From positions 3,224,001 to 3,288,000 of the forward strand of contig NZ_JABWRY020000001.1 in assembly GCF_014269205.2 (NCBI RefSeq): 64,000 bases of DNA, written 5' to 3'. Below, piece after piece: positions 1 to 64,000 of this stretch. A program made the position numbers and the translations under genes. The notes under the pieces are model-generated. The model was not told the DNA's origin, did not search any database, and saw only the letters and a list, made by a program, of their open reading frames with translations. Each line of letters starts with the position of its first letter. Position 1 is the first letter of the stretch. This DNA is from Pseudomonas kermanshahensis (GTDB taxonomy: Bacteria; Pseudomonadota; Gammaproteobacteria; Pseudomonadales; Pseudomonadaceae).

Positions 1-1010
1 TGCGTTCTGCTGGAGCCAGGCAGCACCGGCAGGCGCTCACCGACCCGCAAACGGCAATCGATGCCCTGGCTGGCCTGCCATTGGCTCACCAGCACACCAA
101 AGGCTTCGGCCAATGGCACGTGTTGCAACGCCACTGGATACAAGTCGTGTACCAAGGCACGAAAGCCTTGCTGCAGGCGATCGCAATTAAGCTCCAGGGC
201 TTGCGCGGTCTGCTCCACCACCGTCGGCTCGCCTGCCACCAGGCGCAGCAGGCAGACCTGGGCGCGGATACCCGCCAGGTACTGCCCGAGGTCATCGTGC
301 AGGGCCTGCGCCAGGTGGGTGCGTTCCTGTTCCTGTACTGCCAACAGGGTTTGGGTGAGCTGGGCATTGTCAGCCCGGGTCTGCTCCAAGGTCGCGGTCA
401 TGCGGTTGAAGTGCGCCGCCAACTGGCGTGCCTCCGGCAGGCCGGATTCGCGCAGGCGAGTGGTCAACTGCCCACCCGAGACCTGGCGCAACGCGCGCAG
501 CAGTTCATCCAGCAGGCTCATGCCGCGCCGCACGGCCCAGCGTATGGTCAACAGGCTCACGAGCAAGGCCAGGCCACACAAGCCCAGCAACTGCTGCAGG
601 GAATCCCGGACTTCGTCGATTTCATCCCGCGCATCCACGGCGATCAGTACCCGGCGCCCGTCGCTCAAATCCAACAAACGGGTGCTGTGACGGCGATCAC
701 CGAACAGCTGGCGCCCCAGCCAGGCATCCAGGCCGGCCTCCCGCGGCATCTGCGCGGTTTCGCCCGCCGCCAGCCAGTGCACCCGCACGTGGCGCAGGCG
801 CTGAGTCAGCCGCGGTTGCAGGCTCGCCGGGTCGCGTTCGGCCGTGTCGGCGAGGTACGCCACCACAGCTTCGGCAGATTGCAATTCGCGCTCGACATCG
901 GCCACCGCCTGGTGCAGCAGCAACCCGCCACAGGCCAAGGTGACCAAGGCGAAAAAGAACGTGACCCACAGGTTGATCCGCCACTGGGCCGACAGGTTGA
1001 TGAGGCGCAT
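1..1010 (-). CDS. pedS2: Sensor histidine kinase, PedS2-like (3' end outside window)
   Basis: Inner-membrane sensor kinase that would phosphorylate a LuxR-type regulator. The ATG at 1010 opens a frame that stays open for 336 codons to the window edge. Visible parts are TM1 at about residues 12-34, a periplasmic domain of about 105 residues, TM2 at about 140-160, a HAMP-like linker, and a HisKA_3 box with phospho-His238 in QALHDDLGQYLAGI. The HATPase domain lies beyond the window. It is divergent from pedA1. In P. putida a kinase in this position, PedS2 with PedR2, controls the switch between the calcium-dependent and lanthanide-dependent alcohol dehydrogenases PedE and PedH; I assign it by gene order and family, not by alignment. 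Other HisKA_3 kinases of alcohol metabolism are possible. Confidence 0.75.
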   Translation of the reverse strand, partial: MRLINLSAQWRINLWVTFFFALVTLACGGLLLHQAVADVERELQSAEAVVAYLADTAERDPASLQPRLTQRLRHVRVHWLAAGETAQMPREAGLDAWLGRQLFGDRRHSTRLLDLSDGRRVLIAVDARDEIDEVRDSLQQLLGLCGLALLVSLLTIRWAVRRGMSLLDELLRALRQVSGGQLTTRLRESGLPEARQLAAHFNRMTATLEQTRADNAQLTQTLLAVQEQERTHLAQALHDDLGQYLAGIRAQVCLLRLVAGEPTVVEQTAQALELNCDRLQQGFRALVHDLYPVALQHVPLAEAFGVLVSQWQASQGIDCRLRVGERLPVLPGSSRT

Positions 1011-1080
1011 TGGGCAGTTTCCTCCGGGTGAACGCGGCCAGGGCTGCGACCCATCGTAAAACCGAGGCCTTAGCGGTGAT

Positions 1081-1098
1081 TTACTACCTTGGTACTGG
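1081..1098 (+). promoter_or_regulatory. Inverted-repeat box upstream of pedA1
   Basis: TTACTACCTTGGTACTGG holds an imperfect inverted repeat, TACTA-N3-TGGTA. An equivalent box (14 of 18 identical) precedes the CXXCW gene at exactly the same distance from its start codon, 76 bp between box and ATG. Size and shape fit a LuxR/NarL-type response regulator site; AgmR/PedR1 encoded at 5775, or PedR2, are the candidates. A possible -10 is TATGCT at 1143. Confidence 0.55.
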
Positions 1099-1174
1099 CC
1101 GAGCGCTACTTTCTGCATATTTCCCCCTCCCGGCCGGCTTCCTATGCTGGCGCCATCTGCCGTGGAGTGCGTTT

Positions 1175-2362
1175 ATGCGCCAGCCTGCCCCTCTTGCCCT
1201 GACCTGCCTGCTGGCCCTGGCCACGGCACTGTGTTCGGCCTTCGCATCGGCCGCCCCGCCAGAGCAGCAATTGCAGGTGCGCATCGGCTACCTGGGCTAT
1301 CGCCCCGACCCCGGCCCGCTGCTGTCCAACATCATCCCCGAGCCCGCCGACGCGGGGCTGCAGGGCGCCGAGCTGGCGATTGTCGACAGCAACAGTACGG
1401 GGCGTTTTCTCAAGCAGGCGTTCACCCTTGCCAGCACCCACGTAGACAGCCCCGAGGCCCTGCTGCAAGCCGCCAAGGCCCAGCATGACCAGGGCCTGCG
1501 GCTGTTCGTGGTGAACGCGCCGGCCGCCAGCCTGCGCGCACTGTCTGCCGCCCTGCCCGACAGCCTGCTGTTCAACGCCGGCAGCCCCGACGACAGCCTG
1601 CGCAGCAGCCAGTGCCAGGGCAATGTGCTGCATAGCCTGCCCAGCCGCGCCATGCTGGCCGATGCCCTGGCGCAGTTTCTGGTACTGCGCAAATGGCAAC
1701 GGGCGTTGCTCGTGGTCGGCCAGACCGAAGACGACCAGGCCTACGCCGCGGCCCTGCGCCGGGCGGTGAAGCGCTTCGGCGTGCAGCTGGTGGCGGAAAA
1801 AACCTGGCGCTTCGACAACGACCAGCGCCGCAGCGCCCAAGCCGACATGCCCCTGTTCACCCAAACCGCCGAGTACGACGTGGTGCTGGTGGCCGACGAA
1901 CGCGGTGACTTCGGCGAATACCTGCCCTACCAGACCTGGTACCCCCGCCCCGTGGCCGGCACCCAGGGCCTGACCCCCACCGGTTGGCACAAGACGGTAG
2001 AAACCTTCGGCGCGGCGCAGTTGCAAAAACGCTTCGAAGCCCAGGCCGGACGCTGGATGAACGACCGCGACTTCGCCGCCTGGATGGCCGTGCGCAGCAT
2101 CGCCAGCGCCGTCAGCAAACTGCGCCAGGCCGAGCCACGCGCCCTGCAGCAACTGCTGCTCAGCGACCAGCTGCCGCTGGATGGCTTCAAGGGCCGCAAG
2201 CTCAGCTACCGCCCTTGGAACGGCGAGCTGCGCCAACCCATCCCGCTGGTTCAGCCACGCGCGCTGGTCAGCACTTCGCCCCAGGAGGGCTTCCTGCACC
2301 CTTTCAACGAAATGGACAGCCTGGGCTTCGACAAGCCCGAAGTGACCTGCGGCTACCCCTGA
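1175..2362 (+). CDS. pedA1: PedA1-like ABC-type substrate-binding protein of PQQ-dependent catabolism
   Basis: Periplasmic protein of 395 residues. I place the start at 1175 rather than at the upstream in-frame ATG at 1010, because GGAG lies 7 bp before it and the first ~25 residues form a clean signal peptide (basic MRQPAPLALTC, hydrophobic core, ASA cleavage region). The rest resembles branched-chain/periplasmic-binding folds with two lobes (for example VVGQTEDDQAYAAALRRAV at mid-protein). It heads the pedA1-A2-B-C operon. In P. putida KT2440 the PedA1A2BC transporter is required for efficient lanthanide-dependent growth; that role is from knowledge of the family. What it binds is not visible in the sequence. 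Confidence 0.8.
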   Translation: MRQPAPLALTCLLALATALCSAFASAAPPEQQLQVRIGYLGYRPDPGPLLSNIIPEPADAGLQGAELAIVDSNSTGRFLKQAFTLASTHVDSPEALLQAAKAQHDQGLRLFVVNAPAASLRALSAALPDSLLFNAGSPDDSLRSSQCQGNVLHSLPSRAMLADALAQFLVLRKWQRALLVVGQTEDDQAYAAALRRAVKRFGVQLVAEKTWRFDNDQRRSAQADMPLFTQTAEYDVVLVADERGDFGEYLPYQTWYPRPVAGTQGLTPTGWHKTVETFGAAQLQKRFEAQAGRWMNDRDFAAWMAVRSIASAVSKLRQAEPRALQQLLLSDQLPLDGFKGRKLSYRPWNGELRQPIPLVQPRALVSTSPQEGFLHPFNEMDSLGFDKPEVTCGYP

Positions 2363-2392
2363 AACCGATAATCACAAAAAAAGGATTCCGCC

Positions 2393-3382
2393 ATGCGTCG
2401 CCCCCTTTGCTACCGGCCTGTGCTTTTCCCCACCCTGCTGGCCGGCGCGCTGGCGCTTGCCAGCGGGCACGCCAGCGCCGCCACCGCCTGGGTCTCGAAC
2501 GAGAAGGACAACAGCCTTAGCCTGATCGACCTGCAAAGCCTGGAAGTTACCGAGACCCTGCCCGTGGGCCAGCGCCCACGTGGCCTGCTGCTGTCCCACG
2601 ACAACAAGCGGCTGTACATCTGCGCCAGCGATTCGGACCGCGTGCAGGTGATGGACGTGGCCACCCGCAAGATCATCAAGGAGCTGCCCTCCGGCAAGGA
2701 CCCCGAGCAGTTCGCCCTGCACCCCAATGACCGCTGGCTGTATGTGTCCAACGAAGACGACGCACTGGTAACGGTGATCGACACCGAAACCGACAAAGTG
2801 CTCGGCCAGATCAACGTCGGCATCGAGCCCGAGGGCATGGCGGTAAGCCCGGATGGCAAGTGGGCGGTCAATACCAGCGAAACCACCAACATGCTGCACT
2901 GGATCGACACCAGCACCCAGACCCTGGCCGACAGCACCCTGGTGGATCAACGGCCGCGCTTCGTCGAGTTCAACCAGGATGGCTCGCGGCTCTGGGCCTC
3001 GGCGGAAATCGGCGGTACGGTGACCATTCTCGACGTGGACACGCGCCAGGTGCTGAAAACCCTGAACTTCCAGATCAAGGGCGTGCACCCGGACAAAGTC
3101 CAGCCGGTGGGCATCAAGCTCAGCGCCGATGGCCAGTACGCGTTCGTCGCCCTGGGCCCGGCTAACCATGTGGCGGTGATCGATGCCAAGACTTACGAAG
3201 TGCTGGACTACCTGCTGGTTGGGCGGCGCGTTTGGCAGCTGGCGTTCACCCCAGACCAAAGCCAATTGCTGGCCACCAACGGGGTCAGCGGCGACGTCTC
3301 GGTGATCGATACAAAAACCCTCAAGGTGCTCAAATCGGTAAAGGTCGGGCGCTACCCCTGGGGCGTGGTGGTCACGCCATGA
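2393..3382 (+). CDS. pedA2: PedA2-like YVTN beta-propeller protein of PQQ-dependent catabolism
   Basis: Periplasmic protein of 329 residues: signal peptide (1-30, ending SGHASA|A) followed by about seven YVTN/NHL-like blades, each with a pattern such as WVSNEKDNSLSLIDLQSLEV and a 40-residue spacing. It matches the beta-propeller family found beside PQQ-dependent dehydrogenase clusters. AAAAAAGGATT lies just before the start. It begins 30 bp after pedA1, and its TGA overlaps the pedB ATG by 4 bases, so it is cotranslated with the ABC ATPase. Such a propeller could bind a cofactor or metal complex for the transporter; this is inference. Confidence 0.85.
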   Translation: MRRPLCYRPVLFPTLLAGALALASGHASAATAWVSNEKDNSLSLIDLQSLEVTETLPVGQRPRGLLLSHDNKRLYICASDSDRVQVMDVATRKIIKELPSGKDPEQFALHPNDRWLYVSNEDDALVTVIDTETDKVLGQINVGIEPEGMAVSPDGKWAVNTSETTNMLHWIDTSTQTLADSTLVDQRPRFVEFNQDGSRLWASAEIGGTVTILDVDTRQVLKTLNFQIKGVHPDKVQPVGIKLSADGQYAFVALGPANHVAVIDAKTYEVLDYLLVGRRVWQLAFTPDQSQLLATNGVSGDVSVIDTKTLKVLKSVKVGRYPWGVVVTP

Positions 3383-4125
3383 ATACCCTCGACGTCAGTG
3401 ACGTGAGTTTCGCCTACGGCCAGCGCGAGGCGCTCAAGCACGTGGGGTTCAGTGTGGCGCCTGGGCGTTTTGCTGCGTTGCTGGGCCCCAATGGCGCCGG
3501 CAAGTCGACCTTGATCGCACTGCTCACCCGGCTTTACGACGTGCAACAGGGCGACATCCGCGTCTGCGGCTGCTCGTTGCGCAACGCGGCGCGCCCGGCG
3601 TTGCGACAACTGGGCGTGGTGTTTCAGCAAAGCACCCTGGACCTGGACCTGAGTGTCGAACAGAACCTGCGCTACCACGCCTCGTTGCATGGCCTGTCGC
3701 GGCGCCAAGGCAACCTGCGAGTCGAGGCCGAACTGGCCCGCCAGGGCCTTGACGAGCGTCGGCGCGAGCCCGTTCGTGCGCTGAATATCGGGCACCGGCG
3801 TCGGGTGGAAATTGCCCGCGCCCTGCTCCACCAACCGCGCTTGCTGTTGCTCGACGAAGCCAGCGTCGGCCTCGACCCGGCCAGCCGCCTGGCGCTCAAC
3901 CAGCACCTTCGGCACCTGTGCCGCGAGCAGGGGCTGAGTGTGCTCTGGACCACACACCTGCTGGATGAGGTGCAGCCCAGTGATGACCTGCTGATCCTGC
4001 ACCAGGGGCGCCTGGTGGCCAGTGGCACCGCCGATGCCCTGACCCAAGCGCACGGCGGCAACCTCGACAACGCCTTCGCGCGCCTGACCCGCGCGCCCGG
4101 CGCCACCCCAGGAGTGAAGGCCTGA
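3379..4125 (+). CDS. pedB: PedB-like ABC transporter ATPase
   Basis: Cytoplasmic ABC ATPase of 248 residues. Start 3379 is chosen because ATGA overlaps the pedA2 stop and because the protein then begins directly with the ABC fold (MNTLDVSDVSFAYG). Walker A is GPNGAGKST (about residues 37-45), the Q-loop is VVFQQS, Walker B is LLLLDEASVGLDP, and the switch His follows in TTHLLDE. The signature motif is not LSGGQ but LNIGHRRR, typical in its GHRRR part for this PQQ-associated ATPase family. Its stop overlaps the pedC start by one base. With PedC it forms an ABC-2 type, exporter-like pair, so direction of transport is uncertain. Confidence 0.88.
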   Translation: MNTLDVSDVSFAYGQREALKHVGFSVAPGRFAALLGPNGAGKSTLIALLTRLYDVQQGDIRVCGCSLRNAARPALRQLGVVFQQSTLDLDLSVEQNLRYHASLHGLSRRQGNLRVEAELARQGLDERRREPVRALNIGHRRRVEIARALLHQPRLLLLDEASVGLDPASRLALNQHLRHLCREQGLSVLWTTHLLDEVQPSDDLLILHQGRLVASGTADALTQAHGGNLDNAFARLTRAPGATPGVKA

Positions 4126-4916
4126 TGAACGCCTACTGGCAATGTTTCAACGGCATCCTGCTGCGCGAATGCCTGCGGTTCGTGTTGCAGCGCACGCGGT
4201 TTCTCAGCGCCCTGGTGCGCCCGCTGCTGTGGTTGCTGGTCTTTGCCGCCGGGTTTCGTGCGGCCCTGGGCATAGCGATCATCGAGCCCTACGACACCTA
4301 CATCCCCTACGAGGTGTACATCATCCCCGGCCTTGCCTGCATGATTCTGCTGTTCAACGGCATGCAGGGCTCGCTGTCGATGGTCTATGACCGCGAGATG
4401 GGCAGTATGCGCGTGCTGCTGACCAGCCCCTTGCCGCGGGCGTTTCTGCTCGGCAGCAAACTGCTGGCGACCTCGTTGATTTCCCTGCTACAGGTTTATG
4501 CGTTTCTCGCCATTGCCTGGCTGTATGGCGTGCAACCCCCGGCTGCGGGGTTGTTGCTGGCGCTGCCGGCCTTGTTGCTGGTGGCCTTGATGCTCAGCGC
4601 TCTGGGGCTGTTGCTGTCGAATGCGATTCGCCAGTTGGAGAACTTTGCCGGGGTGATGAATTTCGTGATCTTCCCGTTATTTTTCCTGTCCTCGGCGCTG
4701 TACCCGCTGTGGAAGATGCGCGAGGCCAGCCAGTGGCTGTATTGGCTGTGCGCCCTGAACCCCTTCACCCACGCCGTGGAACTGGTGCGTTTCGCGCTGT
4801 ACGAACGCTTCAATCCGCTGGCGCTGGCGGTTTGCCTGGGCCTGACCGTGCTGTTCACCCTGCTCGCGATACTGACCTTCAACCCCCAGCACGCAGCGCT
4901 GCGCAAGCCGCGCTGA
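4125..4916 (+). CDS. pedC: PedC-like ABC-2 type permease
   Basis: Inner-membrane permease of 263 residues with about six predicted transmembrane segments (residues ~25-45, 60-80, 105-130, 140-165, 175-195, 225-250) and the ABC-2 family motif region around MEDARG-equivalent MREASQWLYWLCALNPFTH. It starts on the TGATG overlap with pedB. ABC-2 permeases usually export; in P. putida the homologous system supports lanthanide-dependent growth. It is the last gene of the operon and is followed by a REP inverted pair. Confidence 0.88.
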   Translation: MNAYWQCFNGILLRECLRFVLQRTRFLSALVRPLLWLLVFAAGFRAALGIAIIEPYDTYIPYEVYIIPGLACMILLFNGMQGSLSMVYDREMGSMRVLLTSPLPRAFLLGSKLLATSLISLLQVYAFLAIAWLYGVQPPAAGLLLALPALLLVALMLSALGLLLSNAIRQLENFAGVMNFVIFPLFFLSSALYPLWKMREASQWLYWLCALNPFTHAVELVRFALYERFNPLALAVCLGLTVLFTLLAILTFNPQHAALRKPR

Positions 4917-4949
4917 CAGCTTGCGCTGTCACGCAGAGAACAAGGGTCA

Positions 4950-5038
4950 TTGTGGGAGCGGGCTTGCCCCGCGAATGAGGCCACGCGGATCATGGCACCG
5001 GCTTCGCCGGTGTTCGCGGGGCAAGCCCGCTCCCACAA
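4950..5038. repeat. REP inverted pair (BIME-like)
   Basis: Two near-perfect 25-26 base arms, beginning TTGTGGGAGCGGGCTTGCCC at 4950-4975 and mirrored at 5013-5038, flank an inner hairpin ACCGGCTTCGCCGGT (4998-5012). This is the P. putida-type REP sequence between pedC and the CXXCW gene. It may stabilise the 3' end of the pedABC transcript or act as a terminator; no U-tract is present. Confidence 0.9.
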
Positions 5039-5062
5039 GGTGCTCCTCAAGCGCTTGACCAC

Positions 5063-5080
5063 CTACTACTTTAGTACCGG
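5063..5080 (+). promoter_or_regulatory. Inverted-repeat box upstream of the CXXCW gene
   Basis: CTACTACTTTAGTACCGG contains a perfect inverted repeat TACTA-CTT-TAGTA. It ends 76 bp before the start codon at 5157, the same spacing as the box before pedA1. A possible -10 is TGTAAT at 5124. Probable response regulator site of the ped/exa regulon; the binding protein is inferred. Confidence 0.55.
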
Positions 5081-5156
5081 CTTTACTGTCTATCGTCGCA
5101 TTCACAAAGCACCGCCGCTGGCATGTAATGGGCCTATAACAAAAAGGATAAACCCC

Positions 5157-5717
5157 ATGCCTCGTGCCCTGCCCAGGCTGCCACGTGCTTTGCTGGCAGC
5201 CCTTTCGCTGAGTCTGCTGCTGGGCGTCGCCCAGGCCGGCACCACGCCGCTGTTTTCTGCCGAGGGGTATCGCACCACCCTCTACCGCAGCCCGACACCG
5301 CACCAGGTCGAGGGCGCCCAGGTCATCGACACCGCCACCTTGCAAAACCTGCTGGGGCAGCACCCCAAGCCGGTGCTGGTCGATGTGTACCGCCGGCAAT
5401 GGCTGCAAGGCCGTTTCATCGAAGACGAACCCCACGCCAACCTCCCCGGCAGCCACTGGTTGGCCAACACCGGCGACGGCGAGCTGAGCCCCGCCTGGCA
5501 AGACTACTTCGTGCACCATCTGCAAAAAGCCACCGCCGGCCGCCTGGAGCAACCGCTGGTCTTTTACTGCCGCTCCGATTGCTGGTTAAGCTGGAACGCG
5601 GTAAAACGCGCAGCATCCCTGGGCTATAAGACGTTGTATTGGTACCGCGACGGCCTGGACGCCTGGGAAGCTGCCAACCTGCCATTGCAGCCGGCCCAGC
5701 CAGAGCCCTTTCCCTGA
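5157..5717 (+). CDS. PQQ-dependent catabolism-associated CXXCW protein (rhodanese-like)
   Basis: Exported protein of 186 residues. Start 5157 is preferred over upstream in-frame codons because AAGG lies 8 bp upstream and a signal peptide follows (MPRALPRLPRALLAALSLSLL, cleavage after AQA). The mature part has a rhodanese fold pattern: VLVDVYRRQW, a loop, then VFYCRSDCWLSWNAVKRAASLG, where CRSDCW supplies the diagnostic CXXCW motif at the usual active-site Cys. This family is found almost only beside PQQ-dependent alcohol dehydrogenase genes. Its chemistry is unknown. It lies between the ABC operon and the AgmR-like regulator and has its own promoter box. Confidence 0.88.
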   Translation: MPRALPRLPRALLAALSLSLLLGVAQAGTTPLFSAEGYRTTLYRSPTPHQVEGAQVIDTATLQNLLGQHPKPVLVDVYRRQWLQGRFIEDEPHANLPGSHWLANTGDGELSPAWQDYFVHHLQKATAGRLEQPLVFYCRSDCWLSWNAVKRAASLGYKTLYWYRDGLDAWEAANLPLQPAQPEPFP

Positions 5718-5774
5718 ACTCACTACCGGTAAACGCGTGCGCGCCCCATCCAATAAAAACGAGGTGAAAAGGCC

Positions 5775-6440
5775 ATGTACAAAATTCTGATTGCCGACGA
5801 TCACCCACTGTTTCGCGAAGCCATCCACAACGTCATCAGCGATGGCTTCCCAGGCAGCGAAGTCATGGAGACTGCCGACCTGGACAGCGCCCTGGCGCTG
5901 ACCCTGGAACATGACGACCTCGACCTGATCCTGCTCGACCTGAACATGCCCGGCATGCACGGCCTCAATGGCCTGATCACCCTGCGCAACGAGGCACCGA
6001 CCACACCGGTGGTGATTGTCTCGGCCGAGCAGGAAAAACAAATCGTGCTGCAGGCCATCACCTATGGCGCCGTGGGTTTCATCACCAAGTCCTCGCCACG
6101 TTCGCAGATGATCGAAGCAATCGAGCAGATCCTCACCGGCAATGTCTACCTGCCACCCGACATCATTCGCGCCAACAAAAGCAGCACCAGCCGGCGCCAG
6201 AGCGATACCCCAAGCTTCCCACCCGAGATGCTCCAGGCCCTGACCCGCAAGCAGTTGCTGGTGCTCGAGCGCATGACCAAAGGCGAGTCGAACAAGCAGA
6301 TCGCCTACACCCTGGACATCGCTGAAACCACGGTCAAGGCCCACGTTTCGGCGATCTTGCGCAAACTCAACGTGCACAACCGGGTGCAGGCCATCCTCAG
6401 TGCTGGCGATATCGACTTCGGCGACTACCTGCGCCGTTAA
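5775..6440 (+). CDS. agmR: LuxR-family response regulator, AgmR/ErbR/PedR1-like
   Basis: Cytoplasmic regulator of 221 residues: receiver domain (1-120) with Asp8, Asp9, phospho-acceptor Asp55 in LLDLNMPG and Lys105 in FITKSS; linker; LuxR C-terminal helix-turn-helix (about 150-215, [20 protein letters not shown]). GAGGTGAAAAGG precedes the ATG. It ends tail-to-tail with the hybrid kinase, stop codons overlapping by 4 bases. In Pseudomonas AgmR/ErbR activates PQQ-dependent alcohol dehydrogenase and PQQ synthesis genes. I assign it by gene order and family; sites bound are likely the boxes at 1081, 5063 and perhaps 9896. Confidence 0.82.
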
Positions 6441-8740
6441 AGTGGCTGAACGGGGCTGTTGGCCAGCAAATGGCTCATCGCAGCCTTGAGTTTCATTGGC
6501 CGCACCGGCTTGTGCATCAGGGTGTGGCCCCGCTCGCGGATCTGTTGCTTAAGTTCGTTGCTGTAGTTGGCGGTGATCATCAATGCCGGAATCGGGACGG
6601 CGCGGCGGGCACTGATCCTGGCCACGGCATCGACACCATTGCAGTCGTTGTCCAGGTGGTAGTCGGCGATCAACAGGTCGGCTTCGGCGTGGTAGTTGTC
6701 CACCTGCCGCGCCAGGTCTTCCTCCGACAGCGCAGTGACCACCCGGCAACCCCACCCTTCCAGCAGGGTGCGCATGCCGGCGCAAATCGCCGCATCGTTA
6801 TCCAGCACCCACACCCGCGCACCGCGCAGGCGTTCGAGCATCGGCTCGCTGATGGCCAGGCTCGGCGGGGCCTTGGGCGCGGTTGCGCTCAGCGGCACTT
6901 CGACGGCGAACACCGAGCCTTTGCCGAGCCAGGAACGCACCCGAATCCGATGGCCGAGGATGCCCGCGATCTTTTCCACGATTGCCAGGCCCAGGCCCAA
7001 GCCACGGTCTTGGTCCGGGCGCTGTACATCGCCCCGTTTGAACTCCTGGAACATTTCGTCCAGGCGCTCTTCGGCGATGCCGATCCCGCTGTCCCAGACT
7101 TCGATCCACAGGCCCCGGCGCTGGCGCCGACAGCCCAGCACCACGCGGCCGCTGCGGGTGTAGCGGATGGCATTGCTGAGCAGGTTGCGCAGAATCCGCG
7201 CCAACAGTTGGATGTCACTGTGCACCAAGGCCGAACAGCCCACGAAGTGCAGTTCCAGCCCTTCGCTGCGCGCCACCTGGGCGTATTCGGCGGCCAGGTT
7301 GTCCATCAGTTCGCTAAGGGCGAAGGGGGCGATATCGGCCTTGATCACCCCGGCGTCAAGCTTGGAAATATCCACCAGGGTGCCTAATAGGTTTTCCACG
7401 TCTTCCAGGGAATTACTGACGTTGCGCACCAGTTGAACGCTCTGGTGCGGCTCGCGGCGTTCGAGCAACGCGCTGGTGAACAGCCGCGCCGCGTTCAGGG
7501 GTTGCAGCAGGTCATGGCTGACCGCAGCGAGAAATTTGGTTTTCGACAGGTTGGCCTGCTCGGCCTCGCGCTTGGCCTCGCGCAACCGTGATTCGGCCCG
7601 GCTGCGCTCATCGATCTCGCGCAGCAACTGGTCGTTGAGGCTGGTCAGCTCGGCGGTGCGCTCGCGCACCCGTTGCTCAAGGTTCTGGTAAGCCTGGTGC
7701 AGCGCCTCGGCGCTCTTGCGCCGCTCGGTAATGTCGCGGATCAACACGAAAATCCCCACCACTTCGCCATTGGCCAGGCGGTTGGGGACGTAGGAGCGCA
7801 GCATGTAGCGCTCCTGGCCGTTGATGTTGTTTTCGGCAAACTCGAAGGTCACGCTCTCGCCCGCCAACGCGCGCGCCACGTAGGCCTCCAGGCGTTGGTA
7901 ATGCGATTCGCTGTGGGCCTCGCGCAGGCTTTGGCCCAACATCACGCCGCGGGGCCAGCAGTACCACTCCTCGTACACCTTGTTGGTGAACTCGTAGACC
8001 AGGTCGGCATTCAGGTAAGCAATCAGCGCTGGAACATGGTCGGTGATCAGGCGAATCAGTTGCGATTTCTGCGCCACCGCCTGCTCGCGGCGCAAGGTCT
8101 CGCTGAGCTTGACCTCGGTGATGTCGGTGAACAGGAACACACGCCCGCCTTCGCAAGTAGGGCGTTCGCTGACTTGTAGCCAGCGCCCGTTCTGCAGGCG
8201 GTACAGCAGGTGCTCATCGGCCGGCCCGCGGGGCTCTTCGGTGAACACCCCGCTGGCGGTCATCAGTTGCTTGACCTCGGCCAAGCGCATGCCGGCGATG
8301 ATCCGCACCCGGCTGTTGGCCCAGAACGCCTTGAAACGGCTGTTGCACAGCACGATGCGCTGGTTCTGGTCGAACAGCACGAAGGCGTCGGAGATGCTTT
8401 CGATGGCGTCGATCAAGTGTTGGTGGGCGGTCTCGGCCCGCAACCGCGCTTCACTGAGCAGGTGGTTACCGGCCTTGAGCTCGGCCATGGCCTGGTTGAG
8501 GGCGTCAGTGCGTTCGCGGACCTGCTCAGCCAGCACCACCGAGTGCTGGAATGCCGCGTAGGGGTCGTTGCCGCGGGTCACGCCCGACTCGACGCGTTCT
8601 ATCAGCGCAGTGTTGATGCGCTGCAGCTTGCGGTTCTCGTGCTGCAGCCGAGCGACCTCGGCCTGCAGTTCAGCGGCTGACGGGTGGCCGGTTGCGGGCA
8701 ATGGCGACCCCGGTGAAGGTCTGGTTGATATGCATGCCAT
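6437..8740 (-). CDS. pedS1: Hybrid sensor histidine kinase with PAS domains, PedS1/ErcS-like
   Basis: Soluble kinase of 767 residues, no membrane span. Order: coiled coil (~20-95), PAS (~110-220), PAS (~235-360), second coiled coil (~365-420), HisKA with H in [16 protein letters not shown], HATPase (~530-640; [22 protein letters not shown]), and a C-terminal receiver (~650-765; [11 protein letters not shown]). An ATG at 8755 is also in frame but has no ribosome binding site; its own first codons contain GGAG 9 bases before the ATG at 8740, so I take 8740. It overlaps the end of the FIST gene by about 70 bases, which suggests translational coupling. It likely feeds the AgmR-like regulator. Confidence 0.85.
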
Positions 8741-9833
8741 TGAACTGTTCTCCATAGGTGTTGAAGCCCATCACCCGCTGCTCGCGCAAGAACGCGCCGA
8801 CCTGCTCCAGGCCGTCGTGGGCTTCCAGTTCCAGGCGCCGCAGGAAACAGTCGCAGCCAATGGTCAGCAGCAAGGGGCCCAGGCGCTGGTGCAGCCCGTC
8901 GAACAGGGTGTGCAGCTTTGGCAACAGCGGGCCCGGTGTCATGGCCGTGAGCACGATGCCGTTTTCCACCGCACAGTAGAAACTCAGGCTCAGGTCCGGG
9001 TGCACCTGCTGGATTGCCCGGACGTAATACTGATCGTGAATTCGCACCGCCAACGGGTGGGCAGCGAATACCCGGTGATCGAGCTCGGCCACCGGCACGC
9101 CGATGTGCCGGGCGTATTCCTCGGCAGCGGGTTCGGCATTGAGTTCGAAGACCCGCCGCTGAGCGCTGTCGGCGCCGGTCACCACCAGCTTTTCATCACG
9201 CGGCAGGATGTGGTGCGTGGTGAACACTTCAAAGTCGAGCCAGGTATTGACCAGCACCACTACCGCCGCGCCGCTGTGGAACGCCCCGCCGAAGTACACG
9301 TGGGTACGGGTCAGGTAGTTGTCGTCGCCGGCCGAACCGCCAAAATGCGGAATGTCCCCCAATGCCGCGCTCAGGGCGCCAAGGAACATCTCCTCGCGGC
9401 TGGACAAGCCGTCGAGCAGGGTCAAGGCAAAGCTGTGGCCTTTGATCGGCGCGAGGGTATTGCTGCGGCAGGTGCCGACCAGCCGTTCGACCATCTGCTG
9501 GGCGTCGATCAGGCTGAAGCGTTCCATTTCATCGATCAGTTCGGTGGCGATGGAAAACTGCCGATGATCGAACCCCAGCGCCGTCACGCAGTTACGGCCG
9601 TAGCCTAGCGGGGTGATTTCGCCGGCACTGGTGCAGCCCACCAGGCGAATGCCGCCGAAACCTTGTTCCAGGGCCTCGCCCAGTTCCTGCAGGTCATATT
9701 CGGCAGAACAGAAGAACAGCACGAACCCCAGGTGCGGGTGCAGCAGCTGCCGCGCCAGGTCCTGGGCTGCAAGCCGCGCATCGGTTGCCTGGGACATAGC
9801 GCTGACCACACCGTCGTTCTGGGCCTGCTGCAT
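8670..9833 (-). CDS. FIST N/C domain sensory protein (ErcS'-like)
   Basis: Cytoplasmic protein of 387 residues with FIST_N (about 35-225, including LVGCTSAGEITPLGYG and FGGSAGDDNYLTRTHVYFGG) and FIST_C (about 235-365, ending [20 protein letters not shown]). FIST domains are small-molecule sensors, thought to bind amino-acid-like ligands, usually working with kinases. It lies directly upstream of, and overlapping, the hybrid kinase gene, so it probably supplies the ligand-sensing input. GGAG is 5 bp before the ATG. A palindrome resembling the ped boxes lies 62 bp upstream. Confidence 0.87.
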   Translation of the reverse strand: MQQAQNDGVVSAMSQATDARLAAQDLARQLLHPHLGFVLFFCSAEYDLQELGEALEQGFGGIRLVGCTSAGEITPLGYGRNCVTALGFDHRQFSIATELIDEMERFSLIDAQQMVERLVGTCRSNTLAPIKGHSFALTLLDGLSSREEMFLGALSAALGDIPHFGGSAGDDNYLTRTHVYFGGAFHSGAAVVVLVNTWLDFEVFTTHHILPRDEKLVVTGADSAQRRVFELNAEPAAEEYARHIGVPVAELDHRVFAAHPLAVRIHDQYYVRAIQQVHPDLSLSFYCAVENGIVLTAMTPGPLLPKLHTLFDGLHQRLGPLLLTIGCDCFLRRLELEAHDGLEQVGAFLREQRVMGFNTYGEQFNGMHINQTFTGVAIARNRPPVSR

Positions 9834-9895
9834 CGTGGTCTCCGGCGCGGGTTGTCTGAAGGTTGAGTGTACGGAGGACGTCCCAGAGGGCGAAT

Positions 9896-9909
9896 GCTAC
9901 TTGGGTAGC
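9896..9909 (-). promoter_or_regulatory. Palindrome resembling the ped boxes, upstream of the FIST gene
   Basis: GCTAC-TTGG-GTAGC is a perfect 5-4-5 inverted repeat 62 bp before the FIST start. With flanks it agrees with the box at 5063 at 12 of 16 positions. It may be a third site for the same regulator, but the match is weaker than between the first two. Confidence 0.35.
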
Positions 9910-9976
9910 GGGTAGGCGGTTCCATGGGAGTATGGGTTGGTTGTAGGGGCCTGCCTTGGGGGGGGTGGTGGGGCGC

Positions 9977-10008
9977 AGATCGAGCGCCGCGCGGGCGGCG
10001 CTCGATCT
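9977..10008. repeat. Long hairpin repeat, GATCGAGCGCCGC type
   Basis: A 14-bp perfect stem, AGATCGAGCGCCGC / GCGGCGCTCGATCT, with a 4-base loop GCGG, between the FIST promoter and the 3' end of the porin gene. Hairpins of this sequence are a recurrent intergenic element in P. putida genomes. It may end porin transcription. Confidence 0.75.
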
Positions 10009-10054
10009 CATGGGCGCAGAAAATGCCGAGGCAAACACCTCGCCCTCCAAAACG

Positions 10055-11242
10055 CTACCAGGTCAGCACCGCCCCCAATGCAAGGGTATCGGTGTCTTCG
10101 TTCTGATCGCTGGTGTCATGCCCATCAATGGAAAACTGGTTGTACTCGGCCACCAACGTGAGGTTGTCGTTCACGTCATGAAACAGCGCCACACCCCGCG
10201 TCTCGTAATCCGCGCCACTGCCCACCACCCCGTTGCCATCGTCCTTGGTCTTGCCGTAGGACAACGCCAGGCGGTTTTTGCCAACTTTGTACGACCCTTG
10301 CAGCAGGTAGCCGTCGCTGTCGACATTGCGCAGGGTCGGCTCGCCGGCGTTGTTGGTGAAGAACGGGTTGATACCCTTGGCCTGGAAGCCGGAGCCGGTG
10401 AGCGACAGCCCGCCCATCTTCGCCTGCACGCCATAGCCGACACCTTTGGAGGTGATCGACTTGACCGTCGAGTCGGTGTTGTCCGAGGTCTGGTAGCTGC
10501 CATTGATCCAGCTGTAGATCTTGGCGCCGGCCAGGTCGAACTGGTAGGTGATCTCGCTCTCGGTGCGGGGGTTTTCCTGATAAGCCTTGCCGGTCGGGCT
10601 ACTGTCGTTGGTGTCCACCGGGTCCATGATGCCCACCGCCACGCGCAGGCCATCCATCACCGGTGTGCGGTAGGTGATCTGCGAGGTGGGGAACGGGTAC
10701 GGGTAACCGCTGCCGATGTTGCCGAACGATACCCCGCCGCCGTCCACCAGCCCCAGGCTGTCACTGACCTGGCCGTAACCGGCAAGCAGCTCGTCCAGCA
10801 GAATGTTGGAACGCGCAAACAACCCGAAGTCCTTGCCGATCAGCACCTCGCCCCACTCGGGGTTGGCCACGGTGCCGTAGAACTGACGCACGTCGATGGC
10901 GGTGTCGGTGCCGTTGGTTTCGCTGTCGTTGATGGTCACCCAGAACGAGGCACGCGCCCCGAGCTTCAGGTCATCCACCTGTTTACCCATGTTGAAGCCC
11001 AGGTAGTTGGGCAAAAAACCCATCTTCACCCGTGACTGGCGGCGGTCGAATTGATCGCCCGCCCGGTCGACATCACTGTTGACGTAAAAGGCATTGATGT
11101 AGCCGTCGGTGGAAAACGTGGTCTGGTCCTTGTCGTACAGCATGATCTCGGCCTCGGCGACGCCGCTCAGGCCCAGGGTCGAAAGGCTGGCGATGACAGC
11201 CGTCAGGATACGAGGCGATAGTTTCTTATTGTTGTTGTGCAT
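10055..11242 (-). CDS. Outer-membrane porin
   Basis: Protein of 395 residues. Start 11242 is chosen because GGAG lies 7 bp upstream and a signal peptide follows (MHNNNKKLSPRILTAVIA..., cleavage near AEA). The mature chain alternates short amphipathic strands and glycine-rich turns and ends LALGAVLTW with a terminal aromatic residue, as expected of a 16-strand Gram-negative porin. It is rich in Asp/Asn/Gly. It lies downstream of the bioregion for alcohol sensing but its substrate cannot be read from the sequence. It stands alone on the minus strand, with a 215-bp gap to the kinase gene behind it. Confidence 0.82.
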   Translation of the reverse strand: MHNNNKKLSPRILTAVIASLSTLGLSGVAEAEIMLYDKDQTTFSTDGYINAFYVNSDVDRAGDQFDRRQSRVKMGFLPNYLGFNMGKQVDDLKLGARASFWVTINDSETNGTDTAIDVRQFYGTVANPEWGEVLIGKDFGLFARSNILLDELLAGYGQVSDSLGLVDGGGVSFGNIGSGYPYPFPTSQITYRTPVMDGLRVAVGIMDPVDTNDSSPTGKAYQENPRTESEITYQFDLAGAKIYSWINGSYQTSDNTDSTVKSITSKGVGYGVQAKMGGLSLTGSGFQAKGINPFFTNNAGEPTLRNVDSDGYLLQGSYKVGKNRLALSYGKTKDDGNGVVGSGADYETRGVALFHDVNDNLTLVAEYNQFSIDGHDTSDQNEDTDTLALGAVLTW

Positions 11243-11457
11243 GACGCGCTCCAAAAACGTGGGCTCGGTGTTGGAGGCGATTATCAGAAGCAGGCACACC
11301 GCTCGGTACGCTGCCTTGGAGGGGGTTGCAGGCTGCTTTGGGCCGGCGCGCGTGGCGCGATGATTAAGGCCCGAGACCGGCTTAGACCAGGAGGCAACAC
11401 CAAGGGTGTACGCCTGATGATCAGCGAAGGATCAATACCCCAGGCTGAAGCGCCCGC

Positions 11458-12822
11458 TCACCGCAAGGGCAGTGACAACGTTGCGGCCAACCCGCCGTTG
11501 GCGCGATTGTCCAGGCGTACCTGCCCGCCCATCCGCTCGATGATGGTGGCCACGATCGAGAGCCCGAGCCCTGCCCCATTCGGGCTGTTGCGGCTGTAGA
11601 AACGCTCGAACACACGGGTGAGGCTGGCCTTGTCGATGCCCGGCCCATCGTCGTCGACAGTCAGCTCGAAACGACTGCCCAAGCGCTTGAGTGAAACCGT
11701 GATACGCCCGCCGGGTGGCGAGTGCTCGACCGCGTTGGAGACCAAGTTCTGCAATGCGATACCCAACGCGCCGGCATCGATCGCCAGGTGAAGATCACCC
11801 TCGCCAATCTCCAGCGATGGCTCAAGGCCGCGGTCCAGTATCCAGGGGGTGAGCTCTGCCAGGATATCGGTGACGACCTCGCCCAGATCGACCTCGGTGG
11901 TGGCACGCTGACCGAGGCGCGGTTCGACCCGGGCCAGGGTCAGCAACTGGTTGACCACCCGGGTCAGGCGGTCGACGCCGCCAATCAGGTAGCCCAAGGC
12001 TTTCTGCCGCTCGGCATCGGTATTGGCGGCCTGGGCGTTCTGCGCATGCAGGCGGAGGATGGCCAGCGGCGTGCGCATTTCATGGGCCGCATCGGCAATG
12101 AACCGGTGCTCACGGCGCAGCAGGTCCTCGATGTGCGCCAACAGGCGGTTGATGGCGGCCTGCATGGGTTCCAGCTCCGACGGCAGCGGCACCAGTTGCA
12201 GGGGTTCGAGCGAGTCGGCATGCCGTGCGCGAATGACATTGGCCATGTTCTGCAACGGGCGCAGGCCCCAGCCAATGGCAGCCCAGACCAACAACGCCAA
12301 GCCCAGGCTGCCCAACAGGAACGGGAACAACGTATGGCGCACGATGCGGTCGATCAGGTCGAAGCGCACATCATCGCGCTCGCCCACCCAGATCATCCAG
12401 TGCTTTTCCGGCACTGGCAGAACGAAACCGCGCCATTGCTCGCCCTCACTGGAAAAATCATAAAAACCCGGCGCCGTGGGCGGTGGGTCGAGTGTCGGTG
12501 CACTGGGCGTGTGCACCAGCAGCCCTGCCCCGTCCCCCCAGACCTGGAACGCCAGTTTGCTTTCATAAGGGTGCCCAACCCGGTGGCGCCCGGCCTTGCT
12601 CAGTGCCTCGTTGAACGCGCGATACAGTTGCTCGCGGTTGCCCTCCTGCACCGGCAAGCTCATCACCCCCTGTAGCAGCCGTGCATTCTGCGCCAGGTGG
12701 GCATCGTAGACCTCGTTGATCTCGCGCCGGCTGTCATGGTAGTTGTACAGCGCCAGCAGCCCTGTACCGAGCAACATCAGCACCATCACCCGCCACAGCG
12801 TGCGTTGACGCAGTGAGCTCAT
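11458..12822 (-). CDS. QseC-like sensor histidine kinase
   Basis: Inner-membrane kinase of 454 residues: TM1 ~11-27, periplasmic domain ~28-162, TM2 ~163-186, HAMP ~187-238, HisKA with phospho-His247 in AHEMRTPLAILRLHAQ, HATPase (N box LVSNAVEHS, G1 DDDGPGID, G2 NGAGLGLSI). The start overlaps the end of the regulator gene by four bases (ATGA). It is the last gene of the seven-gene operon that begins at 17743, so its signal is probably the product or a precursor made by that operon; this is inference. Confidence 0.88.
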   Translation of the reverse strand: MSSLRQRTLWRVMVLMLLGTGLLALYNYHDSRREINEVYDAHLAQNARLLQGVMSLPVQEGNREQLYRAFNEALSKAGRHRVGHPYESKLAFQVWGDGAGLLVHTPSAPTLDPPPTAPGFYDFSSEGEQWRGFVLPVPEKHWMIWVGERDDVRFDLIDRIVRHTLFPFLLGSLGLALLVWAAIGWGLRPLQNMANVIRARHADSLEPLQLVPLPSELEPMQAAINRLLAHIEDLLRREHRFIADAAHEMRTPLAILRLHAQNAQAANTDAERQKALGYLIGGVDRLTRVVNQLLTLARVEPRLGQRATTEVDLGEVVTDILAELTPWILDRGLEPSLEIGEGDLHLAIDAGALGIALQNLVSNAVEHSPPGGRITVSLKRLGSRFELTVDDDGPGIDKASLTRVFERFYSRNSPNGAGLGLSIVATIIERMGGQVRLDNRANGGLAATLSLPLR

Positions 12823-13481
12823 ACCTTGCCCTCGACCAGATAGCCGATGCCGCGAACGGTGCGGATCAGGCCGTTGAACAGTTTTTTGCGCAGTTGGTAG
12901 ATGTTCACCTCCAGGGTATTGCTCTCCGGTTCCTCGTCCCAGCCGTACAGCAACTGGGTCAGGCGCTCACGGGTGAACACCTTGCCCGGCTGCGCCAGCA
13001 ACTCGTGCAGCAACCGGTACTCCTTGGGCGTCAAGACCACGGGCAGGCCGTTGTAGTGGACCTGCTGAGTGCTGGGGTCAAGGGTCACTCCGGCGTGCTC
13101 GATGAGCACCTTGGCCCGCCCGGCGCTGCGCCTGAGCAGCGCGCGCAGGCGGGCCTTGAGTTCGTTGAGGTCGAACGGCTTGACCAGGTAGTCGTCGGCG
13201 CCAGCATCCAGCCCGACGACGCGGTCATCGGTGGCATCACGGGCGGTGAGCACCAACACCGGCAGGCTGTCGCCCCCCGCCCTGAGCCGGCGCAGCAACT
13301 CGATGCCGTCCAAGCGCGGCAGGCCCAGGTCGAGGATGGCCAGGTCAAATGCCTCGTGCTGCAGGGCATGCAGCCCGCTCACGCCATCGCGCAACCAATC
13401 GAGGGTGTAGCCCTCTTGGCGCAAGCCGTCGCAAATCCCCTCGCCCAGTGCGGTGTCGTCCTCAACCAGCAGCAGCCGCAT
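12819..13481 (-). CDS. OmpR-family response regulator (QseB/PmrA-like)
   Basis: DNA-binding regulator of 220 residues: receiver with Asp8/Asp9, phospho-acceptor Asp51 in LAILDLGLPRLDG, Thr in LVLTARD and Lys in DYLVKPF; C-terminal winged helix (about 125-218, LTPKEYRLLHELL, SNTLEVNIYQLRKKL, IRTVRGIGYLVEG). It lies 2 bp after the TPR gene and overlaps its kinase. Its probable target is the 11-bp-period direct repeat at 17787-17805 in the promoter of its own operon. Confidence 0.9.
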   Translation of the reverse strand: MRLLLVEDDTALGEGICDGLRQEGYTLDWLRDGVSGLHALQHEAFDLAILDLGLPRLDGIELLRRLRAGGDSLPVLVLTARDATDDRVVGLDAGADDYLVKPFDLNELKARLRALLRRSAGRAKVLIEHAGVTLDPSTQQVHYNGLPVVLTPKEYRLLHELLAQPGKVFTRERLTQLLYGWDEEPESNTLEVNIYQLRKKLFNGLIRTVRGIGYLVEGKV

Positions 13482-13483
13482 GT

Positions 13484-14125
13484 TCAGTCCTGTTTGTCCT
13501 TGATGGCTTTGAGTAAAGCATCGATATCGCCACGCCGGCCCTGGTCGGCCAGTTCACGCCCTGGCCGAGGCGGGGCCTGCCGCGCTTTCTGAAGGGCCGC
13601 GGTGGCTTCGGCATAGCGTTTTTGCCGGTAAAGATGATCGGCCCAGAAGTAATTGCTGTCGATACCGTTGGGGTTGATCTGCAGCGCCTTGCGCAGCAAG
13701 GCATCAGCCTTGTCACTGTCGCCGAAGCCGATGGGCCAGCCGGGTACCTGGTCGTACAAGGTCCCCAGGCTGGTGTAAGCGGACCCTTGCAAGGCGGTGG
13801 GCTCCATTTCAATCGCCTGCTCCAGGCTCGCCTTGGCGGCCTTGACCTTGCCCAGCGCACCGAGGCCGCCGATGGCTCCGGCCCAACTGCTGTTGATGAT
13901 GCCGTCCCAGATCAAGGGTTCGGCCGACCCTGGGTGCTGGTGGACCAAGGCCGAGGCGTCGCTCGACAGTTTTTCGAAGGCATCGGCGCGCTTGTCCTTG
14001 GGCGTCTGATACTGGATCTGCGCCCAGCGTTGCTGCAGCGCGGCCAACTGCTGCGTGCCCGCCTGGTCCAGCGCCCAGGTCAGGGGTGTGAAGGCCAGCA
14101 GCCCGACAACGAACAGACGTTTCAT
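13484..14125 (-). CDS. Periplasmic TPR-like protein
   Basis: Protein of 213 residues with a signal peptide (MKRLFVVGLLAFTPLTWA) and helical repeat sequence: KAAKASLEQAIEMEPTALQG, then KADALLRKALQINPNG and YAEATAALQKARQAPP, which fit two or three TPR units. No catalytic motif is visible. ATGA overlap with the SDR gene and the 2-bp gap to the regulator place it firmly in the operon. A periplasmic scaffold or signal-handling role next to the sensor kinase is possible but not shown. Confidence 0.75.
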   Translation of the reverse strand: MKRLFVVGLLAFTPLTWALDQAGTQQLAALQQRWAQIQYQTPKDKRADAFEKLSSDASALVHQHPGSAEPLIWDGIINSSWAGAIGGLGALGKVKAAKASLEQAIEMEPTALQGSAYTSLGTLYDQVPGWPIGFGDSDKADALLRKALQINPNGIDSNYFWADHLYRQKRYAEATAALQKARQAPPRPGRELADQGRRGDIDALLKAIKDKQD

Positions 14126-14928
14126 TTGAGCGACTCCTTGGAATGGCTACCGATGTAGCGACGAATAACCGGCAGTTGCTTGCGCAGAGCGCGGTCCACC
14201 ACGCCGGGCAGCATGCCGTTGATGCGTACGAAGAGCTTTTCTGGCCAGCCGAGGTAGAGCTCGCTGCGTTCGGACTGAACCGCCTGCAGGACGGCGCGGG
14301 CCACGTCGGCGGGGTCGTCCATGCCGACCTTCAGCGCTTCGTTGAGCGCCGTGGCTGCACTGCTGTTCATCGCCGTGCGCGTCGCCCTGGGGGCCGCGTA
14401 CAGCACGTTCACCGAGGTATCGGCCAGTTCGCGGCGCAGCGCCTCGGAGAACCCACGCAGGGCAAACTTGCTGGCGCAGTAAGTGGCATAACCCGGGTAG
14501 CCGATAGAACCGTAGGTCGAGCCGACATTGACCACCAGCGCCTTGGGTTGCGCACGCAGTAGTGGCAGGCAGACACGCGTGAGCTGCAAGGCCGCCTTGA
14601 TGTTGATGTCCAGCAGTTCGTCGAGGGCCTGCTCGTCGAGTTGGTCGAGCAAGGCAAAGCGATTGACGCCGGCAGCGTTGATCAGCACGTTGACACCGCC
14701 CATGTCCCGGGCACGGGCGAGCACCTGCTCACGGCCGTCAGGGGTACGCAAGTCGGCCGACTGCCAGCGCAGCCTGTCAGGGTAGTGGTTCATCAGGCTG
14801 GCGAGCTTGCCCATCTGCCGGCTCACCGCCAGTACCCGGGCACCGGCTGCGCACAACTGCTCGGCCAATTGCAGGCCAATGCCGCCGCTGGCGCCGGTCA
14901 GCACTACCACGGATTCAGACAAGCGCAT
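14122..14928 (-). CDS. Short-chain dehydrogenase/reductase
   Basis: NAD(P)-dependent oxidoreductase of 268 residues. Start 14928 is preferred to 14961 because AGAGG lies before it and the Rossmann fold begins at once (MRLSESVVVLTGASGGIG). TGASGGIG is the cofactor loop, NAAGVN follows, Ser in VNVGSTYGS, and the catalytic pair is in YATYCASK. The C-terminal region (LFVRINGMLPGVVDRALRKQ) resembles acyl-chain SDRs of the classical family. It overlaps the diiron-enzyme gene upstream by 14 bases. It likely reduces an intermediate of the operon's pathway; the substrate is unknown. Confidence 0.88.
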   Translation of the reverse strand: MRLSESVVVLTGASGGIGLQLAEQLCAAGARVLAVSRQMGKLASLMNHYPDRLRWQSADLRTPDGREQVLARARDMGGVNVLINAAGVNRFALLDQLDEQALDELLDINIKAALQLTRVCLPLLRAQPKALVVNVGSTYGSIGYPGYATYCASKFALRGFSEALRRELADTSVNVLYAAPRATRTAMNSSAATALNEALKVGMDDPADVARAVLQAVQSERSELYLGWPEKLFVRINGMLPGVVDRALRKQLPVIRRYIGSHSKESLK

Positions 14929-15604
14929 GGTGCACCTCTTGCTGGCCCAGTTGGCTGCCACGCGGCAACCCCTGGAACATCTCGGTGTACAGGCGGTACA
15001 CCACCCTGGCGGCGTGGACCACCGCCTGCTGATCGTCAGCAGTGTCCAGGCGGTCCATCAGGCGCTTGTAGGTCACCATATGGTCCTGGTCCAGCGCACC
15101 GTGAGAACTGAGGTAGCTGAACGCCTTGTCCGGCAGCGCCAGGGTACGCTGGATGCTGCCAGCGGCATGAGTTGCCAAGGCAATGCTGGTGCCTTCAAGT
15201 ACGTTGACCATGCCAAACAACCCGACCGGGTTGCCGCGGGCGATCAGGTCGTAGAGGTAGGCGACCATCAATTCGATCGCCATTGCCGGTCGGCCGTCAC
15301 GCACCGCTTCCCAGTTACCCCCACAGGCATCGATATCGTTGAGAATCCACTGCTCGTGGCCGTACTCCTCCTCGATGTACTCGCACACGGCGCCGCGCAG
15401 CCACTCCAGGCGTGATGGCAAGCGTGCGCCGCACGCCATCATCAGTGGCACGGTGTGACGCACATGGTGATACGCCTGGGTCAGGAAGGCGACGTAGCTG
15501 TCCAGGCTGACCTGGCCGGCCAAGGCTTCACGGATCACCGGCACACTGAACAGTGCCTGGCGCTCGTCGGTGGTTTGCAATTGCAGCGTGTCGAAAAAGG
15601 ACAT
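14915..15604 (-). CDS. Heme-oxygenase-like diiron oxidase/oxygenase (TenA/UndA-related)
   Basis: Protein of 229 residues from the ATG at 15604, which has GTGAGG 6 bp upstream; a GTG at 15616 is less likely. All-helical TenA-like fold. Candidate metal ligands of the heme-oxygenase-like diiron (HDO) group are present: E-x2-H in EEEYGHEQW, a Glu in VLEGTSIALA and D-x2-H in LDQDHMVTY. Members of this group include UndA, which decarboxylates fatty acids, and several N-oxygenases. Position between an acyl-AMP ligase and an SDR suggests an acyl or amine substrate; the reaction is not known. Confidence 0.75.
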   Translation of the reverse strand: MSFFDTLQLQTTDERQALFSVPVIREALAGQVSLDSYVAFLTQAYHHVRHTVPLMMACGARLPSRLEWLRGAVCEYIEEEYGHEQWILNDIDACGGNWEAVRDGRPAMAIELMVAYLYDLIARGNPVGLFGMVNVLEGTSIALATHAAGSIQRTLALPDKAFSYLSSHGALDQDHMVTYKRLMDRLDTADDQQAVVHAARVVYRLYTEMFQGLPRGSQLGQQEVHHALV

Positions 15605-15612
15605 GGCGAACC

Positions 15613-17076
15613 TCACAATGGGATGTCGGATAACAAGCCTTGGTAGTGCTGCAAAATGGCCTCGCGCCGTGGGCGGCCATTGGCGGTCAGGGTGCCATCA
15701 GCGCAGCTGAGGGGGCTGGGTAAGCGTCGCCAGGCATGAACCCGGGCGTAGTCAGGCAGTGACGCATTGCTGTGCTGCACGGCCTGTTCGATCGTGGCAT
15801 CAGGGGTACTGGGATCCAGTGGCCAGAGCAGTGCCACATTGCGCGGCATGCCCTCGCCGTGCACGAACGCCTGGGCGATGACGCCACTTTGGGTCAGTTC
15901 GGCCTCCACCCACTCCGGGTTGACGTTGCGCCCGAAACTGGTGATGAACTGGTGCTTCTTGCGCCCGTTCAGGTACAGGTAGCCGTCCTGATCGACATAG
16001 CCGAGGTCACCGGTGGCCCACCATGGCGTGGACACAGGGGCTTCGCCCAGGTAGCCGAGCAGGAGCGAACCTGCCACCAGCACCTCACCGTCGTCGGCGA
16101 TGCGCACCTGCACATGGGGCAGTGGCTTGCCGACACTGCCGAGGCGCTGGGCGCCGGGGCGGTTCAACGCCACCACCGAAGCGCATTCGGACAGGCCATA
16201 GCCCTCGAACACCGGTAAGCCGATCGCTTCGGCCCTTGCCAGCAGGCTGGGCGAAACCCGCGCGCCCCCGACGGCGACGAAGCGCAGCGGCCCCACCTGC
16301 ATGACGCTGCGCTCAATGGCGGTAATCAGCCCCATTAACAGCTGCGGCACCAGAATCAAGCTTTGGGCGCCACTCAACGCAATGGCACTCAGCAAGCGCT
16401 TGAAGTCGACCTGGCTCGCGCCCCCCATGCCCAATTGCACCTGGGGATAGAGTTGCACGCATGCCCCTGCGATCAGCGCGGCGTACACACCAAGGTTTTC
16501 CAGCAGCACGCCAAACGGCAGCACCGCCAGATAGCGCTGGGGGGCGCTCGGCCGGCTGGCGGCTTCAAGTTCCCGGGCCACGCGCAGCATGGCATCGGCA
16601 CCCAGGCAAACGCCTTTGGGCTGGCCCGTGCTGCCAGAGGTGTAGGTGATCTTGGCGGTACCGCTGGGCAGCGCCACCTCCCCACCAACAGGCCGGGCCC
16701 AAAACGCGTCCTGCTGGACAAACCCCAACTCGGCGAGCGTATCTATCCACTGCGCCTCGCACAGCACATGGCTGGCGCCGCTTTGCCCGATACAATGCCT
16801 GAATTGTGCAGTACTGAAGAACCCAGGGACGATCACGCAAGGGCGCTCGGCAAACAACGCCGCCAAGTCCCAGAACAGCAGTTCGGGGCCGTTATCCAGG
16901 GCCAATACCAAGGGGCCTCCCGATTGCGCACGCAAGGTATGGGCCCGTGCTTCGACTTCAGCCAGCAGTTGCCGGAAGGTGAAGCGCCCTGCTACACCTT
17001 GCACGGCTACGGCCCGCTCCTGTTCACTTGCATACTTGAACAGCAACTGACGGAAGTACTGCAGCTCATGCGGCAT
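15613..17076 (-). CDS. AMP-dependent acyl ligase (ANL superfamily)
   Basis: Adenylating enzyme of 487 residues. Start 17076 is chosen by GAGGAG 9 bp upstream; it overlaps the preceding gene by 11 bases. Motifs in order: P-loop YTSGSTGQPKG, VFEGYGLSECASVV, ATGDLGYVDQDGYLYLNGR, and GRNVNPEWVEAEL in the C-terminal hinge. The usual C-terminal catalytic Lys is probably in LTANGRPRREAIL, where the common GK is GR; this deserves checking. No carrier-protein domain is fused and none is encoded nearby. It should activate a carboxylic acid for the neighbouring enzymes. Confidence 0.85.
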   Translation of the reverse strand: MPHELQYFRQLLFKYASEQERAVAVQGVAGRFTFRQLLAEVEARAHTLRAQSGGPLVLALDNGPELLFWDLAALFAERPCVIVPGFFSTAQFRHCIGQSGASHVLCEAQWIDTLAELGFVQQDAFWARPVGGEVALPSGTAKITYTSGSTGQPKGVCLGADAMLRVARELEAASRPSAPQRYLAVLPFGVLLENLGVYAALIAGACVQLYPQVQLGMGGASQVDFKRLLSAIALSGAQSLILVPQLLMGLITAIERSVMQVGPLRFVAVGGARVSPSLLARAEAIGLPVFEGYGLSECASVVALNRPGAQRLGSVGKPLPHVQVRIADDGEVLVAGSLLLGYLGEAPVSTPWWATGDLGYVDQDGYLYLNGRKKHQFITSFGRNVNPEWVEAELTQSGVIAQAFVHGEGMPRNVALLWPLDPSTPDATIEQAVQHSNASLPDYARVHAWRRLPSPLSCADGTLTANGRPRREAILQHYQGLLSDIPL

Positions 17077-17743
17077 GGCCGGTCTCCTCGATGATCGATG
17101 GCAGACCCAGGCGCTCAAACACGCCAGCCTTGCTCAGCGCCTCGAAACCGAGCCCGATGTTGCCGGCGAACACCTGCGGATGCTGGTCGTAATAGGTTCC
17201 CCAATGGTCCATCTGCTCGCCCAACCGCTCAGGGTCGGCCGCAGCCAGCACCGTAGGCATCAGCCCCAGGCGCTGGAAGCTGTTGATCAGCGTGGCCGCC
17301 CCCGTGAATGCCACCCATTGCAAACCGCGCGTGGCCAGCAGCCAGGTCACGGCAATGATCATGATGCGTGCACTGCCAGCGCTCAGCGAGGCCAGGTTGC
17401 CCACCTCGACCATGCTCTCCCGCGCTAGCGGGTAGCCGGCCACGCGGGAAACCGACGCCTCCAATGGCTCGTCCAGGTATCGCTCGAGAAACAGCGCACC
17501 ACTGCTGGCCGGGCGCATGCCTGCGGCGGCAATCATCCGCCCATGGCTGTCATGCAACGCCAGGAGTTCAGGCAGGTAATGGTGCACATCGGCGTGATGC
17601 ACGCTCTGAAAACACTGGTGAATGAAGTGCTCAAGGTCACGACGCCCTGCATCAGGCTCCAGGTGCAGAGACAGTTGGGCATGGTGGTCGGCGTGGCTGC
17701 CGACGCGCAGTGGGAGCAGGTTGCTCCAGTGTGGCTGGGTCAT
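17066..17743 (-). CDS. Thermostable hemolysin family protein (GNAT-like)
   Basis: Protein of 225 residues of the T_hemolysin family. Start 17743 is preferred to 17788: GGGGGGCG precedes it. Visible family features: YLPELLALHDSHGRMIAAAGMR, LFLERYLDEPLE, and VEVGNLASLSAGSARIMII, with the fold expected to resemble N-acyltransferases and autoinducer synthases. The name hemolysin comes from one early report and is probably misleading. It opens the seven-gene operon, so it may transfer the acyl group made by the ligase. This is inference from fold and context. Confidence 0.82.
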   Translation of the reverse strand: MTQPHWSNLLPLRVGSHADHHAQLSLHLEPDAGRRDLEHFIHQCFQSVHHADVHHYLPELLALHDSHGRMIAAAGMRPASSGALFLERYLDEPLEASVSRVAGYPLARESMVEVGNLASLSAGSARIMIIAVTWLLATRGLQWVAFTGAATLINSFQRLGLMPTVLAAADPERLGEQMDHWGTYYDQHPQVFAGNIGLGFEALSKAGVFERLGLPSIIEETGHAA

Positions 17744-17786
17744 GAAACGCCCCCCGTAGGATCCGATGGCGGCAGTATCAGGGGCC

Positions 17787-17805
17787 AATCTGAAAGGAAT
17801 CTGAA
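17787..17805 (-). promoter_or_regulatory. Direct repeat with 11-bp period in the operon promoter
   Basis: AATCTGAA-AGG-AATCTGAA (plus-strand reading) lies 43 bp upstream of the operon start at 17743. Read on the minus strand it is TTCAGATT-CCT-TTCAGATT. Two tandem half sites one helical turn apart are the typical binding site of OmpR-family regulators; the operon encodes one at 12819. Autoregulation is inferred. Confidence 0.6.
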
Positions 17806-17967
17806 GTCAGCCAATAATTGACAAAAGATCCCTAGCACGCGCAAGGAGGCCCCCGCTGCGGGGCCGATACGGCTGGCAGGAGCACTGCCAGTTCATGTGC
17901 AACACTCAACTACAGAAAAGGTAGCGGCCCCTGGCCTGCTGGTGGAAATGGGCGTGGAGCGAAAGTC

Positions 17968-18105
17968 ATGAATATTCCCCATCCGCTGCTGTTCGCCCTG
18001 CCTGGCAGCCAAGCCTATGCCAATGGCCTAGCGCAACGGCTGTGCTGGACCTTGGCTGCCCATGAAGGACGCGACTATGAGGACGGAGAGCAATGCTCTG
18101 GGTAA
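17968..18105 (+). pseudogene. Remnant of ribose-phosphate pyrophosphokinase (N-terminus only)
   Basis: An open frame of 45 codons begins MNIPHPLLFALPGSQAYANG and continues through GRDYEDGEQ. This matches the N-terminal strand and helix of PRPP synthetases (LFALPGS..Y...LA, then the PDGE region). It stops at 18103, and none of the remaining ~270 residues, including the catalytic loop and PRPP motif, is present. The potassium-channel-like gene begins inside it. PRPP synthetase homologues often accompany universal stress and beta-CASP genes in oxygen-limitation clusters, so this is probably a deletion scar of that cluster. I recognise the match by eye only. Confidence 0.6.
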
Positions 18106-18518
18106 CATTGATCAATACTCTGGTAGTGGTGCTGGTGGTCGTCATCCACTACGAATGCTTGCTGCGCCTGAACGATTGGCTGCCCCGATTGAAGCTGTGG
18201 AGCCGGTTCCGGATCGTCGTCGGCGTATTTGGAGCACTGGTGGCACATGCGCTGGAAGTCTGGTGCTTTGCCCTGGCGTATTACCTGATGGCCAATGCTA
18301 AAGGCTGGGGAACATTGACCGGCAACTTCGACGGCACATTCATGGACTGCGTGTACTTCTCGTTCACCACCTATACCACCATCGGCTTCGGCGACATCGC
18401 CCCCAGCGGCAACCTCAAGTACCTGACAGGCTTGCAGGCGCTCACGGGCCTGGTATTGATCACCTGGACCGCGTCGTTCCTGTTTTTGGAGATGCAGAAA
18501 TACTGGAAGGCCAAGTAG
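18093..18518 (+). CDS. Two-TM ion channel protein (Ion_trans_2)
   Basis: Inner-membrane protein of 141 residues. TM1 at residues 3-22, a re-entrant or second helix at ~43-68, the pore loop with selectivity filter TTYTTIGFGD at ~95-104, and a final helix at ~115-135. TIGFGD is the potassium-selective filter type. No cytoplasmic ligand-binding domain (RCK) is attached. GGAGAG precedes the ATG. It overlaps the end of the PRPP synthetase remnant, so its present promoter may be inherited from that gene. Confidence 0.82.
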   Translation: MLWVTLINTLVVVLVVVIHYECLLRLNDWLPRLKLWSRFRIVVGVFGALVAHALEVWCFALAYYLMANAKGWGTLTGNFDGTFMDCVYFSFTTYTTIGFGDIAPSGNLKYLTGLQALTGLVLITWTASFLFLEMQKYWKAK

Positions 18519-18529
18519 CGACTTTTTCA

Positions 18530-18555
18530 GGCCTCTGGAGGCGCTGTCCAGAGCC
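18530..18555 (+). terminator. Hairpin after the channel gene
   Basis: GGCCTCTGGA and TCCAGAGCC form a stem of 8-9 pairs around a 7-base loop, 12 bp after the stop codon. A run of T (GACTTTTTC) lies before, not after, the stem, so termination on the plus strand is uncertain. The rest of 18556-18765 shows no gene or clear site. Confidence 0.35.
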
Positions 18556-18765
18556 ATCGAGCCACTTCTGGCAGGTCTTCGCGAGGATTCATGGTGGGGA
18601 CCGATGGAGTGCGCCGTTACTGTCCTTGGTAGCTGGCAGCACCACGACCCGGGACCCAGACGATGCAGCGCAGGTCATTCATCGCATTGCCCTGTCCTGA
18701 ATTAAACGCAGCACTACAACACCCGATAGCTTACGCCCGCAGCTCGTGGCTCGGTTGCCAAGCAA

Positions 18766-19449
18766 TCATCGAACAGAATCGCCCTCTGGTTCTTGAGGCG
18801 TAAGGGTTGACGGCCCGCGCGGGGCCTCATCAGGCAGCATGTCCATTTGCTCAAGGCAGCGTCGCTCATCGGCCGGGGTCAACTGCTTGAACGAGCTGAC
18901 TTCCATCAGGGGGGTGTTGAACAGTGCCAGGCGGACCACTCCATTGCGATCAAGAAAGGTTTGCGCCAAGCAACCGCAGATCGGCTTGCCCACCAGTGCG
19001 GCCAAAGGCACGGTTTCGGGCACATCGACCTGTGCCTGCAGATTGGCCTGGCAGCCACTCACGATCCGCTCCACCGATCGACCTGCCAACCACAGCGTGG
19101 CAACACCCAGCAGCGCCATTACAAGTAACATCCCAAGTAGCACGTTCGATTCCTGGGCAACCGACCGGATGAACGCGAGCCGGACCTGCCAGCCTGTGGC
19201 CTGGTCGCTGAAGATGGTCTTGCCGACTGTGCGCCTGACGCCCCGCTGTACAGCCCATCCGGCGGCTGCGCTGAGCAGCAGCAACGCCAGCAGCATGCTC
19301 GGATCGCGCATGGGCAGGCGCCACGTTGGGCCAAGCGCCTGGTAGGCCGATGCCGCCACGACCCACGTGGCAAGTGCCACGAGCCAACCAAAACTGCCCC
19401 GAGGGCGCTTCATCCAGGCCCTGAGCCTGGCCCTGGCTTGCATGTCCAT
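18766..19449 (-). CDS. Hypothetical membrane protein
   Basis: Protein of 227 residues that I do not recognise. GGGAGG lies 6 bp before the ATG. Predicted membrane segments: ~20-38 (FGWLVALATWVVAASAYQAL), ~50-67 (SMLLALLLLSAAAGWAV) and ~102-122 (NVLLGMLLVMALLGVATLW), followed by an extracytoplasmic or cytoplasmic C-terminal domain with three cysteines (VSGCQAN, KPICGCLAQ, ERRCLEQ) and an acidic tail. It is the last gene of the usp-nuclease operon on the minus strand, 18 bp after the beta-CASP gene, so it probably belongs to the same ANR-controlled unit. Confidence 0.65.
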   Translation of the reverse strand: MDMQARARLRAWMKRPRGSFGWLVALATWVVAASAYQALGPTWRLPMRDPSMLLALLLLSAAAGWAVQRGVRRTVGKTIFSDQATGWQVRLAFIRSVAQESNVLLGMLLVMALLGVATLWLAGRSVERIVSGCQANLQAQVDVPETVPLAALVGKPICGCLAQTFLDRNGVVRLALFNTPLMEVSSFKQLTPADERRCLEQMDMLPDEAPRGPSTLTPQEPEGDSVR

Positions 19450-19467
19450 GAAAGCCTCCCGTGCTTG

Positions 19468-20835
19468 TTAGCACACAGCGTCTATGGCAACGGTTTCCTG
19501 GTGTTCGGGCACGGCCACCTGCCAGCCAAGCTCGACGCTGATCCGGCGCCGCAAGGTGTCCGCTGCGTGCGGCTCACCGTGAATCACATAGGTCTGCCGT
19601 GGTGGCCGGGTGAAGCCGCGCAGCCACTCCATGATTTCATCCGCGTCGGCATGGGCCGACAGGTTGTCCATGGCATACACCTGCGCCCGAATAGGTATGT
19701 CCTCGCCTTGCAAGCGCACAGTGCGTGCGCCCGCGACGATATCGGCGCCTCGTGTACCGCCGGCCTGGAAGCCCGAAAACAGGACGCTGTTGCGCGGATT
19801 GGGTGCCAACGCCTTGAGATGATGCAGCACACGACCGCCGGTCGCCATGCCGCTGGCGGCGATGATCACGGCCGGTTCGCGGAGTTGGTCCAAACGCCGG
19901 GACTCATCGACCGTGCGCACGAAGCGCGTGCCGCGGAATACGGCGGCACATTCGTCGCGGCTCAAACGGTGTTCGCTCCTGAACTGCTGGTAAAGGGCGG
20001 TGGCATCCATGGCCATCGGGCTGTTGAGATAGACCGGGATGTCGGGGATCAACCCCTCGCGCTTGAGCGTGTACAGGTAATACATCAACAACTGGGCACG
20101 CCCCACGGCGAACGACGGGACCAAGGTGATGCCGTGGCGCAGGAGCGTCTGGTTGATGACATTGGCCAGGTATTGCTCAGTCGATTCCCGTGGGTGGACA
20201 CGGTCTCCGTAGGTGGATTCTACCAGCAGTACGTCAGCGGTCCTGATCAGTTCGGGCGCGCGCATGATCGGATCCTGTGGCCGCCCCAGGTCGCCAGAGC
20301 ACACCAAGGTTTGCCCATTGACTGTCAGTTGCACGGTCGCTGCGCCCAGGATATGCCCTGCCGTACGCAGCAGAAGCGTCACGCCTTGCGCAATGTCCAG
20401 GTGCTGGTGCAGCGTGACCGGATGAAACAGCTTCAGCACCTGCTTTGCATCCTGCTCGGTATACAGGGGCCGCGCCGGCGAGTGCTTGGAGTATCCATGG
20501 CGATTGGCGTGTTCAGCCTGCTCTTCCTGCAACCGAGCACTGTCGAGCAGGAGGATCTCGGCCAAGGCACAGGTGGCCGGGGTAGCATAGATCGGGCCAT
20601 GGAAGCCTTCACGGACCAACACGGGCAGGTAACCACTATGGTCCAGATGAGCGTGGGTCAGCACCACTGCATCCAGCGAGCGCAAGGCCACGGGCAGCGG
20701 TTCCCAGTTGCGCAGACGCAGTTGTTTGTAGCCTTGAAAAAGCCCGCAATCGATCAACACGCGGGTTGAGCCATGAGCCAGCAGGAACTTGCTGCCAGTA
20801 ACCGTGCTGGTGCCGCCCAGGAACGTCAGTTGCAT
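19468..20835 (-). CDS. Metallo-beta-lactamase/beta-CASP ribonuclease-like protein
   Basis: Protein of 455 residues related to CPSF73/YSH1. Start 20835 is chosen because the fold begins there (MQLTFLGGTSTVTGSK) with GGGAG 9 bp upstream. Zinc motifs: HAHLDHSGYLP, the later His in TAGHILGAA, Asp in CSGDLG, then the beta-CASP insert with PSFAVGRAQ, SGMATGGRVLHHL, and C-terminal SAHADADE and VIHGEP of the RMMBL module. It overlaps the USP gene by 10 bases. Such proteins in Pseudomonas sit in oxygen-limitation/stress clusters; RNA processing is the likely role. Confidence 0.9.
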   Translation of the reverse strand: MQLTFLGGTSTVTGSKFLLAHGSTRVLIDCGLFQGYKQLRLRNWEPLPVALRSLDAVVLTHAHLDHSGYLPVLVREGFHGPIYATPATCALAEILLLDSARLQEEQAEHANRHGYSKHSPARPLYTEQDAKQVLKLFHPVTLHQHLDIAQGVTLLLRTAGHILGAATVQLTVNGQTLVCSGDLGRPQDPIMRAPELIRTADVLLVESTYGDRVHPRESTEQYLANVINQTLLRHGITLVPSFAVGRAQLLMYYLYTLKREGLIPDIPVYLNSPMAMDATALYQQFRSEHRLSRDECAAVFRGTRFVRTVDESRRLDQLREPAVIIAASGMATGGRVLHHLKALAPNPRNSVLFSGFQAGGTRGADIVAGARTVRLQGEDIPIRAQVYAMDNLSAHADADEIMEWLRGFTRPPRQTYVIHGEPHAADTLRRRISVELGWQVAVPEHQETVAIDAVC

Positions 20836-21752
20836 GGCTGCGGCTCCCACGTATCGATCACCTGCGGATGAACGGTCAAGACACTGCACGGTGGTTTACC
20901 GACGATGCGCTCAGTGGTGTCGCCCAGCAGTTTGTCGAGCCCTTTGGGCTGCACCACCCCCATCACCACCACGTCGATGTCGAGTGCGGCCACCTGCTCG
21001 CGAAGGACCGTGACAGGCCCGCCCTCCATGAAGTGACGGCGATCGGTGGGCACGCCTTCGGCATCGGCCAGCGCGTCGAAGGGGGCTTGCAATGCCGTAC
21101 GCATTTCATCGATCCATGCTTGCGTGACGTTCATATCCGAGGTGAAGACACCCGCCAGGTTGTAGGCGCACAACAGGTGCAGTTGACCGTCACACTGCAG
21201 TGCCAACGCTTGCGCAGCCTGGATCAGCCCGCGATTGAACAGCTCCTGGGTACCCGTCTCGTCGTCCCAGGCGGTGTCCACGGCGACCAGTATCCGTCGG
21301 GGCAATGACGGGGCTGCGGTCGGCACAAAGTGCGCTATGCCTTTAACACCACGCATCAGCGCGAAGTCCAGTGGCGTAGCGAACAGGCGTGCCAGGGGCG
21401 GCGTGGCCTCGCTGTCCTTGATCACCATGTCTGGTTGCAGCTCGGCAATGTAGTCGATGGCCTGACTGCGAATATCCTCTGCGCTCAGGCTATCGAACGT
21501 CAGCGCAAGATCACCGTTGGCGTGCCGTGCCATCAGCTGTTCGAGCTGCTCTCGGTAGCGGCTGAATTGGCGCTGGACATCGGCTTCGTTCAGCCGTTCT
21601 TCGCGCAGCAAATGCGTCTCGGTGGGTTCGAACAGGCCCAGCACATGCACGCTGGCACTGCTGACATGGGCAAGGGCCAGAGCCCTGCGCAACGCAGCTG
21701 AATGCGGGTCGATTTCGCGAAGCAACACCAGTAACTGTCGATACTGACCCAT
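20826..21752 (-). CDS. Tandem universal stress protein
   Basis: Cytoplasmic protein of 308 residues with two UspA domains (1-145 and ~152-300). The second domain ends VVMGVVQPKGLDKLLGDTTERI, where the usual ATP-loop G-x2-G-x9-G(S/T) is modified (no clear GSRG). GGGAGG is 7 bp before the ATG. First gene of the usp-beta-CASP-membrane protein operon; the ANR-box-like site at 21818-21831 is centred 72 bp upstream. Confidence 0.9.
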   Translation of the reverse strand: MGQYRQLLVLLREIDPHSAALRRALALAHVSSASVHVLGLFEPTETHLLREERLNEADVQRQFSRYREQLEQLMARHANGDLALTFDSLSAEDIRSQAIDYIAELQPDMVIKDSEATPPLARLFATPLDFALMRGVKGIAHFVPTAAPSLPRRILVAVDTAWDDETGTQELFNRGLIQAAQALALQCDGQLHLLCAYNLAGVFTSDMNVTQAWIDEMRTALQAPFDALADAEGVPTDRRHFMEGGPVTVLREQVAALDIDVVVMGVVQPKGLDKLLGDTTERIVGKPPCSVLTVHPQVIDTWEPQPCN

Positions 21753-21817
21753 GGAAACCTCCCGATAGACGCGGTGGTGGCGATGTTGCGAGCATCGGAA
21801 GTTACGGCCTGCGCTGT

Positions 21818-21831
21818 TTGATACAGATCAG
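21818..21831 (-). promoter_or_regulatory. ANR/FNR box for the USP operon
   Basis: TTGAT-ACAG-ATCAG matches the ANR/FNR consensus TTGATNNNNATCAA at 9 of 10 fixed positions. Its centre lies 72 bp upstream of the USP start at 21752, a distance that fits class II activation with a leader of about 30 bases. Confidence 0.75.
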
Positions 21832-21854
21832 AAATTCGTCACCTGCGCGCAAAA

Positions 21855-21868
21855 TTGACCCAAGTCAG
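21855..21868 (+). promoter_or_regulatory. ANR/FNR-like box for the GNAT gene
   Basis: TTGAC-CCAA-GTCAG matches the ANR consensus at 7 of 10 fixed positions and is itself close to an inverted repeat. Its centre is 72 bp before the GNAT start, mirroring the box that serves the divergent USP operon. Confidence 0.5.
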
Positions 21869-21933
21869 ACCCTGGCGGGCCGTTCACGCTACAACCTTCT
21901 CAGACGCCAGCGGTGGCGTGATCTGGAGGCACT

Positions 21934-22482
21934 ATGAACATGCAGCCACCCCCCTACACAGACGCAAGCGAACACTGGGTCGAAAAACTGGCAGACGGCA
22001 CGCCGGTACTGATCCGCCCCCTGCGCGACGAGGACCATGAGCGGGACAAGCGCTTCCTGAACACCCTGGCTTATGAATCGCGACGCTTCCGGTTCATTGC
22101 CGGGCTCAGCGCTGGCTTGCCCAATCTCGATGAGCAGTTGATGCAGGTCGACTACCACCAATGCATGGCTTACGTCGCACTTGCCCATGTAAATGGACGC
22201 CTGTGTCAGGTGGGTGTCAGCCGTTATGCCGCCATCCCCGGCAGCCGTAATTGCGAATGCGCGCTGGCGGTCAGTGAAGATTGGCAACGCAAGGGCCTCG
22301 GCAAGTTACTGTTGCAACACTTGATCGAGGCAGCCCGACGCAATGGCTTTCAGTGCATGATCTCCCGCGACCTGGCGAACAATTACGCGATGCACCGGCT
22401 GTCCAAGGCGTTAGGATTTGGGGCACGCTACTTGGCAGGCGATGTCAGCGAGATTCTTCACGAACTGGACCTGCAATCGTAA
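21934..22482 (+). CDS. GNAT-family acetyltransferase
   Basis: Protein of 182 residues with a single GNAT domain. N-terminal part: DGTPVLIRPLRDEDHERDKRF; acetyl-CoA loop: VSEDWQRKGLGKLLLQHLIEAA (Q/R-x2-G-x-G/A pattern); late motif: NNYAMHRLSKALGFGARY. It is similar to the acyltransferase domain seen in acetylation-regulated stress systems, but no ATP-grasp domain is attached. GGAGG precedes the ATG. It is divergent from the USP operon and ends at a shared terminator facing the second USP gene. Confidence 0.85.
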   Translation: MNMQPPPYTDASEHWVEKLADGTPVLIRPLRDEDHERDKRFLNTLAYESRRFRFIAGLSAGLPNLDEQLMQVDYHQCMAYVALAHVNGRLCQVGVSRYAAIPGSRNCECALAVSEDWQRKGLGKLLLQHLIEAARRNGFQCMISRDLANNYAMHRLSKALGFGARYLAGDVSEILHELDLQS

Positions 22483-22485
22483 AGA

Positions 22486-22507
22486 ACAAGGCCCTTTCGG
22501 GCCTTGT
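22486..22507. terminator. Bidirectional rho-independent terminator
   Basis: ACAAGGCCC-TTTC-GGGCCTTGT, a perfect 9-bp stem with a 4-base loop, between the convergent GNAT and USP genes, followed by ATTC on one side and TTTACG on the other. Confidence 0.85.
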
Positions 22508-22509
22508 AT

Positions 22510-23436
22510 TCAACCTTGCGAATGCTCCGGAGAAATCACCAGCACGCTGCTGGTCAACCGGTAGAGCATCCGCTCGGCAGTACTGCCGATGAACCAGCCG
22601 ATACCATGGTGGTGATAACTGCCCATTACCAGAACATCGATGTCGTTGTTCTGCATGAACAGCCCCAAAACCTTGGCCGGATCCCCAACCCGCAGGTGTC
22701 GTTGCTCAACCGCGATACCATTGCGCTCGGCGAGCACCTGGAAGGCATCGCTCTGAGCTTCATGCAGCGTGCGCGCCTGGTTGGAATCGAACAGGAATGA
22801 ATGCTCCCGGCTGCCGCCGGCATCCAGGTACATTGAACCGAGGTCATAGGCATACAGCAAGTCGATCCTGGCATTGCACTGCAGCGCGAGCTTTAGCGCT
22901 TCGCTGATGATCTGGTCATTGAACCCCTCGAACTGGTCCTCCGGCCGAGACAGGTCGACTGCCGCCAATATCCGCCTCGGCAGGGCATTGCTGGCCTTGT
23001 GCACAAGGTGCAGCGGGATCCGGGTTTCGCGCAGCAACTGGATGTCCAGTGAGGTGAACATCGCGCGCATCCACCAAGGCTCATGCTCGAACGCCTTGAT
23101 CAGCATGGCAAAGGGCTGTTCGCGCAGGTGTATCAGGATCTCGTCTAGCGGGTGCTGGACCCACACCACTTCGGTGGTCACGGTGACGCCATTGCGGCGC
23201 ATCGGCACCGCTTGGGTTTCGAGCCATTCACGGTGTTGCTGCACATACCCCTCGCGCATGACCGCCAGCGCCTGCTCATTGACCAAGCCCGCGGTGGCCA
23301 GGCCTTCGAGGTAGTCGAAAGCGACAATGTGCAAGGCCATCCCCTTGGCTTTAGCCAGCGCTGCAGCCCGGTCGTAGATCGGTGTCCGGCGCATCAAGGG
23401 CGAGGCGATGAAGAGAAGTCTTTGCGGGTTGGACAT
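22510..23436 (-). CDS. Tandem universal stress protein
   Basis: Cytoplasmic protein of 308 residues with two UspA domains. The C-terminal one is complete for ATP binding: VLVMGSYHHHGIGWFIGSTAERMLYRLTSSVLVI fits G-x2-G-x9-G-(S/T). The N-terminal domain lacks this loop. AGAGGTG precedes the ATG. It is a distant paralogue of the USP at 20826 (same length and layout). A perfect ANR box lies 66 bp upstream (centre). Confidence 0.92.
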   Translation of the reverse strand: MSNPQRLLFIASPLMRRTPIYDRAAALAKAKGMALHIVAFDYLEGLATAGLVNEQALAVMREGYVQQHREWLETQAVPMRRNGVTVTTEVVWVQHPLDEILIHLREQPFAMLIKAFEHEPWWMRAMFTSLDIQLLRETRIPLHLVHKASNALPRRILAAVDLSRPEDQFEGFNDQIISEALKLALQCNARIDLLYAYDLGSMYLDAGGSREHSFLFDSNQARTLHEAQSDAFQVLAERNGIAVEQRHLRVGDPAKVLGLFMQNNDIDVLVMGSYHHHGIGWFIGSTAERMLYRLTSSVLVISPEHSQG

Positions 23437-23495
23437 GGCACACCTCTACATTATTGATGGGCCACTCGATCATCTGCCAACGTCACGCAACGGGC

Positions 23496-23509
23496 TTGAT
23501 GTTTATCAA
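23496..23509 (-). promoter_or_regulatory. Perfect ANR/FNR box for the second USP gene
   Basis: TTGAT-GTTT-ATCAA is an exact match to the ANR/FNR consensus. Its centre lies 66 bp before the USP start at 23436. Confidence 0.85.
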
Positions 23510-23551
23510 CTTCAATGCCCTGACCAACGGCCAGCGCTGCACGCTAGGCAT

Positions 23552-23565
23552 TTGACCCAGATCAA
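23552..23565 (+). promoter_or_regulatory. ANR/FNR box facing the alcohol dehydrogenase remnant
   Basis: TTGAC-CCAG-ATCAA matches the ANR consensus at 9 of 10 positions. Its centre is 75 bp upstream of the remnant's ATG at 23634. The promoter has survived although the gene it served is broken. Confidence 0.75.
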
Positions 23566-23633
23566 TGCTTCGAGGCTTTTTGCGCGCACGCTACCCCTAG
23601 CCAACAATCATCAGTATTGCCCGGAGGCGTGCG

Positions 23634-23920
23634 ATGACCCTCATGAGAGCAGGTTTTTGTCGAGAAGAATCGTATCGTACTGGAGGACAAACCAGTGCCG
23701 GACATCGACCCGCTGGACGCGCTGGTGCGTATTACCACCACCACCCTGTGTGGCACCGACGTGCATATCCTGCGCGGCGAATACCCGGTAGCCAAAGGCT
23801 TGACCGTGGGCCACGAGCCTGTTGGTTACCCACCGTTTTAGTCTCGATGACATCGAGGCCGCTTATGAGTTATTCGCCCATCAGCGCGACGGCGTGATGA
23901 AGGTGGCCATCACCCCCTGA
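23634..23920 (+). pseudogene. Zinc-dependent alcohol dehydrogenase, frameshifted and internally deleted
   Basis: The start codes for MTLMRAG; a one-base loss in the run of T near 23654-23658 shifts frame, and the sequence goes on as FVEKNRIVLEDKPVPD, then TTTTLCGTDVHILRGEYPV and KGLTVGHEPVG, which is the zinc ligand region of medium-chain dehydrogenases (CGTD.H and GHE). Near 23826-23831 it jumps to HRFSLDDIEAAYELFAHQRD and KVAITP, the C-terminal end, in a third frame. About 250 of some 350 residues, including the whole NAD-binding domain, are missing. It cannot make an enzyme. The ancestral gene was probably an ANR-controlled alcohol dehydrogenase of the stress cluster. Confidence 0.85.
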
Positions 23921-23997
23921 CGTCCGCCGTTGCAGGCAGGAAGCCTTCGCTTTGCATCGATAGGCAGTCCTTTGTCTGACAGGCTCTGGAGGTTCCA

Positions 23998-24243
23998 ATG
24001 AACGTCTATGTCGAGGAAATCCCCGAACAGCATCACTGGTGGGTTCACATGGATGACTGGCGGGTGAGTTTCACTAGCCCGCGTGAAGCTGAAGAGTTCG
24101 TGCAACGGCTATCTACCCGGCTGAACGCACCGCACCCGCTGAACATGATTGCTGGCTGGCAACCTCGTGCGGGCTTGACTGAGGGGGATACACCGCTTGG
24201 CAGCCCCGACAACGCAGAGCGCCGATGCGCCAGGGAAGCTTGA
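23998..24243 (+). CDS. Small conserved-looking protein upstream of the anr paralogue
   Basis: Protein of 81 residues, not recognised. It begins MNVYVEEIPEQHHWWVHMDD, is rich in Trp, His and Glu, has no signal peptide or membrane span, and has a long charged C-terminal tail. GGAGG is 5 bp before the ATG and it ends one base before the regulator's ATG, so the two genes are cotranslated. That placing, and the good ribosome site, support a real gene. A role in tuning or assembling the regulator is possible but only inferred. Confidence 0.65.
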   Translation: MNVYVEEIPEQHHWWVHMDDWRVSFTSPREAEEFVQRLSTRLNAPHPLNMIAGWQPRAGLTEGDTPLGSPDNAERRCAREA

Positions 24244-24244
24244 C

Positions 24245-25054
24245 ATGTCCGGGCTAATCGATGTCAAAGCACTTGATCAACCTGCGCCGATGCGACGGGC
24301 AACGCCCATCCACCTCAAACCCCTCTCGACGCTGTGCGAAGAGTGCCGCGTCAACGGTTTGTGCTTGCCGACCGGCCTACCCGCGCAAGATCACGATTGC
24401 CTGGGCGCTTTGATCGGCCCTCGCCTTCGCATCCGCAAGGGGGCGGCGCTGTTCAACGCCAACGACCCGCTGACAACGCTGTATGCGGTGCGCTGCGGCA
24501 GTTTCAAGACCAGCCTGAACAATGCCGAAGGCCAAGGCGTGGTGATCAACTTCTGGATGCCAGGTGAGGTGATGGGGCTTGATGCCATCGCCACCGAACA
24601 CCATGTGTGCGACGCCGTTGCTCTGGAAGACAGCGAAGTCTGCCCCGTACCCTATCGCCGCCTGCAAGCCTTGGCCCGTGACGTGCCCATGCTTCAGCAA
24701 AGCCTCAATCGCCTGATGAGCCGAGAAATCGTGCGCGAGCATGAGCGCGTGCTGATGCTGTGCAACCTTACGGCCGAAGAGCGCTTGGCGAGTTTTCTGC
24801 TGGGGTTGTCCAGACGCTTCTACAACCGCGGCTATTCCGCCCATGGCTTCATGCTGCGTATGTCCCGCGAGGACATGGCGTCATACCTGGGCTTGCGCCT
24901 GGAAACCGTCTGCCGGTCGGTCGCCCGCTTGCGCGCGCAGGGTATTGTTACGATGCGCGGGCGGCTTGTCGAGATCCTCGACTTGCCTGCGCTGATGGCG
25001 ATTGAACAAGGGTGCCGCGAGGCGCACCCAAGTGCGCCCTGCGCGATGCAGTGA
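24245..25054 (+). CDS. Crp/Fnr-family regulator, Anr paralogue with Fe-S cysteines
   Basis: Oxygen-responsive regulator of 269 residues. Start 24245 follows the small gene by one base and has GGGAAG upstream. Cysteines C-x2-C-x5-C in LCEECRVNGLC plus one in DSEVCPVPY match the four that hold the [4Fe-4S] cluster of FNR/Anr. cNMP-like beta-roll ~65-160; dimer helix ~165-190; HTH with recognition helix in YLGLRLETVCRSVARL. Here the usual E-x-x-S-R of FNR is E-x-x-C-R, so Ser is replaced by Cys. It probably acts on the four ANR boxes at 21818-23565. P. putida carries several Anr paralogues; this is likely one of the secondary ones. Confidence 0.88.
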   Translation: MSGLIDVKALDQPAPMRRATPIHLKPLSTLCEECRVNGLCLPTGLPAQDHDCLGALIGPRLRIRKGAALFNANDPLTTLYAVRCGSFKTSLNNAEGQGVVINFWMPGEVMGLDAIATEHHVCDAVALEDSEVCPVPYRRLQALARDVPMLQQSLNRLMSREIVREHERVLMLCNLTAEERLASFLLGLSRRFYNRGYSAHGFMLRMSREDMASYLGLRLETVCRSVARLRAQGIVTMRGRLVEILDLPALMAIEQGCREAHPSAPCAMQ

Positions 25055-25089
25055 CACGCGCTCACGGTCCGGTGGCATTGGGCATCGAC

Positions 25090-25116
25090 CTGCTGCCGGG
25101 CCCCGGAGGGCAGCAG
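25090..25116 (+). terminator. Hairpin after the anr paralogue
   Basis: CTGCTGCC and GGCAGCAG pair as an 8-bp stem around an 11-base G/C-rich loop, 36 bp after the stop codon. No T-run follows. Possible terminator only. Confidence 0.35.
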
Positions 25117-25244
25117 AATGCGTTCAGCGCAAGTCTTGAGCGGGGCAGGCTGTGGCCTGAATTGAGCGTGAGATCGCAATCAGCTGCACACCTGCGGCGC
25201 AAAAACAGCACAATAGGACGATTTCAGTTATCGCAGGCTCATCC

Positions 25245-25736
25245 ATGCTCTACGTTGTCATGCTCGGCGGACGCCATCCTCGCGCCAGCATTGAAGTTCA
25301 CGATGTGGTATTTGCCCAGGCCGACTCGCTGGAGCAAACCTACCCCCTCTTGCGCAACGCCTGGTTCGGCAGCCCCAAAGGGTTGCACATCGACTCCTGG
25401 CTGGAAGTGCATGGGGTGGAGGGTTACCGCATCGAATTCAGCCAGGCTGCGCCCCAGCCAGGGGCCCTGCGCCTGTTCTTCCTGAACCTGGGGGGCTATG
25501 AGCGGCAGGTGTTTGGCGAAGCGCATCGCTACTTACTGGTGGCTGCTCCGGACAAAGCCGCAGCCAAGCAACTGGGTAAGCAGCGTATGGCGGCGGGTTG
25601 GTTGAAGCCCCATACCGACGCGGTGCTCGATGTCGACGATTGCTTACCGATTGACCTGCTGGAAGGGCGCTATGTGCACCTGGTTGAGGGGGAGCATTAC
25701 GGCATTGTGCAACGGAGCGATTACATTCTGATTTGA
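25245..25736 (+). CDS. DUF1543 domain protein
   Basis: Protein of 163 residues with a tandem layout: N-terminal half MLYVVMLGGRHPRASIEVHD ... FGSPKGLHIDSW, and second half LRLFFLNLGGYERQVFGEAH ... LKPHTDAVLDVDDCLPI. Each half starts with a beta strand plus glycine turn (LGG) and ends with a similar D-W/D-C block, as known for DUF1543 proteins. No function is known. Its upstream region (25117-25244) shows only a weak ribosome site (CAGG). It stands alone. Confidence 0.8.
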   Translation: MLYVVMLGGRHPRASIEVHDVVFAQADSLEQTYPLLRNAWFGSPKGLHIDSWLEVHGVEGYRIEFSQAAPQPGALRLFFLNLGGYERQVFGEAHRYLLVAAPDKAAAKQLGKQRMAAGWLKPHTDAVLDVDDCLPIDLLEGRYVHLVEGEHYGIVQRSDYILI

Positions 25737-25901
25737 GTGACAGGTCATCAACGCCTGTACGTTCCCTGCAGATGACACACGACTAAATCTCGCAACAGGG
25801 GGATCACATAGTCTCTTTGATTGTTTTGACCGTTATCGTTTTCGCGAAGAACCGCCGATTTGTTAACACATTCGCGCGGGTTTTAGCGTTTTCGCCTGTT
25901 C

Positions 25902-26062
25902 TCACCAGCGCAACAACCGGGGCCCCGCCAACGCCCCCACCAACGTGGGGACCAGCATGCCCAACAGGTACCAAGCCCCCCAGAACGGCACCTGCATTTC
26001 CGGGCAGTGCAGGCAATACGCCAAGGTTGCAGTCGAACCGGCTAGCAGCCCTGCGGCGCCAC
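25902..26062 (-). pseudogene. C-terminal remnant of an NrsF (DUF1109) anti-sigma factor
   Basis: The last ~52 codons on the minus strand read AAGLLAGSTATLAYCLHCPE, then PFWGAWYLLGMLVPTLVGAL and end GPRLLRW. This is the two-helix C-terminal end of NrsF-type membrane anti-sigma factors (YxLHCPE, WYxxG, RRLLRW). The five or so other helices and any start codon are absent; sequence identity stops near 26060, where the remnant of another gene begins on the plus strand. It is one edge of a deletion. Confidence 0.75.
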
Positions 26063-26285
26063 ACCGTGGGTGGCCGAAGGCGTGCTGCTCTGCGGCGGCC
26101 TCGACGGCGTCAGCTATCAGCCGCTGGAAGCCGGGGGTTGCGCCTTTCTCGATGCCTGCGCGGCAGGCCATACGCTGGAAACCGCGTCGCAATGCGCCCA
26201 GCAACGCCAGCCCGACCTGGACTTCAGCGACCTGCTCGGCCGCCTGATGCAAGCCCGGGTCTTTCGCCCACTCTCATTCGCATGA
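26058..26285 (+). pseudogene. C-terminal remnant of a DUF2063 (HvfC/BufC-like) protein
   Basis: The frame beginning TPWVAEGVLLCGG and continuing [40 protein letters not shown] resembles the C-terminal part of DUF2063 proteins, which act as partners of the DUF692 multinuclear iron enzymes that modify bufferin-type peptides. About 75 codons remain of a usual ~250; there is no proper start. It ends 10 bp before the DoxX gene, the usual order in these clusters. Confidence 0.65.
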
Positions 26286-26295
26286 AGGAATGGCC

Positions 26296-26763
26296 ATGGA
26301 CACCCTACGCCCCACTGCCCCGGCAATAAGCCTGCGCCAACGCTGGAACAGCCTAGCCGAACGCCTGCAATTACTGCTCAACGACACCGTGCTGTGCCTG
26401 GTCGCGCGCCTGGGTATCGCCTCGGTGTTCTTCATGTCTGGCCGAACCAAGGTCGAGGGCCTTCTGAGCATCACGCCCAGTACCTATGAGTTGTTCCAGA
26501 GCGAGTATGCGCTGCCACTGGTTTCACCCTGGCTCGCGGCCCACCTGGCGACCTATGCCGAGCACCTGTTCCCGCTGCTGCTGGTGCTTGGCCTGTTTAC
26601 CCGGCTTTCGGCGCTGGCCCTGCTGGGCATGACCACGGTGATCGAGGTGTTCGTCTACCCGGACGCCTGGCCTACCCACCTGTCCTGGGCGGGCCTGCTG
26701 CTGTTGCTGGTGGCCAAGGGCGCTGGCGCGCTGTCACTGGACCGCGTGCTGCGGCTGCGCTGA
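26296..26763 (+). CDS. DoxX-family membrane protein (HvfX-like)
   Basis: Inner-membrane protein of 155 residues. Start 26296 is preferred to the ATG at 26290, because AAGGAA lies about 6 bp before it. Four predicted helices (~32-50, ~70-92, ~95-115, ~120-140). DoxX motif regions: [22 protein letters not shown] and [21 protein letters not shown]. It is the only intact member of a bufferin-type cluster; the peptide, DUF692 enzyme, sigma factor and most of DUF2063 are gone, so it may have lost its promoter and partners. Confidence 0.85.
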
Positions 26764-26796
26764 ACGCCGCCTATTTAGGCTCTGTACGAAACGTTT

Positions 26797-26880
26797 TGGG
26801 CGCGGGCTTGCCCCGCGAATGGGGCTACGCGGTGTATGGCACCGGCTTCGCCGGTGTTCGCGGGGCAGCCCGCTCCCACG
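26797..26880. repeat. REP inverted pair
   Basis: Arms GCGGGCTTGCCCCGCGAA and TTCGCGGGGCAGCCCGC flank an inner hairpin ACCGGCTTCGCCGGT. Same family as 4950-5038, here between DoxX and the 3' end of pqiC. Confidence 0.88.
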
Positions 26881-26912
26881 TGCGTCAATTTTTAGAAATT
26901 GCGCAACAAAGC

Positions 26913-27443
26913 CTAAGACCTCGGGCAACCCGACGCACTGGCACGCACGGCGCTGGCGAGCTTCTGCAGGTTGGCCTGCTGGGCGCCGACCAAGCTGCCG
27001 ACGCTGTTTTGCGCGGGGGTCTGCACGGAGGTGCGGCAGGTCATCTCGTCCTGCCCGGGGCGCTTCAGCCGCCACACCGCCTCCAGCAGTGCGTACTGGC
27101 CAGGGACTGAGTCGAAGCGCTGCACATCCACCCGCAGCAGTGTGCTGGGCGTGCCGCCGACCGGCCCGCCCAGCTGGTCCTGCAAGGCACTGCGGAACTC
27201 ATCGACCAGGTTGGCGCCCCACCACTCAGTTTCGAGAATCACCAGGCTGCTCGTGCCCTGGCGGATCACCAACTGCGGGCGGTCCACCTGCGGCGGCATG
27301 CTGACCCGCTCGACCAGGATCTTCTCGCCCGCCGCGTGGCTGGGCTGCGCAGCGACCAACGTGTGGTAGTTGTTGGGCGCGCTGCGACAGCCCGCGGTCA
27401 GCACCACCAGCGTGGCCAGCAACAGGGTAGGCAACGTGCGCAT
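26913..27443 (-). CDS. pqiC: PqiC-like outer-membrane lipoprotein (ABC-type transport auxiliary)
   Basis: Lipoprotein of 176 residues: signal peptide MRTLPTLLLATLVVLTAGC with lipobox LTAGC, then YHTLVAAQP and ILVERVSMPPQVDRPQLVIR, typical of the DUF330/PqiC family. In E. coli PqiC is anchored in the outer membrane and caps the PqiB tunnel. Last gene of the operon, 23 bp after pqiB. Confidence 0.88.
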   Translation of the reverse strand: MRTLPTLLLATLVVLTAGCRSAPNNYHTLVAAQPSHAAGEKILVERVSMPPQVDRPQLVIRQGTSSLVILETEWWGANLVDEFRSALQDQLGGPVGGTPSTLLRVDVQRFDSVPGQYALLEAVWRLKRPGQDEMTCRTSVQTPAQNSVGSLVGAQQANLQKLASAVRASASGCPRS

Positions 27444-27466
27444 CGGCTCTCACTCCTTGGGCGTGG

Positions 27467-29107
27467 TCAGGGTTGCACGTCGTCCGCGCCTGCCGCTTTT
27501 GGCCGGCCGCGAATGAGCGATTCGGGATGACGGCCGAGGTAATCCGCCAGGTCCCTCAGCGAACGGGACATGCGCTCCAACTCCTGCAGCGTGTCACCGA
27601 GTTTCTCCCGCTGCGGCGAGTTCTCGGAGATCGCTGAATTGGCCGTGCGCAGGGTTTTCTGCAGTTCATCCAGTGTGGTCGTCAGCCCAGGCAGGGTTTG
27701 CCCATCGACGCGCTTGGCCGCGCTGCGCAGTTCGCGCAGCGTGCCGTCCAGATTTCCGGCAATGCTTTCGAGCGGCAGCTTGCCAATACGCTCGACCACA
27801 CCCTGCAACTGCTCTTGGAGTTTTTCCAGGCTGCCGGGCACGGTGGGGATGACGATGGGCTCGGCGCTCATGTCGAAGGCCACTTTCGGGGCGTCCGGAT
27901 AGAAGTCCAGCGAGATGTACATCTGCCCGGTGATCAGGTTGCCACTGCGCGCCTGGGCACGCAGGCCGTGTTCGACGAAGGTGCCTATCAGGCGCCGGGC
28001 ACCGGCGGCGTCGCCTTCTGCATGGTTGAACACCTTGAGCATTTTCTGGTGCACCGGCCCCAAGCGTTTCGGGTAGATCGCCGCATCGACCACCACAGGG
28101 AAGATCTGTTTCTTCGGGTCGTAATCCAACGTAATCGACGTCACCCTGCCAAATTCAACCCCTTTGAACTCCACCGGCGCGCCCACCGTCAGCCCGCGCA
28201 TCGACTGGTCGAAGCGCAGGCGCAAGTACTGCGGGCTGCCCGTTGGCGGTGCGAGGGCCGCGTCGCGGTCGACGAACAGCTCGAACGCCTGCTGGTCGGC
28301 GGCGGGCTCGGCTGCAACGGCATATTCGGGCGTGCCGAAGGCCAAGCCGCCCATAAGGATCGACGACAACGACTGCGTCTCGACCTTCAGCCCGTTGGCG
28401 CCAATCTGCATGTCGATGCCGCTGGCGTTCCAGAACCGCGTATCGAGGGTGACGAAGGCGTCGTAGGGGGCCTGCACGAAAACGTCGATGTCCACGCCCC
28501 TGCCATCGGGCTGCAGCGCGTAGGACACCACCTCGCCCACCTGGATCCGGCGAAAATAGATCGATGAGCCGATATCCAGCGAGCCGAGGTCATTGGCGCT
28601 GAGCACGAAGCGCTTGCCCTTCTCGCCATAGGTGATGGCCGGCGGTGATTCCAGGCCGACGAAGGTTTTCGCGGGCTTATTCGACTCGCCGGCATCGGCG
28701 CCGATGAAACTGCCCGACAGCAAGGTGTCGACCCCAGATATGCCACCGGCGCCGATACGCGGGCGCACCACCCAGTAGCGGGCGCTTTCGGTGGCAAACG
28801 ACTCCGCCTCTTTCGACAGCTCCACCTTGGCCACCACGCTTTTGTGGTCCGCCGCCAGCTCCACCGAGGTGACTTCGCCGATCACCACGCTGCGGTAGCG
28901 CACCTGGGTCTTGTGCGCCACCAGCCCCTCGCCGCTGCGAAAGGAAATCGAGATCACTGGCCCCTGTTCCATCCAATTGCGCACCACCAGCGAGGCGCCC
29001 ACCAGCAGTGCCAAAATCGGCACGATCCACACCAGCGAGACACTGAAGCGGCGTGTGCGTACCTGCGCCTGGCCGGGCCCAGCAGGGTTCTCAGTCTCCA
29101 GCGCCAT
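27467..29107 (-). CDS. pqiB: PqiB: MCE-domain intermembrane lipid tunnel protein
   Basis: Protein of 546 residues, the same length as E. coli PqiB. One N-terminal membrane helix (~23-43, VSLVWIVPILALLVGASLVV), three MCE domains (~48-140, ~160-250, ~290-400; for example VRYRSVVIGEVTSVEL, YFRRIQVGEVVSYAL, VEFKGVEFGRVTSITL), then a long coiled-coil (~440-520) that forms the needle spanning the periplasm. GGGAG is 8 bp before the start, which overlaps the upstream pqiA gene by 17 bases. Confidence 0.94.
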   Translation of the reverse strand: MALETENPAGPGQAQVRTRRFSVSLVWIVPILALLVGASLVVRNWMEQGPVISISFRSGEGLVAHKTQVRYRSVVIGEVTSVELAADHKSVVAKVELSKEAESFATESARYWVVRPRIGAGGISGVDTLLSGSFIGADAGESNKPAKTFVGLESPPAITYGEKGKRFVLSANDLGSLDIGSSIYFRRIQVGEVVSYALQPDGRGVDIDVFVQAPYDAFVTLDTRFWNASGIDMQIGANGLKVETQSLSSILMGGLAFGTPEYAVAAEPAADQQAFELFVDRDAALAPPTGSPQYLRLRFDQSMRGLTVGAPVEFKGVEFGRVTSITLDYDPKKQIFPVVVDAAIYPKRLGPVHQKMLKVFNHAEGDAAGARRLIGTFVEHGLRAQARSGNLITGQMYISLDFYPDAPKVAFDMSAEPIVIPTVPGSLEKLQEQLQGVVERIGKLPLESIAGNLDGTLRELRSAAKRVDGQTLPGLTTTLDELQKTLRTANSAISENSPQREKLGDTLQELERMSRSLRDLADYLGRHPESLIRGRPKAAGADDVQP

Positions 29108-29735
29108 CGTGGTGCTCCCCGTCGTGTGGATGATCGTCCCAGATCAGGCGTGGGTCGAAGCTCATGGCCGAGAGCATGGTCAGTACCACCACCAGGCCGA
29201 AGAACAGGATGCCAGGCCGCGGCTCGATGGTGCCCAGCCCGCGCAGTTGCACCAGCGCGGCTACCAACGCCACTACCATGACGTCGAGCATCGACCAGTA
29301 GCCGATCAGCTCGACGAAGCGAAACAGTTGCGAACGTTGGCGACGCGCCCACTGGCTGCGGCGCTGGGCAGTGAACAGCAGCAGGCCAAGGGACACGAAC
29401 TTGATGCCCGGCACACCGATACTGGCGATAAAGATGATCAGCGCGATGTCCCAGGCGCCCGCCTCCCAGAACTCCAGCACCCCGCCAACGATGGTGCTGT
29501 CGCTGCCCTGGCCGAGCATCTCGGTGCGCATCACAGGCAGCGCATTGGCCGGCACGTAGAAGATCAGCGCGGCAAACAGAAATGCCCAGCCCCGGGCGAT
29601 CGGGTTGGCCTTGCGCCGGTGCAGCGGCGCGCCACAGCGGTCGCACTGGTGCTGGCCTTGGCGCAGGTCGCAGGCCTGGCCGCAGCCGTGGCACAGGCAC
29701 AGGTGCAGTTGCTCGGCCAGCGCCGGGGCGCTCAT
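29091..29735 (-). CDS. pqiA: PqiA, second half (single-domain PqiA protein)
   Basis: Inner-membrane protein of 214 residues. Start 29735 is on the ATGA overlap with the gene before it. Cys-rich head with two C-x2-C pairs (CLCHGC, CDRCGAPL), then about four helices including FLFAALIFYVPANALPVM, the PqiA signature, and AWDIALIIFIASIGVPGIK. E. coli PqiA is a single protein with two such domains; here they are separate genes, which is common in Pseudomonas. Likely partner of PqiB for lipid movement. Confidence 0.9.
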   Translation of the reverse strand: MSAPALAEQLHLCLCHGCGQACDLRQGQHQCDRCGAPLHRRKANPIARGWAFLFAALIFYVPANALPVMRTEMLGQGSDSTIVGGVLEFWEAGAWDIALIIFIASIGVPGIKFVSLGLLLFTAQRRSQWARRQRSQLFRFVELIGYWSMLDVMVVALVAALVQLRGLGTIEPRPGILFFGLVVVLTMLSAMSFDPRLIWDDHPHDGEHHDGAGD

Positions 29736-30328
29736 ACCTGCACCCACAAGTCGCGAATATCGCGGCCGGCAATGAAGATCATCAACACGCTCAACGCCGC
29801 CAGCGCGATCAGCCCAATCCCCGGGATCACCTCAAGTAACCCTGCCAGCTTGATCACCGCCACCATGGCGCCCAGCAAGCACACCTCCAGCATGCTCCAG
29901 GGCCGCAACCCCTCCAGCGCCCGCATGCAAGCGGCAAACCCCGGCGCGCGGCGGTTGCCTAGGGCAAACCCTAGCACCCAGCACAACAGGGCGATCTGTA
30001 GCACCGGGGCGAAGATGATCGCCAACGCCAATACCAGGGCGATGAAGGTGATGCTGCCGTGGCTGAGGATCTGCACCGAATCCCACAAGGTGGCCGAATT
30101 GCTCAAGCCGCTCATGCTGATCGTCATTACCGGGTAGGCGTTGGCGAAGACCAGCAGTACCCCGCCGGTGATGCACAACGCCAGACGCTGCTGGACATTC
30201 AGTGGGTTGTGGCGATAAAGCACGCCGCCGCAGCGCTGGCAGCAGGCACTTTGATGACGGTGCAATGGCGTGCGCCGGTACACGGCGTCGCAGTACTCGC
30301 AAATGATCACATCATCCGCTCGGGCCAT
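29732..30328 (-). CDS. pqiA: PqiA, first half (single-domain PqiA protein)
   Basis: Inner-membrane protein of 198 residues. Start 30328 rather than 30415, as GGGG lies 7 bp upstream and the zinc-ribbon-like head follows at once (IICEYCDAVY, CCQRCGGVL). Four helices; signature GGVLLVFANAYPVMTISM matches PqiA. First gene of the pqiA-pqiA-pqiB-pqiC operon. Related genes in E. coli are induced by paraquat through SoxRS; no such site is recognised here. Confidence 0.9.
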   Translation of the reverse strand: MARADDVIICEYCDAVYRRTPLHRHQSACCQRCGGVLYRHNPLNVQQRLALCITGGVLLVFANAYPVMTISMSGLSNSATLWDSVQILSHGSITFIALVLALAIIFAPVLQIALLCWVLGFALGNRRAPGFAACMRALEGLRPWSMLEVCLLGAMVAVIKLAGLLEVIPGIGLIALAALSVLMIFIAGRDIRDLWVQV

Positions 30329-30534
30329 GCATATCCCCAATAACAACGCGTTGGCAGCGGTCACGTACGGACATTGAACCGAAATGGCGCTTGCATGCCA
30401 GCCAAGATTAGCCAAAGGCCTGGCGAACTGCTTATTTCAGCTGTACGCATTTGACGACATCCGTGGCTCGCTAGTCATTTTTCAACATACTCAGGCAAGT
30501 CCAACGGATTACGCAGCCTTGCAGGGAGTCGTCA

Positions 30535-32217
30535 ATGTTCGACTTTATCGTGAATGCTTTGCGTGCCAATCCAGAAATCGCCGTGTTCCTCGCCATTGCG
30601 TCCGGCATATTGCTAGGGCGTGTGAGGATTGGCAGTTTTCATCTAGGCTCGGTGGCAGGCGCTTTGCTCATGGGGCTGCTAATCGGGCAGATCGGGCTGC
30701 AAGTGCCGCATGATCTCAAGTCGGTGTTCTTCGCCCTGTTCATCTATGCCGTGGGGTTCAAGAGCGGCCCTGAATTCTTCGGCAGCCTTAATCGCGGCAC
30801 ACTAAAGCTGGTGTTGATGTCTGTGATTCTTTGCGCAACAGCGCTGGCAGTCATTCTGGCGATGAACGTACTGTATGACTTCGACGCAGGGTTTACCGCA
30901 GGCCTGGGGGCTGGTGCCCTCACCGATACTGCGATCATGGGCACTGCCGGCAGTGCCATTGCCCAGTTGCCCCTGGACGCCGCAGCCAAGGCCGAACTGA
31001 ACAGCCACATGGCCGTTGCCTACGCCATCACCTATGTGTTTGGCACTGTCGGGCTGATCGTCTTCGTCGGCAGCCTGGCCCCGCGCTTGCTCGGCGTCGA
31101 CCTGCGGGCAAGTGCGCAAGCGCTTGAGCGCGAACTGGGCATCGAGCGCAACGAAGAGGCCATCAGCATCCCCTATACCCGTATCGTCGTACGCGCACAT
31201 CGCTTTACCGCCTCATTGGCCCCAGGCCTGAGCATTGCTGACATCGAGGCGCGCCACCCCTCGCTGACCATCGAGCGTGTTACCCGTGCCGGGCAGCATC
31301 TGCCGCGTGCCCCCGCGCTGGTGCTGGCAAACGGCGATATCCTTGGCATCTACGCCCTGCGTGATGCAGTCAGTGATCTGCATGACTGGATCGGCCCGGA
31401 GGTGGATAACCCTGAGAGCCTGTCATTCCCCACCCGCAGTGCCGACATCGTACTGACCAACCCCAAGCTGGTTGGCCATACACTGCACCAGATCAAGGCG
31501 GCGCTGACCGATACCGAACGCATGGGCTGCTTCCTCACCGGCATCACCCGCCAAGGCCTGAACTTACCGCTGCTGCCAGAAACGGTCCTGCGCCGCGGCG
31601 ATCTCATCAGCCTCACGGGGCGCGCAGCCAGCGTGGAAGCGCTGGCCGCACAACTGGGGCGGATTCGCGAGCTTAGCTACCGCAGTGATATCGCCCTGCA
31701 TGCGCTAGGGCTGGTGGCTGGCTCGCTGGTTGGCCTGCTGTCCACCCACATCGGAATGATCCCGGTGGAGTTGGGTATTGGCGGCGGAGTACTGTTGGCG
31801 GGTTTGCTGATCGGTTGGTACAACTCGCGACACCCGGAACTGGGTGCGATGCCTGCAGCGGCACAATGGGCATTTTCCGAGTTCGGTCTGACGGCGTTTG
31901 GTGCCGTAGTGGGTCTGCTGGCGGGCCCTGCGGCGCTCTTCGCGATCAAAGAACAAGGTTTTGCCCTGTTGGTTGCAGGGGCGCTCGTTACCCTCATTCC
32001 GCCTTTGGTCACCCTATTTTTTGGCCGTTATGTACTGCGCTTGCACCCGATGATCCTGTTCGGTGCATTGGCGGGTGCGCAGACTGAGGCAGCCTCGATG
32101 AACAAGATCATCGAACAGTCAGGCAGCAACACCCCTGTCATAGGGTTTACCGTCTGCTATGCCGTTTCCAATGTATTGCTGGCGGTGTGCGGCCCGATCA
32201 TCATCGCGCTCGCCTGA
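30535..32217 (+). CDS. AspT/YidE-type transporter (aspartate:alanine exchanger family)
   Basis: Inner-membrane transporter of 560 residues. About five N-terminal helices (5-20, 30-50, 60-78, 90-110, 155-180), a cytoplasmic middle region with two RCK_C/TrkA_C domains (~205-290 and ~295-375), and five or more C-terminal helices (from ~385). Family motifs: FALFIYAVGFKSGPEFF, GLGAGALTDTAIMGTAGSA and ASMNKIIEQSGSNTPVIGF. Exchange of aspartate for alanine is known for AspT; the substrate here is not certain. Transcribed away from the pqi operon. Confidence 0.85.
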   Translation: MFDFIVNALRANPEIAVFLAIASGILLGRVRIGSFHLGSVAGALLMGLLIGQIGLQVPHDLKSVFFALFIYAVGFKSGPEFFGSLNRGTLKLVLMSVILCATALAVILAMNVLYDFDAGFTAGLGAGALTDTAIMGTAGSAIAQLPLDAAAKAELNSHMAVAYAITYVFGTVGLIVFVGSLAPRLLGVDLRASAQALERELGIERNEEAISIPYTRIVVRAHRFTASLAPGLSIADIEARHPSLTIERVTRAGQHLPRAPALVLANGDILGIYALRDAVSDLHDWIGPEVDNPESLSFPTRSADIVLTNPKLVGHTLHQIKAALTDTERMGCFLTGITRQGLNLPLLPETVLRRGDLISLTGRAASVEALAAQLGRIRELSYRSDIALHALGLVAGSLVGLLSTHIGMIPVELGIGGGVLLAGLLIGWYNSRHPELGAMPAAAQWAFSEFGLTAFGAVVGLLAGPAALFAIKEQGFALLVAGALVTLIPPLVTLFFGRYVLRLHPMILFGALAGAQTEAASMNKIIEQSGSNTPVIGFTVCYAVSNVLLAVCGPIIIALA

Positions 32218-32436
32218 ATGGGCTTTAAGAGTTGCGCGGGAATATCTGTCGTCTAATGTATTAACGCGGACCAACGCCGTTGCTTCTCGTTCTAATCGGC
32301 GTCGATGTCATGAAATGAGAGGCCTAGTCTGGAGCCTCTTCATTCAATACAACTACCCTGCTTATCTTGCACATAGTTCGCTGGTCTTTACCGTAAACCC
32401 GATACAGCGCGTCATATCGAAAAAGGAGCTGGTGAT

Positions 32437-33732
32437 ATGAGCTACCGCACTCGTCTGCTCGGCAAGCAGACACTCGCAATGGCCTGCGCAGTGCTGTTGT
32501 ACGGTAACGATGCAAGCGCCGGTGGCATCCTCATCTACGAAGCCGGCCAGGAAGGCAATGGCCTGGCCAACGCCGGTTCTGCAGCGCTGGCAAACGATCC
32601 CAGCGTATTGATGAGCAACCCGGCCGGTATTACCCAGCTCAAGGGCACGCAGATCAGCGCCAATGCCCAGGTGATTCTCGGCGACCTGCGTTTTTCACGC
32701 GACAGCAATAACCAGTTCGACGGCAATGAGGGCGGCGATGCCCTGCAATACCTGCCCGGTGCAAGCCTGTTCATCAGCCACCAACTGGACGAACGCTCGG
32801 CTATCGGTTTTGGCATGTACGGCAATTTCGGTCTGGCCTTGGACTATGACGATGACTGGGCAGGCCGCTATTTCACTCAGGAAGCCGCCGTGATAGGGAT
32901 GTCGCTGCAACCCACTTGGGCCTACAAGTTCACCGACGATCTGTCTATTGGCATCGGCCCACGCATCATGGTCGGTTACTACCGTACCGAAATGGCCATC
33001 AATAACAACTTGCTGGGCCTGGCCGACCGGCCAGACGGCCAGCTGGAATACAAGGACACCGATGTAGGGGTTGGCGTCAACCTCGGCCTGATGTACCAAA
33101 TTGATGCCCGGACCCGCGTCGGCCTAGCCTACACCAGCAAAGTCAAACTCGAGTTCGAGGATAAACCGCACCTCAGCGATATCAACAACCCACTGCTCAA
33201 TGCTGCGCTACGCCGGCTCGAAGTGGATTCGTTGGAACTGGACCTTAACGTGCCCCAGACGGTGACCTTCAGCATTGCCCATCAGCTCGACGATCAATGG
33301 ACCTTGCTAGGCAGCCTGAACTGGCAGGACTGGAGTGATTTCGGCGATGTCGGGGTGGACGTCGACAGCAACGCTGGCGGCACCAGCCGTACTGTCGACC
33401 GCCAATACAAGGACACCTGGCACGCCTCTGTAGGCGCGCAATACCAGGCCACCCAGCAATGGCGCTGGAGTGTAGGCCTGGGTTATGACAGCTCTGCTGT
33501 GGATGACAAGGACCGCACCGTCGACAACCCCATGGGCGAAGCCTGGCGGTTGGCGGCGGGGGTCAACTACCAGGTCGACGAAGGCCTCGATCTGCACCTG
33601 GCCTATACCTTGGTGTGGCTCGGCAACATGGATGTCGAGCAGACCAAGGCCCGTTCCGGCAATACGTTGTCCGGCAGTTATGACAACAGCGCGCTGCACA
33701 TCGTCGGTGGCGGCGCGACCTGGCGTTTCTGA
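32437..33732 (+). CDS. FadL/OmpP1-family outer-membrane transporter
   Basis: Protein of 431 residues with a signal peptide (1-28) and the FadL signature in the hatch region: AGSAALANDPSVLMSNPAGI. The barrel has paired strands to a terminal Phe (GGGATWRF). FadL proteins let hydrophobic molecules such as long-chain fatty acids or aromatic compounds cross the outer membrane. AAAGGAG lies 7 bp upstream. The next genes are a lipoprotein and an AraC regulator, suggesting an inducible uptake set for a hydrophobic substrate. Confidence 0.92.
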   Translation: MSYRTRLLGKQTLAMACAVLLYGNDASAGGILIYEAGQEGNGLANAGSAALANDPSVLMSNPAGITQLKGTQISANAQVILGDLRFSRDSNNQFDGNEGGDALQYLPGASLFISHQLDERSAIGFGMYGNFGLALDYDDDWAGRYFTQEAAVIGMSLQPTWAYKFTDDLSIGIGPRIMVGYYRTEMAINNNLLGLADRPDGQLEYKDTDVGVGVNLGLMYQIDARTRVGLAYTSKVKLEFEDKPHLSDINNPLLNAALRRLEVDSLELDLNVPQTVTFSIAHQLDDQWTLLGSLNWQDWSDFGDVGVDVDSNAGGTSRTVDRQYKDTWHASVGAQYQATQQWRWSVGLGYDSSAVDDKDRTVDNPMGEAWRLAAGVNYQVDEGLDLHLAYTLVWLGNMDVEQTKARSGNTLSGSYDNSALHIVGGGATWRF

Positions 33733-33782
33733 GGTAACCGCACGGCCGCAGGGCACCGAACCTAGTGAGAAGGAGAAGCTGC

Positions 33783-34451
33783 ATGAACACCAAAACGTTG
33801 GCTGCATCGCTGTGCCTGGCAACGCTCATGCTGCAAGGCTGTGCCAGCAAGTACGTGGAATCCGACCAGTACTCGGGGTTTCTCAAGGACTACAGCGTAC
33901 TCAAGGAAGACAAGTCGCCCTCGGGGGCCCCGGTCATGCGCTGGATCAAGCCTGGCGTCGACGCCAAGCGCTACACCAGCGTTTACATCGAACCTAGCCA
34001 GCTCTATCCCAAGCCGCAACCGACCGAAAAGGTTCCACAGTCGACTTTGCAAGGCATCACTCAGTACTACGACCAAACCCTGAAGAACCACTTCTCCCAG
34101 GTACTACCATTGGCCACCAGCCCCGGACAGGGTGTGCTGGTAGTACGCCCGGCGATCACCGCCGTCAGCGCCCAGACTAAAAGCCTGCGGCCGTATGAAG
34201 TGATCCCTATCGCGCTGATCGCCGCTGGCATCAGCACCGCAACCGGTATCCGTGACCAGGACACCAGTATTGCCACCGAAGCCGCGTTCCTCGATGGTGA
34301 AACCAATCAGGTGGTGGCTGAGGTGGTGCGTAAAGGTGCAGGGACCGAACTTGATAATTCCTCACAAGTGATGCAGGCCAAGGATGCCAAGGCTGTACTC
34401 GATGGATGGGCAAAAGACATGGTCGGCTCATTCCAAACCTTGAGAAAGTGA
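33783..34451 (+). CDS. DUF3313 lipoprotein
   Basis: Lipoprotein of 222 residues. Start 33783, as GAGAAGGAGAAG precedes it; lipobox LMLQGC after MNTKTLAASLCLATLMLQG. The mature part matches DUF3313: SGFLKDYSVLKEDKSPSGA, VMRWIKPG, YTSVYIEP and a late IATEAAFLDGETNQVVAEVV. Function unknown. It lies 50 bp after the FadL gene, and a hairpin follows. Confidence 0.85.
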   Translation: MNTKTLAASLCLATLMLQGCASKYVESDQYSGFLKDYSVLKEDKSPSGAPVMRWIKPGVDAKRYTSVYIEPSQLYPKPQPTEKVPQSTLQGITQYYDQTLKNHFSQVLPLATSPGQGVLVVRPAITAVSAQTKSLRPYEVIPIALIAAGISTATGIRDQDTSIATEAAFLDGETNQVVAEVVRKGAGTELDNSSQVMQAKDAKAVLDGWAKDMVGSFQTLRK

Positions 34452-34458
34452 GCCGTTC

Positions 34459-34490
34459 ACCCCGCTGCGGGGCGGAGCCTGCAGCGGGGT
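34459..34490 (+). terminator. Hairpin after the DUF3313 gene
   Basis: ACCCCGCTGC and GCAGCGGGGT form a perfect 10-bp stem with a 12-base loop, 8 bp after the stop. The following sequence GTGTGG is not T-rich. Probable terminator or attenuator. Confidence 0.55.
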
Positions 34491-34528
34491 GTGTGGAACC
34501 GGTCCAGTAACAACGGAGGCGCGATTCT

Positions 34529-35542
34529 ATGGAAAGCATTCGCGGCAGCGCGCTACTTCAATTCGACCAGTTGCTGGCCGAGCACGGTGCCGTGCAACGG
34601 GATTTCCTGGCACCGTTGCAGATTGGCCTGGACGTGGTTGGCAGCTACGGCAAGACCTTGCCTTACCTCAGCCTGGTGCGCTTGTTCGAGGGCAGCGCGC
34701 ATGCCTTGAGCCTGCCCCGCTTCGGCCTTGAACTGGCCCTGCGCCAGGGCTCCACCTTAGTGGGGCCTTTGCAGCACCTGGCGCGGTCAGCGCCCACAGT
34801 GGGCCATGCGCTGATAGCGGTGATCCGCTACATGCGCCACTACAGCGCTGCCATCCATTACCGCCTGGAGCACCGTGCAGGGCAGGCATTGCTGTACTTC
34901 GACAATGGCCAGCCAGGGGCTGAACAGATGCCACAGATCGTCGAAAAATCGGTGATGGGTGCACAGCTGCTGATCGCTGAGCTGCGCGGCGCGCCGCTGC
35001 GCCCCAAAGCCGTGACCTTCCGCCACAAGGCGCTGGGCGACGCCGACGGTTACCGACGCTATTTCAATTGCCCGGTTCTGTTTGGTCAGCACCACAACTG
35101 CCTAGTGCTGTCAGCGGATATCTTGCTGGAAGGGTCTGTCAGCCATGACCCGACCTTGCACGCCATCGTCCGTCACTACCTGGAAAACCAGGCGGTGCAT
35201 TGCGACAGCCTGCGCGCGCAAGTGGAGCGCAAGATCCAGATGTTGCTGCCCAGCCAACGCTGCACCCTGGACCAGGTAGCCCTGGCGTTGGGCCTCAACC
35301 CCCGCACCTTGCAACGCCGCCTGGCCAGCGAGGGTATCGACTTTGAGGACTACTTGGATGGCCTGCGCCGCCATCAGGCCCAGCAGATGTTGCGCAGCAC
35401 CACGTTGTCGGTGGGGCAGATTTCCAGCGAATTGGGCTATCGCCGCACCACCTCCTTCTGCCGTGCTCACCTGCGCTGGTTCGACATGACCCCACTGGAA
35501 CACCGTCGCCTGCACGGCGACCCGGTGATTGCTGCGCTTTAA
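34529..35542 (+). CDS. AraC-family transcriptional regulator
   Basis: Regulator of 337 residues: N-terminal Arabinose_bd-like sensing domain (~20-205, including LPRFGLELALRQGSTLVGPL) and C-terminal double HTH (~235-330; QVALALGLNPRTLQRRLASE, ISSELGYRRTTSFCRAHLRW). This subgroup (OruR/ArgR-like) often responds to fatty acids or aromatic/amino acids. It follows the FadL-lipoprotein pair on the same strand and may control them. Converges on the MscS gene with 18 bp between. Confidence 0.88.
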   Translation: MESIRGSALLQFDQLLAEHGAVQRDFLAPLQIGLDVVGSYGKTLPYLSLVRLFEGSAHALSLPRFGLELALRQGSTLVGPLQHLARSAPTVGHALIAVIRYMRHYSAAIHYRLEHRAGQALLYFDNGQPGAEQMPQIVEKSVMGAQLLIAELRGAPLRPKAVTFRHKALGDADGYRRYFNCPVLFGQHHNCLVLSADILLEGSVSHDPTLHAIVRHYLENQAVHCDSLRAQVERKIQMLLPSQRCTLDQVALALGLNPRTLQRRLASEGIDFEDYLDGLRRHQAQQMLRSTTLSVGQISSELGYRRTTSFCRAHLRWFDMTPLEHRRLHGDPVIAAL

Positions 35543-35560
35543 CCGACGCTACCCACCCCC

Positions 35561-37189
35561 TCAGATGCCATCGGCATCCCCATCTGGCCTGCGCGCCGGT
35601 GCTGTGAACCACTTCTCGCGCGGCACCCACTTCTCTTGCTGCGGGTCACCCAGGTAGTGCGGCGACATGATCTGTACGCCGTGCTCGTTGAACACATCCT
35701 GGATGTTGGCATGCAGCAGGCTCAGCAACTCCGCCCGTGGCCGCGGTTCGCTTGGCACAGCCTGGGCCACCAGGCGGTATTCGGGGTAAAAGTCCGACAG
35801 CCCGGTCTGAAACACTTGCGGCTTGGGTTTTTCGAGGATGCCTTCGGTGCGCTCAGCAGCCGCCACTAACATCGCCTCCACCTGTCGCCAGGGTGTGTCA
35901 TAACCGATGGTCACCACGGTATCGATGATATAGCCATGGTCCTGTACCGCACGGGAATAGTTGCGCGTCACGGCGCCGGTGATCATCGAGTTGGGCAAGG
36001 TCAGCACCTCGCCCAGCCCGGTGCGGATCGTGGTGTTGAACATGCCGACTTCGGTTACCGTGCCTTCGTTGTCACCGACCCGCACATACTCGCCAGCCTT
36101 CAACGTGCGCGAATAGGTCAGAATCAGCCCCGCCGCCGCCTGGCCCACGACACTGGAGGCACCCAGTGAAATCATCAGCCCGAGCAGCACTGACAGGCCT
36201 TTGAAGGCATCGGTGCCCGAACCCGGCAGGTATGGGTAGGCCATGACCAGAGCAAACAGCCAAATGGCCAGCGAGATCAGGCGCATGGTGGGCTTCAGCG
36301 TCTCTTCGGTCAGCCATTTGAGTGTGCCTGGGCGTGCCATGCGCTCCAGCACGCGCCGGCTGAAGCTGCTGATGCCGCGGGCGATGAAGAAGATCGTGAT
36401 GGCCACGGCAATCCCGGGGATGGCCTGCAAAATGCCGTCAAGCAAGTAGCGCAGCAGGTCGAGCAGGTGCACGTTGAGGCTTTCACCCCACGGCCGGGTA
36501 TAGGGGAACTGCGACAGCACAAAGCTCAACTCCTGGTAACTCAGCAACAGCACAACCGCGAGGTACAGCAGCCGCAACAGGCTGTCGATCAGCCGATACA
36601 CGTACTGCATGTCGAACAGCGGCATCTGCCCAACGCGAATCTGCCGGGCGCGTTCGCGCATCAGTTGCGGCAGCCGCCCCCGCAGCTTGTGTCGGGCCAG
36701 GTGGGCGCCCTTGATCAAGGCCAGGTAGATCAGCGTGGCCAAGGCCGACAAGCCCAAGGCCTTGAGCAGAAAATGCAGGTTGCGTGCCTCGCCCGACTCC
36801 TCGACCACCTGGCGCAACACCGCCGCGGCCTGTTCGGCTGCTTCGCGGGTGTCAGCGCCGCTGATTTCAAGGTCCTGGGGCGCAACGATGAACGCACGCC
36901 GGCCCCCCAGCAGCACCAGGTGGCTGCTGAGGATCGGGTCGACGCTGACCTTTAACTCGTCGGTGCCGCGCAGGGCCTCTTCGATCACTGCCGCAGCCCG
37001 CTGCGCTCGGGCAGCCGGGGTCTCCCCCAGCAAGGTCGCGTGGAAGGTGAAAACGCTGCGGTTGGCGATCGTCAGCTCGGCCGGCTCGGCAGGGATGCCT
37101 TCGGTGGCGATGGTGGCGGCGTCATTACCCTGCCCCACCATGGGCAAGAAGGCCAACAGCACCAGCAACACGCGAAACAGGTGATTCAT
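35561..37189 (-). CDS. MscS-family mechanosensitive channel
   Basis: Protein of 542 residues with a signal peptide (MNHLFRVLLVLLAFLPMVGQ), a periplasmic domain (~25-140), helices at ~145-165, ~205-225, ~255-285 and ~310-330, and the MscS core (~340-520). The pore helix is VLLGLMISLGASSVVGQAAAGLIL, followed by RTLKAGEYVRVGDNEGTVTEVG, the beta domain with LPNSMITGAVTRNYSR, and the C-terminal alpha/beta domain. Longer than MscS (286) and close to the YnaI/YbdG-size class. Releases osmolytes on osmotic down-shock. Confidence 0.9.
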   Translation of the reverse strand: MNHLFRVLLVLLAFLPMVGQGNDAATIATEGIPAEPAELTIANRSVFTFHATLLGETPAARAQRAAAVIEEALRGTDELKVSVDPILSSHLVLLGGRRAFIVAPQDLEISGADTREAAEQAAAVLRQVVEESGEARNLHFLLKALGLSALATLIYLALIKGAHLARHKLRGRLPQLMRERARQIRVGQMPLFDMQYVYRLIDSLLRLLYLAVVLLLSYQELSFVLSQFPYTRPWGESLNVHLLDLLRYLLDGILQAIPGIAVAITIFFIARGISSFSRRVLERMARPGTLKWLTEETLKPTMRLISLAIWLFALVMAYPYLPGSGTDAFKGLSVLLGLMISLGASSVVGQAAAGLILTYSRTLKAGEYVRVGDNEGTVTEVGMFNTTIRTGLGEVLTLPNSMITGAVTRNYSRAVQDHGYIIDTVVTIGYDTPWRQVEAMLVAAAERTEGILEKPKPQVFQTGLSDFYPEYRLVAQAVPSEPRPRAELLSLLHANIQDVFNEHGVQIMSPHYLGDPQQEKWVPREKWFTAPARRPDGDADGI

Positions 37190-37243
37190 CGCTCACTCCC
37201 TGGCCTGCGGACGCACGGCATCCTTGTAGTGATAGCACAGCTG

Positions 37244-39772
37244 TCACTGACCGCCTGCTGCCCCTAGAAACCAGTGAAAGTAAGGATTGTCGCCGTCACT
37301 GCGGGCCAGCTCACGCGCCTCGCGGGCCCAGGCTTGGCGATTGCCGTTGTAGGCATGCAGGCTAAGGCTGTAGAAGCGCGCCAGCGTGTCCCATTGGTCG
37401 TTCACCGCACTGGCGAAGGCGGGCTCGTCACCTTGCAAGGGCGGTGCGCTGCGCAGGGCCAGCAAGGCCGGCAGCACGCGGGTGATCTCCCGCGGTCGCA
37501 CCCAGTTGGCGTACTCGATACGGGGCTGGTCATCGGTGACCGGCAACGCGTTCGCAGCGTAACGCTCAAGGCCGGCACGGTCGGTGATCCAGGTGGCCAA
37601 CAGGGCCTGCGCCGAGTCGATGCCAACCTCGGCCAGGGCTGCCGCGACGGCGGGTTGCGCAAGGCGCTGGCGAATGCGCGATACGTTCAGTTGCAGCGGC
37701 TGCAGCGAGCCGATCAATAGCATCTCGTGAAACTCAGTGGTCCACAGTGAGGCATGCGGAAACACGTCGATGAAGCTGCGTACCAGCGCGCGGCTGTCCT
37801 CATCGTTCTGGGTCGGCAAGGGCAGCCATTGGGCCACCAGCCCGCCAGGCTGCAGGCGCGAGGCGGCCAGTTGGTAGAAATCACGCGAATACAGGTTGAC
37901 CACCCCGGCCGCCGAAGGGGGTGGCGGCTCCAGCGTCACCAGGTCGTAGCGCTGCTCGCTGCGCAGCAATTCGCGGCGGCCATCGCGCAAGCGGATATCC
38001 AGCCGCGGATCGACGACCGCTGCGTAGTTGCCTTTGAACAAGGGCGCCGCCTGCAGGACTTCAGGCAGCAGTTCGGCGACCACCGGGCGCTCCAGCCCCG
38101 CATAGCGCAGCATGGCACCTGCGGTAATGCCGGTACCAAACCCGATCACCAGCGCCGAGCGTGGTTCACCGCTGTGGATCAACAGCGGCAGCAAGGCTTG
38201 CAGGCGCATATAGCGCAGCGACGGCATGGCATCGCCCGTGTTCGATACGCCCTGGATGTAAAGGCGGCTGAACGTCTTGCCTGGACGCCCTTGAGTAACC
38301 ACCGCCACGGTGCCGCCCTTACCTTCGTGGTAAAAAGTGAGCTGGCCGTTACGCGCGCCAGGCAACAGCTCGGCCAGGCGCTGTGGAGGCGTGAGAACGG
38401 CTACCAGCAGGGTCGCCACTGCCACCACCCCCACAACAATGACTGTTGGGCGCCGCACGCCAGGCCCACGCCAGACAGCAACCAGAGCTACCAGCGCAGC
38501 GACGCCGGCCAGCACGCCCAAGGCGCGCACCAAGCCAACCTGCGGCACGAGTACGAAGCCGGTGAGCAATACGCCAGCGATGCCACCCAAGGTATTGAGC
38601 GCCACCACGGCCCCCACGTCACGGCCGACATGGCCGCTGTCCACCGCCAGTCGCAGGGCTAGCGGAAACGCGGCGCCGAGCAAGGTCGTCGGCAGCAGCA
38701 CCATGCACACCGCGGCCATGGCGAAGCGCGCGCACATGCCCGCCAATTCGCTGCCGAACAGTTGCAGGGCAACGCCTTCGGCTTGGGTCTGCAGCAGCAC
38801 CAGCCAGCGCCCAAGCCCAGCGATCTGCAGCAATGCCAGCAAACCGGCGACGGCTATCAACAGGCCAAACAGGCCCCATGGGTCACGGATGCGATCGGCA
38901 CGCCGCGCATACACCGCACTGCCCGCGAGCAAGCCACCGAGATAAGTCGCCAACACCACTGCGAAGGCAAAGGCGCGAGTACTCATGAACGGCACGATCG
39001 ATTGGCTCCAGACCAATTCGTAGCCCAGCGCCACGCCCCCGGCAATGCAGTACAGGCCGATGGCAAGCCGTGCTTGTGCGGTACGGGGCGCTGAAGCCAG
39101 GTTGCCAGGCGCTGGCAACGCCGTATCGCGATGGCGTGCCAGCCACGCGCCTAAGGCAGCCAGCAGGTTCAGCGTGGCGGCGGCACAGGCGCTGCCGGTA
39201 ACGCCCAGGCGCGGCAGCAACACGAAGGCGGCCAGCAAGGTACCCGCAATGGCACCGGCGGTATTCGCGGCATACAGGCGCCCGCCCGCCTCTGCCAGTT
39301 GCCCCGTGGCCGGTGCCAATGCACGCACCAGCACCGGCAACGTGCCGCCCATCAAAAACGCGGGTAAGCCGACCATCATGAACGGTAAAGCCCAGGCCAG
39401 CAGGCCCACGCTGGCCTCCAGGCGGGCGAACGGGCCAGCGGCTTGGGCTAGGCCAAGGGTTGCGGCAATGCCGAGCAGGGCCACGGCCAACTCTAGGCAC
39501 ACATAAAGCCGCACCGGGCGCCGCAACCGGTCGGCCCAGCGCCCGAACAGCAGGCCGCCCAGCGCCAGGCCGGCGAAGAAGGCACTGATGCCAGTGGCCA
39601 CGGCGTGCACTTCGACGCCGACCACCAGCGACAGTTGTTTGATCCAAAGTACCTGATAGACAAGGCCGGCAGCGCCAGAGAAGAACAGCAGCGTGGCCGG
39701 CAAGGCCCACAGCATGCGCGCCTTGGAATGGTCTTTATCGATAACAGCGCGGGTTGCTGCGGATGATGCCAT
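37244..39772 (-). CDS. Membrane-transporter/spermidine synthase-like fusion
   Basis: Protein of 842 residues from ATG 39772 (an upstream ATG at 39832 has no ribosome site). Residues ~20-500 contain two sets of about six helices resembling MFS halves (LPATLLFFSGAAGLVYQVLW at the start, a phrase typical of this fusion family). Residues ~520-760 form a spermidine synthase-like Rossmann domain with SALVIGFGTGITAGAMLRYA, acidic strand LDIRLRDGRRELL, and YDLVTLEPPPPSAAGVVNLY; the usual catalytic D-[AS] is replaced by LEPPP. A C-terminal helical tail follows. Substrate unknown; polyamine synthesis is not certain because of the altered motif. Confidence 0.82.
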   Translation of the reverse strand: MASSAATRAVIDKDHSKARMLWALPATLLFFSGAAGLVYQVLWIKQLSLVVGVEVHAVATGISAFFAGLALGGLLFGRWADRLRRPVRLYVCLELAVALLGIAATLGLAQAAGPFARLEASVGLLAWALPFMMVGLPAFLMGGTLPVLVRALAPATGQLAEAGGRLYAANTAGAIAGTLLAAFVLLPRLGVTGSACAAATLNLLAALGAWLARHRDTALPAPGNLASAPRTAQARLAIGLYCIAGGVALGYELVWSQSIVPFMSTRAFAFAVVLATYLGGLLAGSAVYARRADRIRDPWGLFGLLIAVAGLLALLQIAGLGRWLVLLQTQAEGVALQLFGSELAGMCARFAMAAVCMVLLPTTLLGAAFPLALRLAVDSGHVGRDVGAVVALNTLGGIAGVLLTGFVLVPQVGLVRALGVLAGVAALVALVAVWRGPGVRRPTVIVVGVVAVATLLVAVLTPPQRLAELLPGARNGQLTFYHEGKGGTVAVVTQGRPGKTFSRLYIQGVSNTGDAMPSLRYMRLQALLPLLIHSGEPRSALVIGFGTGITAGAMLRYAGLERPVVAELLPEVLQAAPLFKGNYAAVVDPRLDIRLRDGRRELLRSEQRYDLVTLEPPPPSAAGVVNLYSRDFYQLAASRLQPGGLVAQWLPLPTQNDEDSRALVRSFIDVFPHASLWTTEFHEMLLIGSLQPLQLNVSRIRQRLAQPAVAAALAEVGIDSAQALLATWITDRAGLERYAANALPVTDDQPRIEYANWVRPREITRVLPALLALRSAPPLQGDEPAFASAVNDQWDTLARFYSLSLHAYNGNRQAWAREARELARSDGDNPYFHWFLGAAGGQ

Positions 39773-39832
39773 GCAGGGATGCCTTGTCGGGTAGAGAGAT
39801 GCCGAGGCTGCCTTGCAGCCCATCGCCGGCAA

Positions 39833-39855
39833 GCCGGCTCCTATAGGGAGCCGGC
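39833..39855. terminator. REP-like hairpin between the sulfatase and the fusion gene
   Basis: GCCGGCTCC and GGAGCCGGC form a perfect 9-bp stem with a TATAG loop, 11 bp beyond the sulfatase stop codon. The flank CATCGCCGGCAA is the common Pseudomonas REP head. Probable transcript end for the sulfatase unit. Confidence 0.7.
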
Positions 39856-39865
39856 CGCATCGGTG

Positions 39866-41434
39866 TTACTGGCTCTTCATCTTTTCTTCGATCTTTTTGT
39901 CTACGTCAGCACGGATCTGGTCGATGCTGAAGCTGGCTGGTCGCTGGCTCGGTGGGTACTCCACGAAGGTCTGCAGGAACGCTGCCGCTTTTCTCACGCC
40001 ATTGAAAATCAAGAAATCGTTCTTGGTGAGCCAATCATAGTACTGATCCGACACCACATCAGCCCGCTCGTAAGGGTCCATGCGAAGGTTGAACATTTTT
40101 GGAACACGCAGGCACACGAACGGCTCGCTCCACACTTTCAGGCCGCCTGGCGCACGCTGCTCGCAGAACACGATCTTCCAGTTGTCGTAGCGCATGCCGA
40201 CCAGGTCGCCGTCGTCGCTGAAGTAGTAGAACTCGTTGCGCGCGCTCTTTTCGGTCTTGCCAGTCAGCATGTCCAGCTGGTTGTAGCCGTCCAGGTGCAC
40301 CTTGAAGGTCTTGCCACCCACGTCGGCGCCTTTGAGCAAGCGGTCTTTGATGTCGGTGTCACCCACGGCCGCGAGCAAGGTCGGGAACCAGTCCAGGCCC
40401 GATATCATCTGGGTGTTGACGGAGTCTGGCTTGATCTTGCCTGGCCAGCGAATCATGGCAGGTACGCGGAACGCGCCTTCCCAGTTGGAGTTTTTCTCAT
40501 TGCGGAAGGGCGTGGTCGCGGCATCCGGCCAGGACCACTGGTTGGGGCCGTTGTCGGTGGTGTAGACGACGATGGTGTTGTCGGCGACCTTCAGGTCATC
40601 CAGCGTCTTGAGCAGCTTGCCCACATCACCATCGTGCTCCAGCATGCCGTCGGCGTAGTCATTGCCAACCATGCCACTCTGCCCCTGCATGGCCTCGCGC
40701 ACATGGGTGAACGCGTGCATGCGCGTGGTGTTCATCCAGACGAAGAACGGTTTGTCTGCCTTCACTTGCTTGTCGATGAAGTTGATCGCGGCCTGGGTGG
40801 TCTCGTCATCGATGGTCTCCATGCGCTTCTTGGTCAGCGCCCCGGTGTCTTCGATCTTGCCGTCGGCACTCGACTTGATGACACCGCGTGGCGATGCAGC
40901 CTTGACGAACTCCTGATCTTCCTTGGGCCAGAACGCCCGTTCCGGCTCTTCTTCTGCATTGAGGTGATACAGGTTGCCGAAGAACTCATCGAAGCCGTGG
41001 TTGGTGGGCAGGTATTCGTCACGGTCGCCTAGGTGGTTCTTGCCAAACTGCCCGGTGGCATAACCCTTGGCCTTGAGCGCCTGGGCGATGGTCACGTCAC
41101 GCGCCTGCAGGCCCACTGGCACGCCCGGCATGCCAACTTTGGACAGCCCTGTGCGCAGCGTGGCCTGGCCTGTGATGAACGTCGAGCGCCCCGCCGTGCA
41201 GCTGTTTTCGGCGTAGTAATCGGTGAACATCATGCCTTCCTTGGCGATTCGGTCGATGTTGGGCGTCTGGTAGCCCACCACCCCTTTGCCATAGGCGCTA
41301 ATGTTGGTCTGGCCGATATCATCGCCGAAAATCACCAGGATATTCGGCTTGTCCGCCGCGCTGGCAATGCCAGCGCCAAGGGTCGCCGTGGCCGCCAGGG
41401 CGACCGCCGACAACCAGGTTGTACTGGACTTCAT
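39866..41434 (-). CDS. Periplasmic arylsulfatase
   Basis: Protein of 522 residues with signal peptide (MKSSTTWLSAVALAATATLG..., cleavage at ASA|A). Start 41434 has GGAG 9 bp upstream. Metal site FGDDIGQTNISAYGKG; formylglycine motif SCTAGRST (C-x-A-x-R type, converted from Cys); KNHLG; DNGPNQWSWPD. It has a C-x-A-x-R core rather than C-x-P-x-R. It would cleave sulfate esters for sulfur supply or an organic sulfate. It lies downstream of the HAD phosphatase and the Bat operon on the same strand. The activating formylglycine enzyme is not in the window. Confidence 0.9.
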   Translation of the reverse strand: MKSSTTWLSAVALAATATLGAGIASAADKPNILVIFGDDIGQTNISAYGKGVVGYQTPNIDRIAKEGMMFTDYYAENSCTAGRSTFITGQATLRTGLSKVGMPGVPVGLQARDVTIAQALKAKGYATGQFGKNHLGDRDEYLPTNHGFDEFFGNLYHLNAEEEPERAFWPKEDQEFVKAASPRGVIKSSADGKIEDTGALTKKRMETIDDETTQAAINFIDKQVKADKPFFVWMNTTRMHAFTHVREAMQGQSGMVGNDYADGMLEHDGDVGKLLKTLDDLKVADNTIVVYTTDNGPNQWSWPDAATTPFRNEKNSNWEGAFRVPAMIRWPGKIKPDSVNTQMISGLDWFPTLLAAVGDTDIKDRLLKGADVGGKTFKVHLDGYNQLDMLTGKTEKSARNEFYYFSDDGDLVGMRYDNWKIVFCEQRAPGGLKVWSEPFVCLRVPKMFNLRMDPYERADVVSDQYYDWLTKNDFLIFNGVRKAAAFLQTFVEYPPSQRPASFSIDQIRADVDKKIEEKMKSQ

Positions 41435-41539
41435 AGTTATGCTCTCCGTATGCAATCACTGCTGTAGTCCACGACTTCGGGCACACCGGTTGCGGCCGGC
41501 TTGCTGTGCTCCTGCGGCTTTGTTTACCCATTGGAATGG

Positions 41540-42544
41540 TCACTGCGAATCGAAGGGATAGACTCGGCGCCATTCCCGCGCCATGTCCACCACGGTCCAA
41601 CCCTGGGTTTGCGCCTGGTCGAGCGCCTTGTCCAACCGGCCGAAATGGCTCTTGCGGTCGTAGGCCCACTCGCGGCGCTGGTCCGTATGGTGCACCAGGC
41701 CGGCAAAACGCGCGCCTTGGCCGGCCATGGTCCATTGCAACATCTGCAGGTCACCGTCTGAGTTGCCGAACGCCAGGATCGGCCGGCGGCCAATGACGGT
41801 ATCGATGCTGACCGGCTTACCAGGGCCGTCATCGTTGTGCTGAATATTGGGCAGGCGCTGGATGCTCAAGGTACCTACCTGGTCCTCGAACTTGGCGCCC
41901 AATGTGGTACCGATGACCTGCTCGGGCGGTATGCCGTAGACCTCTTCGGAGAAGGCCCGCATGAAAGCCACCTCACCGCCCGAAACGATGTAGGTCTTGA
42001 AGCCATTAGCGCGCAGGTAGCCCAGCAGTTCGAGCATCGGCTGGAACACCATCTCTGTGTAGGGCCTGCCCGAGCGCGGATGGCGGGCGCTGGCCAGCCA
42101 TTTACGGGTAACCGCGGTGAACTGTTGCGTGCTCATGCCCGAATGGGTGGCGGCGACGATTTTCAGCAAGCCGTCCATGCCCTGGGCGGCGAGTGCCTGT
42201 TGATCGTTCTCCAATACCGCCTTGAACGGCTGCTCGTTGCGCCATTGCGGGTGCTGAGGGGCAAGGCGCTTGACCTCGTCCAAGGCAAACAGCAGTTCGA
42301 AATACATCGGCTGCTCGCTCCACAACGTCCCATCGTTGTCGAACACGGCGATGCGCTCGGCAGGCGCGACATAGCGCGGGCCCCCTTCAGTGGTGACGTC
42401 CTTGACAAAGGCCAGGATGGCCGTGCGTGACGGGCCCTCGCGCCAGGCGGGCAACGGATCGGCTGCCTGGGCAAGCAGGGGCAGCAGGCAGAGCACAAAC
42501 CACACACTGCGCACGAAACGCAGATCACGCTTGAAGTGACGCAT
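41540..42544 (-). CDS. Exported HAD-family phosphatase
   Basis: Protein of 334 residues with signal peptide (MRHFKRDLRFVRSVWFVLCLLP..., cleavage near AQA). HAD motif I FDNDGTLW (nucleophile and acid Asp), motif II YIVSGG, motif III region GTTLGAK, motif IV FGNSDGDLQML. Phosphoserine phosphatase-like subclass, but secreted. It lies between BatD (30 bp) and the sulfatase (105 bp). Export of a sulfatase and a phosphatase side by side suggests joint work on sulfated and phosphorylated organics, or coupling to the Bat system; inference only. Confidence 0.85.
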   Translation of the reverse strand: MRHFKRDLRFVRSVWFVLCLLPLLAQAADPLPAWREGPSRTAILAFVKDVTTEGGPRYVAPAERIAVFDNDGTLWSEQPMYFELLFALDEVKRLAPQHPQWRNEQPFKAVLENDQQALAAQGMDGLLKIVAATHSGMSTQQFTAVTRKWLASARHPRSGRPYTEMVFQPMLELLGYLRANGFKTYIVSGGEVAFMRAFSEEVYGIPPEQVIGTTLGAKFEDQVGTLSIQRLPNIQHNDDGPGKPVSIDTVIGRRPILAFGNSDGDLQMLQWTMAGQGARFAGLVHHTDQRREWAYDRKSHFGRLDKALDQAQTQGWTVVDMAREWRRVYPFDSQ

Positions 42545-42573
42545 CTGGCCCTCCTTGAGCTGTATTCCACATT

Positions 42574-43872
42574 TCAGGGATTAAGGTCCCGCAGCCCATT
42601 TTTATCGGGGCGTGACTGCGGGTGCGTACCGAGTTGCTGGCGCAGGGCCGACAACAGACGCCGCCGGGCATTGGTGGTAAGCCCCTGGCCGCGGTGCGGA
42701 CCATAGGCAGCCTCGAAAAAGGCTAGCAAATCCGCCCCGCCAGGAGGATGTTCACTTGACGACAAGGTGCGCTGCCCGCTGGCCCGCCGAAACCACAGGT
42801 AGAGGCCATCGAGGCGAGCAGGCTCATGGCCGCATTGCCGCCACGCCTGGCGCCAGGCATAGCCTTCAGACGCCAGCCAGGCCTGCCGCCGCCGCAGCCG
42901 CCAGGCGCGCAGCCATTGCCAGCCAGCCTGGCCATAGGCACGCCCGGCCCAGGACAACCCACCCAGTAACAGCAGCGCCAGCGTCAACAGCAGCCCATGG
43001 CTGGCAATGCTGACCCGGGCGTTCTGGCCCAAGGCGCGCAGGTCTTCAGCAAGCGAGAACGGCGCCTGGTACACGCCCTCCTCTGCCACCAGCTCCACCG
43101 CTGGTACCGAAACACTGTGCTGCTCACCCGTGGCCGCGTCCCACCATTGCAGGTTGATGGCGGGTAAGCGATAACGGCCGGCTGCCGTGGCTACGTAGCT
43201 GGCGCTGTCATCGCGCTGACCGCCCAACGTGCCGCCACGCCCATCACTGAGCGGCTTGACGCTAGGCGTCTGCAGGTAACGCTTGAGTCCGTCGACCTCG
43301 GCTAAGACCGGTGCCGGCAGCAGCATCGCCTGCGTGCCTTCAGCGTCGACATGCACGTGCCGGGTCACGCTGTCCCCCACACGCAGCGGCTGGTGGGAAT
43401 ACTGGACCTCCTGGCTCAGGTGCACGCTACGCGCCACCAGGTGTTGGCCGCCACTGCTGCCCGCCAGGGCCTTGGCCTCGAACGACAGTGGCTGGCTGGT
43501 GACCGCCTGCGGCCCGCCACTGGGGCCAGGCTGCACGCGAAAGGTCAGCGCCGGGATGTCGAAGCGCTGCGCCTGGGTCGGGGTGATCGCGTAGCGGTAG
43601 CGCAGGCCGAAGAAGGCCTTGCCCTCGCGTTTTTCGTTGAGGTGCTGGGCTTCGCCACTCGGTGGGCTGACGACCGCACCCGGCAGTTGCAGCGCGGGCA
43701 ATACGGGGGCATCGGTGAACCAGGTGTCGACCAGCAGGTCGACTTCCAGGCTGAGTGTGGCGCCGGTCATGACCGTGGTGCTTGGCACCAGGCGCGTTTC
43801 CACCCGCACCTGTGGGTCATCCGCTACCGCCCAACCCGCCAGGCAGCACAACAGCAAGGCCCAGCGCCTCAT
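42574..43872 (-). CDS. batD: BatD-like membrane protein
   Basis: Protein of 432 residues: signal peptide (MRRWALLLCCLAGWAVA), a large periplasmic region of beta-sandwich modules (~20-270; LVPSTTVMTGATLSLEVDLLV, YSHQPLRVGDSVTRHVHVDA), a TM helix (~291-309, LLLTLALLLLGGLSWAG) and a cytoplasmic tail rich in Trp/Arg. This is the BatD layout; proteins of this kind work with BatA/BatB. Overlaps the upstream gene by 4 bases. Confidence 0.85.
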   Translation of the reverse strand: MRRWALLLCCLAGWAVADDPQVRVETRLVPSTTVMTGATLSLEVDLLVDTWFTDAPVLPALQLPGAVVSPPSGEAQHLNEKREGKAFFGLRYRYAITPTQAQRFDIPALTFRVQPGPSGGPQAVTSQPLSFEAKALAGSSGGQHLVARSVHLSQEVQYSHQPLRVGDSVTRHVHVDAEGTQAMLLPAPVLAEVDGLKRYLQTPSVKPLSDGRGGTLGGQRDDSASYVATAAGRYRLPAINLQWWDAATGEQHSVSVPAVELVAEEGVYQAPFSLAEDLRALGQNARVSIASHGLLLTLALLLLGGLSWAGRAYGQAGWQWLRAWRLRRRQAWLASEGYAWRQAWRQCGHEPARLDGLYLWFRRASGQRTLSSSEHPPGGADLLAFFEAAYGPHRGQGLTTNARRRLLSALRQQLGTHPQSRPDKNGLRDLNP

Positions 43873-45410
43873 GGCGCCTCCTTCGCCGCCTGTTGGCGGG
43901 CGGCGTCCTGAATGGAAAACTTGCGTTTGAGAAACTGCGCCGGTGACGTGGTCAGGTTATCCAGCCACAGCTGGTCCGATGCAGCCTGCGGGGTGGTCTG
44001 TTGCTGCGTTTTGCCGCCCGAGGGCGTCTGGTCTTCGACGACCTTGTCGGGCTTTTCAGTGGGCGGGCCTTGTTCCTGTTGATCCTCAAAATCCTTGAGC
44101 AAGGCCTCGGCCAACGCCAGGTTGGCCTTGGCTTCTGTAAACGACGGCTGCAGGCGCAGGGCCTGCTGGTAGGCGGCAATCGCCTGTGGGAACTTGAACA
44201 AGCGTACATAGCTGTTGCCCTGGTAGAACCAGGCAGGGGCACTATCGACCTTGCCCAAGCTGACCAGCGCTGCCTCAAAATCAGCCGCCTGGTATGCCGC
44301 CACGCCTTTCCAGTAAGGGTCGTGAAACCGCGTTGCCGCCTGCGGATAGTGGCCCTGCTCGAACGCCCAGCGCCCTTGCTGGTCGGCCGTGAAAAACGCA
44401 TCGGCCAGCGCACCGGCCCTTGCCGGCTCAGCACTGCCGCCCAACAGCAGGGCCAGCAACATCCCGGGCAGCCAGTTCACCCGCCAGCCGCGCCGCAGGG
44501 TTGCCAGCACTACCAGCAGCAACGGCCAGCACAGCCAATAACCGGCGTCCTTCCAGTGCAACTGGGCATCGTCGCCCTGGGCAGCCTTGAAGTGACGTTG
44601 AGCATGCAGCTCGACCCAGTCCAGGTCGTCATCGTTCAGCGATAGGCTGCCCAGAGGCGCATTGGCCGCCTTGGCGAGCCCCTTCAGGCCCTGCTCATCG
44701 AAGCCTGCCGCAGCCGACTGACTGCCAACCGCCAACACCAATACTTGCAAGGGCGAGCCTGAGACGCGTTTAGCAATCGCTGGAAATTGGCTGGCATCAC
44801 CGCCATCGGTCAGCAGCACCAAAGTGCCCGGCGTCTGCTCAGCCGCCAGCAGCTTCAAGGCCAGGTCTATCGCGCCCAAGGCATCCTTGCCCGGGGTGCT
44901 CATCAGGTCCGTGGCCAGTGCCTGGATGAAGGTATCGAGCAACGCCGGATCCTCGGTGACAGGAAGCACCAAGTGGGCATTGCCGGCATAGGCGATGAGT
45001 GCGGTACGGGCGCCCGCACGGCGCAGGACCAAGTCGTGCAGGGTGTGTTTAGCAGCCGCCAGCCGAGTGGGCGGCACATCGTCGGCATCCATCGACGGCG
45101 ACAGGTCCACGGCGATGATCAAAGGGGCGCGGTCATCGAGAAAGTCGGGGGTGTCCTGCACCCAGGTCGGCCCGGCAGTGGCCAGACCTCCAAGTACCAG
45201 ACTGGCCCCCAACAGGTGCACCGGGCGCAAACGCCGCTGTTCCTTTGGCGTAATCATCAAGTGCTCGACCAGGTGAGGCGCGATGATGCCCTCCAATTGT
45301 CGGCACAGATCATGCCGGCGCAGCCACAGCAGAGGCAACAGCAGGCCCGGCACGATCAGCAGCAACCACAGCGGCCGCAGGAAATGGAACGCAGAGGGGT
45401 CGAAGGTCAT
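43869..45410 (-). CDS. batB: BatB/BatC-like VWA and TPR protein
   Basis: Protein of 513 residues from ATG 45410 (GGAG 10 bp upstream). TM helices at ~12-30 and ~57-75, VWA domain ~85-285 with MIDAS DLSPSMDADD, another TM pair ~300-345, then a periplasmic TPR region (~370-450; DFEALVSLGKVDSAPAWFYQ, IAAYQQALRLQPSFTEAKAN) and a low-complexity Gln/Thr tail. It thus joins BatB and BatC of other bacteria into one protein. Overlaps BatA and BatD genes by 4 bases each. Confidence 0.9.
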   Translation of the reverse strand: MTFDPSAFHFLRPLWLLLIVPGLLLPLLWLRRHDLCRQLEGIIAPHLVEHLMITPKEQRRLRPVHLLGASLVLGGLATAGPTWVQDTPDFLDDRAPLIIAVDLSPSMDADDVPPTRLAAAKHTLHDLVLRRAGARTALIAYAGNAHLVLPVTEDPALLDTFIQALATDLMSTPGKDALGAIDLALKLLAAEQTPGTLVLLTDGGDASQFPAIAKRVSGSPLQVLVLAVGSQSAAAGFDEQGLKGLAKAANAPLGSLSLNDDDLDWVELHAQRHFKAAQGDDAQLHWKDAGYWLCWPLLLVVLATLRRGWRVNWLPGMLLALLLGGSAEPARAGALADAFFTADQQGRWAFEQGHYPQAATRFHDPYWKGVAAYQAADFEAALVSLGKVDSAPAWFYQGNSYVRLFKFPQAIAAYQQALRLQPSFTEAKANLALAEALLKDFEDQQEQGPPTEKPDKVVEDQTPSGGKTQQQTTPQAASDQLWLDNLTTSPAQFLKRKFSIQDAARQQAAKEAP

Positions 45411-46408
45411 GCCGGCGGTGCTCCGGGCACTGGCCGGCGGCCGACCAGGCGGGCGTGCGCCAAGGCCAGCAGGTGGGCCACCAGCAGCAATCCTAGCGCC
45501 AGGCCCAACGGCCAAACGAACAAGTCACGCTTGGGTTGGTGGCTGAAGGTCTTGACCTGATGCGGGGTCAACCGGTCCAGGGTCGCGTAGACCTGCTGCA
45601 ACGCCTGGCGATCATCGGCGCGAAAGAATTGCCCGCCAGTAGTACGCGCAATGCCTTGTAGGGCCGCCAGGTCGACCTTGTCATCGCCGGTCGCAGCTGG
45701 GTCACCGATACCAATGGTATGTACCACGATACGTTTTTCATGGGCCAGGCGAGCCGCGTGTTCGGGGGTGATTGCGCTGCCAGTGTCGTTGCCGTCAGTC
45801 AGCAGGATCAGCACCTTTTCCTGCTCGGGTGTGTTGGTCAACGCCTTGATGGTGAGCCCGATGGCATCGCCCAGTGCGGTGTTCGGCCCGGCCATGCCGA
45901 TGCCAACTTCATCCAGCAGCATCAGCAGGCTGGCGTGGTCGAGGGTCAAGGGCGCTTGAGGGTAAGCGCCGGTGCCGAACACGATGAGGCCGATGCGGTC
46001 GTCCTTGCGGCGCATGATGAAGTCGCGCACCACCAACTTCACCGCAGTCAACCGATCGGTTCGCTCGCCGTTGGCGTTGGTGTAGTCGTTGGCCTGCATG
46101 GACTGGGAAATATCAATGGCCAGCATGATGTCGCGGATCGGTCGCTCCCGTTCAATCGGCCGCTCCACCCATACCGGCCGTGCGCAGGCCGCTACCAGAA
46201 GCCCCCACACCAGCAGGTTCAGCCACAATTGCCAGCGCCCACCCGCTGCACTCGCCTGCCCCGGCTGCTGCCCGGTGGCGCGGCTCATCGCCGCAAAAAA
46301 CGGCACCCGCAATGCACTGCGGCTTTCGCTATAGGGCTGCGACAGACGATAGGCCAGCCAAGCAGCTGGCAACAGCAAGAACACCCACGGGTAATCAAAC
46401 TGCCACAT
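45407..46408 (-). CDS. batA: BatA-like VWA membrane protein
   Basis: Protein of 333 residues from ATG 46408 (GAGGGG about 5 bp upstream); it overlaps the preceding gene by 14 bases. TM helices at ~8-24 and ~58-76, VWA domain ~88-280 with MIDAS AIDISQSMQANDY, T in GTGAYPQ and D in LTDGNDTG; final TM helix ~310-328. Works with the MoxR ATPase; family implicated in aerotolerance and stress. Confidence 0.9.
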   Translation of the reverse strand: MWQFDYPWVFLLLPAAWLAYRLSQPYSESRSALRVPFFAAMSRATGQQPGQASAAGGRWQLWLNLLVWGLLVAACARPVWVERPIERERPIRDIMLAIDISQSMQANDYTNANGERTDRLTAVKLVVRDFIMRRKDDRIGLIVFGTGAYPQAPLTLDHASLLMLLDEVGIGMAGPNTALGDAIGLTIKALTNTPEQEKVLILLTDGNDTGSAITPEHAARLAHEKRIVVHTIGIGDPAATGDDKVDLAALQGIARTTGGQFFRADDRQALQQVYATLDRLTPHQVKTFSHQPKRDLFVWPLGLALGLLLVAHLLALAHARLVGRRPVPGAPPA

Positions 46409-46895
46409 GGTGCCCCTCGATCCAGCATCGGCTGGTGCTGTACAACGCAGCGACCTGCTGCGCATCGAGCGCGAGCAGTTGGGCATCGGGCGCATACGCG
46501 ACCGTTTGCAGGGTTTGCACAAAACCGGCAGGTAACGGCTGACCGGCGCGCTGTTCAAGAAAAGCCTGCCATTGCGCGCCGGCCAGGCTGGCCACAGGCG
46601 GCGGATCTGGCAGCGACAGCGCCACCCGTTTTAGCAGCACGGGCACTTCCCGCAGAGCGGCCAGGCGCTGATCACCCTCGGCCTTGGCCAGCAGATCAAG
46701 ATACTGCAAGGCTTGGCGGCGATAACGCTCGCGCGACCAACGCCGCCAGCGCAGGGCCACCCAGACCAGGAGCAAGGCCAGCATCACCAGCCCCATCACC
46801 AACCACGCCCAGGTGTGCGGCAGGTAACTGAACGGCGGCGTGCCAGGTGCCAGCTCGCGCAACTGGTCGATTGACGGTATGACGGCAGTGCTCAT
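46395..46895 (-). CDS. DUF4381 membrane protein of the MoxR/Bat operon
   Basis: Protein of 166 residues. A single membrane helix (~27-50, HTWAWLVMGLVMLALLLVWV) preceded by a short periplasmic head with PGTPPFSYLPHTWAW and followed by a cytoplasmic helical domain (RRQALQYLDLLAKAEGDQRL). Matches DUF4381, always found between DUF58 and VWA genes in these operons. Function unknown. Overlaps DUF58 by 4 bases. Confidence 0.88.
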   Translation of the reverse strand: MSTAVIPSIDQLRELAPGTPPFSYLPHTWAWLVMGLVMLALLLVWVALRWRRWSRERYRRQALQYLDLLAKAEGDQRLAALREVPVLLKRVALSLPDPPPVASLAGAQWQAFLEQRAGQPLPAGFVQTLQTVAYAPDAQLLALDAQQVAALYSTSRCWIEGHHVAV

Positions 46896-47839
46896 CGCGG
46901 TACCTGGGCCAGGCGGCCCAGCTCCCTGCGCAGTTGTTCAAGGCTGTCCTCGGCGGTATTGATCAGCATCAGCGGTACCTGGCTGCGGCGCAGCAGCGCT
47001 TCTACATCGCGCAGGCGCCCGGCGAGAAAATCACCCAGCGGTTTGCTAACCCGACGCCTGCCCACTTCCAACTCCACCTGCTGCGCACCCTGGGTCACGT
47101 TCACCCGCCCCCTGTCCGGCACTTGCAATGCGATGGGGTCGTACACCTGCAGGGCGATCACATCGTTGTGCTGGCGTAACTGGCGCAGCAGCGGCAAGGT
47201 TTGCTCGCTGATACCCGCGAAGTCGCTGATGATGCAGATCAAGTGATCATGGCCTGCCGAGGCAACGCAGGTGCGCAACACCTTGTCCAATTGGCCATCT
47301 GCGTCTTCGCTGGCGAACGCCGTCAGCGCGTGGTTGGCCCTGACCACTGCACTGCACAGGGCCTCGACCCGCGCGCGACTACGCAACGGCCGCACGCGCT
47401 CCACCCGCTGATTGCCGAACACCAGGCCACCGACCCTGTCACCGGCGTGAAACGCCATCCATGCACACAACGCCGCCAACTGCGCCGCAGTGACCGACTT
47501 GAAGTAGCGTTGGGAGCCGAAATACATGCTCATGCGCTGGTCCACCAGCACCAGCGTAGGCCGGTCGCGCTCTTCGGTGAAGGTGCGCACGAAGGGCTTG
47601 CCGTAACGCAACGAGGCGCGCCAGTCCAAGTGGCGCAAGTCGTCGCCGGGGATGTAGTGACGCAGCTCGTCGAAGCTCAAGCCGCGCCCACGCAGGCGCG
47701 AGGCATGGTTACCGGAAAGGATGCTCGACAGCGGCTGCCGGGCGACGAAACTCAGCCCCCGCGCGCGCGCCTCCAGCCCCACCAGTTCAGTGAGCGAGGC
47801 GTAGACAAAACCGTCAGGCGTAACGCTATTAGCGGGCAT
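46892..47839 (-). CDS. DUF58 protein of the MoxR/Bat operon
   Basis: Protein of 315 residues with the DUF58 core (~45-190): GRGLSFDELRHYIPGDDLRH, DWRASLRYGKPFVRTFTEER, then a VWA-like fold (LVLVDQRMSMYFGSQRYFKS). The MIDAS is degenerate (DQRMS). Lies 11 bp after moxR and 4-base overlap with the next gene. Takes part with MoxR in a chaperone-like system of unknown target. Confidence 0.9.
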   Translation of the reverse strand: MPANSVTPDGFVYASLTELVGLEARARGLSFVARQPLSSILSGNHASRLRGRGLSFDELRHYIPGDDLRHLDWRASLRYGKPFVRTFTEERDRPTLVLVDQRMSMYFGSQRYFKSVTAAQLAALCAWMAFHAGDRVGGLVFGNQRVERVRPLRSRARVEALCSAVVRANHALTAFASEDADGQLDKVLRTCVASAGHDHLICIISDFAGISEQTLPLLRQLRQHNDVIALQVYDPIALQVPDRGRVNVTQGAQQVELEVGRRRVSKPLGDFLAGRLRDVEALLRRSQVPLMLINTAEDSLEQLRRELGRLAQVPR

Positions 47840-47850
47840 GAGCGTGTCCG

Positions 47851-48825
<975 letters not shown>

Positions 48826-48941
48826 TGGCCCGGTCCCTGTCAGCGGTTGGCAATGGGGTAAATCTAGTAGTGCCAGGCCAGGGTGCAATGGGGTGTCGTG
48901 AAGAGAACATGGCGAACTTCCGGCCTCACGTTCCTCCCCCC

Positions 48942-51257
48942 TCACCGCCCCTTCTGGTAATACGGCTCGATGGCCTGCAGCCGCGGGTCGTCTGGTGCCA
49001 CCGCGCGCATCCGCTCGACATAGCCGTAAGCCTGCTCGCGCTCGCCAGCCAATGCATGCAGGTAGATCAACGAATACAGCAGGTCGACGTTTTCTGGTGC
49101 TTGCTCCAAGCCGCTACGCAACGCTTGCAGGGCTTCGTCACGGCGGTTCATGCGAGACAGCAGCAGGCCCTGGTTGTAGCGAATGCGCGTATTGCCCGGC
49201 AGCGCCACGGCGGCCCGCTCCATCCAGCCCAGCGCCTCGTCGGGATTGCCGCGCTCGACCAGCAGCAAAGCCAGCATGTAGGCCAGGTTGCCACGATCGG
49301 CAGCGGGCATCTTGTCCAGCGCCACCCCCTCGCGCAGCAGGCTTTCGGCATCATCCAGGCGTTGCGCGCTGCTGGCCAGGGTCACCAGGTTGACTCGCGC
49401 CGGGACGAAATACGGGTCCATGCGCAAGGCTTGGCGATACTGCTCCACAGCCTGCTCGTCGCGGCCCTGGCGCTGCATAAGCACCGCCAGGTTGAGCCGC
49501 CCCCCTGGCAGGTCCGCGTTACTGCGCAAGCGCTGCTCGTAATCGTCAAGCAACGTTTTGAACGACTCGCGGCTGGCTTCAGGTAACTGTGCTGCCGGGA
49601 CATCGGCCAAGGCCCGCACGGCTTCGTCGCGCACGGCCAAGGTGGGGTCTTCGAGCAGGGGCAGCAACGGTTTCAAACGCTGCTCGGGGGGCAGGCTGGT
49701 GAATCCGGCCACAGCGTAGGCGCGCACTAGCGGGTCTTTGTCCTGCAGTGCCCATTGCAAGTTGCTGGCCGCTGCGGTGCCCAAGTCTGCCAACTGGTCG
49801 GCGGCGGTGGCGCGGACGATGGCCGGGTTGCTCTTGTCCGCAAGCAGATAACCCAGGCGGCTCAGGGTAGTGCTCGGGTCCTCGCGCACGGCGTGGAAGT
49901 TCTGGCCGTAATGAGCGGGGCGCTTCGGTGACCCGAACCAACCTTCAATGGCCTTGGCCGCCCACTCGGGCTTGCGGTCTTGGTGGCAGGTGGTACAGGC
50001 ATCCGGGCCGTTGCCCTCTGCGGCAAGGTCCGGCCGGGGTATACGCAGGCTGTGATCGCGCCTGGGGTCGATCACCATGTAATTTTTGCTGGGCATGTGG
50101 CAATTGACGCACTGCGAACCCGGCGAGCCGGCCGCGTGGTGATGGTGCGCGGGGCTGTCATAGTCCTTGGCCTGCAAGCCAGCGAAACGTGCAGCATTGG
50201 GCTGGGTGTTATGGCATTGCAGGCAAAGCCCGTTACCTTCTATGCGCACCTTGGTGGTATGCGGGTTATGGCAATCGGTACAACCGACACCGGCGGCGAA
50301 CATCTTGCTCTGGGTAAATGAGCCGTACTCATAGACTTCGCCGTCGATCTGCCCATCGTCATGGTACAGGCCCGTGCGCAGCGTGGCGGGCAAGCTTTGG
50401 TCCAGCGGAGGGTGGCCCGGCATCTGGCCAGTGCCCAGGCTTTGTCGGCGGCTGTGGCAATAGGCGCATTGCTCTACCAAGCCCTTGCTGCCCAGCGCTT
50501 TGTAATCCACCGCAAGCCCTTGGGCAGGCGAAACGCCGGGGTGTTGGCTGGCCCAGTCAACATGGGCCTGGCCAGGGCCGTGGCAGCCCTGGCAACCCAC
50601 AGTCTTTTCCTGCCAGGTACTGGCAAAACTGTCGTGGGTATCATCGTAATGCTTGACCAGCCGGGTCGAGTGACAGTCAGCGCACATACCGTTCCAGTTC
50701 TGGTAACGGCCCGTCCAGTGCAGCGGGTCGTCAGGAGCGAAGCGTTGCCCAGGGTACAACGAGAACCAGCGTTGACCGCCAAGCGCCGCCGGCCGGCTGT
50801 CCCAGGCGAGGGTCAAGGCCTGCAAGCGGCCGCGCGACAGCGCCACCAGGTACTGCTGCAGCGGCTCGAAGCCAAAGGTATAGAGCACCTTGAAGTCAGC
50901 CGGTTTGCCATCTTCGCCCTCGATGTTGACGAAAAAACTGTCACCCTTGCGGTAAAAGTGGGCCTTCACCCCGTCTTCGTCATAGCGCACGTCATTGAAG
51001 TTGCCCAGCACGTTGGCCGGGCTGACATCGCGCAACGCCCAGGAATGGTCGGACTGCTGCCATTGTTTGGCCTGCTCGGTATGGCACGCCTGGCAACTGG
51101 TCGCTTCCGCATAGCCCTCACGTTCCTTGGCCTGGGCCGGCAACTGCCCCTGCTCGGTGGCTGCCTGACTCAGCCCAACGGTGCACAGTGGCAGTAGCAA
51201 GACACCTATTCCGATAACCGCCCTCACCCTCTGCACTGCCTGTGCAATACACCCCAT
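48942..51257 (-). CDS. Multiheme c-type cytochrome with HEAT and TPR repeats
   Basis: Exported protein of 771 residues (signal peptide 1-33, AVIGIGVLLLPLCTVGLSQA). Eight CXXCH sites: CQACH (~55), CADCH, CQGCH, CAYCH, CTDCH, CLQCH, CVNCH and CTTCH, all within the first ~440 residues. Then HEAT-like repeats (~480-570; NPAIVRATAADQLADLGTAA, LVRAYAVAGFTSLPPEQRL) and TPRs (~590-750). CVNCHM and C-terminal domain resemble the family of cytochromes that pair with nitrite/hydroxylamine-type electron carriers. GGAG lies 6 bp upstream. No partner oxidoreductase is adjacent; the neighbours are the MoxR/Bat genes. Confidence 0.88.
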   Translation of the reverse strand: MGCIAQAVQRVRAVIGIGVLLLPLCTVGLSQAATEQGQLPAQAKEREGYAEATSCQACHTEQAKQWQQSDHSWALRDVSPANVLGNFNDVRYDEDGVKAHFYRKGDSFFVNIEGEDGKPADFKVLYTFGFEPLQQYLVALSRGRLQALTLAWDSRPAALGGQRWFSLYPGQRFAPDDPLHWTGRYQNWNGMCADCHSTRLVKHYDDTHDSFASTWQEKTVGCQGCHGPGQAHVDWASQHPGVSPAQGLAVDYKALGSKGLVEQCAYCHSRRQSLGTGQMPGHPPLDQSLPATLRTGLYHDDGQIDGEVYEYGSFTQSKMFAAGVGCTDCHNPHTTKVRIEGNGLCLQCHNTQPNAARFAGLQAKDYDSPAHHHHAAGSPGSQCVNCHMPSKNYMVIDPRRDHSLRIPRPDLAAEGNGPDACTTCHQDRKPEWAAKAIEGWFGSPKRPAHYGQNFHAVREDPSTTLSRLGYLLADKSNPAIVRATAADQLADLGTAAASNLQWALQDKDPLVRAYAVAGFTSLPPEQRLKPLLPLLEDPTLAVRDEAVRALADVPAAQLPEASRESFKTLLDDYEQRLRSNADLPGGRLNLAVLMQRQGRDEQAVEQYRQALRMDPYFVPARVNLVTLASSAQRLDDAESLLREGVALDKMPAADRGNLAYMLALLLVERGNPDEALGWMERAAVALPGNTRIRYNQGLLLSRMNRRDEALQALRSGLEQAPENVDLLYSLIYLHALAGEREQAYGYVERMRAVAPDDPRLQAIEPYYQKGR

Positions 51258-51310
51258 GCTTTAGCTCCACGGTCTGCGCTGTTCGCCCTGCAGCGGGCTG
51301 TTTTCGTTGA

Positions 51311-52123
51311 TCAATCAATTTCGACGCGGGCTACCTGTTCCCCGCCTGAGGCGTCATCCACCCACTGCCAGAACAGCATGTACCCAACGGCCAGGATCAC
51401 CGGCCCGATGAACAGGCCGATGATCCCCCCGGCCACCATGCCGCCCAGAGCACCGATCAGGATCACCGGCATCGGTACATTCACCCCTCGGCCGAGCAGC
51501 AATGGTTTGAGCACGTTGTCGGCCATGCCCGCGAGCACGCTGTATACGGCAAACACCACACTACCGACCGTGGCACCCTCGGTGAAGAACACGAAGCCCA
51601 CCACCGGCAGGGTAATCAGCAGCACCGGCAATTACATGATCCCCAGCAACAGCACCAGTAACGCCAGCAGCCCTGCACCTGGGATACCCATGACCACGAA
51701 ACCGACGCCTACCAGCACCATCTGCACAAAGGCGATGCCAACAACACCCTGAGCCACGGCGCGAATGGTGGCGATGCGCAGCGCGTTACGCTGCCCGCTG
51801 TCGCCATAGGCCATGTCGATACCCGACAGGATCAGCGCACCGATGAACATCAGAAAGCCCGTACCCACCCCTGCAAGCTTGCCCAGCACCACCATGCCAA
51901 TGCCTTTGAGGTGAGGCACCACTTGCTGCATCAGGCTGGTCGCATCTGTGGCGCCCTGCTGCCACAGGGTGAACAGTTGCGACCCGACTAATGGCCAGGA
52001 TTGGACGTCAGGGTTGGCGGGAGGAATGTGCCAGGCACCGTTTTCAAACAACATCAGCCCTGCGCGAATGAGTTCATCCAACAGTGCACGGGACAGATCC
52101 CGCTTGACCGGCAACGACTCCAT
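51311..52123 (-). pseudogene. AI-2E family transporter, broken by a nonsense codon and deletions
   Basis: Two in-frame pieces of one permease. The first, from ATG 52123 (GGAGGGA upstream), reaches LLALLVLLLGIM and ends at TAA (51632-51634); the second continues LPVLLITLPVVGFVFFTEGA to 51311. The normal residue at this junction is Gln (GIMQLP), so CAA became TAA. In addition two parts of the usual sequence are missing: after LLDELIRAGLM most of TM1-TM2 is lost, and after NALRIA the loop before TIRAVAQGVVGIAF is lost. With three lesions the gene is dead, not recoded. Conserved C-terminal region LADNVLKPLLLGRG-like is still readable. Confidence 0.85.
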
Positions 52124-52604
52124 CGGGCTCCCTCCAGACAATTGCGGTTCGGCCATGATCGCAATCGGTACTTGAATGATGGCAATCGCGGGCAGGTTCA
52201 CCGTAGTACAACTCGATCGCGTTTGCCCATGAGGCCCTGCATGAGATGTCGATAACCCCCACCATTTTTTGCCCACCGAGAAACAGCTCTACTGTGCATC
52301 TCGTGATGCCCAAAGAAGGACGCTTGCCCATACGGCTCATGGCTGCAAAGCGTCATGAAACGCTCTCGACGGCGGTACCTTTGCGCACATCAACCAGCGT
52401 TCAGCCGTTCCTGCCTTACACCAGCGCGATGTCGCCAATTGAACATACCGGAACGCCGTTTTCGGCTCTTTAATGAGATGAGGCTGAGAACAGCCTGGTT
52501 TATGCAAGCGAAAAAAGCGTCAAGCGAAGGTTTCAGCCCCAGTCAGAGAGGAAGGCCACAAGCGGCTAGTTCGCCTTTACGTGTTTTGGACCAAGGAGTC
52601 GAGC
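52124..52604. other. Gene-free stretch before the adaptor operon
   Basis: 480 bp with no supported gene on either strand: short frames only, no ribosome site with a matching start, no clear homology by eye. Base composition is a little less GC-rich than around it. It must hold the promoter of the adaptor-adhesin operon, but I see no strong -35/-10 pair or operator. Confidence 0.5.
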
Positions 52605-53366
52605 ATGCTTTTGCCTGTTGTTGGACACCGCTACCTACCGTTTTTGTTGGCCTTGGCCAGCGTTTGCGCCCACGCCGAGCAAGAGCCGACCGCCGAAGAC
52701 CCGCAGTTGATCCGCATCCTGCTGGCAGCAGAGCTGGAAACCACCCTCTCCAGCCAGATGAGCGGCACACTGGGGGAGCTGAAAACCAGCTTCGGCGAGC
52801 ACGTGACCAAAGGCGCGACCTTGGCGCGCTTCAATTGCAACGAGGCCCAAGCCCGCGGCAAGGTCGCCGTGGCCGAGCTGGCCATGGCCCGGCAGAACCT
52901 GGAAGCCAAAAAGCAACTGCGCAAACTCGACGCCGTCGGCGATATCGAAGTGGCCGCAGCCAATACCGAAGTGCAGAAGGCTGATGGCGCCCGTGCCATG
53001 GGCGAAGCGCAAATGAGCTACTGCCAGGTACTGGCCCCCTTCTCGGGCCATGTGGCCAAGGTTTACGTCAAGCCATACCAGACCGTCAGCGCGGGTACGC
53101 CACTGTTCGACCTGGTCAGCGACGGCGCATTGAAGGTGCGCCTGAATGTGCCCTCCAGCCAGCTGAAAAGCCTAAGCCCCGGCCAGCCGCTGCAGGTCAG
53201 CGTGCATGAGACGGGCAAAACCTACCCGGCCAAGGTCAGTGTGATCAACTCAAGGGTCGATGCCGTGGCGCAGACAGTGGAACTTGAAGCGCGCTTCGAC
53301 CAGCGCTACCCCGAACTGATCGCCGGTATGAGCGGCACGGCGCGGTTCGACCATGACCGTGAATAG
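52605..53366 (+). CDS. Periplasmic adaptor (HlyD/RND type)
   Basis: Protein of 253 residues. Start 52605 has AAGGAG 7 bp upstream and a signal peptide (MLLPVVGHRYLPFLLALASVCAHA). Lipoyl half (SGTLGELKTSFGEHVTKGATL), coiled coil (~85-135), second lipoyl half (VLAPFSGHVAKVYVKPYQTV) and beta-barrel (LKVRLNVPSSQLKSLSPGQP). It is short and lacks the membrane-proximal domain. Overlaps the next gene by 14 bases. First of three genes that precede a giant adhesin; part of an export or surface system by context. Confidence 0.85.
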   Translation: MLLPVVGHRYLPFLLALASVCAHAEQEPTAEDPQLIRILLAAELETTLSSQMSGTLGELKTSFGEHVTKGATLARFNCNEAQARGKVAVAELAMARQNLEAKKQLRKLDAVGDIEVAAANTEVQKADGARAMGEAQMSYCQVLAPFSGHVAKVYVKPYQTVSAGTPLFDLVSDGALKVRLNVPSSQLKSLSPGQPLQVSVHETGKTYPAKVSVINSRVDAVAQTVELEARFDQRYPELIAGMSGTARFDHDRE

Positions 53367-54699
53367 ACCACTGCCCCACCCGCAGCTGTTGCTGCAACTG
53401 GACGCCCTGCGCGATAAAGCCATGGCCGCCGAAACGCTGGGCGCGCTGGCATTCAGCATGGCCAACGACCTGTACCCGCTACTGCCCTTCCACCAGTCGC
53501 TGGTGTTCGAGCAAGGCAACAGCGGCTTGGAGCTGCTGTGCGTGTCGGGCCTGGCGCGCCCCAGCGAAGACTCGCCCTACCTGGTCTGGCTCAGACGCGC
53601 CAGCCGTTGGTTGGCCGAGCGCTTGGTCGAGCCGCAGCCCGCCTGGTTGACCCAGGCCGACGCCGCGCCACCTGAAGACATCGCCGAGGGCTGGGCCGAG
53701 TGGTGGCCTACCGGCCTGTGGTGCATCCCCTTGCATGCCCCGACCGGCCATCGCCTTGGCCTGCTGGTATTGCTGCTGGAAGAAGCACCGCCGGCGGTGG
53801 TGCACCAGCAGCTGGATGGTTTGACGCGCACCTGGGCCTATTGCTGGCATGCGCTGACCCGGCGCCGGCGAATCGGCCGCTGGCGCCCCAGCCGCCGCCA
53901 GGTGCTGATCACCCTGCTGGTGGCCGCCGGACTGTTGCTGCTCCCAGTGCGGCAAACGGCGTTGGCACCGGCACAGATCGTGTCGCGCCAGGCACAGATC
54001 GTCAGTTCACCGATCGACGGCGTGATCGCCCAGGTACTGGTGCGCCCCAACCAGCCGGTGGAAGCCGACACCCCGCTGTTCACCCTCGACGAAACCACCC
54101 TGCGCAGCCGCGCCGAGGTACTCGGCAAGGAAGTCGCGGTGGCCGACGCCGAGCTGCTAGCCGCCAGCCAGCGTGCATTCGACAACCCGCAAAGCAAGAA
54201 CGAGCTGACCTTGCTGCAAGGCCGTGCCCAGCAACGTCGCGCCGAGCTGGCCGCGGTGCAAGCGCAGTTACGGCGTACCCAGGTGCTGGCACCACGGGCC
54301 GGGGTTGCTGTGTTCAGCGACCCCAACGACTGGCTCGGCAAGCCGGTATCGACCGGCGAGCGCATCATGCACGTGGCCGACCCGGCACAACCGGCCATGC
54401 AGATCCAGCTGGCCGTGGCCGATGCCATCGCCCTGGAGCCGGGCGCCGAGGTCACGCTGTTCCTCACCGCCTATCCGCTCAGCCCGCTCAAGGGCAAAAT
54501 CCTCGAAACCAGCTACCAGGCCAAGCCCAGTGATGACGGCGTGGTCGCCTACCGCCTGCTGGCCAGCATCGACGAACGCTCCGAGCATGCCCGCCTGGGC
54601 CTGCACGGCACCGCCAAACTGTACGGCGGCCGGGTAATGCTCGGTTATTACCTGCTGCGCCGGCCGCTGGCCACGGTGCGTGCCTGGAGTGGCTGGTGA
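53353..54699 (+). CDS. GAF-like/HlyD membrane-fusion protein
   Basis: Protein of 448 residues. N-terminal ~1-175 is a soluble domain resembling GAF (FHQSLVFEQGNSGLELLCVS, GLWCIPLHAPTGHRLGLLVL), then a membrane helix (~181-199, VLITLLVAAGLLLLPVR), then a HlyD-type periplasmic part with lipoyl halves (SPIDGVIAQVLVRPNQPVEA and VLAPRAGVAVFSDPNDWLGK), coiled coil (~255-305) and barrel. A cytoplasmic GAF on an adaptor is unusual and would let a cytoplasmic signal control transport. Its stop overlaps the next start (TGATG). Confidence 0.8.
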   Translation: MTVNRPLPHPQLLLQLDALRDKAMAAETLGALAFSMANDLYPLLPFHQSLVFEQGNSGLELLCVSGLARPSEDSPYLVWLRRASRWLAERLVEPQPAWLTQADAAPPEDIAEGWAEWWPTGLWCIPLHAPTGHRLGLLVLLLEEAPPAVVHQQLDGLTRTWAYCWHALTRRRRIGRWRPSRRQVLITLLVAAGLLLLPVRQTALAPAQIVSRQAQIVSSPIDGVIAQVLVRPNQPVEADTPLFTLDETTLRSRAEVLGKEVAVADAELLAASQRAFDNPQSKNELTLLQGRAQQRRAELAAVQAQLRRTQVLAPRAGVAVFSDPNDWLGKPVSTGERIMHVADPAQPAMQIQLAVADAIALEPGAEVTLFLTAYPLSPLKGKILETSYQAKPSDDGVVAYRLLASIDERSEHARLGLHGTAKLYGGRVMLGYYLLRRPLATVRAWSGW

Positions 54700-56789
54700 T
54701 GCTCGACCTGTCCGACCTGCCGCTGCCCCCGCTGCGCGAGGACCTGCGCCTGTGCGAGGCCGCCGACAGCCGTGAAGGGGAACCGGCATGGATGATCCAC
54801 GACACCGTGGTCAACCGTTTCTACCGGATTGGCTGGTTGGAGTTCGAGTGCCTGCTGCGCTGGGGCCAGACGCCGCGCCAGATCAGCGAACAAGTATCGC
54901 GGGACAGCGCGCTCAACCCCGATGTCGAGCAGGTGCTGGCGCTGCGCACGTTCCTCGAACACCACCACCTGCTGCGCCCCGGCCCCGAGCAATTGGCCAA
55001 ACTGCAGGCCGCGAGCGAGGCGCGCACCTGGTCGAGCTGGCGTTGGTGGTTGCACCACTACCTGTTCTTCCGCGTGCCGCTGCTGCGCCCGCAAGCCGGC
55101 CTGCAGCGCCTGGCGGTAGCGCTAGGCTGGCTGTTCCATCCGCTTACCGGCGTGCTGGTGATCGGCCTGACCCTGCTCGGGATCATCCTGGTGATGCAGC
55201 AGTGGGACGCCTTCACCCATGCAGTGGTCGAGTCGTTCTCCACCGAAGGCCTGTTCAGTTTTGCCCTGGCTCTGGTGGTCGCAAAAACCCTGCACGAGCT
55301 TGGCCACGCGCTGGTCGCCACACGCCTGGGCTTGCGCGTGGGGCACATGGGCGTGGCGTTTCTGGTGCTGTGGCCGATGCTCTACACCGACACCGGCGAA
55401 AGCTGGAAACTCAAGCGCGCCCACCAGCGCCTGGCCATCGCCTCGGCCGGCATCGTCACCGAATTATCCCTGGCAGGCCTGGCCACCCTCGGCTGGGCGC
55501 TGTGCGACGACGGCGCCCTGCGCAACGCGCTGCTGTACCTGGCGACCACCAGCTGGGTGCTGTCGCTGGCCCTCAACGCCAGTCCGTTCATGCGCTTCGA
55601 CGGCTACTTCATCCTCAGCGACCTGCTCGACTTCCCCAACCTGCACGAGCGCGCCTCGGCGCTGGCGCGGGTTGCCCTGCGGCGCAACCTGCTTGGGCTC
55701 AACGAGCCATGGCCCGAGCCATTCCCGGTAGGGCAACGCCGCCTGCTGGTGGCGTTCGCTTTTGCCACTTGGCTGTACCGCCTGGTGCTGTTCCTCGGCA
55801 TTGCCGTGGCGGTGTACCTGTTCTTCTTCAAACTGCTAGGGATCGTGCTGTTCATGGTCGAGTTGGCGTGGTTTATCGCGCTGCCGGTGAAACGTGAGCT
55901 GAGCCACTGGTGGCAACAGCGGGCACGCATCCCGGGTCAGCGCAAACGGCTGTTCTACCTAGGCGCAGGCCTTGTTGTACTGGCGCTGGCGGTGCCTTGG
56001 CACAGCCAGGTCGACGCCGTTGGCGTAGCCCGGGCCGAACACCAGTTGCGCGTGTACACGCCCTACCCTGCGCGGCTGAAAAGCTTGCATTCGCAAGGCC
56101 ACGTCAAGGCTGGCGACGTGCTGGCAGTGCTCGAAGAGCCAGACCTGGATTCGCGCATGCGCAGCAGCCAGGCCAGCGCCCGCAGCTATCAGGCGCGCCT
56201 TTCTGGGCTGCTGGCCGACCCCGCCGGGCTGACCGAGGACGCTGCCACCCAGCAACGCCTGAAGGTGCAGAACGAAGAAGCCCGCGCGGCACGCATCGAA
56301 ATCGCCCGCCTCAACCTGCAGGCGCCATTCGCCGGCACCTGGCTGGACCTGGACCCGGACTGGCGCCCTGGCCAGTGGCTCAACCGCCAGGAACCGCTGG
56401 GCATGCTGATCGACCCCAGTCACTGGCAGGTCGATGCCTACGTCGCCCAGGACCAGGTGCACCACCTGGCTGTGGGCAATGCCGTGAAATTTTACCCCGA
56501 AGGCCAGGCCACCGCGCTGCGCGGCAAAGTGCTGGCCATTGGCAGCACCCGCGCCGGGCAGTTGGCCCACCGCATGTTGTCTTCGCATTTCGGCGGCCCG
56601 GTGCCGACCAGCGGCCAGTCGCTGGTGCCCAGCAACGCGCTGTTCCAGGTACTGGTCGCGTTGGATGAGCCGTTGGCCAGCGTGCGCGAAACCCGCGGCA
56701 AGCTGCAGATCGAAGGGGAAAAACGCAGCCTCCTCGGTGAGCTGGGTAAATGGATTCTGGGAGTCGGGCTGCGCGAAAGCGGCTTCTGA
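54699..56789 (+). CDS. M50-type protease/HlyD fusion with PqqD-like N-terminus
   Basis: Membrane protein of 696 residues. N-terminal ~1-105 is a winged-helix-like domain resembling PqqD (WMIHDTVVNRFYRIGWLEFE, ISEQVSRDSALNPDVEQVL). Membrane region ~145-430 carries the zinc motif KTLHELGHALVATRLG and third ligand in NASPFMRFDGYFILSDLLD, both intact M50 (site-2 protease) motifs. After TM ~423-441 comes a HlyD periplasmic domain (lipoyl halves ~455-490 and ~540-590; coiled coil between). Proteins of this type occur with bacteriocin and RiPP systems; here the partner is a giant adhesin. It may cut or guide the adhesin. Confidence 0.85.
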   Translation: MLDLSDLPLPPLREDLRLCEAADSREGEPAWMIHDTVVNRFYRIGWLEFECLLRWGQTPRQISEQVSRDSALNPDVEQVLALRTFLEHHHLLRPGPEQLAKLQAASEARTWSSWRWWLHHYLFFRVPLLRPQAGLQRLAVALGWLFHPLTGVLVIGLTLLGIILVMQQWDAFTHAVVESFSTEGLFSFALALVVAKTLHELGHALVATRLGLRVGHMGVAFLVLWPMLYTDTGESWKLKRAHQRLAIASAGIVTELSLAGLATLGWALCDDGALRNALLYLATTSWVLSLALNASPFMRFDGYFILSDLLDFPNLHERASALARVALRRNLLGLNEPWPEPFPVGQRRLLVAFAFATWLYRLVLFLGIAVAVYLFFFKLLGIVLFMVELAWFIALPVKRELSHWWQQRARIPGQRKRLFYLGAGLVVLALAVPWHSQVDAVGVARAEHQLRVYTPYPARLKSLHSQGHVKAGDVLAVLEEPDLDSRMRSSQASARSYQARLSGLLADPAGLTEDAATQQRLKVQNEEARAARIEIARLNLQAPFAGTWLDLDPDWRPGQWLNRQEPLGMLIDPSHWQVDAYVAQDQVHHLAVGNAVKFYPEGQATALRGKVLAIGSTRAGQLAHRMLSSHFGGPVPTSGQSLVPSNALFQVLVALDEPLASVRETRGKLQIEGEKRSLLGELGKWILGVGLRESGF

Positions 56790-56884
56790 AGACCTTCCGG
56801 CGCCTCAGCCGGCACCCCGAAAAAACCGGACTAGGATTGATTTAGTTTCGGAAATGGCATCGTAACTTCTGGGCAGGATTGGAA

Positions 56885-59800
56885 ATGGACATCAAGAGCA
56901 GAGCCGGCTTCGCCATGGTTTCGCGCCCTCGGTCGCAGACAGTTGCCCTTGAGCAACGCATCCTCTTCGACGGCGCTGGCGCAGCGGCTGTCGACCAGCA
57001 GCATCACAGTGATGCAGGTACAGCAGAGGCCAAGGACACCCGCCACCCGGCCCCTACTGCCAGCGAGGCACAAACCACCACAGCGGCGCCCGCCCCCCGC
57101 AACCTGGTGGTCATCGATGCCCGGGTGGAAAACCGCGACCAGCTGGCAGCCAACCTGCCAACCGGTACCACCGCGCTGGTGGTGGACCCTGGCCAGGATG
57201 CCATCGCAGCCATCAGCAATGCCCTGGCGCAGTTGGGCAAGGTCGACTCGATCCAAGTGTTCTCGCACGGCGCGTCTGGCCAGTTCACCCTGGGCAACCA
57301 GGTATTCACCAGCCAAACCGTCGAGCAGCTGGGCGACCGCCTGAGCGCCTGGCGCGGTGAACTCAACGCGGGCGCGGACATCCAGTTGTATGGCTGCGAT
57401 GTAGGTGCCAGCAGTGCAGGCCAGGCGCTGGTGAACGAACTGGCGCGCTGGACCGGCGCTGACGTCGGCGCCTCCAGCAACGCCACCGGCAGCCAACTGG
57501 CCGGCGGCGACTGGCGCCTTGAGGTCAGCAATGGCGATGTTGACAAGACCATTGCCCTGGCAGCAGCCACCCTGAACGGCTTCCAAGGCCTGCTGGCCGA
57601 TGCCAGCCCGACCGCCAGCCTGAGCAGCGGCGGTGCCGAGGTGCAACTGGGCGAGCAATTCAACTTCACCGTCAGTTTCAGCAACCCGTCGACCCAGGAA
57701 GGCTATGCGCCGTTCCTCGATGTTTTCATACCGGCCACCGGGCGCGACGGCGACGATGGTGCCACCTTCGTCTCCGCCACCTACTTGGGCCAGGCGGTGA
57801 ACAGCTTCGTGATCACCTTCGATGCCAACGGCAATGCCACCCACCCGTTGGCCAAGGACGCCAGCGGCAATGCCCTGGTGATCAATGCCGCCAGCGTCGG
57901 CATGAAGCCCGGCGACCAGATGGTGGTGCTGCAACTGCCCTACGCCAGCGTCACCAACGGCCAGCCCACGATCGATGTGCAGATTACCGCACAGTTGAGC
58001 AACCTGGCCGACACCAGCTACTCCGACGGCGCGCCTAACCTCACCATCAATGCCCGCGCTGGTTTCGAGTACGGTAACGATTCGCTGAACAATCCGGCGC
58101 AGGACCCAAGCCGGGTAGAAAGCGCGCTGCACAGCTTCATCGTCACCCCGACCCTGCTCAAGGTCACGCAAACGGTCAACCTGCCAGAAGGCGAAACGGT
58201 AACCGGGCCGAACTTCACCCGTACCCAGACCGTGACCGTAACCCCGGCCCCCGGGCAAACGCTAAGCAATGTCACCGTCACCCAGACCGTGCCCGACCAG
58301 GTGCACGTCAGCGCCATCACGCCGGGGGCCGGTGGCACCCTGACGTCGGTCACCCTTCACGACGGCACGGTGCTGACCAACCCCCTGCTTATCGCTGCGG
58401 CATTGGCCAACCCCAACGCCTTCGTGGCCAGCTATGAGATCCATTACGACACCCTGAGCGCGGCCAGCGAAACCCAAGTCAGCTTCTATGTGCCGGAGAT
58501 CGACGCCAACGGCCGGCCAGTGATCGACCCGACCACCGGTAATCCGACCACCATCAACTTCGGCACCGCCAGCGTGACCGGTGGCTGGAACCCGCTCGAC
58601 CCACGCGACCGCCCCACCGACCCGGAGGGTTATCCGTTCACCGAGACCGGCAATGGCCAAGGCGTGACCTTCGTCGCCAAGTCGATCACGCTGCTCAAGC
58701 AGGTGGACCTGCAAAATGACGTGGGCACGCCCGGCCTCACACCCGGCGACACTTTGCGCTACACCTTGGATGTGGCCATTTCCGACTTCTTCGCCTTTGG
58801 CGAAAACATCCTCGAACAGGGCCAGTTCACCCTGACCGACCAGCTCGGCGACGGCCAAACGTTCGACCCGAGCAACCCACCTACGCTGATCATCCAGCAG
58901 CATGGTGGGTCCCAGGCCATTGCCTTGGTCTACACCCAGACGGTGAATGCCGACGGCAGCACCACGCTGGTCTTCGACATTGCCGAGTCCATTCGCCAGG
59001 CGGTTGCCGGCCCTGGCGTGGCGGCGCTGTTCGGCGACCTTTACGACGACACCCTACAGGAAGGTGCCACACGCCTGAGCATCGTCTACGACGCACTGGT
59101 CGACACCACCTACACCAGTGACCACCCACCCCACGACCAACTCAACGAAGGTGACAGCGTTGGTAACAACGCCACGGTGGATGCCACCGTGCTGCGCGAT
59201 GCGGTCAACCTGGGCGGGACCCAGACAGACGGGTCCAGTACCACCAGCACCATCGCAAGCTCCTCGGTCGATATCGAACTCACTCAGGTCAACGGCGGCA
59301 ACCCGCCGAGCAACGGCGAGCTGCGCCCGGGCGATGTGGTGACCTTCACCATCAGCTACGACTTGCTGGTGGCCGATTACGAGAACTTCAAACTCACGGC
59401 GTACCTGCCCTTGCCCTTGCTCAATGCCAGCGGCATCAGCTGGAGTGTCGGCAGCGGGATTGGCCAGTGGACGTTTGGCAGCGGTAATACCATTCTCGAC
59501 GTACCCGACAGCGTCACCACCGGCCCCGGCAACTCGATCGTGTTCGACTTCGGCAACTTCGTCTCCGATGGGCTCAATGGCGGTACCGTGCAGGTGCGCT
59601 TCACCATGGTGGTGGGCGACCAGCCATTTGCCGATCAGCGTGAACTCGACGTGCTGGCGCAGTCGAGCCAGACCACCACGGTCGACAAGACTGTGCTCAC
59701 CTCATCGGATGTGGCGGTGATCCAGTCGGTCGCTGAGCCGGTGCTGGACATCAAGCACGGCGTGGTGTCCAGCAGCAACGGCACAGTCACCGGCACCACC

Positions 59801-62800
59801 GGCAGCTGGGCCGCCCCCGGCAGCAGCGGTGTGCCGTTCAGCGGCAGCGTGACCAGCCTGGCGGCGGTGGACGGCAATGTCAGCGGCATCGACGGGGCCG
59901 ACAACCTGCGTCTGGCCACCGCCCTGAAAAACACCGGCGGCGGCGGTGCCTACGATGTCAGCACCAGCATCACCTTGCCCGCAGGCCTGTCGTTCGTCGG
60001 CGGCAGCCTGGGCGCGGCCAACCTGCAGATCTACCGCGGGGACGGCAGCGTGCTGGTGCAGGGCACCGACTACCGCGTCGACGGCAACGCCATTACCTTC
60101 CTCGACGCCAACGGCCAGGCCACCCTGCTGGCAGGCCGCGCCGGCACCGCCAGCGACCTGTCCGGGGCCAACGTGGTGGTGATCACCTACGACGTCAACG
60201 TGGACAATGCCATCCTCGCCTCCAGCACGCTGCAGAGCACTGCCGCGCTGACTTACTACGCCAGCGTCGATGGCGGCCAGGACTTCACCCCCACCGACCT
60301 GACTGAGGTCGCCAACCAGCAAGTCGCCGCGCCGACCATCAGCAAGACCTACAAGGACGGCAGCCTGACCGAGGACGACTCCAGCGCCGGGCACACCACG
60401 GGCAGCAACCTGGTGATTGGCGAAAGCATCACCTACGACATCGTCGTCACCCTGCCCGAGGGTTCGACGGGCAGCCTGCGCATCAATGACTTGATCCCCC
60501 CGGGCCTGCGGCTGGACCAACGGTTCAATGGCAACCTGGGCTATGAAATCATCACCAGCACCACAGCCAGTGCTACCCTCACGGCCGATTTCAACGGTGT
60601 GCTCAACGTCAACCCGGTGACCCTGGACGGCAGCGACGGCGCCGACCTGATGCTGGTGTTCGCCAGCGCCGGGGCCACGGCCGACAACATTACCGGCAAC
60701 AACAGCTTCGTCATCCGCCTGGTGCTGGTGGCCAGCAACGTGACCGGTAACCAGCAAGGCACCACGCTGAACAACGGCGCGCAGCTGGTGTACAGCGATC
60801 CGGATGGCGACACCCCCAACGGCACCACCGCCGTGGACCGCAACATCAACAGTGCCGAACAGCCCGGCGTGACCATCGTCGAGCCGACCCTCAGCGTCAC
60901 CCAGCAGATTACCTCGACCCCCTCGTTTGGTGGCTTCGACCAAGGCGATACCGTCACCTTCACCATCACCGTGGCCAACAATTCGGGCACCGACGCGTTC
61001 GACATCAGCCTGCTGGACGTGCTGCCGACTGAAATCGATAACCTGGTGATCAGTGGCACCATCCAGTACAGCGGCGGCGCCACTAACAACGGCGGCGTTG
61101 ATTTCGTCATCCTCAACGGCCAGTTGGTGACCGCTAATGGCGCCAACATCGACATCGCTAACGGCGGGAGCATCGTCATCACCCTGACCGGCGTGGTCAA
61201 TGCCACGGCCGCAGGCGAGGCAGCGATCGCCAACAACGTCGTGGTGCGCTGGAGCAGCCTGGACGGCAGCAGCAACAGCACCGATACCGTCAATGGCGAG
61301 CGCAGCGGCGACGATGGCCTGCTCAATTCAGGCGTGCTCAACGATTACCGGGTGCTGAGTGCCTTGCTGATCCCGGTCACCAACGGCATCCAGGTGTCCC
61401 GCGTCGGCGGCGTCACCGACACGCCCCCGGCCACCAACGGCAGCGGCACCATCGACACCAGCGGCCTGTTGGAAACCGTGGTAGTCGGCGAAATCGTCCG
61501 TTACCGCGTGGCCGTGCTGGTACCGACCGGCGACAACCCCAATTACCAGATCCGCATCGAGCTGGCCGCCGGCCTGGAGTTCATCACCGCCGACCTCAAC
61601 AACATCCTGATCGCCATGGTGTCGAGCCAGCTAGGCGGCTTGACCACCGACGCCACCGACCTGGTGCTCGGCGACGGCAATTCGCTGTATATGACCGGCA
61701 ACCAGAACAGCGATGTGGCCTTGCCGATCCACCCCGATCTGGGCGGCGTGGTGCCCTCGGGTGTTTTCGATGGTGACAATGGCCGGCTGCAGATCACGAC
61801 CAACCAAGACGGCAGCCAGACCATCACCTTCAATCTTGGCAACGTGACCAATGGCGAGGCCAATGACAGCGATATCGAAGGCGTGATCCTCGAGTTCAAC
61901 GTGCGCGTCAACAACGTGACCGGCAACCAGGCCAACACCCAGCTGGGCATGACAGTGTTCGAACACGTGGGCCCGGGCGATGGCGTTGACCGCGGCCGCA
62001 GCGATACGGTGTTCGAGCGCGTGGTGGAGCCCAGCTTCACCAGCATGCAGAAGTCGGTCATCGACGTCGCCCCGGGCGCCGGCACGACCACGGCCACCGT
62101 CTCGGTGAGTTTCACCCAGGATGGCGGCGCGCCCGCCTACAACACCCACCTGACCGACCAGTTCCCCAATGGCAGCAACTACCAGGTGCAAAGCATCCTG
62201 CTCAATGGCGTGGCGCTGGACCTGGGTAACCTGCCCAGCGGCATCAGCTTCAGCGATGGCAGCGGTATCGTCATGGACTTCGCACGGCTTGCGCCCAACG
62301 ACGCGATCCAGGTGATCTACACCGTCACTCTACCCAACGTGACCATCGCCGACGACGCCGCCAGTTCCGCCGTGCTCACCTGGACCAGCCTGCCCACCGA
62401 CTTTGAAACCAACGGGTGGGGCGGTTCGCTGCCCGCGGGTGCTGGCGCTGCCGACGGCGAGCGCACCGGCCAGGACGGCGCAACCGGCCTGAACAACTAC
62501 ATCCTCAGCGATGGCGCCGGCATGGGCGTGATCCAGGGCACGCTGTGGGACGATACCCGCAGCGCTACGGACAACGTCAGCCCGGACGGGCCCGGGCTGG
62601 ACGGCATCGGCGTCACCCTGACCTGGGCCGGTGACGACGGTCAGTTCGGCACCGCGGACGACCGCACGTTCAACACCGTTACCGCCAATGGCGGCCTCTA
62701 CCAGTTCGCCCTGCTGCCCTCCGGCAGCTACCTGATCGCGGTGGCACAAGACCACCAAGTCAGCACCAACAACACCTTCCGGGTGCGTATCGACACCGAC

Positions 62801-64000
62801 ACGGGCGCTGCGGCTACAGGCCTGGGCAGCATCAACCTGGCACTCGGCGAAGGCACAACCGGCACCGCCGACGCCGGCTACGTGCATGTGAACGAGGCGC
62901 CGGTCAATACGGTGTCCGACCAGCACGGCCAGGAAGACACGGTATTGCACATCGGTGGCCTGGCCATCAGTGACGTGGACGTCAACGCCGGCACTGCCGA
63001 CGGCGTCATGACCATTACCCTGACCGTGGTACACGGGGTCATCTGGCAAACCGCCACCCCGCCGGAGGCCACAGCTACACCTCCTGCCGGCGTTGGACGC
63101 AGCCTGGTCCTTACCGGCACCTTGGCCGAACTGAACGTGTTGCTGAGCCAGCTGTATTACAAAGGCGACCAGGACTTCAACACCTTCCGCGACTCGGAAA
63201 CCCTGACCATGGTCACCAATGACCAGGGCAATTTCGGCGACGCACCGGTCAACGGCGACGGCGTGCCCGGGCAGAACCCGGTCGATGCGCTGACCGACAC
63301 CGACGTGATGAACATCATCATCGACCCGGTCAACGATGCCCCGATCGCCAACGCCGACCTGGCCATCGCCGTGGAAGCCGGTGGCTTCAACAACGCCGAC
63401 CCGGGCGTGAACCCCACCGGCAACGTGCTGGCCAACGACACCGATGTCGATATTCAGACCAACAATGACGTGCTTACCGTCACCCGCATCGCCAACAACA
63501 CCACCCCCGGTGGAGTCGCAGTGGCCGCCAATGGGGTCACGACCTTGCAAGGGCTGTACGGCACCTTGTCGATCACCGCCAGCGGCGGTTTCCAGTACAT
63601 CGTCGACAACGACAACCCTGAGGTGCAGGCACTGCGCACCGCCGGCAACTTCATCAGTGATTTCTTCGGCTATGACATCGTCGACATCGGCGGTTTGACC
63701 AGCAGCTCGGTGCTGCAGATCAATATCCATGGCGCCAACGACACCCCGGTGGCCCATGGCGATGTTGGCACCGCCATCGAAGCCGGAGGCACCAACAACG
63801 GCACCACGGGGCAGGATGCCACGGGCAATGTGCTGGACAACGACACCGACGTCGACTCAGTGGCCTTGGGCGAGACCAAGCAGGTCAGCGCGGTGCGCTT
63901 CGATGGGCTGGGCGGCGGCCGGATCATTCCGGTGGTCAGCGGCCAATCGAGCAGCGTGCTGGCCGACTTCGGCAGCTTGACCATCAACGCCGACGGCAGC
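56885..64000 (+). CDS. Giant DUF4347 adhesin (3' end outside window)
   Basis: Open frame of at least 2372 codons, no stop before the window edge; ATG 56885 has AGGA about 6 bp upstream. Layout: short basic head with the LEQRILFDGAGAAA motif (residues 21-34) typical of DUF4347 proteins; DUF4347 domain ~72-235 with His128 in VFSHGASGQF and Cys171 in QLYGCDVGAS; a long Asp/Asn/Thr/Gly-rich region of DUF11-like beta-sandwich repeats (~240-1870; for example QGDTVTFTITVANNSGTDAF near 1350); an SdrD_B-like module ~1880-1995 (DGIGVTLTWAGDDGQFGTAD); then cadherin/VCBS-like repeats from ~2000 (NEAPVNTV, NDAPIANA, NDTPVAHG). No ordinary signal peptide, so export is probably of type I. Neighbouring adaptors suggest a dedicated route. 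Confidence 0.9.
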   Translation, partial: MDIKSRAGFAMVSRPRSQTVALEQRILFDGAGAAAVDQQHHSDAGTAEAKDTRHPAPTASEAQTTTAAPAPRNLVVIDARVENRDQLAANLPTGTTALVVDPGQDAIAAISNALAQLGKVDSIQVFSHGASGQFTLGNQVFTSQTVEQLGDRLSAWRGELNAGADIQLYGCDVGASSAGQALVNELARWTGADVGASSNATGSQLAGGDWRLEVSNGDVDKTIALAAATLNGFQGLLADASPTASLSSGGAEVQLGEQFNFTVSFSNPSTQEGYAPFLDVFIPATGRDGDDGATFVSATYLGQAVNSFVITFDANGNATHPLAKDASGNALVINAASVGMKPGDQMVVLQLPYASVTNGQPTIDVQITAQLSNLADTSYSDGAPNLTINARAGFEYGNDSLNNPAQDPSRVESALHSFIVTPTLLKVTQTVNLPEGETVTGPNFTRTQTVTVTPAPGQTLSNVTVTQTVPDQVHVSAITPGAGGTLTSVTLHDGTVLTNPLLIAAALANPNAFVASYEIHYDTLSAASETQVSFYVPEIDANGRPVIDPTTGNPTTINFGTASVTGGWNPLDPRDRPTDPEGYPFTETGNGQGVTFVAKSITLLKQVDLQNDVGTPGLTPGDTLRYTLDVAISDFFAFGENILEQGQFTLTDQLGDGQTFDPSNPPTLIIQQHGGSQAIALVYTQTVNADGSTTLVFDIAESIRQAVAGPGVAALFGDLYDDTLQEGATRLSIVYDALVDTTYTSDHPPHDQLNEGDSVGNNATVDATVLRDAVNLGGTQTDGSSTTSTIASSSVDIELTQVNGGNPPSNGELRPGDVVTFTISYDLLVADYENFKLTAYLPLPLLNASGISWSVGSGIGQWTFGSGNTILDVPDSVTTGPGNSIVFDFGNFVSDGLNGGTVQVRFTMVVGDQPFADQRELDVLAQSSQTTTVDKTVLTSSDVAVIQSVAEPVLDIKHGVVSSSNGTVTGTTGSWAAPGSSGVPFSGSVTSLAAVDGNVSGIDGADNLRLATALKNTGGGGAYDVSTSITLPAGLSFVGGSLGAANLQIYRGDGSVLVQGTDYRVDGNAITFLDANGQATLLAGRAGTASDLSGANVVVITYDVNVDNAILASSTLQSTAALTYYASVDGGQDFTPTDLTEVANQQVAAPTISKTYKDGSLTEDDSSAGHTTGSNLVIGESITYDIVVTLPEGSTGSLRINDLIPPGLRLDQRFNGNLGYEIITSTTASATLTADFNGVLNVNPVTLDGSDGADLMLVFASAGATADNITGNNSFVIRLVLVASNVTGNQQGTTLNNGAQLVYSDPDGDTPNGTTAVDRNINSAEQPGVTIVEPTLSVTQQITSTPSFGGFDQGDTVTFTITVANNSGTDAFDISLLDVLPTEIDNLVISGTIQYSGGATNNGGVDFVILNGQLVTANGANIDIANGGSIVITLTGVVNATAAGEAAIANNVVVRWSSLDGSSNSTDTVNGERSGDDGLLNSGVLNDYRVLSALLIPVTNGIQVSRVGGVTDTPPATNGSGTIDTSGLLETVVVGEIVRYRVAVLVPTGDNPNYQIRIELAAGLEFITADLNNILIAMVSSQLGGLTTDATDLVLGDGNSLYMTGNQNSDVALPIHPDLGGVVPSGVFDGDNGRLQITTNQDGSQTITFNLGNVTNGEANDSDIEGVILEFNVRVNNVTGNQANTQLGMTVFEHVGPGDGVDRGRSDTVFERVVEPSFTSMQKSVIDVAPGAGTTTATVSVSFTQDGGAPAYNTHLTDQFPNGSNYQVQSILLNGVALDLGNLPSGISFSDGSGIVMDFARLAPNDAIQVIYTVTLPNVTIADDAASSAVLTWTSLPTDFETNGWGGSLPAGAGAADGERTGQDGATGLNNYILSDGAGMGVIQGTLWDDTRSATDNVSPDGPGLDGIGVTLTWAGDDGQFGTADDRTFNTVTANGGLYQFALLPSGSYLIAVAQDHQVSTNNTFRVRIDTDTGAAATGLGSINLALGEGTTGTADAGYVHVNEAPVNTVSDQHGQEDTVLHIGGLAISDVDVNAGTADGVMTITLTVVHGVIWQTATPPEATATPPAGVGRSLVLTGTLAELNVLLSQLYYKGDQDFNTFRDSETLTMVTNDQGNFGDAPVNGDGVPGQNPVDALTDTDVMNIIIDPVNDAPIANADLAIAVEAGGFNNADPGVNPTGNVLANDTDVDIQTNNDVLTVTRIANNTTPGGVAVAANGVTTLQGLYGTLSITASGGFQYIVDNDNPEVQALRTAGNFISDFFGYDIVDIGGLTSSSVLQINIHGANDTPVAHGDVGTAIEAGGTNNGTTGQDATGNVLDNDTDVDSVALGETKQVSAVRFDGLGGGRIIPVVSGQSSSVLADFGSLTINADGS

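Follow-up and report, generated by a model that had tools for sequence, protein, structure and literature searches.

An M50-HlyD adaptor module is linked to giant proteins with a shared N-terminal motif in Pseudomonas kermanshahensis and other proteobacteria

Introduction

In LapA-type systems a giant repeat adhesin is exported by LapBCE and controlled by LapD/LapG, which act on LapA in its holding and release. Members of the BapA/Bap/LapF family are also thought to be T1SS cargo.

Another type of locus, SecA_DEAD / Peptidase_M50-HlyD / GAF-HlyD / HlyD, was described by Kamneva, Poudel and Ward in 2015 (PMC4452313). According to the accessible text of that paper, its authors proposed that SecA is the ATPase and the M50 protein a membrane pore, and called the broader role completely unknown; no cargo or tags are named there. 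In a literature search whose scope took in few subscription papers and no preprints, we recognised no account of a related locus other than this one.

Here we analyse a window of 64,000 nucleotides (the whole stretch of DNA that was studied; positions 3224001-3288000) from the 6.15 Mb genome of Pseudomonas kermanshahensis. An original prediction had read the genes at its end as an adhesin export module with a protease-adaptor fusion instead of a visible T1SS. The observation was right, and the interpretation is partly supported.

Results

Gene content of the locus

All four genes, in the predicted order, are confirmed by coordinates and profile matches:

52605..53366, + strand, RND-type HlyD periplasmic adaptor (gene 1): TIGR01730 at 125 bits (cut-off 94.9), HlyD_3, HlyD_D23
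53353..54699, + strand, GAF-type HlyD adaptor (gene 2): HlyD_3, HlyD_D23; GAF in homologues
54696..56789, + strand, PqqD/RRE-like, M50 intramembrane protease and HlyD fusion (gene 3): Peptidase_M50, HlyD_3
54720..54980, + strand, RRE/PqqD-like domain as modelled, fusion residues 9-95
55293..55307, + strand, HELGH zinc motif, fusion residues 200-204, invariant in alignments of 21 and of 55 sequences
56885..64000, continuing past the window to 71665, + strand, giant adhesin (gene 4): DUF4347, Cadherin_4, VCBS
56948..56977, + strand, LEQRILFDGA, the LExR motif near the N-terminus, put forward here as a leader tag
57104..57601, + strand, DUF4347 domain; an alignment of 33 sequences shows one invariant His and one invariant Cys
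71609-71647, C-terminal motif of the window adhesin, GFRAQLREAAQRR

The first three genes overlap as predicted, by 14 bases (genes 1/2) and 4 bases (genes 2/3). Gene 1 runs from an ATG at 52605 to 53366, with an alternative in-frame GTG at 52581, and its N-terminus, judged by eye, is signal-peptide-like. Gene 2 has a single hydrophobic stretch (residues 184-202), and its HlyD part is assigned to the periplasm; the GAF domain ascribed to it was not matched by Pfam in the window protein but was matched in 9 of 40 aligned homologues. The adhesin starts at TTG 56879 or ATG 56885, and its reading frame is broken between about 67.9 and 68.4 kb.

The search for an ABC ATPase or TolC past position 64000, which the original prediction had proposed, gave a divided answer. 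A TolC/OEP gene lies directly after the adhesin (71662-73212), beyond the window; it supplies the outer-membrane part of a T1SS-like conduit, and on this point the interpretation had to be corrected. No LapB-like ABC frame was found between 52000 and 74000 at E 1e-5, and in this respect the prediction of no visible ABC exporter stands. The locus shares a giant repeat adhesin, an HlyD-type adaptor and TolC with the LapA/LapBCE and LapD/LapG system, but differs from it in having no adjacent ABC ATPase, three adaptors, an M50-adaptor fusion and an N-terminal LExR tag. Classification as an ordinary T1SS was rejected, since no ABC gene was found with the module.

Domains of the fusion protein

The predicted protease-adaptor fusion is supported by the Peptidase_M50 and HlyD_3 matches and by the HELGH motif. 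HExxH and D302, the second-motif Asp of M50 site-2 proteases, are invariant in 55 aligned sequences. Among the matches listed, the closest M50-HlyD relatives have 92% identity, and the named ones are from Pseudomonas.

PqqD, also predicted, was not matched by Pfam in the window protein; Pfam found it in 1 of 55 fusion homologues (E 0.0082), and a profile of the sister class described below matches it at E 0.021. Weak by sequence, the call is upheld by the AlphaFold model of the fusion (mean pLDDT 87.5), in which residues 9-95 adopt a three-strand, three-helix winged fold and match, among the matches listed, the lasso B1 proteins 6jx3, 5v1u and 5v1v and PqqD 3g2b. The best 50 rows of the structure comparison were mostly HlyD-type and biotin-carrier chains, with the M50 membrane part hardly represented. 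We regard the protease-adaptor fusion as real, together with the PqqD-like domain as modelled. The RRE-like domain precedes the membrane helices and is therefore presumably cytoplasmic.

The daptide M50 protease model NF041824 matches fusion residues 34-396 at 162.6 bits, under its cut-off of 300, and NF058609 (YydH/LiaK) gives 31.5 bits, under its cut-off of 225; both describe the same M50 protease type, to which the window protein adds the HlyD part. The modelled fold of residues 9-95 resembles RiPP leader-binding domains; unlike those, the window domain is fused to a protease-adaptor and lies beside giant proteins, not small peptides.

Distribution and linkage of the module

The module proved not to be peculiar to its own genome: it is a widespread five-gene unit, kin to the SecA-bearing locus as the accessible text presents it (PMC4452313). 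The M50-HlyD query matched 85 of 397 sampled proteobacterial genomes at 1e-20, with at most two candidates scored per genome. The resulting 120 loci (our own and 119 other matches) fell by score into two classes: a window-like one, with 95 loci from 69 genomes and 26 families, and a distant, or sister, class, with 25 loci from 24 genomes and 15 families.

Neighbours were counted with a giant defined as an adhesin-like frame of at least 700 aa by a length and composition rule, which includes some unrelated or antisense frames that were kept. Among the 60 window-like loci flanked by 6 kb or more on each side, GAF-HlyD was found in 56, the RND adaptor in 53, TolC in 35, a giant in 50 and a T1SS-like ABC above 600 bits in 1; for all 95 loci the numbers were 85, 79, 48, 58 and 4, respectively. 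At the 45 equally well-flanked loci among the 80 named ones, themselves the best of 592, GAF-HlyD was found in 44, RND in 38, TolC in 37 and a giant in 42. Control regions of 20 kb held no giant frame (0 of 7). The module and the giants are thus linked above chance. The original prediction was to fall if the three genes were usually found without the adhesin; they usually adjoin giant adhesin-like proteins, so it survives this test. For some M50-HlyD genes (e.g. L065, L132) the stretch covered shows none of the partner genes.

Annotated loci with the plain order giant, TolC, RND adaptor, HlyD, M50-HlyD are carried by plasmids from Escherichia coli, Burkholderia anthina and two Azospirillum strains; Azospirillum brasilense Sp7 has the operon on its plasmid. 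Of 5,426 E. coli genomes, 24 have a near-identical M50-HlyD gene. Viral contigs, when scanned, yielded a single locus.

The sister class and the published SecA-bearing locus

In 19 of 25 distant-class loci the M50 gene has beside it or nearby a gene for a SecA-like protein, which when complete measures about 600-730 aa, and SecA_DEAD, SecA_PP_bind and P-loop_SecA domains were found in all three distant-class proteins tested. At window-like loci no SecA-like gene was found (0 of 95); in the P. kermanshahensis genome SecA is matched once in full and once weakly, far from the window.

Set against the accessible text on the 2015 locus (PMC4452313), the window locus likewise combines homologous M50-HlyD and GAF-HlyD proteins (GAF by Pfam in homologues only) with a further HlyD and no ABC, and an OEP gene is present in some of the loci. 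The secondary SecA-like protein described there was not found at the window locus, and the window class, unlike the published one, has no SecA-like gene and often an adjacent TolC and giant. We view the window system as a variant, SecA-less and often with a TolC, of a locus that is published but uncharacterised; what is new and testable is the cargo and its tags.

N- and C-terminal tags of the giant proteins

The giants have a common motif, LExR..[FLYM][DS], mostly resembling LEPRMLFDGA and often following a basic stretch. Among DUF4347 proteins with a full N-terminus it is present in 60 of 63 from genomes with M50-HlyD versus 0 of 15 from genomes without, two truncated N-termini having been dropped and L167 (genome G050, no M50-HlyD match) reassigned to the no-module group (script tally 60/64 versus 0/14); L279 supplies three of the 15 rows, and L278 may be a fragment. 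The with-module exceptions are L164, L192 and L264, of which L264 matches DUF4347 only weakly. Families f47, f59 and f63 hold both kinds of genome, and in them the motif is present with the module and absent without it. As background, a slightly wider motif, sought in the first 170 residues, occurred in 26 of 3,741 other frames and, among internal pieces of giants, in 7 of 1,476. The N-terminal tag is associated with the module. On contigs without an M50 match, 18 of 20 DUF4347 loci carry the motif, which suggests recognition in trans, although draft contigs weaken this argument.

The LEPR-XLL model (NF012209) describes the same N-terminal place in giants and the same LExR core; the window class reads FDGA, while the sister class mostly has LLSAD. 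The window adhesin scores 12.8 bits against it, short of the cut-off of 17. The model matched 57 of 397 genomes, and 52 of these also have M50-HlyD. In frames of at least 800 aa, 68 of 68 matches lie in M50-HlyD genomes; in shorter frames, 5 of 14 lie in genomes without it. Matches within 6 kb numbered 25 of 44, a figure that took in 44 of 82 LEPR and 63 of 120 M50 matches. Nearly every genome with a distant-class locus (23 of 24) has a match over the cut-off, mostly as LEPRxLLSAD.

Eight plasmid loci stood outside the definition of the motif. It was present there in four annotated giants (E. coli, B. anthina and two Azospirillum) and in one Cupriavidus metallidurans CH34 frame, and absent from the long frames that adjoin the modules in Caballeronia sp. 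NK8 and Indioceanicola profundi, as far as such frames were found, and from the 492-aa protein adjoining the Magnetospirillum gryphiswaldense plasmid module. Comparison of the window-type N-terminal profile with the PDB gave nothing meaningful.

At the other end, 74 of 96 window-like giants carry a [FL]xxQ[LIVF] motif about 28 residues before the C-terminus; the 22 misses are partly unrelated or antisense frames or the broken own frame, partly near variants. For comparison, other C-termini had the motif in 321 of 3,745 cases and internal pieces in 231 of 4,688; it was seen in 3 of 15 giants of the distant class and in none of 12 DUF4347 frames from no-module genomes. Complete frames with the N-terminal tag have it in 17 of 22 cases, one of which (the own broken frame) is by chance. 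Given these cargo motifs shared at both ends, the PqqD-like/M50 part most probably serves to recognise and trim a leader: on the simplest reading the RRE-like domain would bind the leader and the M50 site would cleave it.

The giant adhesin and DUF4347

The first 250 residues of the adhesin contain no hydrophobic stretch. Its C-terminal piece scores 311 bits against NF045619 (BapA/Bap/LapF large adhesin; cut-off 180); the best stretch, profile positions 96-203 of 458, is matched seven times, so the score comes mainly from repeats.

DUF4347 is found in 68 of 85 genomes with M50-HlyD and in 18 of 312 without, genomes being taken singly and kinship uncorrected. It was rejected as the sole mark of cargo: five operon-inserted giants without DUF4347 carry the N-terminal motif (L050, L226, L231, L239, L257), and the domain also occurs without the module, beside a T1SS-like ABC in 3 of 13 loci (L275, L279, L280). 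The invariant His and Cys recall clan CD peptidases. Assignment as a clan CD-like peptidase was dropped, as this pair was all that favoured it and a profile search of the PDB gave no such match; the DUF4347 match there was 9qpe, from a paper whose accessible part concerns T6SS. Judging by these conserved residues, DUF4347 may be an enzyme.

ABC exporters and candidate motors

The P. kermanshahensis genome has two LapB-like ABC genes over the cut-off, both away from the module. Of 69 window-type genomes, 47 were covered by the ABC test, and 28 of these have a LapB-like ABC over the cut-off. An LssB match at 1e-120 was absent in 12 of the 47, six of which also have no LapB, PrtD or HlyB over the cut-offs and do have other ABC transporters. 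These six module-bearing genomes suggest that an ABC of the LapB, PrtD or HlyB family is not obligatory.

A conserved extra motor gene was considered for the window class and rejected, as we recognised no recurrent family of ATPases when the neighbouring genes were clustered; the most widespread cluster looks, by eye and from one sequence, like sensor-kinase parts. Since no extra gene recurs, housekeeping SecA, proton-motive force or a borrowed ABC could serve as the motor.

Discussion

The gene content, the linkage, the association of tag and module, the RRE-like fold of the model, the invariant protease residues and the module-bearing genomes that lack LapB-, PrtD- and HlyB-family ABC genes over their cut-offs lead us to lean, by a modest degree, towards a system dedicated to secretion and maturation of giant adhesins, in which the three adaptors, the adhesin and TolC would combine a leader-reading RRE, M50 trimming and a tripartite conduit. 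Made without a classical signal peptide, the adhesin would have its LExR-FDGA leader recognised in the cytoplasm, where the RRE/PqqD-like domain of M50-HlyD would bind it. Binding would bring the adhesin to an inner-membrane platform of M50-HlyD and GAF-HlyD, which with the RND-type adaptor and TolC would form the conduit; passage through TolC is the presumed route. The M50 site would trim or release the leader, and the GAF domain may gate this step, so that control or release of the adhesin could fall to either domain. In the window's class the C-terminal FxxQL-type motif would be a second tag. Against an exporter speak the presence of TolC in only 35 of the 60 well-flanked window-type loci, the failure to find a motor or a recurrent extra gene in the window's class, the M50-HlyD genes that stand without partners, the plasmid modules beside which the N-terminal motif did not appear, the weak PqqD signal in the sequence, the BapA/Bap/LapF-family score of the adhesin's C-terminal part and the two LapB-like ABC genes of our genome.

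Alternatively, the module might only process or retain the adhesin, with an ABC-type T1SS encoded elsewhere exporting it and the M50, GAF and HlyD proteins holding, trimming or releasing it, by analogy with LapD/LapG for LapA. The LapB-like ABC genes of our genome and of 28 of 47 window-type genomes would fit, as would the BapA/Bap/LapF-family score of the adhesin C-terminal part and the T1SS-like ABC near 4 of 95 loci; half of the 12 LssB-less genomes, however, also lack PrtD and HlyB over the cut-off, three adaptors and in many loci a TolC come with the module itself, and a SecA-like ATPase belongs to the loci of the sister class. We judge this reading rather unlikely, though it is the weightiest of the rivals. 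General Sec export by the housekeeping SecA, with the module acting past the inner membrane in periplasmic trimming and as an outer-membrane conduit, seems improbable: the adhesin's N-terminus has no hydrophobic stretch and the RRE-like domain, placed before the membrane helices, is presumably cytoplasmic, even if the SecA-like ATPase of the sister class and the full SecA match in our genome would suit it. That an efflux or sensing system unrelated to the adhesin merely adjoins it is very hard to credit. A few M50-HlyD genes without partners or giants are what it would expect, but the linkage extends over 26 families, and the tag follows the module within f47, f59 and f63; linkage and tag association led us to reject a chance neighbourhood.

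A broader form of the dedicated secretion and maturation system can be put forward only tentatively: a distinct secretion pathway for giant surface proteins. Here an RRE of the kind known from RiPP biosynthesis would read the N-terminal LExR leader, an intramembrane protease fused to the adaptor would trim it, and the cargo would leave through TolC. The pathway would comprise a branch driven by a dedicated SecA-like motor and, in contrast, the window branch, without a dedicated ATPase and using the FxxQL tag, and would be present in about one fifth of the proteobacterial genomes sampled.

If true, the proposal would assign a candidate function to the LEPR-XLL motif, to the M50-HlyD fusion and to the 2015 SecA locus, three orphans so far, and would suggest a way out of the cell for giant adhesins that have neither a signal peptide nor an ABC pump next to them. 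It would also provide a simple leader motif for predicting cargo and tie RiPP-style leader recognition to the secretion of very large proteins. The shared front-end tag points to a little-studied and now testable secretion route.

Distribution and relatives of the M50-HlyD fusion

The features discussed here are, in window numbering:
48942-51257, minus strand, 771-aa protein with cytochrome c and TPR domains, upstream of the module
54696-56789, plus strand, M50-HlyD fusion gene
57104-57601, plus strand, DUF4347 domain in the N-terminal part of the adhesin

Among the matches listed, the M50-HlyD fusion is about 37–38% alike to its counterparts in same-genus genomes, whereas a different genus within the family has copies at 66–67% in three genomes. 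This discrepancy hints at a horizontal transfer of the gene. A relative with 41% identity is encoded on an IMG/VR contig (L014), which may be either viral or host DNA.

At five loci (L065, L068, L114, L132 and L134), M50-HlyD genes were found with neither adaptor genes nor a giant adhesin frame within the stretch seen; several of them are second copies in their own genomes. On a Magnetospirillum gryphiswaldense plasmid, the module is adjoined by a 492-aa ELWxxDGT repeat protein (L331:14451-15929), from which the LExR-type N-terminal motif, the proposed leader tag of the giants, is absent.

The adhesin frame and its DUF4347 domain

Beyond the window, in the module's own locus (L003), two near-identical repeat copies flank a break in the adhesin frame (~67.9-68.4 kb, window numbering), which may be either a real frameshift or an assembly error in the repeat region.

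At three loci (L275, L279, L280) in genomes without the M50 module, DUF4347 proteins adjoin a 770-795 aa T1SS-like ABC and an HlyD-like gene. Thus, by gene neighbourhood, DUF4347 proteins can be accompanied by a different exporter. DUF4347 is also reported in PA0256, a candidate T6SS effector of Pseudomonas aeruginosa (PMC8262886), so the domain is not adhesin-specific.
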